From Blattabacterium cuenoti STAT (GTDB lineage: Bacteria > Bacteroidota > Bacteroidia > Flavobacteriales > Blattabacteriaceae): 64,000 nt of DNA. The stretch covers positions 186,001-250,000 of the forward strand of contig NZ_AP014608.1 in the NCBI RefSeq assembly GCF_003573915.1, read 5' to 3'. The translations under genes and the position numbers were made by a program. Under the pieces are notes generated by a model. The model was not told the DNA's origin and searched no databases. It saw nothing but the letters and a program-made list of their open reading frames with translations. Positions 1 to 64,000 of this stretch are shown here, piece by piece (position 1 is the stretch's first letter; the number at the start of each line of letters is the position of its first letter).

Positions 1-546
1 TATTCTTCTAATGAAACTAAAATTCAATTTCAAGATTTTGAATTATTAGAAGTTTCTTCGGGAAAAAAGAAATTTTTAAAAGACTTTTTTTCGAATCAAG
101 CAACTGTAATTATGTTCATTTGTAATCACTGTCCGTATGTTAAGCATATTAATACAGAATTAATTCGTTTAGCTAATGATTTTATTCCAAAAATGATTTC
201 ATTTTTAGCTATTAATTCTAATGATAAAATAAAATATCCAGAAGATTCTCCAGAAAATATGAAAAAAGTACATAATCAATTAAATTATCCTTTTCCTTAT
301 TTTTTTGATGAAACACAAGAAGTTGCTAAATATTATAATGCAAAATGTACTCCTGAATTTTTTATCTTTTTCGGGAATGGAAATTTATGTTACCATGGAC
401 AATTGGATGATTCTAGACCTGGGAATAAGGTTCCTGTTACAGGTTATGATGTGAGAAATATCTTAAACAATATTTTAAAAGGAAAAAAAATGTTATCTCC
501 AATAGTAAAATCAAGTTACGGATGTAATATTAAATGGAAGATGTAA
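1..546 (+). CDS. Thioredoxin-family protein, 5' end outside the window
   Basis: The frame is open from base 1, so the gene starts upstream; 181 residues are visible. A CNHC motif (residues 41-44 of the visible part) followed by PYVKH is a thioredoxin-type CxxC redox site, and a later CTPEFF stretch fits the cis-proline loop region. This resembles the thioredoxin/AhpC-TSA-like proteins of Flavobacteriia that are annotated only as thioredoxin family. A role in thiol-disulfide or peroxide chemistry is inferred. Its 3' end overlaps the convergent nrnA gene by 17 bp. Confidence 0.8.
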   Translation, partial: YSSNETKIQFQDFELLEVSSGKKKFLKDFFSNQATVIMFICNHCPYVKHINTELIRLANDFIPKMISFLAINSNDKIKYPEDSPENMKKVHNQLNYPFPYFFDETQEVAKYYNAKCTPEFFIFFGNGNLCYHGQLDDSRPGNKVPVTGYDVRNILNNILKGKKMLSPIVKSSYGCNIKWKM

Positions 547-1540
547 GAAGATGAATATAATAATTATGGATAGTTTTCAAAAAATATTTTATAGATTCAG
601 ATAAACTCCTTTCAGATGTTCCTCCTGCTGCATTTTTATGCCCCCCTCCTCCAAAATGTTTTCTAGCAAACATATTCACATCAAAATTTCCTTTTGAACG
701 AAAGGAAATTTTGATAGGAAATTTTTTTTTTTCTTCAAAAAATAAAACGGAAAAAACAATATTTTTAATGCCTAATCCATAAGTAATGATACCTTCTGTA
801 TCTCCTTGTTTATATGAATAAAAATTAATATCCGAGGTTTTTATGCTTGTATAAGCTGTTCTATATTTTTTAATAATTTTCAAATTATTCAAAGCTTTAG
901 ATAAAAGTATCAATCTATTTTCATTATATTTTTCTTGTAAATGATGATAAATGAAATTTATGTCAATTCCTTTTTCTATTAATTTTCCTGCAATAAAATG
1001 AGTTTCTGAAGTAATAGAAGGAAAACGGAAATAACCTGTATCAGTCATCAATCCTACATATAAACATGTAGCTATGTTTTTATCTATTTTATCTAAATTA
1101 TTCATATCAGAAATGAATCGAAAAACTAAAATACTAGTTGCTGCTACTGTAGGATCTGAAAACATAAAATCAAAATAAAATGGAAAAGGATGATGATCAA
1201 TTAATACTTTTTTTGCTTTCGAATACGAAAAAAGATCGCTTATATTATTAATTCTTGAAAAATTATTAAAATCTATAAAAAAAATATAATCGGCATTTAT
1301 AATTTTTTTCTTTACTAAATATTTGGTCTTTTCAGAAAAAATCAAAATTTTATCAATTCCTGGAAGCCATTGAAAAAACTCAGAATATTCTGTTGGAGAT
1401 ATTAAATCTACATCATGTTTTAACTTTCTAAGATAAAAAAAAAGAGCTAGAGAAGATCCTAAAGCATCTCCATCTGGATTATTATGAGGAAATAATACGA
1501 TTTTTTTTTTATTTTTTCCATTAATATTAGAAAACAACAT
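530..1540 (-). CDS. nrnA: DHH-family oligoribonuclease / pAp phosphatase (NrnA-like)
   Basis: This 336-residue protein has the DHH phosphoesterase layout. HNNPDGDA (residues 19-26) binds metal, an IDHH motif lies near residue 115, TDTGYF near 170, and the C-terminal DHHA1 domain carries GGGGHKNAAGG. The family degrades short RNA oligonucleotides to mononucleotides and removes 3'-phosphate from pAp. Length is normal. It is the last gene of a minus-strand run tsaC-cca-nrnA, two bases after cca. The family is certain; the exact substrate preference is known only from homologues. Confidence 0.88.
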   Translation of the reverse strand: MLFSNINGKNKKKIVLFPHNNPDGDALGSSLALFFYLRKLKHDVDLISPTEYSEFFQWLPGIDKILIFSEKTKYLVKKKIINADYIFFIDFNNFSRINNISDLFSYSKAKKVLIDHHPFPFYFDFMFSDPTVAATSILVFRFISDMNNLDKIDKNIATCLYVGLMTDTGYFRFPSITSETHFIAGKLIEKGIDINFIYHHLQEKYNENRLILLSKALNNLKIIKKYRTAYTSIKTSDINFYSYKQGDTEGIITYGLGIKNIVFSVLFFEEKKKFPIKISFRSKGNFDVNMFARKHFGGGGHKNAAGGTSERSLSESIKYFLKTIHNYYIHLLTSSI

Positions 1541-1542
1541 AT

Positions 1543-2961
1543 TTATTTTTTTTTCAATCCTAATTCTTTTCCTTTTTTTAACATAATAAAATAAGCCGAA
1601 CGAAAATTATTTGATATTTTTCCTTCTAAAATAGCGTCTTTAATAAAATCTTTTATGATTCCTATTTTTTTACATGGATCAATTTGAAAAACCTTCATTA
1701 TATCATTTCCTGATATAGGAGATTTCCAATTTTGGATTCTATCTTTTTCTTCTAATTTTCTAATTCTTTCCATCAAAATATAAATATTTTTTTTATATTT
1801 ATTTTTTCTTTCTACATTATTAGTGGTAATATCAGCAATACATAATTTCATTAAATCTTCTAAATCGTTTCCTACATCAAATAACAATCTACGGATAGCA
1901 GAATCATTGGTGTTATTTCCTATTAATGCAATAGGCCTATAGCTAAATTGAATCATTTTTTGGATATATTTCATAGAAGAACTTTTTGGAAGTTTTAAAC
2001 GTTGGAATATACTTGGAATCATCTTAGCTCCCACAAATTCATGAGCATGGAAAGACCATCCTATTTCAGGGATAAATTTTTTTGTAAAAGTTTTTCCTAT
2101 ATCATGAAATAACGCAACCCATCTTAACCAAATAGAATTATTTTTTTCTTTACTAATATTATCTACTACTTGTAAAGTATGATAAAAGTTATCTTTGTGT
2201 TTATATCCATTTTTTTCTTCTATTCCTTTCAACAAAGTTAATTCCGGTAATATTATTGATAATAATCCAGATTTATATAATAAAAGTAATCCTACAGAAG
2301 GTTTTTCAGATAGTAAAATTTTGTTAAATTCCTCTACAATTCTTTCTATAGAAACAATAGAGATTCTATTTTTATTTTTTTGAATTGATTGAAATGAATT
2401 TTTTTCAATTTCAAATTGTAATTGACTAGCAAACCGTATAGCTCGCATCATTCTTAGTGGATCATCAGAATAAGTTATATTTGCATCTAATGGAGTTCTT
2501 AATATTTTTTTTTTTAAATCTGATAAACCTCCAAATGGATCAATCAGTTCTCCATAGTTGTTACGGTTTAAACTAATAGCTAAAGCATTAATTGTAAAAT
2601 CTCTTCTATTTTGATCATCTTGCAATGATCCTAACTTAATAATCGGATTTCTACTAGAAAAAGAATAAGATTCTTTTCTTGATCCTACAAATTCAATTCT
2701 TTGATTATTGTATTCTAACATAGCTGTTCCAAAACGTTTAAATATTCTAATTTTTGGAGAAGGTATTAAAGTTTTAGAAACTTCTTTAGCTAATCTAATC
2801 CCTTCTCCAATAGTTAAAATATCCAAATCTTTTGATTCCATTTTTCCTATCAAAAGATCTCGAACATAACCTCCTATTACATAACTTTTTTGTTTTATTC
2901 TTTGAGAAGAAATACTTACAATACGAAATATTTTTTGATGAAAAATAGATGATAAATTCAT
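1543..2961 (-). CDS. cca: CCA tRNA nucleotidyltransferase with HD domain
   Basis: 472 residues. The N terminus has the class II nucleotidyltransferase signature GGYVRD followed by the catalytic DLD. RRDFTINAL near residue 120 is the flexible-arm motif. An HD phosphohydrolase domain follows (HTLQVVDN, then LFHDIGK). The enzyme adds or repairs the 3'-CCA of tRNAs. This fits the two tRNA genes in the window, neither of which encodes CCA, so the gene should be essential here. It lies between tsaC and nrnA with gaps of one and two bases, which suggests one transcript. Confidence 0.93.
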   Translation of the reverse strand: MNLSSIFHQKIFRIVSISSQRIKQKSYVIGGYVRDLLIGKMESKDLDILTIGEGIRLAKEVSKTLIPSPKIRIFKRFGTAMLEYNNQRIEFVGSRKESYSFSSRNPIIKLGSLQDDQNRRDFTINALAISLNRNNYGELIDPFGGLSDLKKKILRTPLDANITYSDDPLRMMRAIRFASQLQFEIEKNSFQSIQKNKNRISIVSIERIVEEFNKILLSEKPSVGLLLLYKSGLLSIILPELTLLKGIEEKNGYKHKDNFYHTLQVVDNISKEKNNSIWLRWVALFHDIGKTFTKKFIPEIGWSFHAHEFVGAKMIPSIFQRLKLPKSSSMKYIQKMIQFSYRPIALIGNNTNDSAIRRLLFDVGNDLEDLMKLCIADITTNNVERKNKYKKNIYILMERIRKLEEKDRIQNWKSPISGNDIMKVFQIDPCKKIGIIKDFIKDAILEGKISNNFRSAYFIMLKKGKELGLKKK

Positions 2962-2962
2962 A

Positions 2963-3541
2963 TCAGTCTCGTAATATTTTTACTTGATTAGATATTATTT
3001 TTATAATAGAAGAACTATTATAGTTTGCTTTTTCTTCTCTACGGAAATTTACAACATAATCTGTTTTTTTTAAAATGAAAGGACTAATTTCTGAAAAAGA
3101 TCTAGGAGTAACAAATCCAGATAAATTGGCAGAAGTAGAAGTTATAGGTTTATCCAATTTTCGTATTAAGCAAATACAAAATGGATCATGTGTCAAACGA
3201 ATAGCTAAAGTTCTATCTTTTCTAAAAAAATTAGACGCTATTTTATTAGTATTTTCGTATATTATAGTAATAGGTTTTTCTTTTTTAACAAAATTTTCTA
3301 AAATTATCTTTTTAGTAAAAGAAGGTATATTTCCTACTAATTGATGCAAACGATCCATGTTTTCTACCAAAAGAATCATAGATTTAGAAATACTTCTATT
3401 CTTGATTTCACATATCCTTTTTATAGCTTTTATATTAAAAGCATCACATCCCAATCCCCATACAGTATCTGTAGGATACAATAAGTTTTTTCCTTTTTTT
3501 AAAATATCTACGCTTTTTTCTATTTCCACGTAAAAAGACAT
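2963..3541 (-). CDS. tsaC: L-threonylcarbamoyladenylate synthase (Sua5/YrdC family)
   Basis: 192 residues. YPTDTVWGLGCDA near residue 22 is the YrdC/Sua5 signature, and TSTSANLSG near residue 135 is the second conserved block. The enzyme makes threonylcarbamoyl-AMP from threonine, bicarbonate and ATP, the first step of tRNA t6A37 modification. It is the short TsaC form without the Sua5 C-terminal domain. One base separates it from dapD upstream and from cca downstream on the same strand. Confidence 0.9.
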   Translation of the reverse strand: MSFYVEIEKSVDILKKGKNLLYPTDTVWGLGCDAFNIKAIKRICEIKNRSISKSMILLVENMDRLHQLVGNIPSFTKKIILENFVKKEKPITIIYENTNKIASNFFRKDRTLAIRLTHDPFCICLIRKLDKPITSTSANLSGFVTPRSFSEISPFILKKTDYVVNFRREEKANYNSSSIIKIISNQVKILRD

Positions 3542-4360
3542 TTAAATTTTTAAATTATGAGTTCTCAAAGCATCATTTAAAGAGGTTTTTTTATCTGTAC
3601 TTTCTTTTCTTTTTCCTATAATCATAGCACATGGAACATGATATGTTCCTGAAGGAAATTTTTTTGGATAAGATCCAGGTATAACAACAGAATATTTTGG
3701 CACTATTCCTTTTATTTCAATAGGTTTTTCATTAGTAACATCAAAAATTTTAGTAGAAGCAGTGAGAACGACATTTGCTCCTAAAACAGATCCTTTTTTT
3801 ATTAAAACCCCTTCTACTAAAATACATCGTGATCCAATAAAAACATTATCTTCAATAATAACTGGATGGGCCTGTAAAGGTTCCAAAACACCCCCTATTC
3901 CTACTCCTCCACTTATATGAACTCGTTCTCCTATTTGAGCACAACTTCCTACTGTAGCCCATGTATCTATCATAGTATCTTTTCCTATATATGCCCCTAT
4001 ATTTACATAAGAAGGCATAAGAATAACTCCAGGAGAAATATATGAACCATAACGTGTTATAGCATGAGGAACTACACGAATTCCTTTTTCTCTAAATTTA
4101 TTTTTAATAGGTATTTTATCATAAAATTCTAATGGACCTAGTTTTATTGTATTCATTTTTTGAACAGAAAAATACATGATAATAGCTTTTTTAATCCATT
4201 CATTAACTATCCATTTATTATTTAAATAATTCGATACTCTAATTGAACCTTTTTCTAAATGTTCAATAACTTGAAAAACTACATCTTTTATATTTTCATC
4301 AGTAGTCCATTTCTTTTTCATATTCCAAGCTTTTTCTATATCTAATTTTAATAGATTCAT
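3542..4360 (-). CDS. dapD: 2,3,4,5-tetrahydropyridine-2,6-dicarboxylate N-succinyltransferase
   Basis: 272 residues from the ATG at 4360. The open frame continues 30 codons upstream, but that extension is hydrophobic, unlike the family, and would run into the divergent ruvX promoter region. The left-handed hexapeptide-repeat core is clear (GAYIGKDTMIDTWATVGS, GVGIGGVLEP, IEDNVFIGSRC). DapD succinylates tetrahydrodipicolinate in the lysine and diaminopimelate pathway, so it serves both peptidoglycan and lysine supply. It is first in the minus-strand run dapD-tsaC-cca-nrnA and is divergent from ruvX. Confidence 0.93.
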   Translation of the reverse strand: MNLLKLDIEKAWNMKKKWTTDENIKDVVFQVIEHLEKGSIRVSNYLNNKWIVNEWIKKAIIMYFSVQKMNTIKLGPLEFYDKIPIKNKFREKGIRVVPHAITRYGSYISPGVILMPSYVNIGAYIGKDTMIDTWATVGSCAQIGERVHISGGVGIGGVLEPLQAHPVIIEDNVFIGSRCILVEGVLIKKGSVLGANVVLTASTKIFDVTNEKPIEIKGIVPKYSVVIPGSYPKKFPSGTYHVPCAMIIGKRKESTDKKTSLNDALRTHNLKI

Positions 4361-4443
4361 TTCTTTTATATTGGTTGGTAAAAAAATCAAACAAAAATAG
4401 CAAAAATAAAATAAGATCACAAGTATATATTTTATATTTGAAA

Positions 4444-4878
4444 ATGTCAAAAATATTAGGAATGGATTATGGAAAAATTATTACTGGATTATCTATTACA
4501 GATGAAAAAAAAATATTTGCATTTGGATTAAATTCTGTTCTCACTAAAAATTTGATGAATTTTTTAGAATCTTTCTTAGATTATGAAAAAATAGAAAAGA
4601 TTGTTGTAGGATTACCCAAAAAATTAAATAATCAAAAAGAAGTTTTAATAGAAACAGAGATTCAGAAATTTTTAAATAAATTTCGCATGAAATATCCTAA
4701 AATCATTCTAAAAAGATTGGATGAACGTTTTACTTCTAAAATAGCTTTTGATACTATGATAAAATTAGGTTTGAAAAAAAAAAAAAGGAGAAAAAAAATA
4801 ATTTTAAATCAAATTAGTGCTACTCTAATTTTACAGTCATATCTTACAAAAAAAGAAAAAAAAATTACTATTAATTAA
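4444..4878 (+). CDS. ruvX: Putative Holliday junction resolvase RuvX/YqgF, one acidic residue changed
   Basis: The ATG at 4444 gives 144 residues, the normal RuvX size; a frame open from 4375 adds 23 residues with no family match. Visible motifs are GMDYGK (first catalytic Asp), VGLPKKLNN, and LDERFTS (Glu). In the C-terminal helix the usual DxxxA motif reads LNQISATLILQSYL: the Asp is Asn (codon AAT). RuvX is an RNase H-fold nuclease linked to pre-16S rRNA processing and Holliday junctions. The change may weaken activity. The next gene, def, starts 10 bp downstream. Confidence 0.85.
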   Translation: MSKILGMDYGKIITGLSITDEKKIFAFGLNSVLTKNLMNFLESFLDYEKIEKIVVGLPKKLNNQKEVLIETEIQKFLNKFRMKYPKIILKRLDERFTSKIAFDTMIKLGLKKKKRRKKIILNQISATLILQSYLTKKEKKITIN

Positions 4879-4888
4879 TTTATGGTAT

Positions 4889-5428
4889 ATGGTTTTACCT
4901 ATAGTTTTTTATGGAAATCCTATTTTAAGAAAAAAATGTTTGGACGTAGATTTTTCTTCTTTTAATAGAAAAGAAGAAATTAATCAATTAATTCGAAATA
5001 TGTTTGAAACAATACATAAAGTAAAAGGTATAGGATTAGCCGCTCCTCAGGTTGGAAACTCTATTCGACTTTTTATAGTAGAGACTCCTTATTATTTAAA
5101 TAAGGGACAAAACATAAGAAATTATAAAGAAGTCTTTATTAATGCTAAAATATTAAAGATTCATGGAAAAGAATATAAATTTAATGAAGGATGCCTTAGT
5201 ATTCCTGGAATTATGGGTTTTATTAAAAGAAAATCTCATGTTAAAATCGAATATTATGATCAAAATTGGAAAAAACAAAAAAAAAACTTAACAGGAATAT
5301 GTGCAAGAGTGGTTTTACACGAATATGATCATATTGAAGGAAAACTTTTTATAGATTATTTTCCTTCCAAAAAGAAGAAAATAATAGAAAAAAAATTGAG
5401 TAAATTATCCGAAAAAATTTATTTATAG
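4889..5428 (+). CDS. def: Peptide deformylase
   Basis: 179 residues with all three deformylase motifs: GIGLAAPQVG (about residues 49-58), EGCLS (the metal-binding Cys), and HEYDH (the HExxH metal site and catalytic Glu). The enzyme removes the N-formyl group from new proteins. The ATG at 4889 gives the usual MVLPIVFYGNPILR start, whereas an ATG at 4882 is in another frame. It follows ruvX on the plus strand, and its last 10 bp overlap convergent rplT. Confidence 0.95.
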   Translation: MVLPIVFYGNPILRKKCLDVDFSSFNRKEEINQLIRNMFETIHKVKGIGLAAPQVGNSIRLFIVETPYYLNKGQNIRNYKEVFINAKILKIHGKEYKFNEGCLSIPGIMGFIKRKSHVKIEYYDQNWKKQKKNLTGICARVVLHEYDHIEGKLFIDYFPSKKKKIIEKKLSKLSEKIYL

Positions 5429-5769
5429 TAAATATCCTCTACTATTTTTTTGAAAATATTAGGATCGTTCATAGATATATATGAAAGAGTTTTTCTATTG
5501 ATTTTAATTTTTTTTTTGGATAATTTGTTCATAAACTCAGAATAAGATTTTCCATACTGACGTATTCCCGCATTAATACGTTGAATCCAAAGAGATCTAA
5601 AATTTCTTTTTTTCATTTTTCTTCCTGAAAAAGCATAAACAAAAGATTTTTCTACAGCTGTTTTAGCTACCGTATAAACTTTGCTTCTGGAACCATAAAA
5701 ACCTTTTGCTAATTTTAGTATTTTCTTACGTTTCTGTCTGGAAGAAACCGCATTTGTAGATCGAGGCAT
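5419..5769 (-). CDS. rplT: 50S ribosomal protein L20
   Basis: 116 residues, full length. The N terminus MPRSTNAVSSRQKRKKILK and the block RSLWIQRINAGIRQYG are diagnostic of L20, which binds 23S rRNA early in assembly. It is the last gene of the order thrS-infC-rpmI-rplT, which is conserved from E. coli to Bacteroidota. Six bases separate it from rpmI. The 3' end overlaps def by 10 bp. Confidence 0.97.
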   Translation of the reverse strand: MPRSTNAVSSRQKRKKILKLAKGFYGSRSKVYTVAKTAVEKSFVYAFSGRKMKKRNFRSLWIQRINAGIRQYGKSYSEFMNKLSKKKIKINRKTLSYISMNDPNIFKKIVEDIYYK

Positions 5770-5775
5770 AATTTT

Positions 5776-5964
5776 CTAAATTTGTATTTTAATATTTTTT
5801 TGATCGGATTTATTTAACAAAGTTAATAAAGAAAGACGCCTTTTCCTTTTTTTAGATTTTTTAGTTAATAGATGATTTTTAAATGCATGTTTTCTTTTAA
5901 TATATCCATTAGCCGTTTTTTTAAATCTTTTTTTTGATCCTGATTTTGTTTTTAATTTAGGCAT
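5776..5964 (-). CDS. rpmI: 50S ribosomal protein L35
   Basis: 62 residues. [17 protein letters not shown] and the basic [14 protein letters not shown] segment identify L35, which is usually 64-65 residues. It lies between infC and rplT with gaps of 12 and 6 bp, the standard position in this operon. Confidence 0.96.
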
Positions 5965-5976
5965 AAAAATTTTTTG

Positions 5977-6552
5977 TTAAAGTTTTTTTGGAGCTAAAAT
6001 CATATACATTCTCTTTCCTTCCATTACCGGCATTTGTTCTACTTTTCCATATTCTTCAATTTCTTCTGCAAATTTTAATAATTTTATTTTACCTTGATCT
6101 TTATATACTATAGAACGTCCTTTGAAAAAAACAAATACTTTTACTTTATCTCCTCGCATTAAAAATTTTTCTGCACTTTTAATCTTTACTTTTCCATCAT
6201 GATCTCCAATTTGTGGACCGAATCTAATTTCTTTAGTATTAACTTTAACTTGTTTTGCTTTAAATTGTTTCTTTCTTTTTTTTTGTTCATATAAAAATTT
6301 TTTGTAATCCAGTATTTTACACACTGGAGGATTTAATTTAGGATTAATTTCAACTAAATCTAATTCTCTATTTCTAGAAAATTGAAGAGCTTCTTGTATT
6401 GAGTAAATTCCATTTTCTATGGACCCACCTCCAACTAAACGAACTTTTTCTGCATCAATCTTTTTATTAATCCTATGTTTCTCTTTTTTTTGCGGTAATG
6501 GTCGGTAGATTCTATTTCTTTTATGACCTCTTGAAAATTTTTTTTTTATAAT
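5977..6552 (-). CDS. infC: Translation initiation factor IF-3, apparent AUU start
   Basis: The IF-3 frame runs from the stop at 5977 up to a stop codon at 6565-6567 with no in-frame ATG or TTG. The only in-frame GTG, at 6324, lies inside the conserved NPPVCKILDYKKF block. Upstream of it the full N-terminal domain is readable (HRINKKID, VRLVGGGS, then a SRNRELDLVEI-type helix). The first start-like codons after the stop are ATT (6550-6552) and ATA (6547-6549). AUU gives 191 residues, close to the family length. E. coli infC also starts at AUU and is autoregulated. thrS ends 22 bp upstream. Confidence 0.85.
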   Translation of the reverse strand: MIKKKFSRGHKRNRIYRPLPQKKEKHRINKKIDAEKVRLVGGGSIENGIYSIQEALQFSRNRELDLVEINPKLNPPVCKILDYKKFLYEQKKRKKQFKAKQVKVNTKEIRFGPQIGDHDGKVKIKSAEKFLMRGDKVKVFVFFKGRSIVYKDQGKIKLLKFAEEIEEYGKVEQMPVMEGKRMYMILAPKKL

Positions 6553-6574
6553 AGTTTTATAGTTTTAATTAGTT

Positions 6575-7831
6575 TTATTTTTTTAATTTTGTTTCATTCA
6601 AAATAGATTCTATTCCATTGGAAATAGAAAATATTCCTATATGTCCTAAACCATGACGTCGCAATGACATCATTTTATTTTTTTCTTCTTTTTTTCCCAA
6701 AATTATCATATAAGGAATTTTTTTATCTTCAGAATCTCTAATTTTTTTATTAATTTTTTCATTTCTATTATCAAGAAATACACGAATGTTATAACTCAAC
6801 ATTAAATTTAAAATTTTTTTCGCATAAACTACATATTTATCACTTATAGGAAGTATAACCACTTGATTCGGAACTAACCATAATGGTAAATTACCCTCTG
6901 TATGTTCAATCATTATAGCTATCATTCGTTCTAATGAACCAAAAGGTGCTCTATGTATCATTACAGGACGACATTTTTCATTATTTTTTCCTTTATAATA
7001 TAAATCGAATCTCTCAGGCAAATTATAATCTACTTGAATTGTTCCAAGCTGCCAATTTCTTCCTAAAGAATCTTGAATAAGAAAATCTAATTTCGGTCCA
7101 TAAAAAGCAGCATCTCCATAATTAACAGATGCTTTTATATTTTCTTTTTTTACTATTTCTAATAAAGCTTTTTCAGCTTTTTCCCAATTTTTTTTTGATC
7201 CTATATAATCATCTTTTTTTTTAGGATCTCTAAGAGAAACTCTTATTGAATAATCCGAAAAACCCAAAGAACTAAAAACATAAAAAAATAAATTAACAAC
7301 TTTTTTTAATTCTTCTAATAATTGATCGTAAGTACAAAAAATATGAGCGTCATCTTGAGTAAAACATCTAACTCTAGTTAATCCATGAAGTTCTCCACTT
7401 TTCTCATAACGATATACTGTTCCAAATTCTGAAAATCGTTTAGGAAGATCACGATAAGACCATTCTTGAGAACGATAGATTTCACAATGATGAGGACAAT
7501 TCATAGGCTTTAAAAGAAATTCTTCTTCTCTACGAGGGGTACAAATGGGGTTAAAATGATTTTCTCCATACTTATCCCAATGTCCACTTTTAATATATAA
7601 TTTTTTATGTCCAATATGTGGAGTTACAACCATTTCGTATCCATATTTTTTTTGAACCTCGGTTAAAAATTCCTCTAAATTTTTTCTAAAAATTGTTCCT
7701 CTAGGTAACCATAAAGGTAATCCAGTTCCTACTCTATCAGAAAAAATAAAGAATTTTAGTTTTTTTCCTATTTTTCTATGGTCTCTATTAGAATCTTCTT
7801 TTAAAAGAGAAACTAATTTATTTTCATCCAT
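6575..7831 (-). CDS. thrS: Threonyl-tRNA synthetase lacking the TGS and editing domains
   Basis: 418 residues instead of about 640. It begins at the NRDHRKIGKKL linker just before the class II catalytic core. The core has the expected zinc ligands (Cys in MNCPHH, His in DDAHIFC, His in MIHRAPFGS) and the motif 2 region TRVRCFTQDD. The C-terminal anticodon-binding domain is present (VVILPISDKY to the end). The N-terminal TGS and N2 editing domains, which clear Ser-tRNA(Thr) in the family, are missing. glpF ends 27 bp upstream, so no room remains for them. Charging activity should persist. Confidence 0.93.
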   Translation of the reverse strand: MDENKLVSLLKEDSNRDHRKIGKKLKFFIFSDRVGTGLPLWLPRGTIFRKNLEEFLTEVQKKYGYEMVVTPHIGHKKLYIKSGHWDKYGENHFNPICTPRREEEFLLKPMNCPHHCEIYRSQEWSYRDLPKRFSEFGTVYRYEKSGELHGLTRVRCFTQDDAHIFCTYDQLLEELKKVVNLFFYVFSSLGFSDYSIRVSLRDPKKKDDYIGSKKNWEKAEKALLEIVKKENIKASVNYGDAAFYGPKLDFLIQDSLGRNWQLGTIQVDYNLPERFDLYYKGKNNEKCRPVMIHRAPFGSLERMIAIMIEHTEGNLPLWLVPNQVVILPISDKYVVYAKKILNLMLSYNIRVFLDNRNEKINKKIRDSEDKKIPYMIILGKKEEKNKMMSLRRHGLGHIGIFSISNGIESILNETKLKK

Positions 7832-7858
7832 AAAAATAAGTTACAAGTTTTTTTATTT

Positions 7859-8608
7859 TTATGATGATAAACATAAGTAGAAAACTGATGCGATCACACA
7901 TCCTACTATAGGTCCAAATATTGGAATTAAAGCATAATTCCAATGATTTTTTTCTTTTCCAGGAATAGGAATAATAGAATATATAATTCTTGGGCCTAGA
8001 TCACGAGCAGGATTTAGAGCTGCACCTGTAGCTCCTCCTAAGGATAAAACAATTCCTAATACGACTAAAGCAGAAGGAACAGCCCCTAAAGATCCCAACC
8101 CTACAGGATATTTTTCTTCTCTTAAAAATAGAGTTCCTTCTGTAGAAAGATATAAAGAAATAAATATAAAAACAAAAGTAGCTAATACTTCACTTAAAAA
8201 ATTAGAAAATAAATTTTTTATAGAAGGAAAAGTTACAAAAACAGATAGTTTCTCTTGTTTTTCTTGAGTTTCAAAAAAATGATCTTTATATAAAAACCAT
8301 ACGAATAAAGACCCTAACATAGCTCCAATGAATTGAGAAAAAATATAGAAGGGGACCATTTTCCAACTAAATTTTCCAATAATAGCATAACTTATTGATA
8401 CACATGGATTTAAGTGTGCTCCACTATAAGGAGCAGAAACTGTTATAGCCATAAAAACAGCTAGAGCCCATCCTATAGTAATCGTAAGCCATCCTCCACC
8501 ATTTTTACTATGACCTTTAGTCTTTGATAAAATAACATTTGCTACTACGCCGTTTCCTAAAAATACTAAAATCATTGTCCCTATGATTTCTGCATATATT
8601 TTTGTCAT
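7859..8608 (-). CDS. glpF: Glycerol uptake facilitator, MIP/aquaporin family
   Basis: 249 residues with six predicted membrane segments. The two pore motifs are GAHLNPCVS (about residue 64, NPC instead of NPA) and LNPARDLGPR (about residue 200), the latter with the Arg and Asp typical of glycerol-conducting channels. It passes glycerol across the inner membrane. It lies one base after glpK and is the last gene of glpD-glpK-glpF. The NPC change is unusual but tolerated in some MIP proteins. Confidence 0.92.
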   Translation of the reverse strand: MTKIYAEIIGTMILVFLGNGVVANVILSKTKGHSKNGGGWLTITIGWALAVFMAITVSAPYSGAHLNPCVSISYAIIGKFSWKMVPFYIFSQFIGAMLGSLFVWFLYKDHFFETQEKQEKLSVFVTFPSIKNLFSNFLSEVLATFVFIFISLYLSTEGTLFLREEKYPVGLGSLGAVPSALVVLGIVLSLGGATGAALNPARDLGPRIIYSIIPIPGKEKNHWNYALIPIFGPIVGCVIASVFYLCLSS

Positions 8609-8609
8609 T

Positions 8610-10112
8610 TTATTTATATTTTATTTGACTGGACCAAGAACGAGTTGTTTTAATTGCTCTTTTCCAACCTTGAATTCTTTCCAATCTATTAGACATCTCC
8701 TTTGGTTCAAAAATTTGTTCTAATTTCCATTTATTTTGAATTTCTTCAAGACTACTCCAATAATTTACAGCTAATCCTGCTAAATAAGCAGCTCCAGCTG
8801 CTGTAAGCTCAGATATTTTGGATTTAACAACTTTTACATTTAAAATATCAGACTGAAATTGCATTAATAATTTATTTACTGTAGCCCCTCCATCTACACG
8901 TAATTCTTTTATAGAAATACCAGAATCCGCTTCCATAGCTTTTAATACATCCATATTCTGGAAAGCAATACTCTCTAATGCAGCTCGAACAAAATGAGCG
9001 GAAGAAGTGCCTCTTGTTATTCCAACAATAGTTCCTCTCGCTTTTTGATCCCAATAAGGAGCTCCTAATCCAGAAAAAGCTGGAACTATGTATAATCCTT
9101 CTGTATTATCTACAGAAGAAGCTAATTTTTCCGCTTCGTTAGAGGATAAAAGTAAGCCTAATCCATCTCTAAGCCATTGAACTACAGCTCCCGCAATAAA
9201 TACACTTCCTTCCAATGCATATTGAACTTGATTTTTTATTTTCCAAGCTATAGTAGTAATTAAATTGTTTTGAGAAAAAACTGGATTATCTCCCACATTC
9301 ATTAGCATAAAACATCCTGTTCCATAAGTATTTTTTACCATACCAATTTTAGTACACATTTGACCAAAAAGAGATGCTTGTTGATCTCCAGCTATTCCAG
9401 ATATAGGAATTTTATGTGAAAGAATATGTCCTGTTGTATATCCAAAGATTTCACTAGATGATTTTACTTCTGGAAGCATAATAAATGGAATATCAAATAA
9501 GTCTATTAATTCTTGATCCCAACTTAAGGTATGAATATTAAATAACATAGTTCGAGAAGCGTTAGTCACATCTGTGACGTGATTTTTTTTTCCAGTCAAA
9601 TTCCATATTAACCATGAATCTATAGTTCCAAAAGCTAAAGATCCAGAACGAGCTTTATTTTTCGCTCCAGGAACATTTTCTAATATCCATTTAATTTTCG
9701 TAGCGGAAAAATAAGGATCTATAATTAAACCTGTTTTTTTTCGAATCATTTTGGTTAATCCTTCTTTTTTAAGAAGATCACAATATTTAAATGTACGTCT
9801 ATCTTGCCATACTATGGCATTAAAAATAGGCTCTCCTGTTTTTTTATCCCATATAACAGTAGTTTCTCTTTGATTAGTAATTCCTATCGATATTATATTT
9901 TCTCCTTCTAAATTAGCCTTTAAAATGGCTTCTAAAGCAACTGATGCTTGTGTTGACCATATTTCTTCCGCATTGTGCTCCACCCATCCAGGATGAGGAT
10001 ATATCTGTGTAAATTCTCTTTGAGCTACAGAAATAATATTTCCAACTTGATCAAAAATAATTGCTCTAGAACTAGTTGTTCCTTGATCTAAGGATAGCAC
10101 GTATTTTTTCAT
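8610..10112 (-). CDS. glpK: Glycerol kinase
   Basis: About 500 residues, normal length. The FGGY-family ATP site [11 protein letters not shown] is at the N terminus. [20 protein letters not shown] and [10 protein letters not shown] follow, and the C-terminal [12 protein letters not shown] block is intact. The enzyme phosphorylates glycerol to sn-glycerol-3-phosphate. An ATG two codons earlier (10118) is possible; 10112 gives the usual MKKY start. It sits between glpD and glpF, so uptake, phosphorylation and oxidation of glycerol are in one operon. Confidence 0.95.
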
Positions 10113-10130
10113 AAACATATAACTTTTCTG

Positions 10131-11747
10131 CTATAAAACTGATGTTGATGGAAAATAGTATTGCATAGCAAGCTTCTTAAAAGAAGCCACTTGTAATTTT
10201 TCCCATTTTTCATCTCTAGAAAGTTCTTTAGCCATTAAAGATGCAATTTTTGGTGCTATATCTATTGCTTTTTTAGCATTTAAAAATAATAAACGAAATC
10301 TCCTTGCTAAAACATCTTCAATTGTTCTTGCCATTTCATAACGAACCATCCAAATAACTTCTGCTTCTGTATAAGAGTAAGAAGAATCTTTGGAAATTAA
10401 GAAAGTACCCAATAATGGATTTTTATCAATTAATTTTTTTATATGATATTCATCTTCTCCATATTTATTCCAATGATAATTTTGGTTTTTATATGAAGCT
10501 TTGGATCCATAAATTTTAAGATTTTTTGTTATAGAAGGCATTTTATGTAATTTTCCTATTTCAATAGCTTTATTTACAGCATCTTCCGCCATTTTTCTAT
10601 ATGTTGTCCATTTTCCTCCTATAATACTAATTAGTCCAGAAGAGCTAATTATCAATTTATGAGATCTAGAAATATCCTTAGTTTTATTAGTATAAAAACA
10701 AGAATTATTAGAAGAAGAAACAAAAAGAGGACGCAATCCAGAAAATGCACTCAATATATCATTTTTTTTGGTATTAAATATAAAATATTTGTTAAAAGTT
10801 TGTAATATAAAATCTATTTCTTTTTCTAAAGGTTTTGGTTCAAGAACACTTTTTTCTAAAAAAGTATCTGTAGTTCCTACTAAAACATGATCATACCATG
10901 GAACACAAAATAATATCCTTCCATCATCAGTCTTTGGAATAACTATAGCATTTGAACTACTAAAAAAAGATTTGTCTAATACAATATGTGTTCCTTGACT
11001 TGGTTTAATAAAAATGGGACATGCAGATTTATCCATTTTTGAAATAGTATCAGAAAATACACCAGTAGCGTTGATAACTATTTTTGAAGAAATAAAATAT
11101 TTTTTTTGAGTTTCAAGATCACAGGCAACAACTCCAGAAATTTTATTTCCAACTTTTTTTAACAAACTTTCGACTTGAAAATAATTTAATAATATTCCAC
11201 CTTTTTTAACACAAGTTTGTGCTAAATTTATAGCTAAACGTGCATCATCAAATTGACCATCATAATATAAAATACCTCCTTTTAATTCTTTACTTTTAAT
11301 TTCTGGAAATTTTTTAATTATTTCATACTTAGACAAAAACTTGGATTTTCCAAAACTTAAAGAACCAGATAGCCATTCATATAATTTTAGACCAGTCCAA
11401 TACATTACTCCCATTTTCCAATTAAAAACTGGAATAATAAATTTTTGTTTTTTTACTAAATGAGGAGCATTCTTTAATAAGAAACCTCTTTCTTGCAAGG
11501 CCTCATAAACTAATCTTATATTCCCTTGAGCTAAATATCGTACTCCTCCATGAATTAACTTCGTACTTCGACTAGAAGTAGCTTTAGAAAAATCAGATTG
11601 TTCTAATAAAAGAGTCTTATATCCTCTAGAAGAAGAATCTAAAGCAATCCCTAATCCAGTAGCTCCTCCTCCAATTATGATAACATCCCAGATATTTACA
11701 TTTTCTAAAATGTTCAAAAATCTATCTCTATTTAAAAAATCTTTCAT
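10131..11747 (-). CDS. glpD: Glycerol-3-phosphate dehydrogenase, FAD-dependent
   Basis: 538 residues. The N-terminal FAD dinucleotide fold is IIGGGATGLGIALD (about residues 24-37), followed by SSRSTKLIHGGVRYL, the GlpD/GlpO signature. The C-terminal DAO-type cap domain is present (WMVRYEMARTIEDVL). It oxidises glycerol-3-phosphate to dihydroxyacetone phosphate and feeds electrons to quinone at the membrane, which fits the cbb3 oxidase later in the window. It is first in the glp operon, and a good promoter candidate lies about 83 bp upstream. Confidence 0.94.
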   Translation of the reverse strand: MKDFLNRDRFLNILENVNIWDVIIIGGGATGLGIALDSSSRGYKTLLLEQSDFSKATSSRSTKLIHGGVRYLAQGNIRLVYEALQERGFLLKNAPHLVKKQKFIIPVFNWKMGVMYWTGLKLYEWLSGSLSFGKSKFLSKYEIIKKFPEIKSKELKGGILYYDGQFDDARLAINLAQTCVKKGGILLNYFQVESLLKKVGNKISGVVACDLETQKKYFISSKIVINATGVFSDTISKMDKSACPIFIKPSQGTHIVLDKSFFSSSNAIVIPKTDDGRILFCVPWYDHVLVGTTDTFLEKSVLEPKPLEKEIDFILQTFNKYFIFNTKKNDILSAFSGLRPLFVSSSNNSCFYTNKTKDISRSHKLIISSSGLISIIGGKWTTYRKMAEDAVNKAIEIGKLHKMPSITKNLKIYGSKASYKNQNYHWNKYGEDEYHIKKLIDKNPLLGTFLISKDSSYSYTEAEVIWMVRYEMARTIEDVLARRFRLLFLNAKKAIDIAPKIASLMAKELSRDEKWEKLQVASFKKLAMQYYFPSTSVL

Positions 11748-11829
11748 TATTTATTTTTAACTCATATATATAAAATTTTAAACGAAATATCCTAATAATT
11801 ATTGGGTTTTTTTAAAAATATTAAATGAA

Positions 11830-11859
11830 CAAAATTAAAAATATTTCAGTAAAATCAAA
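11830..11859 (-). promoter_or_regulatory. Candidate promoter of glpD-glpK-glpF, Bacteroidota type
   Basis: On the minus strand TTTG (11859-11856) is followed after 18 bases by TAATTTTG (11837-11830). This matches the Flavobacterium consensus TTG-N17-23-TAnnTTTG. It lies in the 133-bp gap between ffh and glpD, pointing at glpD, and would give a leader of about 75 nt. A small AT-rich inverted repeat (11791-11806) lies in that leader. In such AT-rich DNA a chance match is possible. Confidence 0.45.
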
Positions 11860-11880
11860 AAAAGAAAATAATATATAACT

Positions 11881-13230
11881 TCAATTATAATTTTCTTTTT
11901 TAATCATTTGATAGAGTAAATTTTTTATAGTCTCTTTTCCTGAATGAGCATGAATTTTTTTTACGATTTTACTCATATCATAAAATTGTTTCATAAAAAG
12001 ATCTATATGACTTAATGTAATCCCAGATCCTTTAGATATTCTTTTTTTTCTTTTTACATCAGAAAAAACTTTAGGATGAATTCTTTCATAAGGAGTCATA
12101 GAATAAATAATAGATTCTATTTTTTTGAAAGAATTTTTGTGATCTCCATCAAAAGAAAAATACTTATCGATTCCAGGAATCATTGAAATAATATTTTTTA
12201 TATTTCCTATTTTTTTAATTTTTTGAATCTGATATAATAAATCATTAAAATCAAAACTATTTTTTGAAATCTTTTGATATATTTTTCGCGTTCTTTTTTC
12301 ATCAAATTGTTCTTGTACTTTTTCAACTAAAGAAACTATATCACCCATACCTAATATTCTATTGGCTATTCTATCTGGATGAAAAACTTCTAAATCTTCT
12401 ATTTTTTCTCCATTACTAATAAATTTTATAGGTTTTTTTACTATACTAGATATAGTAATAGCAACTCCACCTCTATTATCTCCATCTAATTTTGTTATGA
12501 CAATTCCATCAAGATTTAATTTTTTTGAAAAAGATTGAGCCGTATTTATAGCATCTTGTCCTGTCATAGAATCAACTACGAATAAAATTTCATTTGGTTT
12601 AGAATGTTGATTTATTCTTTGAATTTCTTCCATCATAATTTGATCGATCGCTAATCGACCAGCTGTATCAATAATAATTATATTCCTTTTATTTTTGAAA
12701 GCATAAAGGATAGATTGATCTATTATTTCTATAACATTTTTACTTTTTTCTAAAGAAAAAACAGGAATATTTACTTTTTTTGCAATCAATTTCAACTGAT
12801 CTACTGCTGCAGGACGATGAATATCTACAGATACTAGCAAAGGAAATTTATTTTTTTTTGTTAAAAAAAAAGCAAGTTTAGAGGAAAAAGAAGTTTTTCC
12901 ACTTCCCTGTAATCCACAAATTAAAATAATAGAAGGATTCTTAGATAGATCCATTTCTACATTTTTTTTTCCCATAAGAAGAACTAATTCATCATATACT
13001 ATTTTTGTAATTAATTGTTTTGGATTTAAAGAAGTCAGAACTTTTTTTCCAATAGATTTTTCTTGAATTTTATGAATAAAATTTCTAACTATTTTGTAAT
13101 TAACATCTGCATCAATGAGTGCATTTCCAATTTTTTTTAGAGAAGATGCTATATTAATTTCTGTAATTTTACTATCTCCCTTAAAAACATGAAGAGCTTC
13201 AGAAATTTTATTTTTTAAATGTTCAAACAT
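11881..13230 (-). CDS. ffh: Signal recognition particle protein Ffh
   Basis: 449 residues with the N, G and M domains in order. The GTPase motifs are GLQGSGKTS (about residue 106), DTAGR (about 189) and TKLDGDNRGG (about 246). The M domain carries the RNA-binding KRISKGSG motif near residue 400. Ffh and 4.5S RNA bind signal sequences and dock to FtsY to target membrane proteins. The SRP RNA gene is not visible in this window. argS ends 23 bp upstream on the same strand. Confidence 0.95.
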   Translation of the reverse strand: MFEHLKNKISEALHVFKGDSKITEINIASSLKKIGNALIDADVNYKIVRNFIHKIQEKSIGKKVLTSLNPKQLITKIVYDELVLLMGKKNVEMDLSKNPSIILICGLQGSGKTSFSSKLAFFLTKKNKFPLLVSVDIHRPAAVDQLKLIAKKVNIPVFSLEKSKNVIEIIDQSILYAFKNKRNIIIIDTAGRLAIDQIMMEEIQRINQHSKPNEILFVVDSMTGQDAINTAQSFSKKLNLDGIVITKLDGDNRGGVAITISSIVKKPIKFISNGEKIEDLEVFHPDRIANRILGMGDIVSLVEKVQEQFDEKRTRKIYQKISKNSFDFNDLLYQIQKIKKIGNIKNIISMIPGIDKYFSFDGDHKNSFKKIESIIYSMTPYERIHPKVFSDVKRKKRISKGSGITLSHIDLFMKQFYDMSKIVKKIHAHSGKETIKNLLYQMIKKENYN

Positions 13231-13253
13231 AAGTAATTAAGTATACATTTTTT

Positions 13254-15002
13254 TTACATATAATCAAGCATTTTTATGCCTAATAAATTCATTCCAGATT
13301 TTAAAACATTTCCTGTAATATGAATAATATTCATACAAATATTACTATGAATTATATTTAAAGGATCTATTAATTTTTTGTTTTGGTAAAGGTGATTGAA
13401 GGTTTTAGATACTTCGTAAACATAATTAGCTATTAAAGAAGGATTTAGATGTATTGCTGATTTTTTTAATATCAATGGATATTTTTGAAGAATTTTGATC
13501 ATGTTTTTTTCATATGTATTAAATTTTATATTTGACCAATAATAATTAAGTAATGAACATAATTTAAAAAAATTTCGTTCTAGAGAACGAATTCTAGAAT
13601 AAGTATATTGAACATATGTTCCTGTTTTTCCTTTAAAATCTATAGATTTTTCAGGATAAAAAATTATTTTCTTTCTTGGATCTATTTTAAGAAAATAATA
13701 TTTCAACGCTCCTAATCCTATTATTTCAGAAGATTGTTCTTGTTTTTCTTTTTTTTTCAATTTCTTTTTTGCAATAGATGACATTTTTAAAATAATACTA
13801 TCAGCATCTATAACGTTTCCTTCTCTTGATTTCATTCTACCACTTGGTAAAAATACCATTTCATAAGATAAATGTGATAATTTATTTACCCATGTATATC
13901 CTAAACGTCTTAATACATTAAAAAGAACTTTAAAATGATAATCTTGTTCTTTTCCTACAATATATATGATTTGGTCTACATTAGATTCTTTAAAACGTTT
14001 TACAGCTGTTCCAATATCTTGAGTAATATATACAGAGGTTTGATCTGACCGTAATAAAAGTTTTTGATCAAATCCTTCTTTGGTTAAATCAATCCAAATA
14101 GATCCATCTTCTTTTTCAAAAAAAATTCCTTTTTCAAGACCTTTTTTTACTATTTTTTTTCCAATTTCATAAATATCACTTTCATATTCTACTTTATCAA
14201 AAGTAATCCCCAATTTTTTATAGGTTTTTTCAAATCCATTATAAACCCATTGATTCATTTTTTTCCAGGTATTTCGAATAATAGGGTCTCCTTCCTCCCA
14301 TTTTTTTAATAATTCTCTGGCTTGATTTAAAATTGAATATTGAATAATAGATCTATTATTTTTTTTAGATAGTTCCCGGATCTCTTTTTGATAAATTTTA
14401 TCAAATAAACTATAATACTTTCCTACAAAATGATCCCCTTTTATTTTAGCCCTATCAGGAGTTTCTCCTTTTCCAAATATTTTCCAAGCTATCATAGATT
14501 TACATATATGTATTCCTCTATCATTAATCATTTGAATTCTTATTATTTCATGTCCTATCATTTTTAATATTTCAGCTATAGATGCTCCAATAAGACTGTT
14601 TCTAACATGTCCTAAATGTAGAGGTTTATTAGTATTAGGAGAGGAATATTCAATCATAATTTTTTTAGAAGGATATTTTAAATCATAAAAATTTGTATTT
14701 AACATTTTTTTCAAAAGGTGAATATAATAATCATCTTTAAAAATAAAGTTTAAAAAACCTTTAATAATAGAAAATTGAATTAGTCCTTTTAATTGATTTT
14801 TTACATAATTTCCTATATCTTTTCCTATTTTTTCCGTAGGTTGTTTGAATCTTTTAGATAAAGGAAATAAAATTAAAGTCATATCTCCTGGATATTCTTT
14901 TTTAGTATATTGAAAATCCAATTCAGGACAAGATTCTGATTTATATAAAATAAATATAGATTTTTTTACTATTTTTTCTATAGATTGAAAATGATCATTC
15001 AT
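13254..15002 (-). CDS. argS: Arginyl-tRNA synthetase
   Basis: About 582 residues. The N-terminal Add1 domain is followed by the HIGH-type motif HLGHVRNS in NTNKPLHLGH, a KMSKS equivalent GRMKSREGN, and the C-terminal DALR anticodon-binding domain. This is the normal full-length class I enzyme. An ATG three codons upstream (15011) is also possible. It lies between ilvE and ffh on the minus strand with short gaps. Confidence 0.95.
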   Translation of the reverse strand: MNDHFQSIEKIVKKSIFILYKSESCPELDFQYTKKEYPGDMTLILFPLSKRFKQPTEKIGKDIGNYVKNQLKGLIQFSIIKGFLNFIFKDDYYIHLLKKMLNTNFYDLKYPSKKIMIEYSSPNTNKPLHLGHVRNSLIGASIAEILKMIGHEIIRIQMINDRGIHICKSMIAWKIFGKGETPDRAKIKGDHFVGKYYSLFDKIYQKEIRELSKKNNRSIIQYSILNQARELLKKWEEGDPIIRNTWKKMNQWVYNGFEKTYKKLGITFDKVEYESDIYEIGKKIVKKGLEKGIFFEKEDGSIWIDLTKEGFDQKLLLRSDQTSVYITQDIGTAVKRFKESNVDQIIYIVGKEQDYHFKVLFNVLRRLGYTWVNKLSHLSYEMVFLPSGRMKSREGNVIDADSIILKMSSIAKKKLKKKEKQEQSSEIIGLGALKYYFLKIDPRKKIIFYPEKSIDFKGKTGTYVQYTYSRIRSLERNFFKLCSLLNYYWSNIKFNTYEKNMIKILQKYPLILKKSAIHLNPSLIANYVYEVSKTFNHLYQNKKLIDPLNIIHSNICMNIIHITGNVLKSGMNLLGIKMLDYM

Positions 15003-15027
15003 AGATAACATACATAGAATAATTTTT

Positions 15028-16089
15028 TTAAAAATATCTTTTTAATTGAACTCTCCATCCAAAAGGATCTTCGGATAAATTGTGTTGTATATCTAGTAAT
15101 CTTTTCTTGAAATAAAGAGATATTCTTTCTTTTTCTGAAAGATTTGGCAAATCAAAATTATTTTCTTTATAACTAATTGTTTTAAAATAATTTATAACGA
15201 CTGCAGTTCCACAACCAAAAGCTTCTCTTAATTCTCCAGTTTGTAATCCTTCTATAATTTCCGATACACTTATATTTCGTTCTTCTACAAAAAAACCTTC
15301 TTTTTCAGCTAAAGAAAGAATACTTTTACATGTAATTCCGCCTAATATATTATCATTAAATTTTGGAGTTATAAGTTTATTTTTTAAATGGAAAAAAACA
15401 TTCATAGTTCCGGATTCTTCTATCATAGTATGTGTAGAAGAATCCGTCCATAATATTTGATCAAATCCTTTTTCATTAGCTAATCGAGTAGGATAAAAAG
15501 AAGAAGCATAATTACCAGCAGCTTTAGTAAAACCAATCCCTCCTGATGCGGAACGGCTATATTTTTCTTCTATTTTAATTTTTAATGGATGTTTATAATA
15601 GGTATCTGCAGGCGCAGATATAATTATAAACATATAATCTTGAGAAGGTTTTGCAGATAAAGCCCCATTAGTTGCAATTAGAAAAGGACGAATATATAAA
15701 GATTGTCCATAATATTTTGGAACCCAATCCCTATCTATATTTATTAGATTTTTTAATCCAATCATAAAAATATTTTCTGGAATAGTCGGCATTTCCAAAC
15801 GAGCTGCAGATCTGTTTATTCTTTTTAAGTTTTCTTCTGGACGAAATAAAAAAACTTCTTCGTTTTTATCTTTATAAGCTTTCATTCCTTCAAAAACAGC
15901 TTGTCCATAATGAAAAACAAGAGATATGGGAGAAAACATTATTTTTCCAAAAGGCTTAATGATAGAATTTTTCCATTTTCCATTCTTAAATTCAGAACAG
16001 AACATATGATCTGAATACTGATTTCCAAAATCGATATTTTTGAAATTCATTTTTCTAATTCTAGAATGTGAAGTTTTTTCTATTTTCAT
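15028..16089 (-). CDS. ilvE: Branched-chain amino acid aminotransferase
   Basis: About 353 residues from the ATG at 16089, which aligns with the IEKT start of flavobacterial IlvE; an ATG at 16104 is also possible. The class IV aminotransferase hallmarks are FHYGQAVFEGMKAY, the PLP lysine in GFTKAAGNYA, and EESGTMNVFF near residue 235. It transfers the last amino group to valine, leucine and isoleucine. It is 65 bp downstream of the fused E1 gene on the same strand, so the two branched-chain enzymes may share a transcript. Confidence 0.93.
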   Translation of the reverse strand: MKIEKTSHSRIRKMNFKNIDFGNQYSDHMFCSEFKNGKWKNSIIKPFGKIMFSPISLVFHYGQAVFEGMKAYKDKNEEVFLFRPEENLKRINRSAARLEMPTIPENIFMIGLKNLINIDRDWVPKYYGQSLYIRPFLIATNGALSAKPSQDYMFIIISAPADTYYKHPLKIKIEEKYSRSASGGIGFTKAAGNYASSFYPTRLANEKGFDQILWTDSSTHTMIEESGTMNVFFHLKNKLITPKFNDNILGGITCKSILSLAEKEGFFVEERNISVSEIIEGLQTGELREAFGCGTAVVINYFKTISYKENNFDLPNLSEKERISLYFKKRLLDIQHNLSEDPFGWRVQLKRYF

Positions 16090-16154
16090 AAAATTTAAAA
16101 ACATCAATTAATGTAAAATTAATAAATAATTTTTTTAAAAAAAACCTTTATTTT

Positions 16155-18611
16155 TTAACTATCATGCATAATTTTTAATACTTTTTCTACAATATTTTCA
16201 ACTGAAGGTTTTGAAAAATAATCCCCATCTGATCCATAAGGAGGGCGATGTTCTTGAGCTGTAATTGTAACAGGTGGACTATCTAAATAATAATATCCAT
16301 TTTGTTCTTCTAATATTTTTTGTAGAATATAAGCAGAAGCTCCTCCTGGAACATCTTCGTCTATAATCAATAATCTATTAGTTTTTTGTAAACTTTTTAC
16401 AATATCTTTCTGTATATCAAAAGGAAGTAAAGATTGAATATCAATAATTTCAGAATCAATATTATTAATATTAGATAATTCTTCCGCTGCTTCATTTACA
16501 ATCCTCCATGTAGAGCCGTAAGTAATCATAGTGATATCTTTCCCTGTTCTTGTTTTTTCTACTATTCCAATAGGTGTTCTAAATAATCCTAAATTTTTAG
16601 GCAATTTTTCTTTGATTCTATAACCATTAAGACATTCAACAACCAAAGCAGGATCATCTCCATGTAACAAAGTATTATAAAATCCAGCCGCTTTTACCAT
16701 ATTTCTCGGAACAAGGACTAAGATTCCTCTCAAATAATTAATAATCCCTCCCATTGGAGAACCAGAATGCCATATTCCTTCTAAACGATGTCCTCTAGTT
16801 CTAATAATAACAGGCGCTTTTTGTCCACCTTTTGTCCTGTATTGTAAACAAGCAAGATCATCACTCATGATTTGTAAAGCATATAAAACATAATCTATAT
16901 ACTGAATTTCAACTATAGGACGAAGTCCTCGCATTGCAAGACCAATTCCTTGTCCTAAAATAGTGGATTCACGTATTCCTGTATCAAAAACACGAATTTT
17001 TCCATATTTTTTTTGCAACCCTTCTAATCCTTGATTTACATCACCTATTTTTCCTACATCTTCTCCAAAAATTAAAAGATCAGGATGTAATTCCAATAAT
17101 TTATCAAAATTTTCTCTTAAAATAATTCTACCATCTACTTTTTTAGTATCATTATTATTGTATATAGGGAAAACTTCTGTTATTCTTACAGAAGCTTTTT
17201 CAGAAAGACTATATAAATGTGAAGAATAATTTTTTTGTTCTTCATGGTATTTTTTATTCAACCATTTTTTAAAAAAATCCTTTGAATTAGATTTTTTTTC
17301 TGATAAAAGGCAAAATACTTTTCTTGCAATACAAAATATTGATTTTTTTGTAGGATAACTTTTATTTGTATAATGTAATTCTCTAATATATTTTTTAATC
17401 CATTTTTCTTCTTCATGATTATTTTGAATTTGATCTAGAATACTGAAAACTTCATTTTTAATTTTATTAATAGATTTTTGAAATGCTTTCCATGCTTTTT
17501 CTTTTTCATTTCTAACATAGTCTTTAGCTTCTATATCTATTTTATCTAAAATACAAACATTATCTACTATTTTACGATTATTTTTTTGATTAATTTGAAA
17601 CTTGAAATTTAAAATCCAATCTCTAAATTTATTAATTCCGTCATTATTCATTTCCCATTCTAATCGTTTTTTTGATTTGTATCTTTCATGTGAAGAAGAA
17701 GTAGAATGTCCCTGGGGTTGTGTTAAACATGCTACATGTATAATTACGGGAACATGTTCATTACGAGCAATTTTATCTGCTTTAAAATATGTTTTTATGA
17801 GATCTATGTAATTAGCCCCATTTACACGAATAATTTCTATTCCTTTTTCTTTTTTATTTCTATGAAATCCATATAAAAGATCGCTAATATTTTTTTTTGA
17901 AAATTGGTATTTATTTGGAACAGATATTCCATATTCATCATCCCAAATGGAAAGTATAATTGGAATTTGTAATACTGAAGCTGCATTTAATGTTTCCCAA
18001 AATAATCCCTCTGATATACTAGCATTTCCAATTGTTCCAAATGCTACTTCATTTCCATTGTGAGAAAACATTTTATGTGTTTTTTTTAAATTTTTTAACT
18101 TTTTATAAATCGTAGAAGCTTGAGCTAACCCTAACAATCTAGGCATTTGAGCAGCAGTAGAAGATACATCTGCACTAGAATTTTTTTGTTGAATGAGATT
18201 ATTTTTCCAATTTCCATCTTTATTCAAAAAACGTGTTCCAAAATGAGAAGTCATCATTCTACCAGACGAAACTGGTTCTTCTTTTAGATCTGAATGTGCA
18301 TATAATTGCGAAAAAAAATTTTTTACGGTTAAAACTCCAATAGCTATCATAAACGTTTGATCCCGATAATATCCAGATCGATAATCTCCATTTTTAAAAA
18401 CTTTAGCCATAGCTAATTGAGGAATCTCTTTTCCATCTCCAAATATTCCAAATTTAGCTCTTCCATTTAGAACTTCTTTACGACCTAAAATGCTAATTTC
18501 ACGACTAATTCGTGCTAATTTATAATCATTTAAAACCATTTTTTGAAATGAATCAAAATCAAAATAGAGTTGTTCTTCGTTATCAATCAATTTTGAATTT
18601 TTATAATTCAT
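16155..18611 (-). CDS. 2-oxoacid dehydrogenase E1, fused alpha and beta subunits (branched-chain type)
   Basis: 818 residues. The first half is an E1 alpha unit with a thiamine diphosphate region (GNASISEGLFWETLNAA, then DDEYGISVPN). The second half is an E1 beta unit (FGEDVGKIGDVNQGLEG, then GTHR-like RTRGHRLEG). Flavobacteriia carry such fused E1 proteins, usually annotated 2-oxoisovalerate dehydrogenase. The likely reaction is decarboxylation of branched 2-oxoacids and transfer to lipoyl-E2. The ilvE neighbour supports that substrate class, but pyruvate or 2-oxoglutarate cannot be excluded. It is separate from pdhB at 25323. Confidence 0.85.
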   Translation of the reverse strand: MNYKNSKLIDNEEQLYFDFDSFQKMVLNDYKLARISREISILGRKEVLNGRAKFGIFGDGKEIPQLAMAKVFKNGDYRSGYYRDQTFMIAIGVLTVKNFFSQLYAHSDLKEEPVSSGRMMTSHFGTRFLNKDGNWKNNLIQQKNSSADVSSTAAQMPRLLGLAQASTIYKKLKNLKKTHKMFSHNGNEVAFGTIGNASISEGLFWETLNAASVLQIPIILSIWDDEYGISVPNKYQFSKKNISDLLYGFHRNKKEKGIEIIRVNGANYIDLIKTYFKADKIARNEHVPVIIHVACLTQPQGHSTSSSHERYKSKKRLEWEMNNDGINKFRDWILNFKFQINQKNNRKIVDNVCILDKIDIEAKDYVRNEKEKAWKAFQKSINKIKNEVFSILDQIQNNHEEEKWIKKYIRELHYTNKSYPTKKSIFCIARKVFCLLSEKKSNSKDFFKKWLNKKYHEEQKNYSSHLYSLSEKASVRITEVFPIYNNNDTKKVDGRIILRENFDKLLELHPDLLIFGEDVGKIGDVNQGLEGLQKKYGKIRVFDTGIRESTILGQGIGLAMRGLRPIVEIQYIDYVLYALQIMSDDLACLQYRTKGGQKAPVIIRTRGHRLEGIWHSGSPMGGIINYLRGILVLVPRNMVKAAGFYNTLLHGDDPALVVECLNGYRIKEKLPKNLGLFRTPIGIVEKTRTGKDITMITYGSTWRIVNEAAEELSNINNIDSEIIDIQSLLPFDIQKDIVKSLQKTNRLLIIDEDVPGGASAYILQKILEEQNGYYYLDSPPVTITAQEHRPPYGSDGDYFSKPSVENIVEKVLKIMHDS

Positions 18612-18716
18612 AAACTATTATTTTTACATGAAAATACAGGAATTTTCATTTCTGAATTTCTTTATTTAATTTTATTTAAAATGAATATTATTGAAATAGA
18701 AACTATGATTAATCAT

Positions 18717-19154
18717 ATGCTCGGAAACATCACACTTTCTATTATAAAGCCAGATGCAGTACAAAAAGGATATGTTATCCCTATTTTGTATAAAATAGTA
18801 CATGCAGGATTTCACATTATAGCGATAAAAATGATAAAACTTTCTAAAAAATCAGCTACAAATTTTTATACAGAACATAAAAAAAAGTTATTTTTTGAAT
18901 CTTTAGTGAATTTTATGTCTTCTGGTCCAATTATATCTTTAATATTAGAAAAAAAAAACGCCGTGAAAGATTTTAGAATTTTAATAGGAGAAACAAATCC
19001 AATACACGCAAAAAAAGGTACTATACGAAATTTATATGCAACTTCTTTAAAAGAAAACGCGATACATGGATCTGATAGTAATAAAAATGCTATAAAAGAA
19101 TGTTCGTTTTATTTTTCTAATAAAGAAATTTTTTTTAAAAAGATTTGTAATTAA
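18717..19154 (+). CDS. ndk: Nucleoside diphosphate kinase
   Basis: 145 residues from the ATG at 18717, which places the start eight residues before IIKPDA as in other family members; an in-frame ATG at 18681 would add 12. The active-site histidine is in NAIHGSDS, and FMSSGPI and TNP are the other conserved blocks. Ndk balances NTP and dNTP pools using ATP. The C terminus is slightly longer and more basic than usual. It is divergent from the fused E1 gene. Confidence 0.93.
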   Translation: MLGNITLSIIKPDAVQKGYVIPILYKIVHAGFHIIAIKMIKLSKKSATNFYTEHKKKLFFESLVNFMSSGPIISLILEKKNAVKDFRILIGETNPIHAKKGTIRNLYATSLKENAIHGSDSNKNAIKECSFYFSNKEIFFKKICN

Positions 19155-19174
19155 TTAATTAAATTTTTTTTAAT

Positions 19175-19777
19175 ATGAAAAAAAATTTTCTTATATCTAT
19201 CTCTACTATTTTTATAGTAATATTTATCATAATATTATGGACGTCTAATGCGTATAATCATTTAGTCAAACTAAATGAAAATATTAAAACACAATGGGGG
19301 CAAGTAGAAAATGTTTATCAACGAAGAATTGATTTAATTCCAAATTTGGTAAATACAGTAAAAGGATCTGCAAATTTCGAAAAAAATACATTAAATCAAA
19401 TTATAGAAGCTAGAGCAAAAGCTACTTCTATTTCTATAAATACAAATGATTTAAATCAAAACCAAATCAATAAATATCAAAAAATACAAGATCAACTCAA
19501 TAGTTCTGTTAGTAGATTTCTATTAATTGTAGAAAATTATCCTAATCTTAGATCTACGAAAAATTTTTATGAATTACAAAATCAATTAGAAGGAACAGAA
19601 AATCGAATTAATGTAGAAAGAAATCGTTTTAATGATAAAGTAAATGATTTCAATACTTATAGAAATCAATTTCCAAAAGTCATAATTGCAAATATTTTTT
19701 CTAAATTTCAAGAAAAAGGATATTTTCAATCTCAAATGGGATCAAATAAATCTCCAATTATAGATTTTTCAAAATAA
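19175..19777 (+). CDS. LemA-family membrane protein
   Basis: 200 residues. One N-terminal membrane segment (about residues 5-24) is followed by the LemA core: QWGQVENVYQRRIDLIPNLVNTVKG, then EARAKATS, and a C-terminal LRSTKNFYELQNQLEGTENRI block. LemA proteins are helical membrane-anchored proteins of uncertain function. In Flavobacteriia they are usually followed by TPM-domain genes, as here. Confidence 0.9.
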   Translation: MKKNFLISISTIFIVIFIIILWTSNAYNHLVKLNENIKTQWGQVENVYQRRIDLIPNLVNTVKGSANFEKNTLNQIIEARAKATSISINTNDLNQNQINKYQKIQDQLNSSVSRFLLIVENYPNLRSTKNFYELQNQLEGTENRINVERNRFNDKVNDFNTYRNQFPKVIIANIFSKFQEKGYFQSQMGSNKSPIIDFSK

Positions 19778-19846
19778 AAATTTCATTCATGTTATATATC
19801 AAAATAAATAATATGGAATTGAAATTAGGATCAATTCAAAAAAATT

Positions 19847-20590
19847 ATGGATATGAAAAGAATTATTCAATCTATTTTAATTATTTTAATTTGTTTTTAT
19901 TCAAATTCAATAAAAGGACAATTTCGTATTCCTGAAGTTCCAAAGAAAATATATCCTGTACAGGATTATGCAGGAGTTTTATCCAAAAGACAAATAGAAA
20001 AATTAAATCAAAAACTTATTTCATATTCTAAAATTACATCAACAGAAATTTTTGTTTCTATTGTTCATAGTCTTCATGGAGAAGATCCGAATTTATTAGC
20101 TTCTAAATGGGGTGAAAAATGGAAAATTGGAAAAATTCATAAAAATAATGGAATAATTATATTATTATCCATTCATGATAGAAAAATTTCCATCCAAAAT
20201 GGATATGGGGCAGAACCTTATATGACAGATTTTTTGACTATGAAAATTATACAAAAAATAAAACCTATATTAAAAAATCATCTTTATTATAAAGCTATAG
20301 ACACTGGAGTTCAAGAAATATTTAAGATTTTAAAAAATAAATTTCAAAAAAAACAAAATGATAAAACTTTTTCCATATGGAATTTATTCACTCGCATTAG
20401 TAGTATTCTTCTTATTATTTTATTATTTTATTTTTTTTTAATAAAAAAAGGAACAAATATTTCATTATTTAATACATTATTTTTCACAAGTTTTTTATTT
20501 AAAAATAAAAATCATGATCATGATGAAAATTTTGATGGATTTGGAGGGGGAGGAAATTTTGGAGGAGGAGGAGGAAGTAGTAATTGGTAA
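19847..20590 (+). CDS. TPM-domain (YgcG-like) membrane protein
   Basis: 247 residues. A signal peptide (about residues 4-24) is followed by a TPM domain: VQDYAGVLSKRQIEKLN, TEIFVSIVHS, NNGIIILLSIHDRKISIQNGYG. One membrane segment lies near residues 180-200. The C terminus is Gly-rich (GGGGNFGGGGGSSNW), a typical ending for this family. The function is not established; the family is often linked to membrane protein quality control. Flavobacteria often keep two TPM genes after lemA, and only one is present here. Its stop is directly adjacent to the convergent valS stop. Confidence 0.85.
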   Translation: MDMKRIIQSILIILICFYSNSIKGQFRIPEVPKKIYPVQDYAGVLSKRQIEKLNQKLISYSKITSTEIFVSIVHSLHGEDPNLLASKWGEKWKIGKIHKNNGIIILLSIHDRKISIQNGYGAEPYMTDFLTMKIIQKIKPILKNHLYYKAIDTGVQEIFKILKNKFQKKQNDKTFSIWNLFTRISSILLIILLFYFFLIKKGTNISLFNTLFFTSFLFKNKNHDHDENFDGFGGGGNFGGGGGSSNW

Positions 20591-23230
20591 TTATCTTTTT
20601 TTTAAATCATTTAAATATTCTTTTAATCTATCAATTTTATTTAACGTATCATTTTCTTTTTTTCTTTCTTTCAAAAGAACATTTTTAGGAACAGAAGTCA
20701 CATAATTGTTGTTATGCAAATTGTTTCTAATAATAGATAGTAATTTGTAAAAATATTGAATTTTATTTTCAATTTTCACAATTTCTATGTGAAAAAAATC
20801 CTTTTGATCTAAGGATAAAAAGAATTGATCTGTATCTAAAAAAAAAGAAAAAAACGGTATATTTTCAGGCTTTTTTGACACAGAAATAATTTTATCTAAC
20901 CTAGCAAGTTTTAATATAATAGGATCATATTCCTTTTCCTTTTTTCTAATAGAAAATAAAATAAGATTTTTTTGATGGGGAATGTGATTTTGATTTCGAA
21001 TATAACGTATTTTGGATATGATTTTGACAGCTTTTTCGAAAGAAATTAAAATTTTATCGTCATAAAATTTTTTTTTAGGCCAAGACGAAACGATTAAAGC
21101 TTCCTTTGTCTTTCTTTTTCTAAGAAAATTCCAAATTTCCTCTGAAATAAAAGGCATATATGGATGTAATAATTTTAATATATTTTCAAAAAAATTTACA
21201 ACATTAAAATATACCATTTCTGGTATACATTTATCTCCATAATTAGGTTTAATAATTTCTAAAAAATATGAGCAAAAATCATCCCAAATAAATTTATATA
21301 AAATCATTAATGATTCATCTAATTTATATTCTTTAAAAGATTTCTCAAAAATATCCAAAATATAATAAAAACGATTTTTAAACCATTTAATAGCAAGTAA
21401 AGAAGAATCAGAAACATGTTGATGTTTTGTTATTTTCCAACTTTGGATCAAACGAAATGCATTCCATATTTTATGAGAAAAATTTTTTCCTTGAAAACAT
21501 ATTTTTTCTTCAAAATGAAAATCCTTTCCAGCACTAGTTTTAAGCATAAGCCCCATACGAACAGCATCTGCTCCATATTTATTAATTAAATTTATAGTGT
21601 TTGGGGAATTGTTTAATGATTTTGATATTTTTTTATTTTTATAATCTCTAATAATTCCTGTAAAATAAACTTTTTTGAAGGGTTTATTTTTTTGGAATAA
21701 GAAACCAGACATAATCATACGTGCAACCCAAAAAAATAATATATCTGAACCTGTTACGATCTCTTCAGTAGGATAATAATAACAAAATTCATGATTATAA
21801 GGATGATAAATCCCATCAAATACAGATATAGGTAACAACCAAGAAGAAAACCATGTATCTAAAACATCCGGATCTTGCCATAAATCATTATAATTTAAAG
21901 ATGTATTTTTACTTTTAAATCTTGCTTTTTTTAATGCCTTTTCTAAATTTTCCGAAACTACAAAATCATTAAGTTTTTTACCATAATAATAGACAGGAAT
22001 ACGATGTCCCCACCATAATTGTCTAGATATATTCCAATCACGAATTTGATTCATCCATTCAAAATAAATTTTTTGAAATTTTTTTGGATAAAATTGAATT
22101 TCTCCATTTTTTACGGCTTCTATAGCAGGAACTGCTATTTTTTTCATTCTTAAAAACCATTGAATAGATAACCTTTGTTCAACTACTGATAAAGTTCGTT
22201 CAGAAAGGCCTATTTTATGTTTGAATTTTTCTATATATTTTACCAAACTCAACTTACTGAGTTCTTCTATAATTTTTTTTCTTACTTGAAAACGATCCAT
22301 TCCTTGATAATGAAGTCCTTTTTCATTGAGAGTAGCGTTTTCATTAAAAATGTTGATTATCTCTAATTTATGTTTATCTGCTATATTTTTATCATGTATA
22401 TCATGAGCTGGAGTTACTTTTAAACATCCAGTTCCAAATTTAGGATCTACATATGGATCTTGTATAATTGGTATTTCTCTATTAACAATTGGAATTTTAG
22501 CATATTTTCCTTTCAAATGAAAATAACGATTATCGTATGGATGAAAACAAATTGCTGTATCACCAAATATGGTTTCAGGACGAGTTGTAGCTACAGTTAC
22601 ATAACTTTCTTCTTCTTTAATTTTATATTTTAAATAATATAGTTTCCCTATATGTTCTTTATAAAGGACTTCTTCATCAGAAAGAGTAGTTTGAGCTTCT
22701 GGATCCCAATTAACAACATGATATCCTCTATATATATACCCCTTATTGTATAAATCAATAAAAACTTTTGTTACAGATTGAGATAATTTAGGACTCATCG
22801 TAAATTGAGTGCGATTCCAATCACATGAACATCCCAATTTTTTAAGTTGATCAAAAATAATATTTTTATGCTTATCGGCCCATTTTTTGGTATGAAATAA
22901 AAATTTTTCTCTTCCCAGAAAAAATTTAGATAATCCTATTTTTTTTAGATAATGAACAACTTTTGCCTCTGTAGCAATAGACGCATGATCTGTACCTGGG
23001 ATCCAACATGCGTTATATCCTTTCATTCTTGCGTACCTAATTAAAACATCTTGTATAGTGTTATTAAGCATATGTCCTATATGGAGGACTCCAGTTACAT
23101 TTGGAGGAGGCATAATTATAGTATATGGAATTCTTTCGTCTGGATATGATGAAAAATAACCTCCTTTCATCCAATAATGATATCTTTTTTCTTCCGAAGA
23201 TTTGGGATCATATTTAATTGGAATATCCAT
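20591..23230 (-). CDS. valS: Valyl-tRNA synthetase
   Basis: 879 residues, full length. HIGHMLNNT near residue 51 and KISKSLNN near 530 are the class I signatures. The CP1 editing domain is present (VATTRPETIFGDTA, then VTPAHDIHD), followed by the anticodon-binding domain and a basic C-terminal coiled-coil arm. Unlike ThrS in this window, ValS keeps its editing domain. Confidence 0.96.
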   Translation of the reverse strand: MDIPIKYDPKSSEEKRYHYWMKGGYFSSYPDERIPYTIIMPPPNVTGVLHIGHMLNNTIQDVLIRYARMKGYNACWIPGTDHASIATEAKVVHYLKKIGLSKFFLGREKFLFHTKKWADKHKNIIFDQLKKLGCSCDWNRTQFTMSPKLSQSVTKVFIDLYNKGYIYRGYHVVNWDPEAQTTLSDEEVLYKEHIGKLYYLKYKIKEEESYVTVATTRPETIFGDTAICFHPYDNRYFHLKGKYAKIPIVNREIPIIQDPYVDPKFGTGCLKVTPAHDIHDKNIADKHKLEIINIFNENATLNEKGLHYQGMDRFQVRKKIIEELSKLSLVKYIEKFKHKIGLSERTLSVVEQRLSIQWFLRMKKIAVPAIEAVKNGEIQFYPKKFQKIYFEWMNQIRDWNISRQLWWGHRIPVYYYGKKLNDFVVSENLEKALKKARFKSKNTSLNYNDLWQDPDVLDTWFSSWLLPISVFDGIYHPYNHEFCYYYPTEEIVTGSDILFFWVARMIMSGFLFQKNKPFKKVYFTGIIRDYKNKKISKSLNNSPNTINLINKYGADAVRMGLMLKTSAGKDFHFEEKICFQGKNFSHKIWNAFRLIQSWKITKHQHVSDSSLLAIKWFKNRFYYILDIFEKSFKEYKLDESLMILYKFIWDDFCSYFLEIIKPNYGDKCIPEMVYFNVVNFFENILKLLHPYMPFISEEIWNFLRKRKTKEALIVSSWPKKKFYDDKILISFEKAVKIISKIRYIRNQNHIPHQKNLILFSIRKKEKEYDPIILKLARLDKIISVSKKPENIPFFSFFLDTDQFFLSLDQKDFFHIEIVKIENKIQYFYKLLSIIRNNLHNNNYVTSVPKNVLLKERKKENDTLNKIDRLKEYLNDLKKR

Positions 23231-23263
23231 ATATTTAAAAATATAAAAAAAATTGATATAATC

Positions 23264-23755
23264 ATGAAAATAGTCTTGATTTCTGCAGTTTCAAAAAATG
23301 GATTTATAGGGAAAAATAACCAATTAATGTGGCATTTACCTAATGATTTAAAACGTTTTAAAAATTTAACTATAGGAAAAACCGTCTTAATGGGGAGAAA
23401 AACTTTCGAATCTATTGGAAAAATCCTCCCAAAAAGAATGAATGTTATTCTTACAAAGAAAAAAGAAAATTTTTTATATTTAGAAAATCATAAAAATATT
23501 AAAATTATTTCTTCTCTTAAAGAGATCGAAATATACAAAAAAATATTTGTGATAGGAGGAGAAAAAACATATGAATGTACAATTGAAAAAGCGCATGTTA
23601 TAGAACTAACAATAGTACATGAAAAATTTTATGGAGATGCAAAATTTCCAAAAATAGATCCAAAAAAATGGGAAAAAATATACGAATTTTTTTGTGAAAA
23701 AGATAAGAATCATTCATTCAATTATAGTTTTATCAGATTAAAAAGAAAAAAATAA
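23264..23755 (+). CDS. folA: Dihydrofolate reductase
   Basis: 163 residues from the ATG at 23264 (MKIVLISAVSKN). The frame is open upstream from 23177, but that part overlaps the start of divergent valS and has no family match. Motifs are IGKNNQLMWHLPNDLKRFK (with the catalytic Asp), VLMGRKTFESIG (NADPH site) and VIGGEKTY. It reduces dihydrofolate to tetrahydrofolate. metF and folD in this window use the same cofactor. Confidence 0.95.
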   Translation: MKIVLISAVSKNGFIGKNNQLMWHLPNDLKRFKNLTIGKTVLMGRKTFESIGKILPKRMNVILTKKKENFLYLENHKNIKIISSLKEIEIYKKIFVIGGEKTYECTIEKAHVIELTIVHEKFYGDAKFPKIDPKKWEKIYEFFCEKDKNHSFNYSFIRLKRKK

Positions 23756-23756
23756 T

Positions 23757-24410
23757 TTATTCTCTTCTATCCAATTCTTTTTTTATTCGTGCCGCAAACT
23801 CGTAGCATTCATTAACTACCGCATGATTTAATAAAATATTTAAATCTTTTTCTGTCATATTTTCTAAATCTTTTTGACTTTTTTCCTTAAAAAAAAGAAG
23901 ACTATTATTTTCCGTTATTTTTGTTTCAGAACCCTCATTTTCTTTATCAAAAGAAAATCCATTTTCAAAATAAATTCCTGCTTTGTCAACAATTTCTTTT
24001 GTTGTATAAATAGGAGCATGAAAACGTATTGCCAAAGCAACAGCATCTGATGTTTTAGAATCTATTTTATGTTCTTTTTTTTCTATTTTTTTTTCTTTTT
24101 CTATTTCTATTATGGAATTTCTTTCTAACAAAATATAAGAAAAAAATATTCCATTTATTAGTTTATATATGATTACTGCTTTTAATCTAATATGAAATTC
24201 TTTTGCAAAAGAAAGAAATAAATCATGTGTAAAAGATCTAGATAGATCTTTTCTGCCTAAAGCATAAGCAATAGATTGAGCTTGTAAACTCTCTATAATA
24301 ATCGGAAGTTTTATTTTTCCAGATTCTTCTTCAAGCAATAAAATATATATTCCAGATTGTATTTGACTTAAGGATATTCCCCGTATAGTTAATCTAATAA
24401 ATTGACTCAT
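23757..24410 (-). CDS. Bifunctional-nuclease (BFN, DUF151) domain protein with UVR-like C terminus
   Basis: 217 residues. The BFN core is visible: YILLLEEESGKIKLPIIIE, a helix with QAQSIAYALG, and SDAVALAIRFHAPIYTT. A linker rich in Lys and Glu precedes a C-terminal segment (LNHAVVNECYEFAARIKKEL) like the UvrB/UvrC-type motif seen in flavobacterial members. Nuclease activity is reported for some family members; the role here is unknown. Confidence 0.82.
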   Translation of the reverse strand: MSQFIRLTIRGISLSQIQSGIYILLLEEESGKIKLPIIIESLQAQSIAYALGRKDLSRSFTHDLFLSFAKEFHIRLKAVIIYKLINGIFFSYILLERNSIIEIEKEKKIEKKEHKIDSKTSDAVALAIRFHAPIYTTKEIVDKAGIYFENGFSFDKENEGSETKITENNSLLFFKEKSQKDLENMTEKDLNILLNHAVVNECYEFAARIKKELDRRE

Positions 24411-24451
24411 AGGAATATATTTGAATTTATAATCAATCTAATCATTATGTC

Positions 24452-24459
24452 CAAATATA
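24452..24459 (-). promoter_or_regulatory. Candidate TAnnTTTG -7 box for the BFN-domain gene
   Basis: The minus strand reads TATATTTG here, 41 bp before the start codon at 24410. It matches the Bacteroidota -7 element; no convincing -33 TTG lies at the right distance. The 164-bp gap 24411-24574 also serves the divergent lipoprotein gene, and a 20-bp AT palindrome at 24557-24576 overlaps the first bases of that gene. Confidence 0.3.
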
Positions 24460-24574
24460 CTAAAATTGGAAGGATATTTTTTCGATTTTTATTGTTTAAA
24501 CATATACTAATATAATAAAATTATTAATATTTATGTAATAATTTTTTTTATATTTAATAATAAAAATTTTTATT

Positions 24575-25219
24575 ATGAATACTTCTTTTAGATTTTTAAT
24601 TTTAACTATATCCATAGCATTAGGATTTATTAGTACCTCTTGTAATGATGATATGACAATGAATAATGATGCTTCAGGAGGAGAAAAAACGGAAAGTTCT
24701 GTTCCTGATTCCACCACTACTACTACTACTGACACTGACGTTGCATCTTCTAAAACACCTTCTGAAGAAGATACTTCTACCTCCATAAATTCAAAATATC
24801 CACCTTATACTGATGAAGAAATTGATAAGATAAATCCAGAAGATTTAGACAATGAAATCAAAAAGGTTAGAACAAAAGTAATAAAATTAGACACTGAAAC
24901 TAAAATGCATCTTGGTGAATTCCATCTTTTGGTAAATAGACAAAAAAGGCTTTTAAATGAAATTAAAGTAAGAAGAATGATTATGAGATCTAAGCCAAAA
25001 GGTTCAGAAGAGGAAATGGAAGCAAAAAACGATCTTGAAGATCGTAGAAAATATGGAAAAGAAAAATTGCAATTAATAAAAGATAAAAATGAATTTTTAT
25101 ATAAATTGACAAGAAGATTAGTACTTGAAAAAGATAAAGAATGGGATTTAAGAATGAAAAAAGAATATTTATTAAAAAAACTAAAAGAAAGAAAAGAAAA
25201 AGAAGAAGAAAAAAATTGA
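24575..25219 (+). CDS. Unknown lipoprotein with Thr-rich linker and charged helical C terminus
   Basis: 214 residues, family not recognised. A signal peptide (about residues 5-22) ends in STSC, a plausible lipobox with Cys23. Residues 24-70 are low-complexity, rich in Ser, Thr, Asp and Glu, with a run of six Thr (about 48-53). Residues 75-214 are highly charged and helical, probably coiled coil, ending in a Lys/Glu-rich tail. This layout suggests an outer-membrane-anchored envelope protein. It stands alone between divergent and downstream genes and ends in one of the few strong terminators in the window. Confidence 0.75.
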   Translation: MNTSFRFLILTISIALGFISTSCNDDMTMNNDASGGEKTESSVPDSTTTTTTDTDVASSKTPSEEDTSTSINSKYPPYTDEEIDKINPEDLDNEIKKVRTKVIKLDTETKMHLGEFHLLVNRQKRLLNEIKVRRMIMRSKPKGSEEEMEAKNDLEDRRKYGKEKLQLIKDKNEFLYKLTRRLVLEKDKEWDLRMKKEYLLKKLKERKEKEEEKN

Positions 25220-25248
25220 ATTTAATTCAATTTTTTTAACTAACGATA

Positions 25249-25289
25249 AACGGAAAAGAAAGATATCTTTCTTTTCCGTTGTTTTTTTT
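25249..25289 (+). terminator. Strong Rho-independent terminator after the lipoprotein gene
   Basis: A perfect 32-base palindrome (25249-25280), able to form a hairpin with up to 16 bp per arm, is followed by G and eight T (25282-25289). The lipoprotein stop is 30 bp upstream, and a smaller inverted repeat over the stop codon (25216-25230) followed by seven T precedes it. The orientation fits termination on the plus strand, insulating pdhB downstream. Confidence 0.8.
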
Positions 25290-25322
25290 ATATTTTATGA
25301 AACACTGATACATTCTATTCTT

Positions 25323-26306
25323 ATGAAAAAAAAAAGTTTTCGTGAAGTTATAGCAGAAGCTATGAGTGAAGAAATGAGAAGAGATGATTCTATTTATCTT
25401 ATGGGAGAAGAAGTTGCTCAATATGATGGAGCTTATAAAGCTTCTAAAGGAATGCTAAAAGAATTTGGTCCAAAAAGAGTGATTGATACTCCTATATCAG
25501 AATTAGGATTTTCTGGAATTGGAATAGGATCTGCCATGAATGGATGTAGACCTATTATTGAGTTTATGACTTTTAATTTTTCTTTAATAGCTATGGATCA
25601 AATTATTAATAATGCAGCAAAAATACGTTATATGAGTGGAGGTCAATGGAACATTCCCATTGTTTTTAGAGGACCTACTGGTTTTGCTGGACAATTAGGG
25701 GCTACACATTCTCAATCTTTTGAAAGTTGGTATGCAAGTTGTCCTGGATTAAAAGTCGTTATTCCATGTAATCCTTACGATGCAAAAGGACTTTTAAAGT
25801 CTGCAATAAGAGATAACAATCCTGTAATTTTTATGGAATCTGAACAAATGTATGGAGATATAATGATGATTCCAAATGAAGAATATATTCTACCTATTGG
25901 AAAAGCAGATATAAAAAAAAAAGGAACTGATATTAGTTTGGTTTCTTTTGGAAAACTTATGAAAGTCGCTTTAAATGTAGCAGATAAATTAGATAAAGAA
26001 AATATTAGTGTAGAGGTTATAGATATTCGCACTATACGTCCATTAGATTATGAATCTATTCTTTCTTCTGTAAAAAAAACTAATCGTTTAGTTATTTTAG
26101 AAGAATCGTGGCCTTTTTCATCTATTTCTTCTGAAATTTCATTTTTTATTCAAAAAAAAGCATTTGATTATCTTGATGCTCCTATTAATAGAATAACTGT
26201 ATTAGATACACCTGCACCTTATGCTTCCAATTTAGTCAAAACTTGGTTTCCTGATGAAAAAAAAACAATCAGTGCCATAAAAAAAACTCTTTATTTAAAA
26301 ATTTAA
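25323..26306 (+). CDS. pdhB: Pyruvate dehydrogenase E1 component, beta subunit
   Basis: 327 residues. MGEEVAQYDGAYKASKG with the thiamine-binding Glu, TPISELGFSGIGIGSAM, and QLGATHSQSFESW are typical of bacterial PdhB and differ from the branched-chain-type beta half at 16155-18611. The C-terminal transketolase domain is complete (VIDIRTIRPLD). It forms pyruvate dehydrogenase with an E1 alpha subunit, making acetyl-CoA. No pdhA, E2 or E3 gene is in the window. Confidence 0.93.
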   Translation: MKKKSFREVIAEAMSEEMRRDDSIYLMGEEVAQYDGAYKASKGMLKEFGPKRVIDTPISELGFSGIGIGSAMNGCRPIIEFMTFNFSLIAMDQIINNAAKIRYMSGGQWNIPIVFRGPTGFAGQLGATHSQSFESWYASCPGLKVVIPCNPYDAKGLLKSAIRDNNPVIFMESEQMYGDIMMIPNEEYILPIGKADIKKKGTDISLVSFGKLMKVALNVADKLDKENISVEVIDIRTIRPLDYESILSSVKKTNRLVILEESWPFSSISSEISFFIQKKAFDYLDAPINRITVLDTPAPYASNLVKTWFPDEKKTISAIKKTLYLKI

Positions 26307-26312
26307 TAAAAA

Positions 26313-27275
26313 TCAATAAATTGCTTGAACAATTTTATAAATATTTTCTGGTCTATCCATGGTATAATAATGAATAACTTTTACCCCAGAATTTTTTAAC
26401 TCTTTCGATTGATGAATCGCCCATTCAATTCCAACATGGATTACATTTTTTTTATTTTTTGCTTTTTCTACTTCCTTTACTAATTCATTAGGAATATTTA
26501 AATAAAAACGAGATGGAAGTCCGTTTAATTGATTTCTAGAAGAAATAGGTTTTATACCAGGTATAATAGGAATAGAAATTCCTTTTGATCTACATTTCTT
26601 TACAAAAGAAAAAAACTTTTTATTATCGAAAAACATTTGAGTTACAATATAGTCAGCTCCTGCTTCTACTTTTTTTTTCAAAAAAAATAAATCACTTTCC
26701 ATATTTGGAGCTTCTAAATGTTTTTCTGGATATCCTGCAACTCCAATACAAAAATCAAATAATGGAGATTCTTTTTTTTCTAAAAAAGTTGTATCAAGAT
26801 ATTTTCCTACATTTAAATTTTTAACTTGTTTTACGAGTTCTACCGCGTATTTATGTCCATCTTTTGGCGCAATAAAATTTTTTTCAGATTTTAAAGGATC
26901 GCCTCTTAAAACTAAAACATTATTTATTCCCAAAAAATTTAAATCTATTAAAGCATTTTCCGTCATTTGTTTATTAAATCCTCCACAAATTAAATGAGGA
27001 ACAGCGTCAATCCTGTATTTATTCATAATAGCAGCACAAATTCCTACAGTTCCTGGACGTCTTGAAATTTTTTTTCTTTGTAAAAGACCATTTTCTTTTT
27101 CTACATAAATGAATTCTTCACGATGGTAAGTCACATCAATAAAAGGAGGATGAAATTCCATTAATGGATCTAAAGTAGAAAAAATATCTTGAATATCACA
27201 TCCTCTCAAAGGGGGTAAAATTTCGAAAGAAAATAAACTTTTTTTTGCTTTAACTATATGCTCCGTCACTTTCAT
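26313..27275 (-). CDS. metF: Methylenetetrahydrofolate reductase
   Basis: 320 residues. FEILPPLRG with the catalytic Glu near residue 18, DVTYHR, LVLRGDP and GADYIVTQMFFD are MTHFR signatures. This FAD enzyme makes 5-methyl-THF for methionine synthesis. Length is normal for the bacterial form. It is convergent with pdhB (6-bp gap) and lies 17 bp after serS on the same strand. Confidence 0.95.
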   Translation of the reverse strand: MKVTEHIVKAKKSLFSFEILPPLRGCDIQDIFSTLDPLMEFHPPFIDVTYHREEFIYVEKENGLLQRKKISRRPGTVGICAAIMNKYRIDAVPHLICGGFNKQMTENALIDLNFLGINNVLVLRGDPLKSEKNFIAPKDGHKYAVELVKQVKNLNVGKYLDTTFLEKKESPLFDFCIGVAGYPEKHLEAPNMESDLFFLKKKVEAGADYIVTQMFFDNKKFFSFVKKCRSKGISIPIIPGIKPISSRNQLNGLPSRFYLNIPNELVKEVEKAKNKKNVIHVGIEWAIHQSKELKNSGVKVIHYYTMDRPENIYKIVQAIY

Positions 27276-27292
27276 AACATAAAAAAAATTTT

Positions 27293-28561
27293 TTACTTAA
27301 TATGATCAAATTCTGTATAAGGAATCAAAACTTTAGGAATATTAATTTTATTTTCAGTTTGATTATTTTCTAATAAAGCGGCCATAATTCTTGGCAAAGC
27401 TAAAGCACTACCATTCAGAGTATGACAAAACTCTATATCTCCTGTAATTGTTTTATATCTAAGATGTAATCTATGAGATTGAAAATTAGTACAATTTGAT
27501 ATAGAACTTACTTCTAACCATTTTTTTTGTGCTATAGAATAAACTTCAAAATCATAAGTTATAGAAGAAGAAAATCCAAGATCTTGAGTTTTTATACGAA
27601 CAAGACGAAAGGGTAATTTTAAAGATTGTAAAATTTTTTTTACATGTAAAATCATTTCTTTCAAGAAAAAAGAAGAAGAATCTGGTGTAGTAATTTGAAT
27701 AATTTCCACTTTTTCAAATTGATGTAGTCTATTCAATCCTCTAACTTTTGAACCATAAGATCCTGCTTCTCTTCTAAAACAAGAAGTATAAGTTGTGGCT
27801 TTAATAGGAAGATCTAAATCTTTAAGTATTATATCTCTATAACAATTCATAATAGGAACTTCTCCAGTAGGAATCAAATAAAAGTTGTTTTTTTCTATAA
27901 AATACATTTGATTCTCTTTATCCGGAATTTGTCCTGTGGCATATCCAGATTTTTCATTAATAAGATAAGGCAAACTATATTCTTTATATGAAGCCTGTAT
28001 ATTTTGATCTAGAAAATATTGAATTAAACTTCTTTGTAATTTTGCTCCTTTTCCTATATAAACAGTAAATCCAGAACCACATATTTTTGTTCCTAAATTT
28101 GAATCGAACAAACAAAATTTTTTTGATAATTCCCAATGAGGTAAAGGTTTTTTGATAGAACAATGAATTTCCCCTTCTTGAAAAAGAATCTCATTTTTTT
28201 CATAATCTTTCTTTATTTTATCATCAGGAATATTAGGAATTTGACTTAATTTTTTCTCTAAAACTTTAGAAATTTTTTCTAATCGAATATTGATTTTTTT
28301 TCTTTCTTTTTTTAGAAAAATAGATCTTTTTTTCAAAGAGTTGATCTGAAAACTATCATTATATGAATTTAAAATTTCCCCTATTTTTTTAGATATCAAA
28401 TTTTCTTTTTCTAATATTTTATTGAGAATATTTTTAATTATTTTTTTCTTTTCATCTAAAACTAATATTTCATTTATTAAGTATAATTTTTTAAAATTTC
28501 TTTTTTTTAATCCTAATAAAACTTTTTCTTGGTTTTTTCGTATAAAAGAGATTTGAAGCAT
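27293..28561 (-). CDS. serS: Seryl-tRNA synthetase
   Basis: 422 residues. An N-terminal coiled-coil arm (about residues 30-110, rich in Lys and Glu) leads into the class II core. Motif 2 is TSCFRREAGSYG and motif 3 is NGSALALPRIMAALLEN. Full length. It charges tRNA(Ser), and tRNA(Sec) where present. Confidence 0.96.
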   Translation of the reverse strand: MLQISFIRKNQEKVLLGLKKRNFKKLYLINEILVLDEKKKIIKNILNKILEKENLISKKIGEILNSYNDSFQINSLKKRSIFLKKERKKINIRLEKISKVLEKKLSQIPNIPDDKIKKDYEKNEILFQEGEIHCSIKKPLPHWELSKKFCLFDSNLGTKICGSGFTVYIGKGAKLQRSLIQYFLDQNIQASYKEYSLPYLINEKSGYATGQIPDKENQMYFIEKNNFYLIPTGEVPIMNCYRDIILKDLDLPIKATTYTSCFRREAGSYGSKVRGLNRLHQFEKVEIIQITTPDSSSFFLKEMILHVKKILQSLKLPFRLVRIKTQDLGFSSSITYDFEVYSIAQKKWLEVSSISNCTNFQSHRLHLRYKTITGDIEFCHTLNGSALALPRIMAALLENNQTENKINIPKVLIPYTEFDHIK

Positions 28562-28651
28562 ATCATATGAAAAACTAAAATCGTATAACTATTAATTTTC
28601 TGATTTAATAATATAAAGTACAAGATACAAATAATATAGTATAATATTTTC

Positions 28652-28659
28652 TATATTTG
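28652..28659 (+). promoter_or_regulatory. Possible TAnnTTTG -7 box at ksgA
   Basis: TATATTTG ends four bases before the first candidate ksgA ATG (28664). A transcript start about 5-7 bases downstream would then favour the second ATG at 28670 as a near-leaderless start. No -33 TTG is at the right spacing, so this is weak. Confidence 0.25.
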
Positions 28660-28663
28660 CATA

Positions 28664-29446
28664 ATGCAAATGCATAATTTTTTTTTAAAAAAAAGATTTG
28701 ACCAATATTTTTTAAAAGATAAAAATATAGCAAAAAAAATTGTAAACTATCTTTCTTTCGAAAATTATAATACAGTTGTAGAAATTGGACCAGGATTAGG
28801 TATTTTAACTCAATATTTATTGACTAATAATCCATATCACCATATTTTTTTAATAGAAATCGATGAAGAATTAATTTTTTTTTTAAAAAAATTTTTACCA
28901 ATCTCTAAAAACCAGATTATTCATAAAGATTTTTTAAAATGGAATCCTGAAGAGATTGATTTACAAAATTTTGCAATTATTGGTAATTTTCCTTACAATA
29001 TTTCTTCTCAAATATTATTTCATATATTAAGATATAATCATTACATTCCGGAATGTATTGGTATGTTTCAAAAAGAAGTTGCAAAAAGAATCACATCAAC
29101 TCATGGAAAAAAAACTTATGGAATTTTATCAGTTTTAGTTCAAACATTTTATGATGTAAAATATCTTTTTACTGTAAAAAAAAAAGTATTTTTTCCTACC
29201 CCTAATGTGCAATCTGCAGTAATTTCTTTAAAAAGAAAAAGTGAAAACCTAAACTGCAATAAAAATATATTGTTTCAATGCGTTAAAATTGCTTTTAATC
29301 AAAGAAGAAAAAAATTAAAAAATTCTTTACAATTATATAGACATATTCCAAATTTTCATAAAATCCCATTTTTAAATAAAAGAGCAGAAGAATTATCTGT
29401 AAAAGAATTTCTTCAATTAACAAAAGAAATAGAAATTAGGAAATGA
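28664..29446 (+). CDS. ksgA: 16S rRNA dimethyladenosine transferase (KsgA/RsmA)
   Basis: About 260 residues. The Rossmann SAM site EIGPGLGILTQ (about residue 38), the conserved acidic EIDEE, and the catalytic NFPYNIS motif (about residue 108) identify KsgA, which dimethylates two adenines in helix 45 of 16S rRNA. ATGs at 28664 and 28670 are both possible. The stop codon overlaps the folD start (ATGA), suggesting translational coupling. Confidence 0.95.
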   Translation: MQMHNFFLKKRFDQYFLKDKNIAKKIVNYLSFENYNTVVEIGPGLGILTQYLLTNNPYHHIFLIEIDEELIFFLKKFLPISKNQIIHKDFLKWNPEEIDLQNFAIIGNFPYNISSQILFHILRYNHYIPECIGMFQKEVAKRITSTHGKKTYGILSVLVQTFYDVKYLFTVKKKVFFPTPNVQSAVISLKRKSENLNCNKNILFQCVKIAFNQRRKKLKNSLQLYRHIPNFHKIPFLNKRAEELSVKEFLQLTKEIEIRK

Positions 29447-30306
29447 TTACTAAATTATTAGATGGAAGACTATTAGCTAAAGAAATAAAAAATAAAATAT
29501 GCAAGATTATAGAAAAAGAAATATTAAATAAAAAAAAACGGATTCCTCATCTTGGTATTATTTTAACAGGAAATAACAATTCTAGCATAAGATATGTTAA
29601 TAATAAAATTAAAGAATGCAAAAATATTGGAATTAAATACTCTTTAGTCCATTTACCTATAAATACTTCAGAAAAAAAATTATTAGAGACAATAAAAAAA
29701 ATGAATAAAAGTCCATATATAGATGGATTTATCGTGCAATTACCATTAGAAAAACATTTAGATCAAAATAAAATTATTTTATCTATAAATCCTAAAAAAG
29801 ACGTAGACGGATTTCATCCTGAAAATTTTGGAAAAATGGCTTTAAATATGAAATCTTTTTTTCCTGCTACTGCATTAGGTATACTAACTCTTTTAGAAAA
29901 GTATAAAATTCAAATATCTGGAAAATATACTGTAATAATTGGAAGAAGTAGTATAGTAGGAAGACCAATTAGTATACTTATGAGTAGAAAAAATAATCCT
30001 GGAAATAGCACGGTAACACTTACCCATAGTAAAACGCCAAATATAGAATTTTACACTAGACAAGCTGATATTATTATAGTAGCAGTGGGAATACCAAATT
30101 TTCTTAAAGGAAAAATGATTAAAAAAGGATCTATAGTCATAGATGTAGGAATCCATAATCATGAAAAAAAAATATTGGGTGACGTTGATTTTCATAGTGT
30201 ATATGGAAAAGCATCTTATCTAACTCCTGTTCCAGGAGGTATAGGACCTATGACTCGTATCATGTTATTAAAAAACACTTTAAAAGCAGCATTAAATAAC
30301 AGATAA
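29443..30306 (+). CDS. folD: Methylenetetrahydrofolate dehydrogenase / cyclohydrolase
   Basis: 287 residues. The bifunctional FolD motifs are present: YVNNKIKECKNIGI with the catalytic Lys, KDVDGFHPENFG, VIGRSSIVGRP and TPVPGGIGPMT. It interconverts 5,10-methylene-THF and 10-formyl-THF, supplying one-carbon units. It overlaps ksgA by four bases and is followed four bases later by queE. Confidence 0.96.
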   Translation: MITKLLDGRLLAKEIKNKICKIIEKEILNKKKRIPHLGIILTGNNNSSIRYVNNKIKECKNIGIKYSLVHLPINTSEKKLLETIKKMNKSPYIDGFIVQLPLEKHLDQNKIILSINPKKDVDGFHPENFGKMALNMKSFFPATALGILTLLEKYKIQISGKYTVIIGRSSIVGRPISILMSRKNNPGNSTVTLTHSKTPNIEFYTRQADIIIVAVGIPNFLKGKMIKKGSIVIDVGIHNHEKKILGDVDFHSVYGKASYLTPVPGGIGPMTRIMLLKNTLKAALNNR

Positions 30307-30310
30307 ATAA

Positions 30311-30931
30311 ATGAAAAAAGATATTAGTTATCCTATAAAAGAATCATTTTATTCTATTCAAGGAGAAGGTTTTTATTATGGAATAGCCGCATATTTTATT
30401 CGTTTTGGAGGATGTAATATAAAATGTGATTGGTGTGATACGAAAGAAAGTTGGAATATAGAGAAAAAAGATTTTATTTCAATTCATAAAATTATTTCTA
30501 ACGTTGTTAACAATAATCATAAAATAAAAACTGTTATAATTACTGGGGGGGAACCTACAATGTGGAATTTATTTCCTTTAATTGAAAAGCTTAAAAAAAA
30601 AAAATATAGAATTCATATTGAAACTTCAGGTTCATATCCTATAAAAGAAAAATATGTAGATTGGATTACAATTTCCCCTAAAAAAATAAAACTTCCTATA
30701 CAAGAAAATTATAAAAAAATAAATGAATTAAAAATTATTATTTCGGATGAAAATGACTTTTTATTTGCGGAAGAACAAGCTTCTTATATTAAGTCTACTA
30801 ATTGTTTTTTATTTCTACAACCAGAATGGAATAACATTTCTTGGATTCTTCCAAAAATAGTTTCTTATATTAAAAAAAATCCTAAATGGAGAATTTCTCT
30901 TCAAATTCATAAAATTTTAAATATTCCTTAA
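30311..30931 (+). CDS. queE: 7-carboxy-7-deazaguanine synthase (QueE), radical SAM
   Basis: 206 residues. FYSIQGEGFYYG and GGCNIKCDWCDTKESW (the CxxxCxxC iron-sulfur site, about residues 35-50) are the QueE signature, followed by TGGEPTMW and the IETSGS region. It performs the ring contraction that forms the deazaguanine core of queuosine, a tRNA wobble modification. No other queuosine gene is in the window. The 3' end overlaps convergent hisIE by four bases. Confidence 0.9.
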   Translation: MKKDISYPIKESFYSIQGEGFYYGIAAYFIRFGGCNIKCDWCDTKESWNIEKKDFISIHKIISNVVNNNHKIKTVIITGGEPTMWNLFPLIEKLKKKKYRIHIETSGSYPIKEKYVDWITISPKKIKLPIQENYKKINELKIIISDENDFLFAEEQASYIKSTNCFLFLQPEWNNISWILPKIVSYIKKNPKWRISLQIHKILNIP

Positions 30932-31515
30932 GATTTTGAATGTCTATTCTCAAGAATATTAATAACATCTTGTATTTCAAATCCTTTTTTTTTCAAAAGA
31001 ATTAAATAATGAAAAAGTAAATCTGCTGATTCATTTAAAAACAAATTTTTATCATTATCTTTAGATTCAATGATAAGTTCCACTGTTTCTTCTCCTAGTT
31101 TTTGTGAAATTCTATTGATTCCTTTTTTTAATAATTGATAAACATAAGAGTTTTCTTTTTTTTCTTTAATTCTTAACGAAATTATATTTTCTAAATGAAA
31201 TAAAAAATTTTTATTATTATTTATTTCTTTCCAACACGTATCCGTTCCTTGATGACAAATAGGACCTGACGGTTTTGCTTTAATTAATAATGTATCTTCG
31301 TCACAATCTATTAATACATCTTTAATAAAAAGATAATTTTTACTAGTTTCACCTTTAGTCCACAATCTTTTTTTTGACCTACTATAAAAAGTAATTTTTT
31401 TTTCATCGATACTTTTGTTATAAGCTTCTTGATTCATATAACCTAGCATTAATACTTTATCTGTTTTTGAATCTTGGACAATTACAGGGATTAAACTTTT
31501 TTTAAAATTTATCAT
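30928..31515 (-). CDS. hisIE: Bifunctional phosphoribosyl-AMP cyclohydrolase / phosphoribosyl-ATP pyrophosphatase
   Basis: 195 residues. The HisI half has LMLGYMNQEAY, FYSRSKKRLWTKGE, DCDEDTLL and the metal ligands in CHQGTDTCW. The HisE half (from about residue 110) has GEETVELIIE and a helical ADLLFHYLILL. It catalyses steps two and three of histidine synthesis. It is the last gene of the his operon, 12 bp after hisF. Confidence 0.96.
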   Translation of the reverse strand: MINFKKSLIPVIVQDSKTDKVLMLGYMNQEAYNKSIDEKKITFYSRSKKRLWTKGETSKNYLFIKDVLIDCDEDTLLIKAKPSGPICHQGTDTCWKEINNNKNFLFHLENIISLRIKEKKENSYVYQLLKKGINRISQKLGEETVELIIESKDNDKNLFLNESADLLFHYLILLKKKGFEIQDVINILENRHSKS

Positions 31516-31527
31516 TTTTATTATTAT

Positions 31528-32289
31528 TTATTTTGTAGTTCTTATAGGTATATTGAGTTGATTTAAATAAAATTTTAATTTTGGAATTTCTATTTCTTTA
31601 TAATGAAATATACTAGCGGCTAAAGCAGCATCAGCTTTTCCTTTTTCAAAAATTTTATAAAAATCTTTTAATTGTCCAGCCCCACCTGAAGCAATAACCG
31701 GTATAGAAATATTTTTTGATATTTTTCTAGTAATATCTAATGCAAATCCATTTTTTGTTCCATCATGATTCATTGAAGTTAATAATATCTCTCCTGCTCC
31801 TCTATTAGAACCTTCTTTAGCCCAATCTAAAGTTTTAGTTTGAGTTGAAATTCTTCCACCATTTAAATAAACCCACCATTCATTTGATTCAAATTTAGTA
31901 TCAATAGCTAAAACAATACATTGACTTCCAAATCTTTTAGAAAAAATTTCTAAAAGATTTGGGTTTTTAAAAGCAGCAGTATTGATTGATATTTTATCTG
32001 CTCCCGCATTTAATAATAATTCAATATCCTTTTCCTCTTTGATCCCTCCACCAACCGTAAAAGGAATATTAATATGACGAGAAACATCTTTTACTAGGTT
32101 AATTAATGTTTTACGTTTTTCATTCGTAGCTGTAATATCCAAAAATACTAATTCATCTGCTCCTTGTTTTGTGTACCAACAAACTAATTTTATTGGATCT
32201 CCAGCATCTTTTAAATGTTTGAAATTTACTCCTTTTACTGTTCTTCCATTTTTTATATCCAAACAAGGAATGATCCGTTTAGCCAACAT
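31528..32289 (-). CDS. hisF: Imidazole glycerol phosphate synthase, cyclase subunit
   Basis: 253 residues, a TIM barrel. The two catalytic Asp are in [14 protein letters not shown] (about residue 11) and VLAIDTKFE (about residue 130), and [10 protein letters not shown] and [11 protein letters not shown] bind phosphate. It pairs with HisH to form imidazole glycerol phosphate and AICAR. It follows hisA by three bases. Confidence 0.97.
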
Positions 32290-32292
32290 ATT

Positions 32293-33030
32293 TTAATTGT
32301 TATTATTCTTTTTTTTTTTCCAATTTTTGATACTGGATAATGATATTTGATTTTCATATATAGCTTTTCCAATAATGACTCCACTACAACCCAAATTAAA
32401 TAATTTTTCTACATCATTCATATTTCTAACTCCTCCACTTGCTATGAATTCAACGTTTGGAATTTTTTCAATAATTTCTTTATATAAAATAAAAGAAGGA
32501 CCTGATAAAATTCCATCTTTAGAAATATCTGTGCAAAAAATTTTTTTAACTCCATGATTACTTTTTTCTTTTAGAAAATCAAAAAATGGAAAATCAATAA
32601 ATTTAGTCCATCCATTGGATGCAATCTTATTATTTTTAACATCCACTCCTAATAAAATTTTATCTCCCCCATAAGTATCAATCCATTTTTTGAAAAGAAA
32701 AGGTTTTTGAACTGCAATACTACCTACAGTAACTATATGTCCTCCATTTTCAAAAACAGCACGAATATCTTCTTCAGAATGAATCCCCCCTCCAAAATCT
32801 ATAATTAAATGTGTATTTTTTGCTATTTTTTCTAAAATTTTCCAATGAACTACTTTTCCTTTTTTTGCTCCATCTAAATCTACTAAATGAAGTCTAGATA
32901 TTCCATGATTTTCTAATAAAAAAGCTACTTCTAGTGGATCTTTATTATAAATTTTTTTTCTTTTAAAATCACCTTGTATTAAACGTACACATTGACCATC
33001 AATTAAATCTATAGCTACTATAATATCCAT
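32293..33030 (-). CDS. hisA: ProFAR isomerase
   Basis: 245 residues, a TIM barrel related to HisF. The catalytic Asp residues are in VAIDLIDGQCVRL (residue 7) and LLGVDVKNN (about 127). GGGIHSEEDI and ASGGVRNMNDV are the phosphate loops. It isomerises ProFAR to PRFAR. It ends in a Lys/Asn-rich tail and lies 10 bp after hisH. Confidence 0.96.
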   Translation of the reverse strand: MDIIVAIDLIDGQCVRLIQGDFKRKKIYNKDPLEVAFLLENHGISRLHLVDLDGAKKGKVVHWKILEKIAKNTHLIIDFGGGIHSEEDIRAVFENGGHIVTVGSIAVQKPFLFKKWIDTYGGDKILLGVDVKNNKIASNGWTKFIDFPFFDFLKEKSNHGVKKIFCTDISKDGILSGPSFILYKEIIEKIPNVEFIASGGVRNMNDVEKLFNLGCSGVIIGKAIYENQISLSSIKNWKKKKNNNN

Positions 33031-33040
33031 TGTAATAAAT

Positions 33041-33631
33041 TTATAATCGAATAAAATTTTCTAATATTTTATGTCCTACATAAGAAGATTTTTCAGGATG
33101 GAATTGTACAGCATAAAAATTATTCTTTTGTAATGCAGCACTATAAGTGACTATATATTCTGTTTTTGCTGTTGTATATTCTCCTAAGGGAACATAATAA
33201 CTATGAACAAAATATTGATAACTTCCATCTGGAATGTTTTCAAATAAAGGTCCTTTTAGTTTTTGGATAGTGTTCCATCCTATTTGAGGAATTTTTGCAT
33301 TTTTATCGATAGATTGAAATTTTTTTACAAAAAAATCAAAAATTCCTATGCATGGAGTACTACTTTCTTCTGAAAACTTACAAAGCAATTGCATGCCTAA
33401 ACATATTCCTAATACAGGTTGTTTTAATTTAGATAAAAGTAAATCTAAATTTTTTTCTTTTAAATATTTCATAGCGAAATTTGCCTCTCCAACACCAGGT
33501 AAAATAATTTTTTCTGCATTTTGAATCGATTCTTTAGAATCTGTAACCATAGCTTTTACGCCTATTCTTTCCAAAGAAAAAAGAACCGATTGTACATTTC
33601 CTGCAGGATATTTTATGATAATTGTTTTCAT
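33041..33631 (-). CDS. hisH: Imidazole glycerol phosphate synthase, glutaminase subunit
   Basis: 196 residues, a class I glutamine amidotransferase. The triad is visible: Cys in GICLGMQLL (about residue 76), and His and Glu in QFHPEKS near the C terminus. LPGVGEANFAM is the HisH-specific oxyanion region. It supplies ammonia to HisF. Confidence 0.96.
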   Translation of the reverse strand: MKTIIIKYPAGNVQSVLFSLERIGVKAMVTDSKESIQNAEKIILPGVGEANFAMKYLKEKNLDLLLSKLKQPVLGICLGMQLLCKFSEESSTPCIGIFDFFVKKFQSIDKNAKIPQIGWNTIQKLKGPLFENIPDGSYQYFVHSYYVPLGEYTTAKTEYIVTYSAALQKNNFYAVQFHPEKSSYVGHKILENFIRL

Positions 33632-33649
33632 AATATTTTAAAATTTTTT

Positions 33650-34819
33650 TTACAAAAAACCTTTTGTACTGGGAATTTTATTAGAAAAATTTTTTTGTAT
33701 TGCCATTTTTATAGCTCTTCCAAAACATTTAAAAATAGACTCTATTTTATGATGATCATTTTTTCCTACAGCATGGATGTGTAAATTCCATTTAGCCGAT
33801 GAAGAAAAAGATTTAAAAAAGTGAAAAAACATTTCAGTAGAAATATTTCCTATTTTTTCTCTTAAAAATTTTACTTTCCAAGACAATTGACTTCTTCCTC
33901 CAAGATCTAATGCTATTGTAGCTAAACTTTCATCCATAGGAAGAAAATAAAAACCATAACGTTCTATTCCTATTTTATTTTCTAAAACTTGAAAAAAACT
34001 TTCTCCTAAAGTAATTCCAATATCTTCTATAATATGGTGATCATCTATATCAAGATCTCCTTTTGTTTGAATATTCAAATCTATATAGCTATGAAAAGCT
34101 ATTTGTTGTAAAAGGTGATCAAAAAAAGCTATTCCTGTTTGAATATTAGATCTTCCCTTTCCATAAAGGGAAATGCAAACTTTAACATTTGTTTCTAATG
34201 TTATTCGTTGATAAACATATTTTTTAATTGTAATAGATGATAAATACTCATAAATTTTCTTCCAACTATCGGTTTTTAAAGATATTGTTTTTTTTAGGTC
34301 TTTTTCATTTATGCTAGAATAGTAATCTTTTTCTTCTTTTGTTAATTTTTGATAATGATGATTATTTTTTTTTATCCATATAGACTGACATCCTATATTT
34401 TTAGCCAACAAAACATCCGTTAATCTATCTCCAATAACAAAAGATTTGGAAATATTGTAAATATTAGATTTTAAATAATTTTTAAGCATTCCAGTTCCAG
34501 GTTTTCTATTTGGTGACTTTTCTTCTGGAAAAGTTTTATCTATATGAATAGAATTAAAATGAATTCCTTCAGTTCTTAAAATATTCAAAATATGATTATG
34601 TATAGACCAAAAAATTTTATCAGGAAATTGATCAGTTCCTAATCCATCTTGGTTAGATACCATAACTAAATCATAATTCAATTCTTGTACGATTTTTGAT
34701 AGAAAAAATATCACTTTAGGATAAAAATTGATTTGATCAATAGAATCAATTTGATAAGTAGGGGGGTTTTCTTGTATAAGAGTTCCGTCTCTATCAATAA
34801 ATAATATTCTTTTCATCAT
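33650..34819 (-). CDS. hisB: Bifunctional histidinol-phosphatase / imidazoleglycerol-phosphate dehydratase
   Basis: 389 residues. The N-terminal HAD phosphatase has FIDRDGTLI, MVSNQDGLGT and FVIGDRLTDV, and lies within residues 1-165. The C-terminal dehydratase (from about 200) has FFDHLLQQIAFH, DDHHIIEDIGI and the metal-binding HAVGKNDHHKIE. It performs two non-adjacent steps of the pathway. The start overlaps the hisC stop (ATGA). Confidence 0.96.
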   Translation of the reverse strand: MMKRILFIDRDGTLIQENPPTYQIDSIDQINFYPKVIFFLSKIVQELNYDLVMVSNQDGLGTDQFPDKIFWSIHNHILNILRTEGIHFNSIHIDKTFPEEKSPNRKPGTGMLKNYLKSNIYNISKSFVIGDRLTDVLLAKNIGCQSIWIKKNNHHYQKLTKEEKDYYSSINEKDLKKTISLKTDSWKKIYEYLSSITIKKYVYQRITLETNVKVCISLYGKGRSNIQTGIAFFDHLLQQIAFHSYIDLNIQTKGDLDIDDHHIIEDIGITLGESFFQVLENKIGIERYGFYFLPMDESLATIALDLGGRSQLSWKVKFLREKIGNISTEMFFHFFKSFSSSAKWNLHIHAVGKNDHHKIESIFKCFGRAIKMAIQKNFSNKIPSTKGFL

Positions 34820-35904
34820 ATTTCTATTTTTTTTATGGAAAAATTTCTAATTTGATCTATTAAATACTCATTCTCTTCATGAGTTCCTATTGTTATTCTT
34901 AAACAATTATTACATAAAATTATCTTTGAACGATCTCTAACAAAAACTTTTTTTTTCATAAGATAATGATATAGATTTTTTGAAGAAAAATTTATTTTTA
35001 CTAATAAAAAATTAGTAGAACTAGGATATACTTTTTGTATAAAAGAAAATTTTTCTAAGGATTCTTGCATATATTCTCTTTCTATAAGAATGTTTTTTAA
35101 ATGAAAAAAAAACAAATCTCTATTTTCTAAAGCTTTTAAAGCTATCTCTTGAGATAAGAGACTAATATTATATGGATATTTTATTTTATTCATCCATTGA
35201 ATTATCGCTTTAGAAGCAATGGCTATTCCTATTCTTAACCCTGCTAATCCCCAAGCTTTAGAAAGCGTTTGTAAAATAATTAAATTTGGATATTTATTGA
35301 TTTCTATCGATAAAGATTTTTGATTAGAAAAATCAATGTATGCTTCATCTAATACAATAATTCCTGTAAATTTTTTTGTTATATTTTTTATATCTTCTCT
35401 TATTATATCATTTCCCGTAGGATTATTAGGAGAACAAATAAAAATAATTTTACTATTTGGATTCAAAATTTTTTCTATTTCATATAAATTCAATTGATAA
35501 TCTTCTTTTGTAAGAAAAATTTTGATTACATCTACTCCATGAATTTTTCCACTTACTTCATACATACCGTATGTAGGAGGAAATATAATAGAATGATCTA
35601 TTTTTGGACGAGAAAAAATTCGATAGACTAAATCAATAATCTCATCACTTCCATTTCCTAAAAATATTTGAGATGGAGAGATATTTTTAAAATCTGATAT
35701 TTTTTTTTTCAATTTTTTTTGTAAAGGATCTGGATATCTGTTATAAGAATTAAAAAAAGATAAAGGGGAGCCAAAAGAATTTTCATTAGCATCTAAAAAA
35801 ATAGAATTTTTTTCTTTATGATAATGTTCTGTTCTAGCAGAAATATAAGGATCTAAATTTAGAATATCTTTTCTTATTAGAGAATTCAAATTAAAATTAT
35901 TCAT
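34816..35904 (-). CDS. hisC: Histidinol-phosphate aminotransferase
   Basis: 362 residues, a class I/II aminotransferase. LDANENSFG near the N terminus, GNGSDEIIDLV, SPNNPTGN, and the PLP lysine in LQTLSKAWGLAGLRIG identify HisC. It transaminates imidazole acetol phosphate. It lies between hisD (16-bp gap) and hisB (4-bp overlap). Confidence 0.95.
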   Translation of the reverse strand: MNNFNLNSLIRKDILNLDPYISARTEHYHKEKNSIFLDANENSFGSPLSFFNSYNRYPDPLQKKLKKKISDFKNISPSQIFLGNGSDEIIDLVYRIFSRPKIDHSIIFPPTYGMYEVSGKIHGVDVIKIFLTKEDYQLNLYEIEKILNPNSKIIFICSPNNPTGNDIIREDIKNITKKFTGIIVLDEAYIDFSNQKSLSIEINKYPNLIILQTLSKAWGLAGLRIGIAIASKAIIQWMNKIKYPYNISLLSQEIALKALENRDLFFFHLKNILIEREYMQESLEKFSFIQKVYPSSTNFLLVKINFSSKNLYHYLMKKKVFVRDRSKIILCNNCLRITIGTHEENEYLIDQIRNFSIKKIEI

Positions 35905-35920
35905 GTATTGACATTTAAAA

Positions 35921-37210
35921 CTAATTTTTTAACCGAATATTAATAGATTTTTTATGTGCAAATAATCCTTCTTCAGAAGATAAAATATTGATACATTTCG
36001 ATAAATGTTTCAATCCTTTTTTAGATATTTTTTGAAAAGTAATTTTTTTTACAAAACTATCCATAGATAGTCCACTATAAGATTTAGCATAACCATAGGT
36101 AGGAAGAACATGATTGGTTCCAGAAGCGTAGTCTCCTGCACTAACTGGAGAATAATTTCCTAAAAAAACAGATCCTGCATTAATAACTTTTTCACTCCAA
36201 TAAAAAGAATTTTTACAATTTATAATTAAATGTTCTGGAGCAACTTGATTAACTAAATTTAAACATTCATCTAAAGATGAAAGAACAATTATTTTGCTTT
36301 TTTTCAAGGATTCCTCAATAATATCTTTCTTTTTATCAAAATTTAAAAATTGTTTTCTTAATTCTTTTTTAAGTTTTTTTATCCAAAATTGATTATTTGG
36401 AGTAACCAATAAAATATAGCTTTCTGGATCATGTTCTGATTGAGATAATAAATCAGAAGCAACAAACTCTGGATTTGCTGAATCATCAGCCATAATAACT
36501 ACTTCTGAAGGGCCTGCAGGTATATCTATAGATACTATTCCTTTTTGGGATACAATTTGTTTAGATATTGTAACGTAAGAATTTCCTGGACCAAATATTT
36601 TATATACAGAAGGAATGCTTTTTGTACCATAAGCCATAGCGGCAATTGCTTGAGCTCCCCCTACTTTATATATTTGTGTAATTCCTACATATTTAGCTGT
36701 ATAGAGAATTGCCGGATGAATTTCTCCATTTTTATTTGGAGGACTACATAATATAATATTTTTACATCCTGACAATTTTCCAGGAATTCCTAACATTAGG
36801 ACAGTAGAAAATAAAGGGGCAGAACCTCCTGGGATATAAAAACCGATTTTTTCTATGGGAATAATTTTTCTCCAACAAAAAACACCTTTTGAAACTTCTA
36901 TCGGATTTTCTTTATGCATTTGTTTTTGATGAAAACATTTTATATTCTGATATGCAGTTTCAATTGATTTTTTCAAATGATCTGAAATTTTCATATCAGC
37001 TTTATTGAAATCTTCTTCTGTTACTTGAATATGTTTTATATCTACATGATCATATTTTTTTGTATAATTTTTTAAAGCTACATCTCCGTATTTTTTAACA
37101 TCATTGATAATAGGAGTGACTAAGTTTTTTATATGAGAAATGTTTTGTAAGTTTCTATTCGAAATAGAATTCCATCTCTCATATGGAGGATGAATATATA
37201 CTTGAATCAT
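35921..37210 (-). CDS. hisD: Histidinol dehydrogenase
   Basis: 429 residues. GFYIPGGSAPLFSTVLM, KVGGAQAIAAMAYG, DIPAGPSEVV and the zinc/catalytic region QSEHDPES followed by VAPEHL are all conserved. It oxidises histidinol to histidine in two NAD-dependent steps, the last of the pathway. It is 38 bp after hisG. Confidence 0.96.
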   Translation of the reverse strand: MIQVYIHPPYERWNSISNRNLQNISHIKNLVTPIINDVKKYGDVALKNYTKKYDHVDIKHIQVTEEDFNKADMKISDHLKKSIETAYQNIKCFHQKQMHKENPIEVSKGVFCWRKIIPIEKIGFYIPGGSAPLFSTVLMLGIPGKLSGCKNIILCSPPNKNGEIHPAILYTAKYVGITQIYKVGGAQAIAAMAYGTKSIPSVYKIFGPGNSYVTISKQIVSQKGIVSIDIPAGPSEVVIMADDSANPEFVASDLLSQSEHDPESYILLVTPNNQFWIKKLKKELRKQFLNFDKKKDIIEESLKKSKIIVLSSLDECLNLVNQVAPEHLIINCKNSFYWSEKVINAGSVFLGNYSPVSAGDYASGTNHVLPTYGYAKSYSGLSMDSFVKKITFQKISKKGLKHLSKCINILSSEEGLFAHKKSINIRLKN

Positions 37211-37248
37211 AATCCATATTTCTATTTTATCATTTTTTTATTATTTGT

Positions 37249-38106
37249 TTATAGTATAATTTTTTCTATCGGGAGAACTAATATATCCCGAGCTCCAAGT
37301 GCTTTTAGATTTTCTATAATCCCCCAAAAATCATTTTCGTTTACGACAGAATGTACAGAACTACATTCTGAATTTGCTAGAGGGAGAATAACTGGGCTTT
37401 TAATTCCTGGAAGATAAGATATTATTTTTTCTAATTTTTCATTAGAAACATTTAATAAAATATATTTATTATTTTTAGCTTTTTTTACAGCTCTAATTCG
37501 AAATAATAATTTTTCCATTATAATGTTTTGTGTTGAGTCTAAATGAAGATGTGAAGCTAATACAGCTTCAGATTGAAGAACAGTCTCTACTTCTTTTAAT
37601 CCGTTCATAAAAAGTGTAGATCCACTACTTACTAAATCACAAATACAATCTGCTAGACCAATTCCAGGAGCAATTTCCACTGCACCAGAAATTTCGTGAA
37701 TTTCTGTATCTATACATTTTTTTTTGAAAAATTCTTCAACTAAAAAAGGATAACTTGTAGCGATTCTTTTTCCATTTAAATCTTTAATATTATTGTAAGA
37801 TAAAGACTTAGGAACAGCTATAGAAAGTCTGCATTTTCCAAATCCCAAAGTTTCTTTTATTTTTATTCTTTTTCTCTTTTCTAGAAGAACATTTTTTCCC
37901 ACAATTCCTATATCAGCTACACCATCTTCTAAATATTGAGGGATATCATCATCTCTAAGAAAAAGGACTTCTAGCGGAAAATTAAGAGCCGTTGTTTTTA
38001 ACTTATCTATCCCAATATTAACTTCAATACTGCAATCTTTTAGTAATTTGATAGAATCCTCATAAAGACGGCCTGATTTTTGAATTGCTATTTTAAGTTT
38101 ATCCAT
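37249..38106 (-). CDS. hisG: ATP phosphoribosyltransferase, long form
   Basis: 285 residues. KIAIQKSGRLYEDS at the N terminus, GVADIGIVGKN, and the PRPP-binding region DLVSSGSTLFMNGL are diagnostic. The C-terminal ACT-like domain (about residues 210-285) marks the long form, which is inhibited by histidine and needs no HisZ. It commits flux to histidine and is the first gene of the complete operon hisG-D-C-B-H-A-F-IE. A terminator-like hairpin lies 17-56 bp upstream of its start. Confidence 0.96.
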   Translation of the reverse strand: MDKLKIAIQKSGRLYEDSIKLLKDCSIEVNIGIDKLKTTALNFPLEVLFLRDDDIPQYLEDGVADIGIVGKNVLLEKRKRIKIKETLGFGKCRLSIAVPKSLSYNNIKDLNGKRIATSYPFLVEEFFKKKCIDTEIHEISGAVEIAPGIGLADCICDLVSSGSTLFMNGLKEVETVLQSEAVLASHLHLDSTQNIIMEKLLFRIRAVKKAKNNKYILLNVSNEKLEKIISYLPGIKSPVILPLANSECSSVHSVVNENDFWGIIENLKALGARDILVLPIEKIIL

Positions 38107-38122
38107 AATTCAATAACAGGAA

Positions 38123-38162
38123 AAAATAATAAAAGCTTACTTTTGTAAGCTTTTATTATTTT
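38123..38162 (-). terminator. Terminator-like hairpin in the his operon leader (possible attenuator)
   Basis: On the minus strand an 18-bp perfect stem with a 4-base loop is followed at once by a short T-rich tract (positions 38126-38121 read T). It ends 17 bp before the hisG start, so it would stop transcripts before hisG. Upstream in the leader are a two-codon ORF Met-His (38187-38179) and a five-codon ORF (38173-38156) that runs into the 5' arm. No antiterminator stem was found. On the plus strand no gene ends here, so it is not an ordinary terminator for a neighbour. Confidence 0.55.
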
Positions 38163-38192
38163 AGTAGATTCATGCGTTTTAATGCATCACAA

Positions 38193-38200
38193 CAAATATA
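38193..38200 (-). promoter_or_regulatory. Candidate TAnnTTTG -7 box of the his operon
   Basis: The minus strand reads TATATTTG at 38200-38193, about 87 bp before hisG. A transcript start a few bases downstream would give a leader of about 80 nt holding the hairpin at 38123-38162. No -33 TTG lies at the usual spacing, so the assignment is moderate. Confidence 0.35.
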
Positions 38201-38283
38201 AAAAACTATTTTGAATATTTCTATAATTAATAGTATAATTAACCTTTGGAATTATTTAGTCTATTTTTTAAATAGTAAAAAAA

Positions 38284-39048
38284 ATGAAAATTATTAGTTA
38301 TAATATAAATGGAATTCGATCTGGAATTAGAAAAGGATTATCGAATTGGATAGAAATGAATCGTCCAGATGTTATATGTTTACAAGAAATAAAAGCTTCT
38401 CCAGAACAAATAGAAACGAATCTTTTTGAAAAATTAGGTTATAATCATTATTGGGCCTCTTCAAAAAAAAAAAAAGGATATAGTGGTGTAGGAATTTTAT
38501 GTAAAGAAAAACCTATTCATGTAGAATACGGAATAGGATTGAATTCTATAGATGAAGAAGGAAGGGTATTACGGGTAGATTTAACAAATCTATCAGTAAT
38601 TAGTCTTTATCTTCCTTCAGGAAAGGATATGATAAAAAGACTAAATTTTAAATTTTTTTTTATGAAAAAATTTTTTTTATACACAAAAAAAATAAAAAAC
38701 AAATTAAATAATCTTATTATTTGTGGAGATTATAATATTTGTCATCATGAAATTGATATTCATGATCCTATTCAGAATCAGAAAATTTCAGGTTTTTTAC
38801 CGGAAGAAAGAAAATGGATGACTCATTTTATGAATTTAGGTTTTATAGATAGTTTTAGAAATTTTGTTCAAAAAGCGCATCATTATAGTTGGTGGAGTTA
38901 TCGTTCTAATGCTAGAAAAAAGAATAAAGGTTGGAGAATTGATTATGCTATGGTTAGTAATTCCTTAAAAAAGGAAATGAAAAATGCTTATCTCATGCCG
39001 GAAATCAAGTTTTCTGATCATTGTCCTGTTGTACTAGAAATTTTTTAA
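38284..39048 (+). CDS. xthA: Exodeoxyribonuclease III
   Basis: 254 residues of the Xth/APE1 family. ISYNINGIRSG at the start, LQEIKA with the metal-binding Glu, GDYNICHHEID, and the C-terminal IDYAM and SDHCPV are all present. It cleaves abasic sites and trims 3' ends in base excision repair. It is divergent from hisG and followed by a minus-strand tRNA. Confidence 0.95.
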   Translation: MKIISYNINGIRSGIRKGLSNWIEMNRPDVICLQEIKASPEQIETNLFEKLGYNHYWASSKKKKGYSGVGILCKEKPIHVEYGIGLNSIDEEGRVLRVDLTNLSVISLYLPSGKDMIKRLNFKFFFMKKFFLYTKKIKNKLNNLIICGDYNICHHEIDIHDPIQNQKISGFLPEERKWMTHFMNLGFIDSFRNFVQKAHHYSWWSYRSNARKKNKGWRIDYAMVSNSLKKEMKNAYLMPEIKFSDHCPVVLEIF

Positions 39049-39074
39049 AAAATAGAATAAAAATAGATAAAAAA

Positions 39075-39147
39075 TGACCTGACTGGGATTCGAACCCAGG
39101 ACCCTTACATTAAAAGTGTAATGCTCTACCAGCTGAGCTATCAGGTC
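39075..39147 (-). tRNA. tRNA-Lys (anticodon TTT)
   Basis: The 73-nt cloverleaf folds fully. The acceptor stem is GACCTGA with TCAGGTC plus discriminator A. The D arm contains AGCTGGTA, the anticodon loop is CTTTTAA, and the T arm is CTGGG-TTCGAAT-CCCAG. CCA is not encoded; T-rich sequence follows the 3' end. It sits alone between xthA and aroK on the minus strand. Confidence 0.97.
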
Positions 39148-39205
39148 AATTTGGATTTTTATATTAAATTAAAATAAAAAGTGAATAATAAATAATAATA
39201 AAAAG

Positions 39206-39213
39206 CAAATATA
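39206..39213 (-). promoter_or_regulatory. Candidate -7 box for tRNA-Lys
   Basis: The minus strand reads TATATTTG at 39213-39206, 58 bp before the tRNA 5' end, within the 85-bp gap shared with divergent aroK. It matches TAnnTTTG; no -33 TTG is visible. Confidence 0.3.
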
Positions 39214-39232
39214 CTATAATTTTTATGTTTTT

Positions 39233-39745
39233 ATGAAAATCACTTTAATTGGATATATGGGAAGTGGAAAAACTACTATAGGAAAAATGTTATCTAAAAA
39301 ATTAGATTTGGATTTTTATGATTTAGATGTTCTTTTTGAAAAGAAATATGATTCTATTCTTAATATTTTTAAAAAAAAAGGAGAACTTTTTTTCAGAAAT
39401 AGAGAACATTATTTGTTAAAAAAAATTTTGAAACAAAAAAATAAATATGTTTTATCGGTTGGAGGAGGAACTCCTTGTTTTTATAATAATATTTATTTGT
39501 TAAACAAATATTCAAATACTTTTTATTTAAAAGCAAATGGGTATACTTTATTTAAAAGATTATTTCTAGAAAAAAATACAAGACCTTTAATTTCTCATTT
39601 ATCTAAAAATGAATTATTTATATTTATTATTAAACATTTATCGAAAAGATCAAATTTTTATGATAAATCTTTAGGAAAAATTAATACATATGGAAAATCA
39701 AAAAACGATATAGTTCAAGAAATTATGAAATCTATTAAATGGTAA
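39233..39745 (+). CDS. aroK: Shikimate kinase
   Basis: 170 residues. The P-loop GYMGSGKTTIGK (residues 7-18), the shikimate-binding DLDVLFE region, FRNREH and SVGGGTPC are typical. It phosphorylates shikimate in the chorismate pathway that feeds the trp operon in this window; aroA, the next step, is at the right edge. Its end overlaps tilS by seven bases. Confidence 0.94.
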   Translation: MKITLIGYMGSGKTTIGKMLSKKLDLDFYDLDVLFEKKYDSILNIFKKKGELFFRNREHYLLKKILKQKNKYVLSVGGGTPCFYNNIYLLNKYSNTFYLKANGYTLFKRLFLEKNTRPLISHLSKNELFIFIIKHLSKRSNFYDKSLGKINTYGKSKNDIVQEIMKSIKW

Positions 39746-41091
39746 TGAAAGAAATATCATATAATCATTTTTTCATAGATAAAATTAAAAAATATTTTTC
39801 TTTGAATTCTTTTAATAAAAAAAATAAAAAAAAAGTATGTGTAGCTGTAAGCGGTGGTTTAGATAGTATGGTCCTTATCAATTTATTACTTGATCTTCCT
39901 GAAATTGAACCAGAAGTTGCACATTGTAATTTTTTGTTAAGAGATGAAGAATCTAATAAAGATGAATTTTTTATAAGGAATTTTTGTAAAAAAAAAAACA
40001 TAAAATGTCATATTAAAAAATTTGATACTTTATATTTTTCTAAAAAATATAAAGTATCTATCCAAATGTCCGCTAGAAAACTTAGATATGATTGGTTTTT
40101 AGAATTATTAGAAAAATATTCATATGAATACATGGTTTTAGGACATCATTTTGATGATTCTATAGAAACTTTTTTTATGAACGTTTTTAGGGGGACTGGA
40201 ATTAAAGGATTATTAGGAATTCCTAAAAAAAATAGAAAATTTATTCGTCCTCTTTCTGATTTTAACAAAAAAGAAATTTTACATTATGCAAAAATAAGAA
40301 ATATAAAATGGAGAGTAGACAGAACTAATCAAGAATTTAAATATTTAAGAAATAAAATTCGTTTAGTTTTATCTAGATTTTATTCTTTTTCTTTTCATAA
40401 AGGATTAAAAAAAACTATAGATTTTCTTCATGATGAAAACTTATTAATCGAAAAAAAAATAGAAGAAATTCGTAAAAAAATCACAATAGAAAAAAAAGAT
40501 AATCCATTTTTTTGGAAGATAGAATGTAAAAGAATAAAAAAATTGAAACCTTTGTCTTTTTATTTATTTAAATTATTTTCTCCATATGGATTCAATGATA
40601 TTAACAGCATGAAACGTCTTATTGATGCACAATCTGGAAAACAAATTTTATCAAAAATTTATCGAATTATTAAAAATAGAAATGATTGGGTTTTAATTTC
40701 TCATAAATTACTATTAGAAAATAAGAATAAAATTTATATAATTCATGATATAAATATTAAAGAAATGTTTTTACCTGTCGATATTAAGTTTTTTTTGAAT
40801 CCAAAAAAAGAAAAAATAAAAAATATGTTTTTTATGGATTTTGATAAAATCCAATTTCCATTATTATTAAGAACATGGAGAAAAGGAGATTTTTTTTATC
40901 CTTTAAAAAGAAAAGGGAAAAAAAAATTAAGTAAATATTATAAGGAGCAAAAATTTTCTATTTTAGAAAAAGAACATATATGGTTGTTAATTAACAAAAA
41001 TGGATATATAATTTTAATTTTAGGAAATTGTTTAGATAATAGATTCAAAGTTACAGAAAACACAAAAAAAATATTAGGTATAAAAATATAA
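39739..41091 (+). CDS. tilS: tRNA(Ile)-lysidine synthase
   Basis: 450 residues. The PP-loop AVSGGLDSMVLINLL (about residue 34) and LGHHFDDSIETFFMNVFRGTG are diagnostic of TilS, and RPLSDFNKKEI follows. The C-terminal domain ends at LLINKNGYIILILGNCLDNRF. It converts C34 of tRNA(Ile) CAU to lysidine so that AUA is read as Ile, which matters in this AUA-rich genome. A second ATG two codons later is possible. Confidence 0.94.
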   Translation: MVMKEISYNHFFIDKIKKYFSLNSFNKKNKKKVCVAVSGGLDSMVLINLLLDLPEIEPEVAHCNFLLRDEESNKDEFFIRNFCKKKNIKCHIKKFDTLYFSKKYKVSIQMSARKLRYDWFLELLEKYSYEYMVLGHHFDDSIETFFMNVFRGTGIKGLLGIPKKNRKFIRPLSDFNKKEILHYAKIRNIKWRVDRTNQEFKYLRNKIRLVLSRFYSFSFHKGLKKTIDFLHDENLLIEKKIEEIRKKITIEKKDNPFFWKIECKRIKKLKPLSFYLFKLFSPYGFNDINSMKRLIDAQSGKQILSKIYRIIKNRNDWVLISHKLLLENKNKIYIIHDINIKEMFLPVDIKFFLNPKKEKIKNMFFMDFDKIQFPLLLRTWRKGDFFYPLKRKGKKKLSKYYKEQKFSILEKEHIWLLINKNGYIILILGNCLDNRFKVTENTKKILGIKI

Positions 41092-41110
41092 TTGAGTTAT
41101 TCTTTTCCAT

Positions 41111-41144
41111 TTTGGAATTTCAATAAGTATTTTTTTTAATTTTG
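41111..41144 (+). promoter_or_regulatory. Candidate promoter of serC and the PLP-homeostasis gene
   Basis: TTTG (41111-41114) and TAATTTTG (41137-41144) are separated by 22 bases, inside the TTG-N17-23-TAnnTTTG range. The ATG of serC is 22 bp downstream, and tilS ends 19 bp upstream. Confidence 0.4.
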
Positions 41145-41166
41145 AAAAGAATTAGTTGTTTTATTT

Positions 41167-42231
41167 ATGAAAGTACATAATTTCAATGCAGGTCCTTCTA
41201 TACTACCGAAAGAAGTTGTAAAAAAAGCAGCTCAATCTGTAATTAATTTTAATAATTCTGGATTGTCAATACTTGAAATTTCTCATAGAAGTATAGATTT
41301 TTTAGATATCATAGAAAAAACTACTTTTTTAATAAAACGTATTATGAATTTAGATGATGATTATACTATTTTATTTCTTCAAGGAGGCGCTACATTACAA
41401 TTTTCAATGATTCCATATAATTTAATGAATCAAATAGCGGGATATTTAGATACAGGATTTTGGGCTTATAACGCTATTAAAGAAGCTAAAAAATTTGGAA
41501 AAGTGAAGGTTTTATTTTCCGGTAAAGAAAAAAATTATACATATATATCAACAAATTATCATATTCCATGTAATATGGATTATTTCCATTGTACATCTAA
41601 TAATACAATAGTTGGAACACAAATGAAAATATTTCCTAAAACATCTATTCCAATAATTTGTGATATGTCTTCTGATATTTTTAGCAGAACATTAGATTTT
41701 TGTCAGTTTAGTTTAATCTATGCCTCTGCACAAAAAAATATAAGTTCTGCAGGAATGACTATTGTAATTATGAAAAAGAATATTTTAGGAAAATTTAGAA
41801 AAAATATTCCTTCTTATATGAATTATAAAACTCATATACAAAATAATAGTATTTTAAATACGCCAAATGTTTTTTCTATTTATACTTCTATGTTGACTTT
41901 GAAATGGATCAAAAATCAAGGTGGTCTTTCTCTTATAGAAAAAAAAAATCAAAAAAAAGCTAAATTATTATATGATGAAATAGATCAAAATAATTTATTT
42001 GAAAATAAAATACATAAAAATAATCGTTCTAATATGAATGTTTCTTTTTTTTTAAAAGAAAAAAATTTAGAAAAAGAATTTAATAAAATGTGGAAAAAAG
42101 AAAATATTATAGGATTAGAAGGACATAGATATCTAGGGGGGTATCGTGCAAGTATATATAATGCACTTCCATTGAAAAGTGTTCAATTTCTTATTGAAAT
42201 CATGAAAGAATTTGAAAGAAAATTTTCATAA
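41167..42231 (+). CDS. serC: Phosphoserine aminotransferase
   Basis: 354 residues, class V aminotransferase. FNAGPSILPKEV at the start, SHRS, FLQGGATLQFSMIP, the PLP lysine region YASAQKNISSAG, and EGHRYLGGYRASIYNA near the C terminus match SerC. It makes 3-phosphoserine from 3-phosphohydroxypyruvate; the same fold may also serve pyridoxal phosphate synthesis. The stop shares one base with the next start. Confidence 0.95.
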   Translation: MKVHNFNAGPSILPKEVVKKAAQSVINFNNSGLSILEISHRSIDFLDIIEKTTFLIKRIMNLDDDYTILFLQGGATLQFSMIPYNLMNQIAGYLDTGFWAYNAIKEAKKFGKVKVLFSGKEKNYTYISTNYHIPCNMDYFHCTSNNTIVGTQMKIFPKTSIPIICDMSSDIFSRTLDFCQFSLIYASAQKNISSAGMTIVIMKKNILGKFRKNIPSYMNYKTHIQNNSILNTPNVFSIYTSMLTLKWIKNQGGLSLIEKKNQKKAKLLYDEIDQNNLFENKIHKNNRSNMNVSFFLKEKNLEKEFNKMWKKENIIGLEGHRYLGGYRASIYNALPLKSVQFLIEIMKEFERKFS

Positions 42232-42899
42232 TGAATCATAAAAATATAATAGAAAACAAATATTTTGGCATAAAAAAATTGATTCCAAAAGATGTTCAAA
42301 TTTTAGCAGTTTCTAAAAATCAAAAAATTTCTTCTGTAGAAAAATTGTATAAAATAGGACATAGAGATTTTGGAGAGAATTATATTCAAGAAATGGTAAA
42401 AAAATATAAAAAATTACCAAAAGATATTCGATGGCATATGATTGGAAGAATCCAAAGTAATAAATTAAAATATATAATCTCTTTTATTCATTTAATTCAT
42501 AGCATACAAAATATAAAACAAATCAATATAATAAATAAAATTGCCTTCAAATATAAAAAAGTAATCAATTGTCTTTTACAAATAAAAATTTGTGATGAAA
42601 AAAATAAATCAGGAATCACTTTTCAAGAAGCTTCTAAAATATTGGAAGATGAAGATTTTAAAAAAATGAAAAACGTAAAAATAATAGGAATAATGGGTAT
42701 GTCTTCTTTTCAAGAATTAGAAAAAGTACATAATGAATTCTCATATTTACGTAAAATATATAATAAATATCAAAGTAAGTATGGACATAACATTCTTTCC
42801 ATGGGAATGAGCAGAGATTATAATATAGCTATAAAATATGGAAGTACAATTATTCGATTAGGTACTTTAATTTTTGGAAATCGAAAAAAAACTATCTAA
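42231..42899 (+). CDS. YggS/PLPBP-type pyridoxal phosphate homeostasis protein
   Basis: 222 residues, alanine-racemase-like N-terminal fold. AVSKNQ near residue 28 carries the PLP lysine, FGENYIQEM, WHMIGRIQSNK, GIMGMSSF and LSMGMSRDYNIAIKYGSTIIRLG are the family blocks. The protein binds PLP and helps buffer it; it has no known catalytic role. It is coupled to serC by a one-base stop/start overlap and overlaps convergent trpA by eight bases. Confidence 0.92.
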   Translation: MNHKNIIENKYFGIKKLIPKDVQILAVSKNQKISSVEKLYKIGHRDFGENYIQEMVKKYKKLPKDIRWHMIGRIQSNKLKYIISFIHLIHSIQNIKQINIINKIAFKYKKVINCLLQIKICDEKNKSGITFQEASKILEDEDFKKMKNVKIIGIMGMSSFQELEKVHNEFSYLRKIYNKYQSKYGHNILSMGMSRDYNIAIKYGSTIIRLGTLIFGNRKKTI

Positions 42900-43674
42900 T
42901 AGATTTTATATATTTTTCAATACTCTCTTTCAATTTATTTTTATTTAATGATTGTATAAAAGAACTCCCAATAATTCCTCCATTAGCATATTGACATGAT
43001 AAATCAAAAGTATTTTTATCTTTTATACCAATTCCAATTAATTTTGGAATATTGATATTTAATTTTTTAATACGTTCAAAAAACGATATTTGTTTATCTC
43101 CAAAAAAATTTTCATTTTCTATAGTAGTATTACCTGTAGTAGAATTAGAAGAAGCAATATATAAAAATCCATTACTCATCTTACTTAACATGATTATTCT
43201 TTTCGAATTAGTTTTTGGAGTAATTAAAAAGATCATAGATAACGAATGTTTTTCAAATATATTTTTATATTTATGTGAAAAGATATGAACCGGAAGATCC
43301 GGTAAAATTAATCCAGAAATACCTATTTCTTTACATTTTTTTAAAAAATTAGTTTCTCCGAACTGATAAAATTGATTGTAATATCCCATAAGAATAATAG
43401 GAGTTATTATTTTTTCCTTAATTTTTTCGATTTGATTAAATAATAAATGGATATTCATTCCATTTTTCAATGAAATTCGGTTGCTTTCTTGTATAACCAT
43501 TCCATCTGCTAAAGGATCAGAATAAGGTATTCCTATTTCAATTAAATCTACAGGAAGGTTTTGCAAAATTTTTATTATTTTTTCCGTACTATTTATATAA
43601 GGAAATCCTGCTGTAAAATAAATGCATAATATGTTTTTATTTTTTTTTTTAAATAAATTATGTATTTGATTCAT
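42892..43674 (-). CDS. trpA: Tryptophan synthase alpha chain
   Basis: 260 residues. DLIEIGIPYSDPLADG contains both catalytic acids (Glu and Asp), and GISGLILPDLP and the phosphate loop GIGIKDKNTF are present. It cleaves indole-3-glycerol phosphate and channels indole to TrpB. It is the last gene of the trp operon; its start overlaps trpB by 17 bp. Confidence 0.96.
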   Translation of the reverse strand: MNQIHNLFKKKNKNILCIYFTAGFPYINSTEKIIKILQNLPVDLIEIGIPYSDPLADGMVIQESNRISLKNGMNIHLLFNQIEKIKEKIITPIILMGYYNQFYQFGETNFLKKCKEIGISGLILPDLPVHIFSHKYKNIFEKHSLSMIFLITPKTNSKRIIMLSKMSNGFLYIASSNSTTGNTTIENENFFGDKQISFFERIKKLNINIPKLIGIGIKDKNTFDLSCQYANGGIIGSSFIQSLNKNKLKESIEKYIKSIR

Positions 43675-44860
43675 AATTTGAAAATTTAATAAAGAATTTA
43701 TCGTAAATATTAATATCCTTATCTCCCCTTCCAGATAGAGTTATAACTACTATATCCTTTTCACAAAACTTTATTTTTTTTAATGCAGCTAATGCATGAG
43801 CACTTTCTAAAGCAGGTATAATTCCCTCTGATCGAGTTAATTCATATCCCGCTTGTAAAGCTTCTTCGTCTGTAGAATGTAAAAAACGTACACGTTTTTT
43901 TATATAGAGATGAGAAAACATGGGACCAACTCCTGGATAATCTAATCCGGGAGATATAGAATAAGCAGGAAGAATTTGGCCTTCTTTATTTTGTAGAATA
44001 AAAGTCATACTTCCATGTAGTATACCTTTTGATCCACAGTGAATAGAAGCTGCTGTATTTTTGGTTTTAATACCTAAACCTGAAGCTTCTACAGCTAGAA
44101 GCTTTACTGAATCATCATCTAAAAAATGATAAAAGGATCCAGCAGCATTACTTCCACCTCCTATACAAGCTATTACATAATTAGGAGAAGAAGATCCTTC
44201 TATTTTTTCTAATTGCATTTTAATTTCTTCGCTGATAATGGATTGAATATCGGCTACCATTTGAGGATAAGGATGAGGTCCTACCGTAGAACCAATTAAA
44301 TAATAACTATCAGGATGATTAATCCAATAACGAATGGATTCATTAACAGCGTCTTTTAGTGTTTTATTTCCACTTATAACTGGAATTACTTCAGCTCCAA
44401 GAATTTTCATTCGAATAACATTACTATACTGACGTTGCATATCTATTTCTCCCATAAAAATAATACATTCTAAATGCATCAATGCACAAATCGTAGCTGT
44501 TGCCACCCCATGTTGTCCTGCACCTGTTTCTGCAATAATTTTTCTTTTTCCTAACTTTTTTGCCAGTAAAACTTGACCAATTGCATTATTTATTTTATGT
44601 GATCCTGTATGATTGAGATCTTCTCGTTTAAGATAAATTTTAGCATTATATTGATTGGAATACTTTTCGCAAAAAAATAAGGGAGTAGGTCTTCCGACAT
44701 AATTTTTTAATAATTTTTTATATAATTTTTGATATTCATAACTTGTAATAATACTTTTATATTTACACTGTAATTCTGTTATATTATCATGTAACATTTC
44801 AGGAATAAAAGCACCTCCAAATTCTCCATAGAATCCATTTTTATCAACAGATAATTTCAT
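43658..44860 (-). CDS. trpB: Tryptophan synthase beta chain
   Basis: 400 residues. The PLP lysine is in REDLNHTGSHKINNAIGQ, the active-site Glu in AETGAGQHGVA, and CIGGGSNAAGSFY binds phosphate. It condenses indole with serine to give tryptophan. Full length. It overlaps trpF by four bases and trpA by 17. Confidence 0.97.
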   Translation of the reverse strand: MKLSVDKNGFYGEFGGAFIPEMLHDNITELQCKYKSIITSYEYQKLYKKLLKNYVGRPTPLFFCEKYSNQYNAKIYLKREDLNHTGSHKINNAIGQVLLAKKLGKRKIIAETGAGQHGVATATICALMHLECIIFMGEIDMQRQYSNVIRMKILGAEVIPVISGNKTLKDAVNESIRYWINHPDSYYLIGSTVGPHPYPQMVADIQSIISEEIKMQLEKIEGSSSPNYVIACIGGGSNAAGSFYHFLDDDSVKLLAVEASGLGIKTKNTAASIHCGSKGILHGSMTFILQNKEGQILPAYSISPGLDYPGVGPMFSHLYIKKRVRFLHSTDEEALQAGYELTRSEGIIPALESAHALAALKKIKFCEKDIVVITLSGRGDKDINIYDKFFIKFSNYESNT

Positions 44861-45480
44861 AATTTTTTTATTTTTTTTATAAAGGTTTTTAACTTGATGT
44901 CATCTTTTTTTCCTGGAAAGAATTCAAATTTGCTATTAATATCGATTCCAAATATTTCTGAGTGATAAAAATTTTGGATTTTATCAAAATCTTGTATTCC
45001 AATTCCTCCACTTAAAAAAAACGGAACTTGAAAAGTATATTCATGAAGTTTTTTCCAGCAAAATTTCTGACCACTTCCTCCATAATAAATTGTATCACTA
45101 TCAAATAAGAAATAAGTACAAAAAGGTACATAATCTATAATTTTTTTAAAATCAAAAAAATCATTTATTCTGAAAACTTTAATTAAATTCAATCCTTTTT
45201 GAAATAATCTTTCACAATAAAAAGGACTTTCCATTCCATGCAATTGAATAAAGTCTAGTTTATTTTTTTTTTTCATTTTCAATATATTTTCTTCTGATTC
45301 GTTTACGAAAACACCTGTTTTTAATATTTTATTTTTAAGTTTTGGAATAACAAAATCAAACCCTACAAATCTAGGAGAATTAGGATAAAATATAAAACCT
45401 ATAAAATCAGGTAATAAATCAGAAATTTTTTGTATATCAAATTTCATTCCACATATTTTTATTTTTAATTTATGTTTCAT
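44857..45480 (-). CDS. trpF: Phosphoribosylanthranilate isomerase
   Basis: 207 residues. KIKICGMKF with the catalytic Cys at the start, FIFYPNSPRFVG, VFVNES, IQLHG and a C-terminal LSGGIGIQDF are TrpF features. It isomerises PRA to CdRP. It is a separate gene, not fused with trpC. The stop overlaps the trpB start (ATGA type). Confidence 0.94.
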   Translation of the reverse strand: MKHKLKIKICGMKFDIQKISDLLPDFIGFIFYPNSPRFVGFDFVIPKLKNKILKTGVFVNESEENILKMKKKNKLDFIQLHGMESPFYCERLFQKGLNLIKVFRINDFFDFKKIIDYVPFCTYFLFDSDTIYYGGSGQKFCWKKLHEYTFQVPFFLSGGIGIQDFDKIQNFYHSEIFGIDINSKFEFFPGKKDDIKLKTFIKKIKKL

Positions 45481-45496
45481 ATCAAAGATTTGATAA

Positions 45497-46294
45497 TTAT
45501 TTTAATCTTTTCAATAAAGATTTCATAAAACATTTACAAATTTTTCCAGGATTTTTATTTTTCATAAAATATTCTCCAATTAAAAAACCTTTAAATCCTT
45601 GTTTTTTTAGTTTTAAAATATTACTAATATCATTAATTCCACTTTCTGCAATTTTTATATAACGATCAGAAATTTTTGAAAATAAACTTAAACATCTATT
45701 ATAATCCACAATAAAAGTTTGTAAATTTCTATTGTTAATTCCTACAATATCAATTTCTAAACCTTCTTTTAATTTATCTATTTCAAACTCATTATGTACT
45801 TCAACGATAACCTCTAGATCAATGCTTTTTGATAATTTAGATAAATTGAATATTTGATCTTTAGAAAGAATTCCGGCAATTAATAAAATAACATCAGCTC
45901 CTATCGATTTAGATTCTATTATTTGATATTCATCAATAATAAAATCTTTTCTTAAGATAGGAATGGAAATTATAGAACGTGATTTTTTTAGATCTTCATC
46001 TTTACCATAAAAAAAATGTTGATCTGTAAGAATAGATATTCCACTTACTCCTGCAGATTCATAATCTTTAACTACTTTTTCTACTAATGCCGTATTATTA
46101 ATAATTCCTTTAGATGGAGATTTGCATTTGAATTCTGCAATAATTCCCGTATGACTATTCTTTATTTTTTTTACAAGAGAAATAGTTTTTCTTTCAAAAA
46201 GAAAACTCTTTTCTAATTTTTTTATAGGAGAAAAAATTTTTTTACTGGAAACCTCTTTTTGTTTTACAGATATAATTTTTTCAAGGAAATTCAT
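45497..46294 (-). CDS. trpC: Indole-3-glycerol-phosphate synthase
   Basis: 265 residues. IIAEFKCKSPSKG with the conserved Lys near residue 52, ILTDQHFFYGKDEDL, ILRKDFIIDEYQI, DIVGINNRNL and IAESGI match the IGPS family. It closes the indole ring. It overlaps trpD by four bases and precedes trpF by 16. Confidence 0.96.
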   Translation of the reverse strand: MNFLEKIISVKQKEVSSKKIFSPIKKLEKSFLFERKTISLVKKIKNSHTGIIAEFKCKSPSKGIINNTALVEKVVKDYESAGVSGISILTDQHFFYGKDEDLKKSRSIISIPILRKDFIIDEYQIIESKSIGADVILLIAGILSKDQIFNLSKLSKSIDLEVIVEVHNEFEIDKLKEGLEIDIVGINNRNLQTFIVDYNRCLSLFSKISDRYIKIAESGINDISNILKLKKQGFKGFLIGEYFMKNKNPGKICKCFMKSLLKRLK

Positions 46295-47289
46295 AAACTT
46301 AATAATTTTTTTAGAATATTCTTTGCTTTTCCACTATTTAATGAATGTTTTGCTTTATCATAATTATTTTCAAGACTATCTTGATTTAATAAACTTAATG
46401 CAAACGTAGCATTTGTTAATACAACTTCATTTTGCGATAATGTTCCTTCTCCAGATAAAACGCGAGTAAATATGCGAATATTTTCTTTTATATTTTTTCC
46501 TCCTTTTAGTTCATATGGGTTAACTTTAACCTTTTTTTTTCCTATTTTCAATTCCTCTATAGAATAAAATCGTTCTCCTTTTGGTGAATAATATTTTACA
46601 TCACTAGTAAGTGTTATTTCATCGTATCCATCTAAACTATGAATAATTGCATAATTATTTCTTGTATTTTGATACATATAATAATATATTCTTGCTAATT
46701 CTAATTTATTGACTCCTAATAATTGATTTTTTGGTTTTCCTGGATTTAATAATGGACCAAGTGTATTAAAAATTGTTTTAACTCCTAATTTCTTTCTTAT
46801 TCCAGATATAGCGTTTAGTACAGGATGAAAAATAGGAGCATGTAAATAACAAATTCCTACTTTATCTAATTGATTTTTCAATTTTTCTTCTTTATTAGTA
46901 AAATGATATCCTAATCCTTTTAATATATTTGAAGCTCCAGTTATAGAAGTAGAATTAAAACTTCCATGTTTAATTACTTTTTCTCCTGTTCCTGCGACTA
47001 TAAAACATGCTAAAGTAGATATATTAAAAGTATTTTTTCCATCTCCACCTGTTCCTACAATATCAATTGCATTAAATTCTGTAAGATTAATTTTTATAGA
47101 CAGATCCATTATAGCTTGTTTAAACCCTAATATTTCTTCTAAAGTAGGATATCTCATATTATATATGGTAGTTATAGCTATAGCTTGTGTTTTATTAATT
47201 TTTCCTTTTGATAATTTTATCAAAAGATTTTTCGCTTCTTGTTTTGTTAATGTTTTTTCTAAAAAAAGACTTTTTAATATTTTATTCAT
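46291..47289 (-). CDS. trpD: Anthranilate phosphoribosyltransferase
   Basis: About 332 residues from the ATG at 47289; the frame is open seven codons further to a TTG. DIVGTGGDGKNTFNIST is the PRPP/anthranilate site, KHGSFNSTS follows, and GPLLNPGKP is the other hallmark. It transfers phosphoribose to anthranilate. Start and stop overlap trpG and trpC by four bases each. Confidence 0.95.
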   Translation of the reverse strand: MNKILKSLFLEKTLTKQEAKNLLIKLSKGKINKTQAIAITTIYNMRYPTLEEILGFKQAIMDLSIKINLTEFNAIDIVGTGGDGKNTFNISTLACFIVAGTGEKVIKHGSFNSTSITGASNILKGLGYHFTNKEEKLKNQLDKVGICYLHAPIFHPVLNAISGIRKKLGVKTIFNTLGPLLNPGKPKNQLLGVNKLELARIYYYMYQNTRNNYAIIHSLDGYDEITLTSDVKYYSPKGERFYSIEELKIGKKKVKVNPYELKGGKNIKENIRIFTRVLSGEGTLSQNEVVLTNATFALSLLNQDSLENNYDKAKHSLNSGKAKNILKKLLSL

Positions 47290-47867
47290 AACATATTTAA
47301 ATTCAACCAATTATATATTATTTTTTCTCCATATGGAGTTAAAATAGATTCTGGATGAAATTGTACTCCACATACATCATAAAATTTATGACGTAAAGCC
47401 ATAATTTCTCCTTTATTTCCAATAGCTGTAATTTTTAACTCTTCAGGAAAGCTATATGGAGATATTATCCAAGAATGATAACGTCCTACTTTAATTTTTT
47501 TAGGTAATTCTTGAAACAAAATTTCTTTTGGATCTACAATTTTGATTAAACTAGATATTCCGTGATAAACCTTTTTTGTATTTAGAAGATAACCCCCAAA
47601 TACTTCTCCTATTGCTTGTTGACCTAAACAAACTCCAAAAATACTTTTAGTAGAATAAAAAGTTTTTATTAAAGGTTTTAAAATATGTGCTTCATCAGGA
47701 ATCCCAGGTCCTGGAGAAAGAATAATTTTATGATATTTTTCTATATCAGAAAGTTTAATTTCATTATTTCTGGATACTTGTACAGGATTTTTTGTTATTT
47801 TTTTTACAGCATGTACAAGGTTATAAGTAAAAGAATCATAATTATCTAGAATCAGTATTTTATTCAT
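47286..47867 (-). CDS. trpG: Anthranilate synthase, glutamine amidotransferase subunit
   Basis: About 193 residues. ILDNYDSFTYNLVH at the start, LSPGPGIPDE, the catalytic GVCLGQQAIGE, and the His/Glu in VQFHPESI form a class I amidotransferase. It supplies ammonia to TrpE. ATGs one and two codons upstream (47870, 47873) are possible; 47867 gives the usual start. The same subunit may also serve PabB, which is not in this window. Confidence 0.95.
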   Translation of the reverse strand: MNKILILDNYDSFTYNLVHAVKKITKNPVQVSRNNEIKLSDIEKYHKIILSPGPGIPDEAHILKPLIKTFYSTKSIFGVCLGQQAIGEVFGGYLLNTKKVYHGISSLIKIVDPKEILFQELPKKIKVGRYHSWIISPYSFPEELKITAIGNKGEIMALRHKFYDVCGVQFHPESILTPYGEKIIYNWLNLNML

Positions 47868-47894
47868 CATCATTAATAATATTTCATATATTTA

Positions 47895-49307
47895 TTATAT
47901 ATTTTTAGCTAATTCTATAGCTTTAAATAAGGCCATCATTTTATTATTTACTTCTTCTAACTCTTTTTCTTCTTTAGAATCAGAAACAACACCTGCACCA
48001 GCTTGAAAAAATAAAGTATTATTTTTGCTTATAAAAGAACGAATAATTATGGCTGTATTAATACAAGAATTATTTAATCCAAAAAAACCAATAGCCCCAC
48101 CATATCCTCCTCTATGTTGATTTTCAATTTTATCAATCAATTCCATCGCTTTATATTTAGGAGCTCCCGAAAGAGTTCCTGCAGGAAAAGTATCTCCAAA
48201 TACTTTTATAATTGATGAATTTTTTTCTAATTTTCCAGATACTTTGGATACCATATGTAATACATGAGAAAAAATTTGAATTTTTTTAAATTCTTCTACT
48301 TTTACGTTAGAAGAATTTTTACTCAAATCATTTCTTGCTAAATCTACTAACATGACATGTTCTGCATTTTCTTTTGGATTCTTTGCAAGAGTTTCGGATA
48401 GTTCTTTATCCTTTTTTTCATTTCCTGATCTTTTGATTGTTCCTGCTATTGGATTTATATAGGCAACTTGGTTATTAATAATAAGTTGTGATTCTGGAGA
48501 AGATCCAAATAATTTGTAATTTCCATAATCGAAATAAAAAAGATACGGAGAAGGATTTATAAATCGCAAAGCGCGATATACATTAAATTCATCTCCTTTA
48601 AATTTTTGTTGAAATTGACGAGATAATACAATTTGAAAAACATCTCCACGTAAACAACCTCTGATTCCTAAGGATACCATTTTTTTGTATTCTGCATCTG
48701 TTACATTAGAATAACGATTTCCCACAGATTTAAATGGAAAAGATAGAAAGTTTTTCTTTTGTATTAATTCTATCAATTGATTGATATAAGTTTTTTTTTT
48801 GAAATCAGAAAATTGATGTTCAATTACATATATTTCATGATAAAAATGATGAAATACTATCAAGTTTTTGTAAAAACCCAGTCGTATTTTTGGAATATTA
48901 TATATTTCTTGAATTGGAGTATAAAATTTAATATTTTCAAAATATTGAATACTATCATAAGAGAAATATCCATATAATCCAGAATAAGAAAAAGTTGTAT
49001 TTTCATTTTCAAATTTTTGAAAAAAATCATCAATGAAAATCCGTAAATCTAACTTTTCGTTTAGAAAAATGTGTTTTTGAACACAATTTGGGTATGATAC
49101 TCGTAAAACATTTTGATCTAAAATGAGTTCAGAAATAGGATTGATACAAAGGATAGAAGAATTTTTTTTTGAAAATTGATAATCAGAAGAAGATTCTAAT
49201 AATAATGTATTAGGAAAAATATCTCTTAATTTGAAATACAATTCTATTGGTGTAGTACGATCAGCTAAAATTTTTTTATGAATAGTTCTAAAATTAAATT
49301 TTAACAT
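47895..49307 (-). CDS. trpE: Anthranilate synthase component I
   Basis: 470 residues. LLLESS near residue 36 is the tryptophan-sensing motif of feedback-inhibited TrpE. The chorismate-binding C-terminal half has DVFQIVLSRQF, INPIAGTIKR, LVDLARNDLS and the catalytic TFPAGTLSGAPK. It forms anthranilate from chorismate. It is first in the complete operon trpE-G-D-C-F-B-A. Confidence 0.95.
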   Translation of the reverse strand: MLKFNFRTIHKKILADRTTPIELYFKLRDIFPNTLLLESSSDYQFSKKNSSILCINPISELILDQNVLRVSYPNCVQKHIFLNEKLDLRIFIDDFFQKFENENTTFSYSGLYGYFSYDSIQYFENIKFYTPIQEIYNIPKIRLGFYKNLIVFHHFYHEIYVIEHQFSDFKKKTYINQLIELIQKKNFLSFPFKSVGNRYSNVTDAEYKKMVSLGIRGCLRGDVFQIVLSRQFQQKFKGDEFNVYRALRFINPSPYLFYFDYGNYKLFGSSPESQLIINNQVAYINPIAGTIKRSGNEKKDKELSETLAKNPKENAEHVMLVDLARNDLSKNSSNVKVEEFKKIQIFSHVLHMVSKVSGKLEKNSSIIKVFGDTFPAGTLSGAPKYKAMELIDKIENQHRGGYGGAIGFFGLNNSCINTAIIIRSFISKNNTLFFQAGAGVVSDSKEEKELEEVNNKMMALFKAIELAKNI

Positions 49308-49330
49308 GGTTTATGGGATTTTGATATGAT

Positions 49331-49358
49331 AAAAAAAAATCGTCATAAAGACAATTCT
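49331..49358 (-). terminator. Terminator-like hairpin in the trp operon leader
   Basis: On the minus strand a 7-9 bp stem with one or two G-U pairs (arms 49358-49350 and 49344-49336) and a 5-base loop is followed by a run of T to 49331. It ends 23 bp before the trpE ATG, so it could stop transcripts before the operon. A 15-codon ORF (49417-49370) lies upstream but has no Trp codon. A 5-base segment (49385-49381) could pair either with an upstream segment (49397-49393) or with the 5' arm, but this is short and AT-rich. Confidence 0.45.
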
Positions 49359-49451
49359 ATAATTTTTTTTTATATAAAATATTGTATAATAAACAATCTT
49401 ACTGAAGAATACACCATTCTTTTCTTTATGAAGAATGATATTTACATCATG

Positions 49452-49459
49452 CAAATATA
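49452..49459 (-). promoter_or_regulatory. Candidate TAnnTTTG -7 box of the trp operon
   Basis: The minus strand reads TATATTTG at 49459-49452, 145 bp before trpE. It lies in the 215-bp gap between trpE and the divergent porin gene, the longest non-coding stretch in the window. A start here gives a leader of about 140 nt that includes the hairpin at 49331-49358. No -33 TTG at normal spacing. Confidence 0.35.
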
Positions 49460-49522
49460 AATAAATTTTTTCTATTTTTTTTGTATTTTCATTATCAATT
49501 TTTCAATTAAAATTTCAATTAT

Positions 49523-51313
49523 ATGAAAATATTCATTTTTACTGTTTTTCTTTTTTTATTTAATCGTAATACAGAAGAAAAAATAATGAATATAAATATT
49601 GATGAAAAAAAAGCAGAAAATATGGAATTTTATCATCCTACTGATCAAGATTATAAATTTTGGACAGAAGAAAATGACTTGAAAAGAACTTTTTTAGAAA
49701 AAACTTTATCCATAAAAAAATATTATTCTCATAATTTTTTTAAATCTGATAAAATAGAGTTATTTAATAATAATGATGAAAAAGATTTGTTTATTATCCC
49801 TAGTAATAGATATGAAAAAATAAATCTAGAAAATTTCAATGAAAATATGCCTAAAAAAATGTTGTTTTTTAAGGACCCTTTTTTTTATCGTGAAAAAATT
49901 AAATATTTTGATGTTAAAACTCCTATTTCGGAAATTCTTTATATAAATGACTTTTTTAAAAAAGAAAAAACATTAGGAATTTTTTTTTCTCAAAATTTTA
50001 ATGAAAGAATTAATTATTCTATAGAATATAGAAATTTAAATAATAAACCTGATTTAAAAAAAGAAAAAAATTTAATATTAACTACTTTCAATTTTCAAGA
50101 TCATAATGATAATTTTAATTATAAATTATGGGGACATTATCTTTTTCAAAAATTTGATACAAAAGAAAAAGAAGAAATTCCAAAATGGAATATTAAAAAT
50201 GATAAAAACGTTTTTCCATCTCAAAAAAAATTAATTCATAGTAGATTTTATATAAGTTTAATTCAAAAAATTTACGATTTCAAAGAAAAAAATAGATTAT
50301 TATTTTTTAAAACTTATATAGAGTACGAAAAATATTTCAAAAATTATTTTTTTCAAAATATTCAAAAAAAAATAAATCATTTCTATTTGAGAAATGGATT
50401 ATTCTTAATTTTCAATCAAAAAAAAATCCGTATAGAAGTCGGTTCTATTTTTGATAGGATACATTATCTATTATTTAATGAAAACTCTTATAAGAATAAA
50501 GATATAAATGAAGTATCCATACAAACCAAGGTTCATTATCCTATCAATAATATTTTTGAATTTTATTCAAACGGAAAATGGATTCTGAAAAATAATAATA
50601 TTAAAAAATCTCATTTTTATACTAATGTTACGTTAAATACATTTTTATCTCCAAAATTTTCTATTCTCACTCAATTGAGTATTGATAAAAATGATAATCC
50701 TATTTATTTTTTAAAAAAAAATGAAGATTGTTATAACAATTACTATAATCATGAACAAAAAAAAACAGTAAATTTTTCTTTCAATTTTGATAAAGAAAAA
50801 TATTACGTTTCTTTCTATTTATCTAGATTAAATCATTTTTTTCAAAATCAAGAAAAAAAAATGGAAAATTTTTTTTTATATGGATTTAATATCAAGACAA
50901 TACATAATATATGGAAATTTCAATTAAATAATATTTTATTATATCAAAAATATAATTCTGATTCATTAATTTTTTCTATTCCAAATTTTTTATCGAGAAA
51001 TACAATTTTTTATCAAGATCATTATTTTCATAAAGCTTTATTTATACAAACAGGTTTTTCTTTTCACTATTTTAGTAATTTTCCGTATCAAGAAAATTCT
51101 TATCCATTTGATTTTAAATTTTTTCCATTTGAAAAAGAGTGTATTTCTACTAATACTAATCAAATTGGAGGAGTTCCTTTTGTAGATTATTTTTTTAATT
51201 TTAAAATATATAGAACTATATTTTATTTCAAGATTCAAAATATAGGATTTTATAATAAAAATGAAAATCAATTTTTTATTAAAACTGGTTTATTATGGAA
51301 TCTTTTTACTTGA
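49523..51313 (+). CDS. Putative beta-barrel porin of Bacteroidota type
   Basis: 596 residues. A short hydrophobic N terminus (about residues 2-14) may act as a degenerate signal peptide. The segment from residue 35 (YHPTDQDYKFWTE, then a TLSIKKYYSHNFFKSD stretch) and the PISEILYIN block near 140 match the flavobacterial putative porin family, as I recall its conserved N-terminal repeats. The rest alternates aromatic and polar residues over many predicted strands, as expected of an outer-membrane barrel. It may be a main outer-membrane channel here. No LysM, plug or TonB box is visible. Confidence 0.7.
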   Translation: MKIFIFTVFLFLFNRNTEEKIMNINIDEKKAENMEFYHPTDQDYKFWTEENDLKRTFLEKTLSIKKYYSHNFFKSDKIELFNNNDEKDLFIIPSNRYEKINLENFNENMPKKMLFFKDPFFYREKIKYFDVKTPISEILYINDFFKKEKTLGIFFSQNFNERINYSIEYRNLNNKPDLKKEKNLILTTFNFQDHNDNFNYKLWGHYLFQKFDTKEKEEIPKWNIKNDKNVFPSQKKLIHSRFYISLIQKIYDFKEKNRLLFFKTYIEYEKYFKNYFFQNIQKKINHFYLRNGLFLIFNQKKIRIEVGSIFDRIHYLLFNENSYKNKDINEVSIQTKVHYPINNIFEFYSNGKWILKNNNIKKSHFYTNVTLNTFLSPKFSILTQLSIDKNDNPIYFLKKNEDCYNNYYNHEQKKTVNFSFNFDKEKYYVSFYLSRLNHFFQNQEKKMENFFLYGFNIKTIHNIWKFQLNNILLYQKYNSDSLIFSIPNFLSRNTIFYQDHYFHKALFIQTGFSFHYFSNFPYQENSYPFDFKFFPFEKECISTNTNQIGGVPFVDYFFNFKIYRTIFYFKIQNIGFYNKNENQFFIKTGLLWNLFT

Positions 51314-51366
51314 TCAAAAAATTAATCTATAAAAAACGTAATTTTATTTTTTAAAAGTTAATAAAA

Positions 51367-52053
51367 ATGAAAAATTTTTTTTATTTTAAATTATTCTTTT
51401 TAATATCAATGTTTTCTTTTTCACAAAATCCACAAGAAAAAAAGAAAGAAATAGAAAACGTAAACGTAAACGTAAACGTAAATGTAATTGAATATATCAA
51501 AAAATATGCTGTTTTTGCTATTGAAGAAATGAACAAATTTGGAATTCCAGCTAGTATTAAATTAGGACAAGGAATTTTAGAATCTTCTAGTGGAAAGAGC
51601 ACCTTGTCCAAGGTAACAAATAATCATTTTGGAATTAAATGTGGAAAAAATTGGATAGGAGATGTTTATTACCATGATGACGATCTTCCAAAAGAATGTT
51701 TTCGAAAATATAATTCTGTAAAAGAATCTTTTCATGACCATTCCAAATTTTTACATCAGCCACGTTATTATAAATTATTTCTTCTTGAAAAAAATAATTA
51801 TCAAGGTTGGGCGTCTGAACTCAAGAAGGCAGGCTATGCTACATCTTTAAATTATGAAAAATTGTTAATCGATCAAATCGAAAAATATTGTTTATGGAAG
51901 TTTGATCAAACTAGTTCTTCTAGTGTAGAAAAAAGAATTGATCAATATTTAAATTTCATAATGAACAAAAATAAAGATTCTTTTTTTAGAAAATTTATTA
52001 AAAAATTACGTGTTTTCGTGAAATTTTTTCTTCAATCAAAAAAAATTGAATAA
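51367..52053 (+). CDS. Glucosaminidase (GH73-like) peptidoglycan hydrolase without LysM
   Basis: 228 residues. A signal peptide (about residues 3-18, ending FSFSQ) is followed by a Val-Asn repeat and then a FlgJ/GH73 domain: SIKLGQGILESSSGKSTLS with the likely catalytic Glu, NNHFGIKC, FRKYNSVKESFHDHSKFL, and GWASELKKAGYAT. It should cut glycan strands of peptidoglycan. Flavobacterial relatives usually add a C-terminal LysM domain; here the protein ends in a short basic tail instead. Confidence 0.85.
   Translation: MKNFFYFKLFFLISMFSFSQNPQEKKKEIENVNVNVNVNVIEYIKKYAVFAIEEMNKFGIPASIKLGQGILESSSGKSTLSKVTNNHFGIKCGKNWIGDVYYHDDDLPKECFRKYNSVKESFHDHSKFLHQPRYYKLFLLEKNNYQGWASELKKAGYATSLNYEKLLIDQIEKYCLWKFDQTSSSSVEKRIDQYLNFIMNKNKDSFFRKFIKKLRVFVKFFLQSKKIE
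51457..51486 (+). repeat. Hexanucleotide tandem repeat coding for Val-Asn
   Basis: Four perfect copies of AACGTA are followed by one variant copy (AATGTA). The unit length of six keeps the frame, so copy number changes would only lengthen or shorten the Val-Asn linker between the signal peptide and the glucosaminidase domain. Confidence 0.85.
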
Positions 52054-52099
52054 TGTAAAAAACATATTTTTATTTATTGAGAATTAAAATTTATTGAAT

Positions 52100-52504
52100 A
52101 TGAATCCTAATAATTTAAAGTATAGTAAAAATCATGAATGGATAGGAAGCCCCAATGAAAAAAATGAAACTTATGTAGGTATCACCTTTTTTGCTCAAAA
52201 TGAGTTAGGAGATATTGTTTATTTAGATATAGAAAATTCTATAATAGGAAAAATAATAAAAACAGAAAATTCATTTGGAACAATAGAAGCAGTAAAAACT
52301 GTTTCAGATTTGTTTATGCCTGTATCGGGTTATATTCTTGCAATTAATAACAAATTATTATCCCAACCAGAACTTATTAATGAAAGTCCTTATGATAAAG
52401 GATGGATTCTACAAATAAAAATTTTAGAATTCAAAGAATATGATAAATTAATGTCTTCTAAAGAATACGAAAAATATATTACATATAGGAATCCAACCAA
52501 ATAA
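52100..52504 (+). CDS. gcvH: Glycine cleavage system H protein
   Basis: 134 residues from the ATG at 52100; a TTG two codons upstream is in frame but less likely. KYSKNHEWI, VGITFFAQNELGDIVY and the lipoyl-lysine region GTIEAVKTVSDLF (Lys near 66) are the H-protein core. It shuttles the aminomethyl group between the P, T and L proteins when glycine is split. The other gcv genes are not in the window. Confidence 0.95.
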   Translation: MNPNNLKYSKNHEWIGSPNEKNETYVGITFFAQNELGDIVYLDIENSIIGKIIKTENSFGTIEAVKTVSDLFMPVSGYILAINNKLLSQPELINESPYDKGWILQIKILEFKEYDKLMSSKEYEKYITYRNPTK

Positions 52505-52518
52505 TTAGGAAATAAAAT

Positions 52519-54756
52519 ATGAAAAAAAAAAATATTTTTGATTTCCTTGATGATGAGAGAATTTCAGATAAAATTATTGATTTTAATCATAAAAATATTA
52601 CTACCGTTCATTTTTTCATTCCTTCTATTCACTGTGGATCTTGTGTTTTGATTCTGGAAAATTTACCCAAATTATATCAAAATATCTTGAATTCTACCGT
52701 TGATTTTTCAAGTAAAAAAATTTGGATTACATATAATAATATTGAATTTAAATTGAGTGATATCGCTCAATTACTTTATAGTATAGGATATAAACCTTCT
52801 ATTAATTTTGAATCTATAAAAAACAAAAAATTATTGGGAAGAAAATTAATAGGAAAACTAGCTATTTCTTTTTTTTGTTTTGGAAATATTATGCTTTTAG
52901 CTATTCCAGAATATGTTGGAGCTATAAAAGAAGATATGTGGTTTATGAAACATCGTAATTTTTTCCGCTATCTTATGGTAATTTTGTCTTTACCTGTTGT
53001 TTTTTTTTCTTTTACTGATTACATTAAATATGCTGTATTAGGATTAAAAAAACATATTTTAAATATGAATGTTCCAATTTCTATTGGAATATTAGTCCTT
53101 TTTTTATGGAGTTGTTATGAAGTTTTTTTTGATTTTGGTTCAGGTTATTTTGATAGCCTTTCTAGTTTTTCATTATTTCTACTTATAAGTAAGATATTTC
53201 AAATACATACTCATAATAAAATTTTATCTTTCGATAAAAATTATAAATCTTTTTATCCAGCTTTAATAACAAAAATACATAGTAATGAAAAAGAAGAAAA
53301 AATTCTTCTTTCTTCTTTAAAAAAAGGGGATTTGATTTTAATTAGAAATGAAGAAATTATTCCTGCTGATTCTATATTAATAAAAGGAAATGCTATATTA
53401 GATAATAGTTTCATTACTGGAGAATCTGATTTGATCAGTAAAAAAATTGGAGAACGAATTTATGCTGGTTCTAAACAAAAAGGAGTAGCGATTATTATAA
53501 AAGTAATCAAAAATATAGATCATAGTTATTTAAGTTTATTATGGAATAAGAATAAATCTTATCATTTTCATCATAAAAAATTATTTGATTTAAATTCAAT
53601 ATCTACTAGATTTAGTCAATATTTTACTCCTATTATTTTGATAATTTCAGTCATAACTGGAGTATATTGGTCTTTTAGTAAAGATATTTCAAAAATTTTT
53701 CATACAGTTTTTTCCGTTTTGATTATTACTTGTCCTTGTGCTTTAGTTCTTTCTCTTCCATTAATTTTTGGAAATATGATACGTTTTTTTTCTAAAAAGG
53801 GTTTTTATATAAAAGATATTTTCACAATGGAAAGACTTTCTTCATCTAAAACTTTAATTTTTGATAAAACTGGAACTATAACTGATCCCAATAAAGAAAA
53901 AATATATTTTATAGGAAATATGAAAGAAGAAGAAAAAAAAATTATAGCTTCTTTATTGAAAAATTCTATCCATCCTTTAAGTCAAAAAATATTATCAGAA
54001 TTATCTGTAAAAGATTTTTATTTTGTAAAAGATTTTAAAGAAATTATAGGAAAAGGATTAGAAGGAGTTATAAAAAATATGCCAGTTAAAATTGGGTCTT
54101 ATAAATATTTAGGAATTACAAATAAAATATTTAATGAAAATGAAATTAATAAAACAACAGTTTTTATTTCTATAAACTATAAATTCATAGGTTATTTTCT
54201 ATTTAGAAATTATTATCGTAAAGGAATAGAAAAAATGTTTCAAAATTTAAAAGAATATAAAGTTATTATTCTTTCTGGAGATCAGAATAATTTAGAGAAA
54301 AAATATTTAAAATCAATTTTACCAAAATCAAGTCATATTTTTTTTAGTCAAAGTCCAGAAGATAAACTAAATTATGTGAAAAAATTACAAGAAAAAGGAG
54401 AAGAAATTATAATGTTTGGAGATGGAATTAATGATTGTGCAGCATTAAATCAAAGTGAAGTAGGAATTTCTGTATCGGAAAATCCCACAAGTTTTTTTCC
54501 AAGTTGTGACGCTTTTATTCAATCCAATTGTATAAATCAAATTTTTTCATTCTTGAAAATGGCTAAAACATCTAAAAAATTAGTATTTATTAATTTTATA
54601 ATTAGTTTATTTTATAATAGCATAGGAATTTTTTTTGCAATCACTGGGAAATTAAATCCTCTTATAGCTGCTATTTTAATGCCTTTGAGTTCTTTTTCTG
54701 TTATTTTTTTTTCGATTATATCGACTTGGATCGTTTCACGAAAATTAACATTATAG
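52519..54756 (+). CDS. ccoI: Copper-type P1B ATPase for cbb3 oxidase assembly (CcoI/FixI-like), N-terminally short
   Basis: 745 residues. A heavy-metal-associated domain with HCGSC lies near residue 40. Membrane helices follow, then the TGES actuator loop (ITGESD), the metal-binding CPC in ITCPCALVLSLP, DKTGTIT with the phosphorylated Asp, HP in SIHPLS, and GDGINDCAALNQ. Its place before ccoS and ccoNO points to copper delivery to the oxidase. Flavobacterial homologues begin with a Cys-rich domain of about 80 residues (a CxxC..CCxGC pattern); it is absent here, and gcvH ends 14 bp upstream. Confidence 0.9.
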   Translation: MKKKNIFDFLDDERISDKIIDFNHKNITTVHFFIPSIHCGSCVLILENLPKLYQNILNSTVDFSSKKIWITYNNIEFKLSDIAQLLYSIGYKPSINFESIKNKKLLGRKLIGKLAISFFCFGNIMLLAIPEYVGAIKEDMWFMKHRNFFRYLMVILSLPVVFFSFTDYIKYAVLGLKKHILNMNVPISIGILVLFLWSCYEVFFDFGSGYFDSLSSFSLFLLISKIFQIHTHNKILSFDKNYKSFYPALITKIHSNEKEEKILLSSLKKGDLILIRNEEIIPADSILIKGNAILDNSFITGESDLISKKIGERIYAGSKQKGVAIIIKVIKNIDHSYLSLLWNKNKSYHFHHKKLFDLNSISTRFSQYFTPIILIISVITGVYWSFSKDISKIFHTVFSVLIITCPCALVLSLPLIFGNMIRFFSKKGFYIKDIFTMERLSSSKTLIFDKTGTITDPNKEKIYFIGNMKEEEKKIIASLLKNSIHPLSQKILSELSVKDFYFVKDFKEIIGKGLEGVIKNMPVKIGSYKYLGITNKIFNENEINKTTVFISINYKFIGYFLFRNYYRKGIEKMFQNLKEYKVIILSGDQNNLEKKYLKSILPKSSHIFFSQSPEDKLNYVKKLQEKGEEIIMFGDGINDCAALNQSEVGISVSENPTSFFPSCDAFIQSNCINQIFSFLKMAKTSKKLVFINFIISLFYNSIGIFFAITGKLNPLIAAILMPLSSFSVIFFSIISTWIVSRKLTL

Positions 54757-54766
54757 TTTAATATAT

Positions 54767-54916
54767 ATGGATGTATTAATTATTATGATATTATCTAGTA
54801 TTTCTTTAGGAGCTTTTTTTCTCATATTTTTTTTAATTAGTCTTTATTCTGGACAATTTGATGACTACGAATCTCCTGGTATTAGAATCTTAATTGATGA
54901 TTTTGAAAAAAATTAA
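54767..54916 (+). CDS. ccoS: cbb3-type oxidase assembly protein CcoS
   Basis: 49 residues. One membrane helix (about residues 2-27) is followed by YSGQFDDYESPGIRILID, matching the SGQFDDxxxPxxRxL signature of CcoS. It is needed for cofactor insertion into cbb3 oxidase. The ATG at 54767 is 10 bp after the ATPase stop and the gene ends 8 bp before ccoNO. It is small enough to be missed by ORF cut-offs of 50-60 residues. Confidence 0.92.
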   Translation: MDVLIIMILSSISLGAFFLIFFLISLYSGQFDDYESPGIRILIDDFEKN

Positions 54917-54924
54917 ATTTTTTA

Positions 54925-57123
54925 ATGAAATTAAAAACATATTATTATAATAACAGTATTGTAAAAGCTTTTTTATATGCTACGATATTTTGGGCTACAA
55001 TTGGTTTTTTAGCTGGATTATTTGTAGCTCTATTATTATTTTTTCCTGAAGTTCCTGAACTTATTTTTGGAAATAAACTTAAAAATTCTCAAGGACTCAT
55101 GGGTTTTGGTAGATGGAGAATGTTACATACAAGTACTACTGTTTTTGCTTTTGTAGGAAATGTAATTTTTACAGGTTATTATTATGCTTTACAACGTTTA
55201 TTAAAAACAAGAATTTACAGTGATATTCTAAGTTGGATTCATTTTTGGGGATGGCAAATATTTATTATTTCTACTTGGATTACTTTTTTATTGGGGATTA
55301 ATACAAGTAAAGAATACGCGGAGCATGAATGGCCTATAGACATATGGATATTTTTTATTTGGATCATTTACGGAATAAATATGATTGGGAGTATTCTGAA
55401 AAGAAAAATTAAACATTTATATGTTAGCATTTGGTTTTTATTAGGAACATGGGTAGCTGTGGGGATGTTACATGTTTTTAATAATCTCGAATTACCTATA
55501 TCTCTTTTATCTTTTAAGAGTTATTCTATATATGCTGGTGTACAAGATGCTTTAATGCAATGGTGGTATGGACATAATGCTGTCGCGTTTATTTTAACAA
55601 CACCCATATTAGGATTAATGTATTATTTTGTTCCAAAAGCATCTAATCAGCCTATTTTTTCTTATAAACTCTCTATTATACATTTTTGGTCATTAATATT
55701 TATATATATTTGGGCAGGGCCTCATCATTTGATGTATACATCTCTTCCTAATTGGGCTCAAATGTTAGGTACAATTTTTTCAATTATGTTGATTGCTCCT
55801 TCTTGGGGAGGAATGTTAAATGGGTTACTTACTTTAAGAGGTGCTTGGGATCAAATGAATAAAAATCCTATTTTAAAATTTTTTGTAGTTGGAATTACTT
55901 GTTATGGAATGGCTACTTTCGAAGGACCAATGTTAGCAACTAAAACCCTAAATTCTATAGGACATTTTACAGATTGGGTCATAGCTCATGTCCACTTAGG
56001 AACTTTAGGATGGAACGGATTTATGGCTTTTGGAATTATGTATTGGTTAACTCAAAAAATATGGAATACGAAATTATATTCTATTTCATTAGCTAATATT
56101 CATTTTTGGTTAGGTGTTCTTGGACTTATCTTATACATTTTTCCCATGTATTTTGGATCTATTTTACAATCTATCATGTGGAAAAAATTTAATCCTGATG
56201 GAACTTTAGTTTATAAAAATTTTCTAGATTCTGTTTTATCTATTATTCCATTTTATAAAATGAGATTTATAGGTGGAATGATTTATTTTTTAGGTTTTGT
56301 TTTAATGATATATAATATTTTTAAAACAATGAAACAAGGTTCTTCATTAGACAATGAAGAATTCCAATGTGATCCTTTTTATGAAAATTCTGTAAAAGAA
56401 AATAAAAAAGAAGAAACATTTCATAAGTGGTTAGAAAAAAAACCAATACAATTAACAATTCTTTCTTTTATAGCGGTTGCTATTGGAGGTTTTATAGAAA
56501 TTATACCTACTTTAGTAATTAAATCGAATGTTCCCACAATTCATAATGTTAAACCTTATAAAGCTTTAGAATTAGAAGGTAGAGATTTGTTTGTAAGAGA
56601 AGGATGTAATGCATGTCATAGTGCACAAGTTCGTCCGTTTAGAGATGAAGTAGTTCGCTACGGCGAATATTCTAAAGCTGGAGAATTTGTATATGACCAT
56701 CCATTTCTTTGGGGATCTAAACGAACAGGTCCTGATTTAGCTAGAGAAGGAGGAAAAAATCCTAATTCCTGGCATTTTAATCATATGTATAATCCTAGAT
56801 CTACTTCTCCTGGATCTATCATGCCAAGATATCCTTGGTTAATTTATAATAAATTAGATAGATCTAATACAGAAAAAAAAATAAAAGCAATGGTAAAATT
56901 AGGAGTTCCATATACCTTGAAATACATAAAAAATATCAATCAAGATATGGATAATCAAGCAAATAAAATTGTGCATGAAATTTATCAAGAACATCAAAGT
57001 TTGAGAAAAAGAATAGATCAACAAAAAAAAATAGAAAAAGAAAAATTTATTCCATTAGAAAAAAGAGAAATTATAGCCCTTATTGCTTATTTACAACGTT
57101 TAGGTACAGATATTAAATCCTAA
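54925..57123 (+). CDS. ccoNO: cbb3-type cytochrome c oxidase, fused CcoN-CcoO subunits
   Basis: 732 residues. The CcoN part (about 1-475) has many helices with the heme and copper histidines in RMLHTSTTVF, WWYGHNAVAF, GPHHLMYT and HVHLGTLGWNGFM. The CcoO part (from about 510) has one helix and the heme c motif CNACHSAQVRPF near residue 558, then an SIMPRYPWL stretch. It reduces O2 at low concentration and pumps protons. The N-O fusion is typical of Bacteroidota. Confidence 0.96.
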   Translation: MKLKTYYYNNSIVKAFLYATIFWATIGFLAGLFVALLLFFPEVPELIFGNKLKNSQGLMGFGRWRMLHTSTTVFAFVGNVIFTGYYYALQRLLKTRIYSDILSWIHFWGWQIFIISTWITFLLGINTSKEYAEHEWPIDIWIFFIWIIYGINMIGSILKRKIKHLYVSIWFLLGTWVAVGMLHVFNNLELPISLLSFKSYSIYAGVQDALMQWWYGHNAVAFILTTPILGLMYYFVPKASNQPIFSYKLSIIHFWSLIFIYIWAGPHHLMYTSLPNWAQMLGTIFSIMLIAPSWGGMLNGLLTLRGAWDQMNKNPILKFFVVGITCYGMATFEGPMLATKTLNSIGHFTDWVIAHVHLGTLGWNGFMAFGIMYWLTQKIWNTKLYSISLANIHFWLGVLGLILYIFPMYFGSILQSIMWKKFNPDGTLVYKNFLDSVLSIIPFYKMRFIGGMIYFLGFVLMIYNIFKTMKQGSSLDNEEFQCDPFYENSVKENKKEETFHKWLEKKPIQLTILSFIAVAIGGFIEIIPTLVIKSNVPTIHNVKPYKALELEGRDLFVREGCNACHSAQVRPFRDEVVRYGEYSKAGEFVYDHPFLWGSKRTGPDLAREGGKNPNSWHFNHMYNPRSTSPGSIMPRYPWLIYNKLDRSNTEKKIKAMVKLGVPYTLKYIKNINQDMDNQANKIVHEIYQEHQSLRKRIDQQKKIEKEKFIPLEKREIIALIAYLQRLGTDIKS

Positions 57124-57139
57124 CGAAAATAAAAAAATT

Positions 57140-57340
57140 ATGATAAGTTTTTTTAAACAATATTTTACAGGTGAAAAAAACATAGGGATTTTTCAATCTA
57201 TCATGTTGATTTTATTTTTATTATCATTTATTTTTTTAATATTTTTTGTGTTTTCAAAATCTAAAAAATATTATCATAAAATTAGTTTAATTCCTCTAGA
57301 ATTAAAAAAAGAAAAAAAAAGGAAAGATTATGAGATCTAA
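57140..57340 (+). CDS. CcoQ-like small membrane protein
   Basis: 66 residues: a short N-terminal segment, one strong membrane helix (about residues 18-42), then a basic tail. It is too small to recognise by motif. Its position between ccoNO and ccoP and its 11-bp overlap with ccoP fit the CcoQ/FixQ slot. Confidence 0.7.
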   Translation: MISFFKQYFTGEKNIGIFQSIMLILFLLSFIFLIFFVFSKSKKYYHKISLIPLELKKEKKRKDYEI

Positions 57341-58217
57341 AATTCCTTCTTTTATAATGATTCCTTCTCTTTTATCTGTTATAATATTCATGTTTTATGT
57401 ATTTTTCATAAGTTATAATCATATATCTTATTTCACACATCCTATTACTATATTTTTTTTTATTATAATAACGGGTTTATTGTATGTTTTGGAATCTATT
57501 AATAATTTGATTTTTATAAGAAAATTGAATTTTATTTCAAAAGAAGAAAGAAAAAAGATTTTTGAAGAAAATGAAGGAAATTATTTTTACAGATTTTACA
57601 GATTTATCTTTTATAATTCTGAAAAATTAAATCATGATAGAGTAAAAAAAATAGATCATGGATTTGACGGAATTATAGAATTAGATAATAAAATACCTAT
57701 GTGGTGGCTACATCTTTTTTATCTAACAATTGTCTTTTCCGCAATTTATTTCTTTTCTTATTTATTAATAGATTTTTCTAATCCTTATAAAGAATATGAT
57801 ATAACTTATAAAAATCAATTAAAAGAAATTGAACTTTTTGAAAAAAATACTCCACAAGTAACTATAAAAAATGCATTTTTTAAGAAAAACTTAATCAATA
57901 GTGGAAAAATTCTTTTCGAGGAAAATTGTGCGACCTGTCATAAATCAGATGGAAGTGGAAATATAGGTCCTAACTTAACAGATGATTATTGGATTAATGT
58001 AAAAGAAAAAGATTTATTTAAAAATATATTTTATATAATATGGAATGGAAGTGAAAATAATCCAACTATGCGTGCTTTTGGAAATTTAGGAGAAATTAAA
58101 GGAAATGATATTGAAAAAATATCCAGTTATGTTTATTTTATTAATCAAAAATCTAAAAAACCTTTATCAGGAAAAAATCCTCAAGGATTAAAAATAAAAG
58201 AATGGAATAAAATATAA
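57330..58217 (+). CDS. ccoP: cbb3-type cytochrome c oxidase subunit III
   Basis: 295 residues. Two N-terminal membrane helices are followed by the CcoP signature HGFDGIIELDNKIPMWWLHLF, another helix, and one heme c site CATCHKSDGSGNIGPNLTDDYW (CxxCH near residue 205), with a likely Met ligand in NPTMRAFG. Only one heme c motif is present, whereas proteobacterial CcoP has two. It passes electrons into CcoO. Confidence 0.93.
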   Translation: MRSKIPSFIMIPSLLSVIIFMFYVFFISYNHISYFTHPITIFFFIIITGLLYVLESINNLIFIRKLNFISKEERKKIFEENEGNYFYRFYRFIFYNSEKLNHDRVKKIDHGFDGIIELDNKIPMWWLHLFYLTIVFSAIYFFSYLLIDFSNPYKEYDITYKNQLKEIELFEKNTPQVTIKNAFFKKNLINSGKILFEENCATCHKSDGSGNIGPNLTDDYWINVKEKDLFKNIFYIIWNGSENNPTMRAFGNLGEIKGNDIEKISSYVYFINQKSKKPLSGKNPQGLKIKEWNKI

Positions 58218-58223
58218 GTTGAG

Positions 58224-58263
58224 TTTATTTTAACATCCGTAATTTTTATTTTAACATCAGTAA
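58224..58263 (+). repeat. Two 19-bp direct repeats between ccoP and fixH
   Basis: Copies at 58224-58242 and 58245-58263 differ at one base (TTTATTTTAACATCCGTAA against TTTATTTTAACATCAGTAA). They fill much of the 87-bp gap where ccoG stands in many relatives. Function unknown; a slipped duplication or a paired protein-binding site are both possible. Confidence 0.7.
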
Positions 58264-58304
58264 AATCTATTTTTTTTTGACAAAAAAACTAAAAGTTTTA
58301 ATAT

Positions 58305-58763
58305 ATGAAAATGAAATTTAATTGGGATACCGGAATCGTGTTATCTTTAGTTTTTTTTATAGTCTTTATCATTTACATTGCTTTCTTTTTTCCACATATA
58401 GAAAGTCAACTTGTATCAGATAAATATTATGAAGAAGAAATGAAGTATCAAGAAATTATAAATGAAAAAAAAAATGCATCTAAACTTCCTATAAAAATAA
58501 AAATTTTCATTTTATATTCTGGAATTAAAATAATATTTCCTCCTGTTAATAACAACATTCATGGTTTTTTTACTTTATTTAGATCTTCTTCTAAAGATTT
58601 GGATTTTACGCAATCTTTCAATTTTTTAAAAGATTCTAAAAAAATATTATTAATTCCTAAATTTTTTTTGAAAAAAGGATATTATAAACTGATAATTAGA
58701 TGGAAAACAGATAAAAAATTCTTTTTTGAAAAAGATATTTTTTGGAATGAACATAATAAATAA
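58305..58763 (+). CDS. fixH: FixH-family cbb3 oxidase accessory protein
   Basis: 152 residues. One N-terminal helix (about residues 10-29) is followed by ESQLVSDKYYEEEMKYQE, the FixH/CcoH signature. A beta-rich periplasmic domain follows. FixH helps copper insertion or oxidase stability. It is the last gene of the cco cluster, 87 bp after ccoP. Confidence 0.85.
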   Translation: MKMKFNWDTGIVLSLVFFIVFIIYIAFFFPHIESQLVSDKYYEEEMKYQEIINEKKNASKLPIKIKIFILYSGIKIIFPPVNNNIHGFFTLFRSSSKDLDFTQSFNFLKDSKKILLIPKFFLKKGYYKLIIRWKTDKKFFFEKDIFWNEHNK

Positions 58764-58807
58764 TAAATATTTTTTATCTATTTCAATATTTTAATATTTA
58801 AAACATA

Positions 58808-61075
58808 ATGAGAAAAAATATAAACAATCTTCGTGAAGAATCTTTAAATTATCATAGCCAATTTCCCTCTGGAAAAATACAAATTTCTCCCACAAAAAAA
58901 TATAGCAGTCAAAAAGACTTGTCTCTTGCTTATTCTCCAGGAGTAGCTGAACCTTGTAAAGAAATTGCTCGTTCTTCTATAGAAGTCTATAAATATACCT
59001 CTAAAGGAAATCTTGTAGCAGTGATTACTAATGGATCTGCTGTATTAGGCCTTGGTGATATTGGAGCATTAGCCTCTAAACCAGTTATGGAAGGAAAAGC
59101 TCTTTTATTCAAAATATTTTCCGGAATTGATGTTTTTGATATAGAAATAGACGAATCTGATCCAGATAAATTTATAGAAACAGTAAAAGCAATTGCTCCT
59201 ACTTTTGGAGGTATTAATTTAGAAGATATCAAAGCTCCAGAAGCTTTTGAAATAGAAAGAAGACTTAAAAAAGAACTTAACATTCCTGTTATGCATGATG
59301 ATCAACATGGAACGGCTATTATTTCAGGTGCAGCATTACTAAATGCGATTAATTATGTAGGTAAAGAAATTCACAAAATTAAAATGGTAATTAATGGAGC
59401 CGGAGCTGCAGCTATTTCTTGTGCAAGAATATATAAACAACTTGGAGTAAAATCTGAAAATATTTTGATGTTTGATAGTAAGGGTTTATTACATATTTCA
59501 AGAAAAGATTTAAATAAAGAAAAAAGAGAATTTTCCGTAAATACTTATCCCATTCAAAAATTAGAACAGGCAATTTATAATACAGATGTTTTCATAGGAT
59601 TATCCATAGGAGGAATATTAACACCTAAAATGTTAAAAAATATGGCCAAAGATCCAATTGTATTTGCTATGGCTAATCCTGATCCAGAGATAGATTATAA
59701 TTTAGCTATTAAAGTTCGTCCAGATGTTATTATGGCTACAGGAAGAAGCGATTATCCCAATCAGGTAAATAACGTATTAGGGTTTCCTTATATATTCAGA
59801 GGGGCATTAGATGTTCATGCTAATGAAATTAATAATGAAATGAAACTAGCAGCAGTACATGCAATTGCTTCTTTAGCAAAAGAGCCTGTTCCAGAACAAG
59901 TAAATATTGTTTATAATAAAAAAAATATTTCTTTTGGAAAAGAATATATCATTCCAAAACCTTTTGATAATCGTTTAATAACTCGTGTTGCTCCTGCTGT
60001 TGCAAAAGCCGCTATGGATTCCGGAGTCGCAAAAAATCCTATTTTAAATTGGAAAAATTATCAGGAAAAATTACTTGATAGAATGGGTTATGAAAGTAAA
60101 ATACTTCGAATGATACAAAACAGAGCCCGTACAAATCCTAAAAAAATTGTTTTTTGTAATGGAGAAGAATACGATATTCTAAAATCTATTCAGATTCTTC
60201 ATGAAAAAAGAATAGTTTCTTTTCCCATAGTTTTAGGAAATGAAGATAGGATCAAACGTTTAATTCATGAAAATCATTTAGATGTTGAATTAGAGATTAT
60301 AGATCCAGAAAAAAAAGAAAATATAAAAAAAGTAGAAGAATTTTCCAAGATTCTTTGGAAAAGAAAAAATAAAAGAAACTTAACTTTAAGAAAACACATG
60401 CGTACTAATGATCATTTTGGAGCTATGATGGTAGATCAAGGAAAAGCTGATGCTGTTATTACAGGGTATTCTAGAAATTTTTTATTAAGTTTACGTTTTA
60501 TATTAGAGGTGATAGGAAAAGATAATTTTGTACATAAAACAGCAGGAATGACAATTTTATTAACAAAACGTGGCCCTCTATTTTTAGCAGATACAGCTGT
60601 AATTTCTAATCCAACAAGTGAAGAATTAGCTAGAATAGCTATAATGGCATCTCATGTAGTTAAAGACTTTGATATTGAACCTCGTATAGCTATGTTATCT
60701 TTTCAAAAATTTTCATCCAATTCTAAAATATCTTCTAAAGTTTCTCAAGCAATCACTTTTTTACATAAAAAATATCCAGATTTAATAGTAGATGGAGAAG
60801 TTCAACCTGATTTTACTTTAAATGAATTTTTATTATCTAAAAAACTCCCTTTTTCTAAACTTGTTAAAAAAAAAAGAGCAAACATTTTTATCTTTCCAAA
60901 TTTAGAATCAGGAATTTTAACTTATAAATTTATTAGAGGATTAGGAGATGTTCAAACTATTGGACCTATTATGTTAGGAATGCGAAAGCCTGCACATATT
61001 ATGCAAATACAATCTAGTATAGAAGAAATAGTTAATCTATCTACCTTAGCTGTAATAGATGCACAAATGAGATAA
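58808..61075 (+). CDS. maeB: NADP-dependent malic enzyme (MaeB type)
   Basis: 755 residues. The malic domain (about 1-160) has AYSPGVAEPC, GLGDIGALASKPVMEGKA and MHDDQHGTA. The NAD(P) domain has INGAGAAAISCARI and AMANPDPE. The C-terminal half (from about 425) is a phosphotransacetylase-like regulatory domain. It decarboxylates malate to pyruvate and makes NADPH. Its end overlaps murI by 30 bp. Confidence 0.95.
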   Translation: MRKNINNLREESLNYHSQFPSGKIQISPTKKYSSQKDLSLAYSPGVAEPCKEIARSSIEVYKYTSKGNLVAVITNGSAVLGLGDIGALASKPVMEGKALLFKIFSGIDVFDIEIDESDPDKFIETVKAIAPTFGGINLEDIKAPEAFEIERRLKKELNIPVMHDDQHGTAIISGAALLNAINYVGKEIHKIKMVINGAGAAAISCARIYKQLGVKSENILMFDSKGLLHISRKDLNKEKREFSVNTYPIQKLEQAIYNTDVFIGLSIGGILTPKMLKNMAKDPIVFAMANPDPEIDYNLAIKVRPDVIMATGRSDYPNQVNNVLGFPYIFRGALDVHANEINNEMKLAAVHAIASLAKEPVPEQVNIVYNKKNISFGKEYIIPKPFDNRLITRVAPAVAKAAMDSGVAKNPILNWKNYQEKLLDRMGYESKILRMIQNRARTNPKKIVFCNGEEYDILKSIQILHEKRIVSFPIVLGNEDRIKRLIHENHLDVELEIIDPEKKENIKKVEEFSKILWKRKNKRNLTLRKHMRTNDHFGAMMVDQGKADAVITGYSRNFLLSLRFILEVIGKDNFVHKTAGMTILLTKRGPLFLADTAVISNPTSEELARIAIMASHVVKDFDIEPRIAMLSFQKFSSNSKISSKVSQAITFLHKKYPDLIVDGEVQPDFTLNEFLLSKKLPFSKLVKKKRANIFIFPNLESGILTYKFIRGLGDVQTIGPIMLGMRKPAHIMQIQSSIEEIVNLSTLAVIDAQMR

Positions 61076-61879
61076 AATTAAAAATATGTGTTTTAAAAAT
61101 ACTTTTTTTCCAAAAAGAATTCGTACTTTTCTTTCAAAAAGAATAGGAATAGAACTAGATGTGTAAAAAATAGGAAATCTATTATAGATAGGATGAAAAC
61201 ATAATAATTTTTTTTCAATTAATTTTCTTTTTATTTCTTGTACTACTATTTTTTGTATATCAATTAAATGGACTTTTCCATGATAAAAATTTTTTATCTC
61301 TTGTTTTAAAAATAAATAATGTGTACACGCTAATAATATTGCATCTATTGATTTTAGATGATTTAAATAATTTTTTATAATAGGATTTATTTTTTTTATT
61401 TTCCAACCATTTTCTATAATAGGTGCTAATAAAGGAGTAGACATTTGAATTATATCTAAATGACGATAATATTTTTTTATTTTTTTTGTGTAAAAATTTG
61501 AATGTATAGTAGCAGGTGTAGCAATAATTCCTATTTTTTTATAAGAAAGAAAAATTGTGTTTTTTACAACAGGATCTATGACATTAAATATTAACATTTT
61601 TTTTTGAAATTTTTTTTGAATTACATCCAAAGCATTAGATGCAATAGAATTACATGCGATGACTAAAGCTTTACATTTCTTTTTATAAAGAAAAGAAGCT
61701 ATTTTCATAGAACTTTTTATAATAAATTCTTTAGATTTTTCTCCATAAGGCATATTTTTGGTGTCTCCAAAATAAATAAAATCTTCATTAGGCATTTGAA
61801 TTTTCATTTCTTTAGCTATCATAAGTCCTCCAATTCCAGAATCAAATATTCCTATTGGAGATAATGAACTGATTTTCAT
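61046..61879 (-). CDS. murI: Glutamate racemase
   Basis: About 277 residues from the ATG at 61879; the frame is open two codons further to a TTG. IGIFDSGIGGLMI at the start, FGDTKNMPYG, IACNSIASNA with one catalytic Cys, and LLACTHYLFL with the other are diagnostic. It supplies D-glutamate for peptidoglycan, which fits the retained GH73 and NlpC/P60 hydrolases. The last 30 bp overlap convergent maeB. Confidence 0.95.
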   Translation of the reverse strand: MKISSLSPIGIFDSGIGGLMIAKEMKIQMPNEDFIYFGDTKNMPYGEKSKEFIIKSSMKIASFLYKKKCKALVIACNSIASNALDVIQKKFQKKMLIFNVIDPVVKNTIFLSYKKIGIIATPATIHSNFYTKKIKKYYRHLDIIQMSTPLLAPIIENGWKIKKINPIIKNYLNHLKSIDAILLACTHYLFLKQEIKNFYHGKVHLIDIQKIVVQEIKRKLIEKKLLCFHPIYNRFPIFYTSSSIPILFERKVRILFGKKVFLKHIFLILSHLCIYYS

Positions 61880-62031
61880 ATTCAAATTAAATAATTAGTA
61901 AATAGAAAAAAATTATTATAAAAAAAACGAATATTAAATACAAAAAAAATAAAACTCTTATGAATATTTTTATATTTTAATATTACGACCAAAAATTCTA
62001 CCTAATTTTATTTTTGAATAGAAATTCATGA

Positions 62032-62271
62032 TTAGAATAATAATTTTTTTGTCAATTTTTTTTTCAACCTAGAAGCTTTATTTACGTGTATAATATTTTT
62101 TTTAGATAATTTATCTATCATGGAAATAACAATAGAATATTGTTTTTTATTTTTTTTATCTATTAACAATTTTTTTATAGCCGTCTTAGTGCTTTTGTAT
62201 GCATATTTATTACGTAATCGTCTAGTATGATTCTGTCTAATTCTTTTTAAAGAAGATAAATGGTTTGCCAT
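62032..62271 (-). CDS. rpsT: 30S ribosomal protein S20
   Basis: 79 residues from the ATG at 62271 (MANHLSSLKRIRQN). The frame is open into the tRNA-Glu gene, but that start is not credible. The basic helical composition, RQNHTRRLRNKY and VNKASRLKKKL, fits S20, which binds 16S rRNA. It lies 13 bp after tRNA-Glu on the same strand, probably in one transcript. Confidence 0.94.
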   Translation of the reverse strand: MANHLSSLKRIRQNHTRRLRNKYAYKSTKTAIKKLLIDKKNKKQYSIVISMIDKLSKKNIIHVNKASRLKKKLTKKLLF

Positions 62272-62284
62272 AAAAAAATAATTA

Positions 62285-62356
62285 TAGCCCATAGGGGAAT
62301 TGAACCCCTCTTTCCAGGATGAAAACCTGACGTCCTAACCAATAGACGAATGGGCC
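62285..62356 (-). tRNA. tRNA-Glu (anticodon TTC)
   Basis: A 72-nt cloverleaf. The acceptor GGCCCAT pairs with ATGGGCT (one G-U), the discriminator is A, and the D arm contains ATTGGTTA. The anticodon loop is TTTTCAT in CAGG/CCTG, and the T arm is AGGGG-TTCAATT-CCCCT. CCA is not encoded. It is immediately upstream of rpsT on the minus strand. Confidence 0.96.
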
Positions 62357-62393
62357 TTTTATTTAAAAATAAATAATTAATGACACAAATTAA

Positions 62394-63074
62394 ATTTTTT
62401 TTACCTTTAATACAAGTATTTTATTTATATTTGGAATATCTCTTTTTTTAATTGATTTTTGTTATTTTAAACAAAAAAAAATTTTTGTTATAAATTCTAA
62501 AATTTTTTTAATTATAATTTTTTATTATTATCTTATTTCTATTTCATTATATGGAAAAGGGAAAGTAGAATGCAATAAAAAATCTGAAAAAATTTCTTTC
62601 AGAAAAAAAAAGCAAAATATAGATAGAAATAATTCAAATAATTCTTTTCAATTTTTTAATGATCAAAAATTTTTTTTTAAAGAAAAAACAGAACATATTA
62701 TAGAAAAAGCCAAAAATTATATGTTTATTCCATATAGATATGGAGGGAATGCTAAATCTGGGATAGATTGTTCTGCTTTTATAAAAAACGTTTTTGCTTC
62801 TTATCAAATATTTTTACCACGTATTTCATATAATCAAGCTAAGAAGGGGGCCTTTATCCCTAAAAATAAAATAAAGAAAGGAGATTTATTATTTTTTTCA
62901 ACAGGAATATCTAAAAAAATAAATCATGTAGGAATGGTGACACATACTAATAACAAAAATATATTTTTTATTCATGCATCTACATCCAATGGAGTAATTA
63001 TATCTCAATTATATCAAAAATACTGGAGTCACAGATTTATTATGGCTAGAAGAATCCTTTTCTCTTCATCATAA
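62394..63074 (+). CDS. NlpC/P60-family peptidoglycan endopeptidase, start unclear or frameshifted
   Basis: The domain is clear: a helix EHIIEKAKNY, YRYGG, GIDCSAFIKN (catalytic Cys), HVGMVTH and IHAST. The frame is open from 62394, giving a hydrophobic signal-like segment (about 62480-62548) and a polar linker. It contains no ATG, GTG or TTG until 62721, which is inside the domain's first helix. An ATG at 62380 is in another frame that stops at 62447; one extra T in the T7 run at 62443-62449 would join the two. It may be expressed by slippage, start at a rare codon, be shortened, or be a pseudogene. Confidence 0.6.
   Translation: MFFTFNTSILFIFGISLFLIDFCYFKQKKIFVINSKIFLIIIFYYYLISISLYGKGKVECNKKSEKISFRKKKQNIDRNNSNNSFQFFNDQKFFFKEKTEHIIEKAKNYMFIPYRYGGNAKSGIDCSAFIKNVFASYQIFLPRISYNQAKKGAFIPKNKIKKGDLLFFSTGISKKINHVGMVTHTNNKNIFFIHASTSNGVIISQLYQKYWSHRFIMARRILFSSS
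62443..62449 (+). other. T7 homopolymer at a possible frameshift site
   Basis: Reading from the ATG at 62380, the frame passes CTC-TTT-TTT-TAA here. Insertion of one T would read on into the long NlpC/P60 frame (LIDFCYF...). Slippage by polymerase at such runs is known in AT-rich endosymbionts; a sequencing error is equally possible. Confidence 0.4.
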
Positions 63075-63082
63075 GAATAATT

Positions 63083-64000
63083 CTATAATAAAGAAAAATG
63101 AGTTAAAAATCCTAAGGATTTTAAGTCTTTCCAAAAATTAGGATATGATTTTTCCACAACATTGGGTTTTTCTATTTTAATGAAATCATAACATAATCCG
63201 AATGTAGAAAAAGACATTGCCATTCTATGATCTTGATAAGTTCGAATTTTGATAAAAGAATCAATTTTTTTTCTATAAAAATCTGTAATTCTTAAACAAG
63301 AACGTGTAATTTCTGTTATCACTCCAAATTTTAAAAGCTCTTTTTTCAATGCTTGTAATCTATCTGTTTCTTTAATTTTTAAAGTTTCTAACCCTTTTAA
63401 ACTACATTTTATACCAATTGCTGCACAAGTTATAACGATAGTTTGAGCAAGATCTGGTGTTTTATTTAAATCTAATTCAATAAATTTTGGAAATAAAAAA
63501 TTCAATTTTTTCTTTAATATTATTATATTTTGATCATCAAAAACAGTAGAAATTCCAAAATATTGATCATATATATCACAAACCTTTTTATCTCCTTGTA
63601 AACTGTTATTATTATATGAACGTAAAATAATACGACTGTTTTTAGCAACAGAAGCCATAGAATAATAATAAGAAGCAGAACTCCAATCAGATTCTACAGA
63701 AAAATGTTTTTTACCCTTATTTTTTACCGGATAAATATGAATTATTCTTTCTTTCCAATTAGTTTTTATTCCGGCTAGAGTTAGTAAATCAAAAGTCATT
63801 TTTATGTAAGGAATAGATGTAATATTTTCTTTTAAATAAATTTTTAACCCCATTTTAAATTTACTAGCTATTAACATAAGAGAACTTATATATTGACTAC
63901 TAATTTTCGCGTTTATATCTATTTCTCCTCCTAAAATTTTTTTTCCATAAATTTGTATTGGAGGGAAACCTTCCTTTTCCAAATAATGAATTTCAGATCC
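63083..64000 (-). CDS. aroA: 3-phosphoshikimate 1-carboxyvinyltransferase, 5' end outside the window
   Basis: About 305 C-terminal residues are visible; the frame is open to the window edge. GGEIDINAKISSQYISSLML, SDWSSASYYYSM, the KETDRLQALKKEL block and the C-terminal TYQDHRMAMSFS identify EPSP synthase. It joins shikimate-3-phosphate with PEP, two steps before chorismate. Together with aroK it feeds the trp operon. Confidence 0.94.
   Translation of the reverse strand, partial: GSEIHYLEKEGFPPIQIYGKKILGGEIDINAKISSQYISSLMLIASKFKMGLKIYLKENITSIPYIKMTFDLLTLAGIKTNWKERIIHIYPVKNKGKKHFSVESDWSSASYYYSMASVAKNSRIILRSYNNNSLQGDKKVCDIYDQYFGISTVFDDQNIIILKKKLNFLFPKFIELDLNKTPDLAQTIVITCAAIGIKCSLKGLETLKIKETDRLQALKKELLKFGVITEITRSCLRITDFYRKKIDSFIKIRTYQDHRMAMSFSTFGLCYDFIKIEKPNVVEKSYPNFWKDLKSLGFLTHFSLL

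Follow-up and report, generated by a model that had tools for sequence, protein, structure and literature searches.

The enterobacterial His leader (Rfam RF00514) is like the element described here in principle, in that a terminator lies ahead of hisG, but the Blattabacterium element differs from it in having no Rfam match, no leader peptide, and no competing helices. The his attenuator seen in Chitinophagaceae and related leaders of free-living Bacteroidota shares with Blattabacterium the gene, the strand, the position, the GCTTAC..GTAAGC core, and the T-tract; however, it also has a His-run peptide and an antiterminator arm, both of which are absent from Blattabacterium. For Flavobacterium psychrophilum, one report (PMC9723704) describes a structured 5′ element before hisG that is conserved in other genera and has no Rfam match, as well as hints of leader-peptide attenuation at amino-acid operons. 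In Serratia symbiotica, according to another report (PMC5013485), the amino-acid attenuators are eroded. The two symbionts are alike in having lost attenuation during genome reduction, but the attenuators of Serratia symbiotica vanish, whereas Blattabacterium keeps the terminator half under selection throughout the genus. Our literature searches found no paper on a his attenuator in Blattabacterium.

Results

Blattabacterium (B. cuenoti) is an endosymbiont of cockroaches. We analyzed a stretch of 64,000 nucleotides (hereafter the window) from a genome of 631,621 bases and compared its hisG leader with those of 48 further Blattabacterium genomes, the HisG proteins of which are 84-95% identical to that of the window. 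The features of the locus are listed in Table 1. hisG is the first of eight ORFs of a his cluster on the minus strand that extends to about 30928. Because xth is divergent, no adjoining gene requires a terminator in the hisG direction, as the first-pass annotation of the sequence had stated; the -7-like box that it had recognized was also recovered. The sites of this box show 0-2 tree changes across the 49 genomes, and those of the upstream element show 0-3 at most sites, with 7 at a C site. The hairpin of the window consists of 18 perfect pairs with a 4-nt loop, followed by TTCC, and its stem ends 16 nt from the hisG ATG (38106). The T-rich tract is partly paired in the genome of the window and unpaired in most relatives.

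Table 1. Features of the hisG leader and its flanks in the window
Feature	Position	Strand	Basis or remark
hisG, ATP phosphoribosyltransferase	37249..38106	-	TIGR00070 + TIGR03455
xth	38284-39048	+	Divergent to hisG
hisG promoter -7 box TATATTTG, Bacteroidota type	38193..38200	-	Transcription start predicted ~5 nt downstream
Upstream promoter element AAATATTCAAAATAG, conserved	38206..38220	-	Tree changes per site
Met-His-stop mini-ORF ATGCATTAA (ATG CAT TAA)	38179..38187	-	Exact in 18/49
Five-codon ORF MNLLK (ATG AAT CTA CTA AAA TAA)	38156..38173	-	Not conserved
Predicted terminator hairpin, 18 pairs here	38123..38162	-	Folding, 49-genome comparison, covariance model
Conserved 10-pair hairpin core AAAAGCTTAC/GTAAGCTTTT	38154-38131	-	
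T-rich tract ATTATTTTTTCC, hisG side	38119..38130	-	

The hairpin region folds at -26.9 kcal/mol compared with a mean of -13.7 kcal/mol for shuffled sequences (z = -4.46), a value equaled by none of 200 shuffles. Only two strong hairpins were found outside crude gene calls in the 64 kb, namely that of the hisG leader and one at 25249-25280. The latter, a stem of 14 pairs with a long run of T, lies between an unnamed ORF and the gene for pyruvate dehydrogenase E1 beta and is, judged by its place, an ordinary terminator. Across the genus, the hairpin precedes hisG in 48 of the 49 genomes, having been lost in G043 (our handle for that genome, as for others below), and this retention is the decisive argument from sequence against chance. 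The first-pass annotation had placed the hairpin between the promoter box and hisG and had named lack of conservation in close relatives as a ground for refutation; the hairpin is there, and it is conserved. A generic hairpin picker was correct in 47 of the 49 leaders, its picks in G008 (which has a core mismatch) and G043 being other hairpins. When we searched whole genomes with the pattern AAGCTTAC-N3..30-GTAAGCTT, one site was found in each of 45 of the 49 genomes and none with a reversed control pattern; as the core pattern is palindromic, both strands report the same site, which is therefore counted twice. As none of these 45 genomes has the core pattern anywhere but at hisG, we rejected a general terminator of the genome as a candidate.

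To relate the hairpin to its free-living counterparts, we used a covariance model (R1) built from 32 of 69 distinct free-living his terminators, the base pairs of which covary; no Blattabacterium sequence was included. On the hisG strand, the model matched the hairpin of the window with 40.8 bits (E = 2.5e-9), compared with 33.7 bits on the opposite strand, and its next-best matches scored 14.3 bits in the window and 18.6 bits (E = 0.10) in the genome. The model further matched 46 of the 49 leaders of the genus (E ≤ 5.2e-4), always scoring the hisG sense above the antisense; the misses were G043 (no match), G008 (E = 0.07), and G038 (no sense-strand match). On the strength of the match in the window, we identify the hairpin, by sequence comparison, as a homologue of the terminator in the his attenuator of Bacteroidota. 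At the gathering score, Rfam gave no match to the element in the window, at locus L004, or at six other hisG loci.

For a wider comparison, we collected 123 hisG leaders of other Bacteroidota, a set that was mostly chosen by HisG similarity (77 + 29 leaders, with 17 fetched otherwise), leans to Chitinophagaceae, and includes near-duplicates and insect endosymbionts of the family of Blattabacterium. A GCTTAC..GTAAGC terminator precedes hisG in 88 of these 123 leaders, by a search pattern that itself already included the core, and 83 of the 88 have a His-run ORF. Overall, a leader ORF with at least three consecutive His codons lies before hisG in 105 of the 123, and 76 of 121 leaders have an upstream antiterminator arm (e.g. 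GGTAGGC) that can pair with the 5′ side of the terminator stem, significant at p ≤ 0.05; the median p of the 121 is 0.02. A His-run ORF, an upstream arm, and a terminator together are, as read from these leaders, the anatomy of a leader-peptide attenuator in other Bacteroidota. Among the 49 Blattabacterium leaders, no short ORF with HHH was found, and two consecutive His codons occur in three. Likewise, none of 48 Blattabacterium leaders had an upstream arm that beat shuffles at p ≤ 0.05 (median p 0.96), in a test that omitted 2 of the 123 leaders as hairpin-less, as well as G043, and that picked the wrong hairpin in some rows, including G008 and G038. The first-pass annotation had likewise seen no antiterminator. 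We also considered the GTAATGC near the transcription start as an arm (GTAA, a bulged T, and GC against GCTTAC) and rejected it, since the duplex never beat shuffles (0/48); that the GTAATGC block is altered in clades that retain the hairpin also counts against it.

The two short ORFs that the first-pass annotation had read as a Met-His ORF and a five-codon ORF entering the hairpin are both present in the window, and a minimal working attenuator could be imagined in which a ribosome on either of them, responding to histidyl-tRNA, determines whether transcription terminates or reads through. In keeping with this, the Met-His ORF directly follows the -7 box and is exact in 18 of the 49 genomes, and the stop codon of MNLLK sits within the 5′ arm of the hairpin. 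However, neither ORF is conserved, and both were rejected as sensors: the G of the Met-His ATG has undergone 12 tree changes, about the neutral rate (mean 9.9 at four-fold sites), and G001, G041, and G047 retain the hairpin without the Met-His ORF. Together with the missing antiterminator, this makes a working minimal attenuator very unlikely, and the translation-coupled attenuation in minimal form that the first-pass annotation had proposed was not upheld; of its his attenuator, the terminator stands as a homologue of the Bacteroidota one, and the sensor parts are absent. The Met-His mini-ORF is, as an ORF, probably nonfunctional. We note that an ATnCATTA block (38180-38187) lies directly after the -7 box and is kept in much of the genus, most of its sites showing 2-7 changes and two showing 9, whereas the ATG is not kept. 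As the G of the ATG varies while the block is kept, ATnCATTA seems to be conserved for a reason other than the ORF, which may be that transcription begins there.

Further, we counted changes on a midpoint-rooted tree made from hisG alone (four coding sequences being shortened, 837 of 855 nt) for the leaders of 48 of the 49 genomes, i.e. without G043, with G008 and G038 placed via their own patterns. For 73 four-fold sites of hisG the mean is 9.9 changes, compared with 0-2 at each of the 20 core stem sites. Changes per site average 4.5 over the ten bases 3′ of the core, on the hisG side and in the T-tract, and 14.8 over the ten bases 5′ of it. By these counts, purifying selection acts on the stem and, towards hisG, on the T-tract; a stem and following T-tract kept in the transcribed direction is what a predicted intrinsic terminator should display. 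That the hairpin is a neutral remnant without function is in agreement with decay in one clade and with a general loss of RNA regulation in endosymbionts (PMC5013485), but against the difference between core and four-fold sites this reading has next to no probability: by these counts, it is refuted genus-wide and is possible for the decayed clade only. The hairpin could instead have been co-opted as a 5′ stabilizer or processing stop of the hisG mRNA, with termination being irrelevant. Its end does lie 9-41 nt upstream of the hisG start in 47 of the 49 genomes, but a role of this kind leaves the conservation of the T-tract against a variable 5′ flank unexplained, and we consider it unlikely.

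Within the core, all 48 hairpins are paired at seven of the ten positions, the exceptions being one genome at position 5, one at position 6, and three at position 10; G008 and G038 have a mismatch in the core and an open hisG. The outer pairs vary by lineage. Hence, the 18-bp stem and T-rich tail of the first-pass annotation hold for the window, but the full 18 pairs are specific to its genome, and only the 10-pair core and the T-tract are conserved. The compensatory changes that it had proposed to look for were found in some outer pairs, which have changed on both sides (G001, G041, and G006); in the core, they are confined to positions 6 and 9, in one genome each. Speaking against a terminator, no more than 3 of the core pairs are G-C, and the median hairpin energy across Blattabacterium is -11.2 kcal/mol; both values are modest for such an element.

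The loop is 4-15 nt long across the genus and flips freely in orientation (AAGA or TCTT, with 7 changes in 17 genomes, the maximum possible). This variation fits a terminator and speaks against both a factor that binds the loop and a DNA operator with spaced arms. The near-perfect symmetry and the divergent gene pair would suit a palindromic operator, bound by a dimeric regulator between the hisG and xth promoters. However, the loops alter the spacing of the arms, which is not fixed; the hairpin lies downstream of the hisG promoter; and it is by our comparison homologous to RNA terminators of free-living relatives. We rejected the operator on loop length and regard it as highly improbable. Inverted loops are also seen between close relatives, at 38141-38144 of the window and the corresponding site of other genomes of the genus (AAGA in G015 and TCTT in G016; TATATT in G001 and AATATA in G047), and they resemble reported plastid micro-inversions between inverted repeats.

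The letters of the core are more constant than pairing requires, leaving room for a further, sequence-specific role or for a factor that reads them. A terminator under some other input, with readthrough switched by a trans-acting Nus factor, interplay with Rho, or an RNA-binding protein, would account for these almost invariant letters, and Rho is encoded in the genome. No candidate factor emerged, however; the sequence, length, and orientation of the loop are free; and one clade, its his genes open, is losing the element. We therefore hold this to be a minor possibility.

The decay affects a single clade, in which the T-tract is degraded in G001, G041, and G047 and the hairpin is gone from G043; all 8 his ORFs of these four genomes are without stops. 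Given this decay and the core mismatches of G008 and G038, with hisG open throughout, the hairpin is not essential. Among genera of the same family, no hairpin of the Blattabacterium type was found in the hisG leaders of G345, G346, G360, and G361. The leader L175 of G347 (1.3 Mb, same family) has, at about 1000-1038, a hairpin that has diverged, AAGTTTGC/GCAAGCTT, with GGTAAGC upstream, and may possibly represent a half-eroded stage. Flavobacteriaceae-like leaders of the same order (we infer the family name) have a like plan with another stem, CCCGTTTGA; in L163-L165 and L167-L170, we observed a His-run peptide with this stem or a close one, and TGAGTA is repeated near the hisG start.

Discussion

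We consider it probable, from the sequence comparisons above, that the hairpin is the terminator of an ancestral Bacteroidota his attenuator, kept under purifying selection after its sensor was lost, and that it now acts as a constitutive partial brake. The sensing parts have apparently been lost and the hairpin kept, which is what makes a fixed brake probable. Of the polymerases that start at the conserved hisG promoter, a constant share would terminate at the T-tract of the hairpin, and the remainder would read through and make the his mRNA; his expression would be set constantly, and the response to histidyl-tRNA would be gone. It is unlikely, albeit conceivable, that the sensorless attenuator is still regulated, with some factor or the state of the polymerase reading the stem and setting his readthrough; this would be regulation without a leader peptide and without an antiterminator, in a genome with few regulators. 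A fixed brake appears to be releasable while the pathway is kept, as the clade with the decayed element and open his ORFs indicates.

Regulatory RNA is expected to disappear from reduced endosymbiont genomes; here, the "stop" half is kept under selection throughout the genus and the listening half has gone. If true, the hisG leader of Blattabacterium would be a natural example of regulation that has become fixed at one setting, and the decaying clade would allow his output to be compared within the genus in the presence and absence of the brake.
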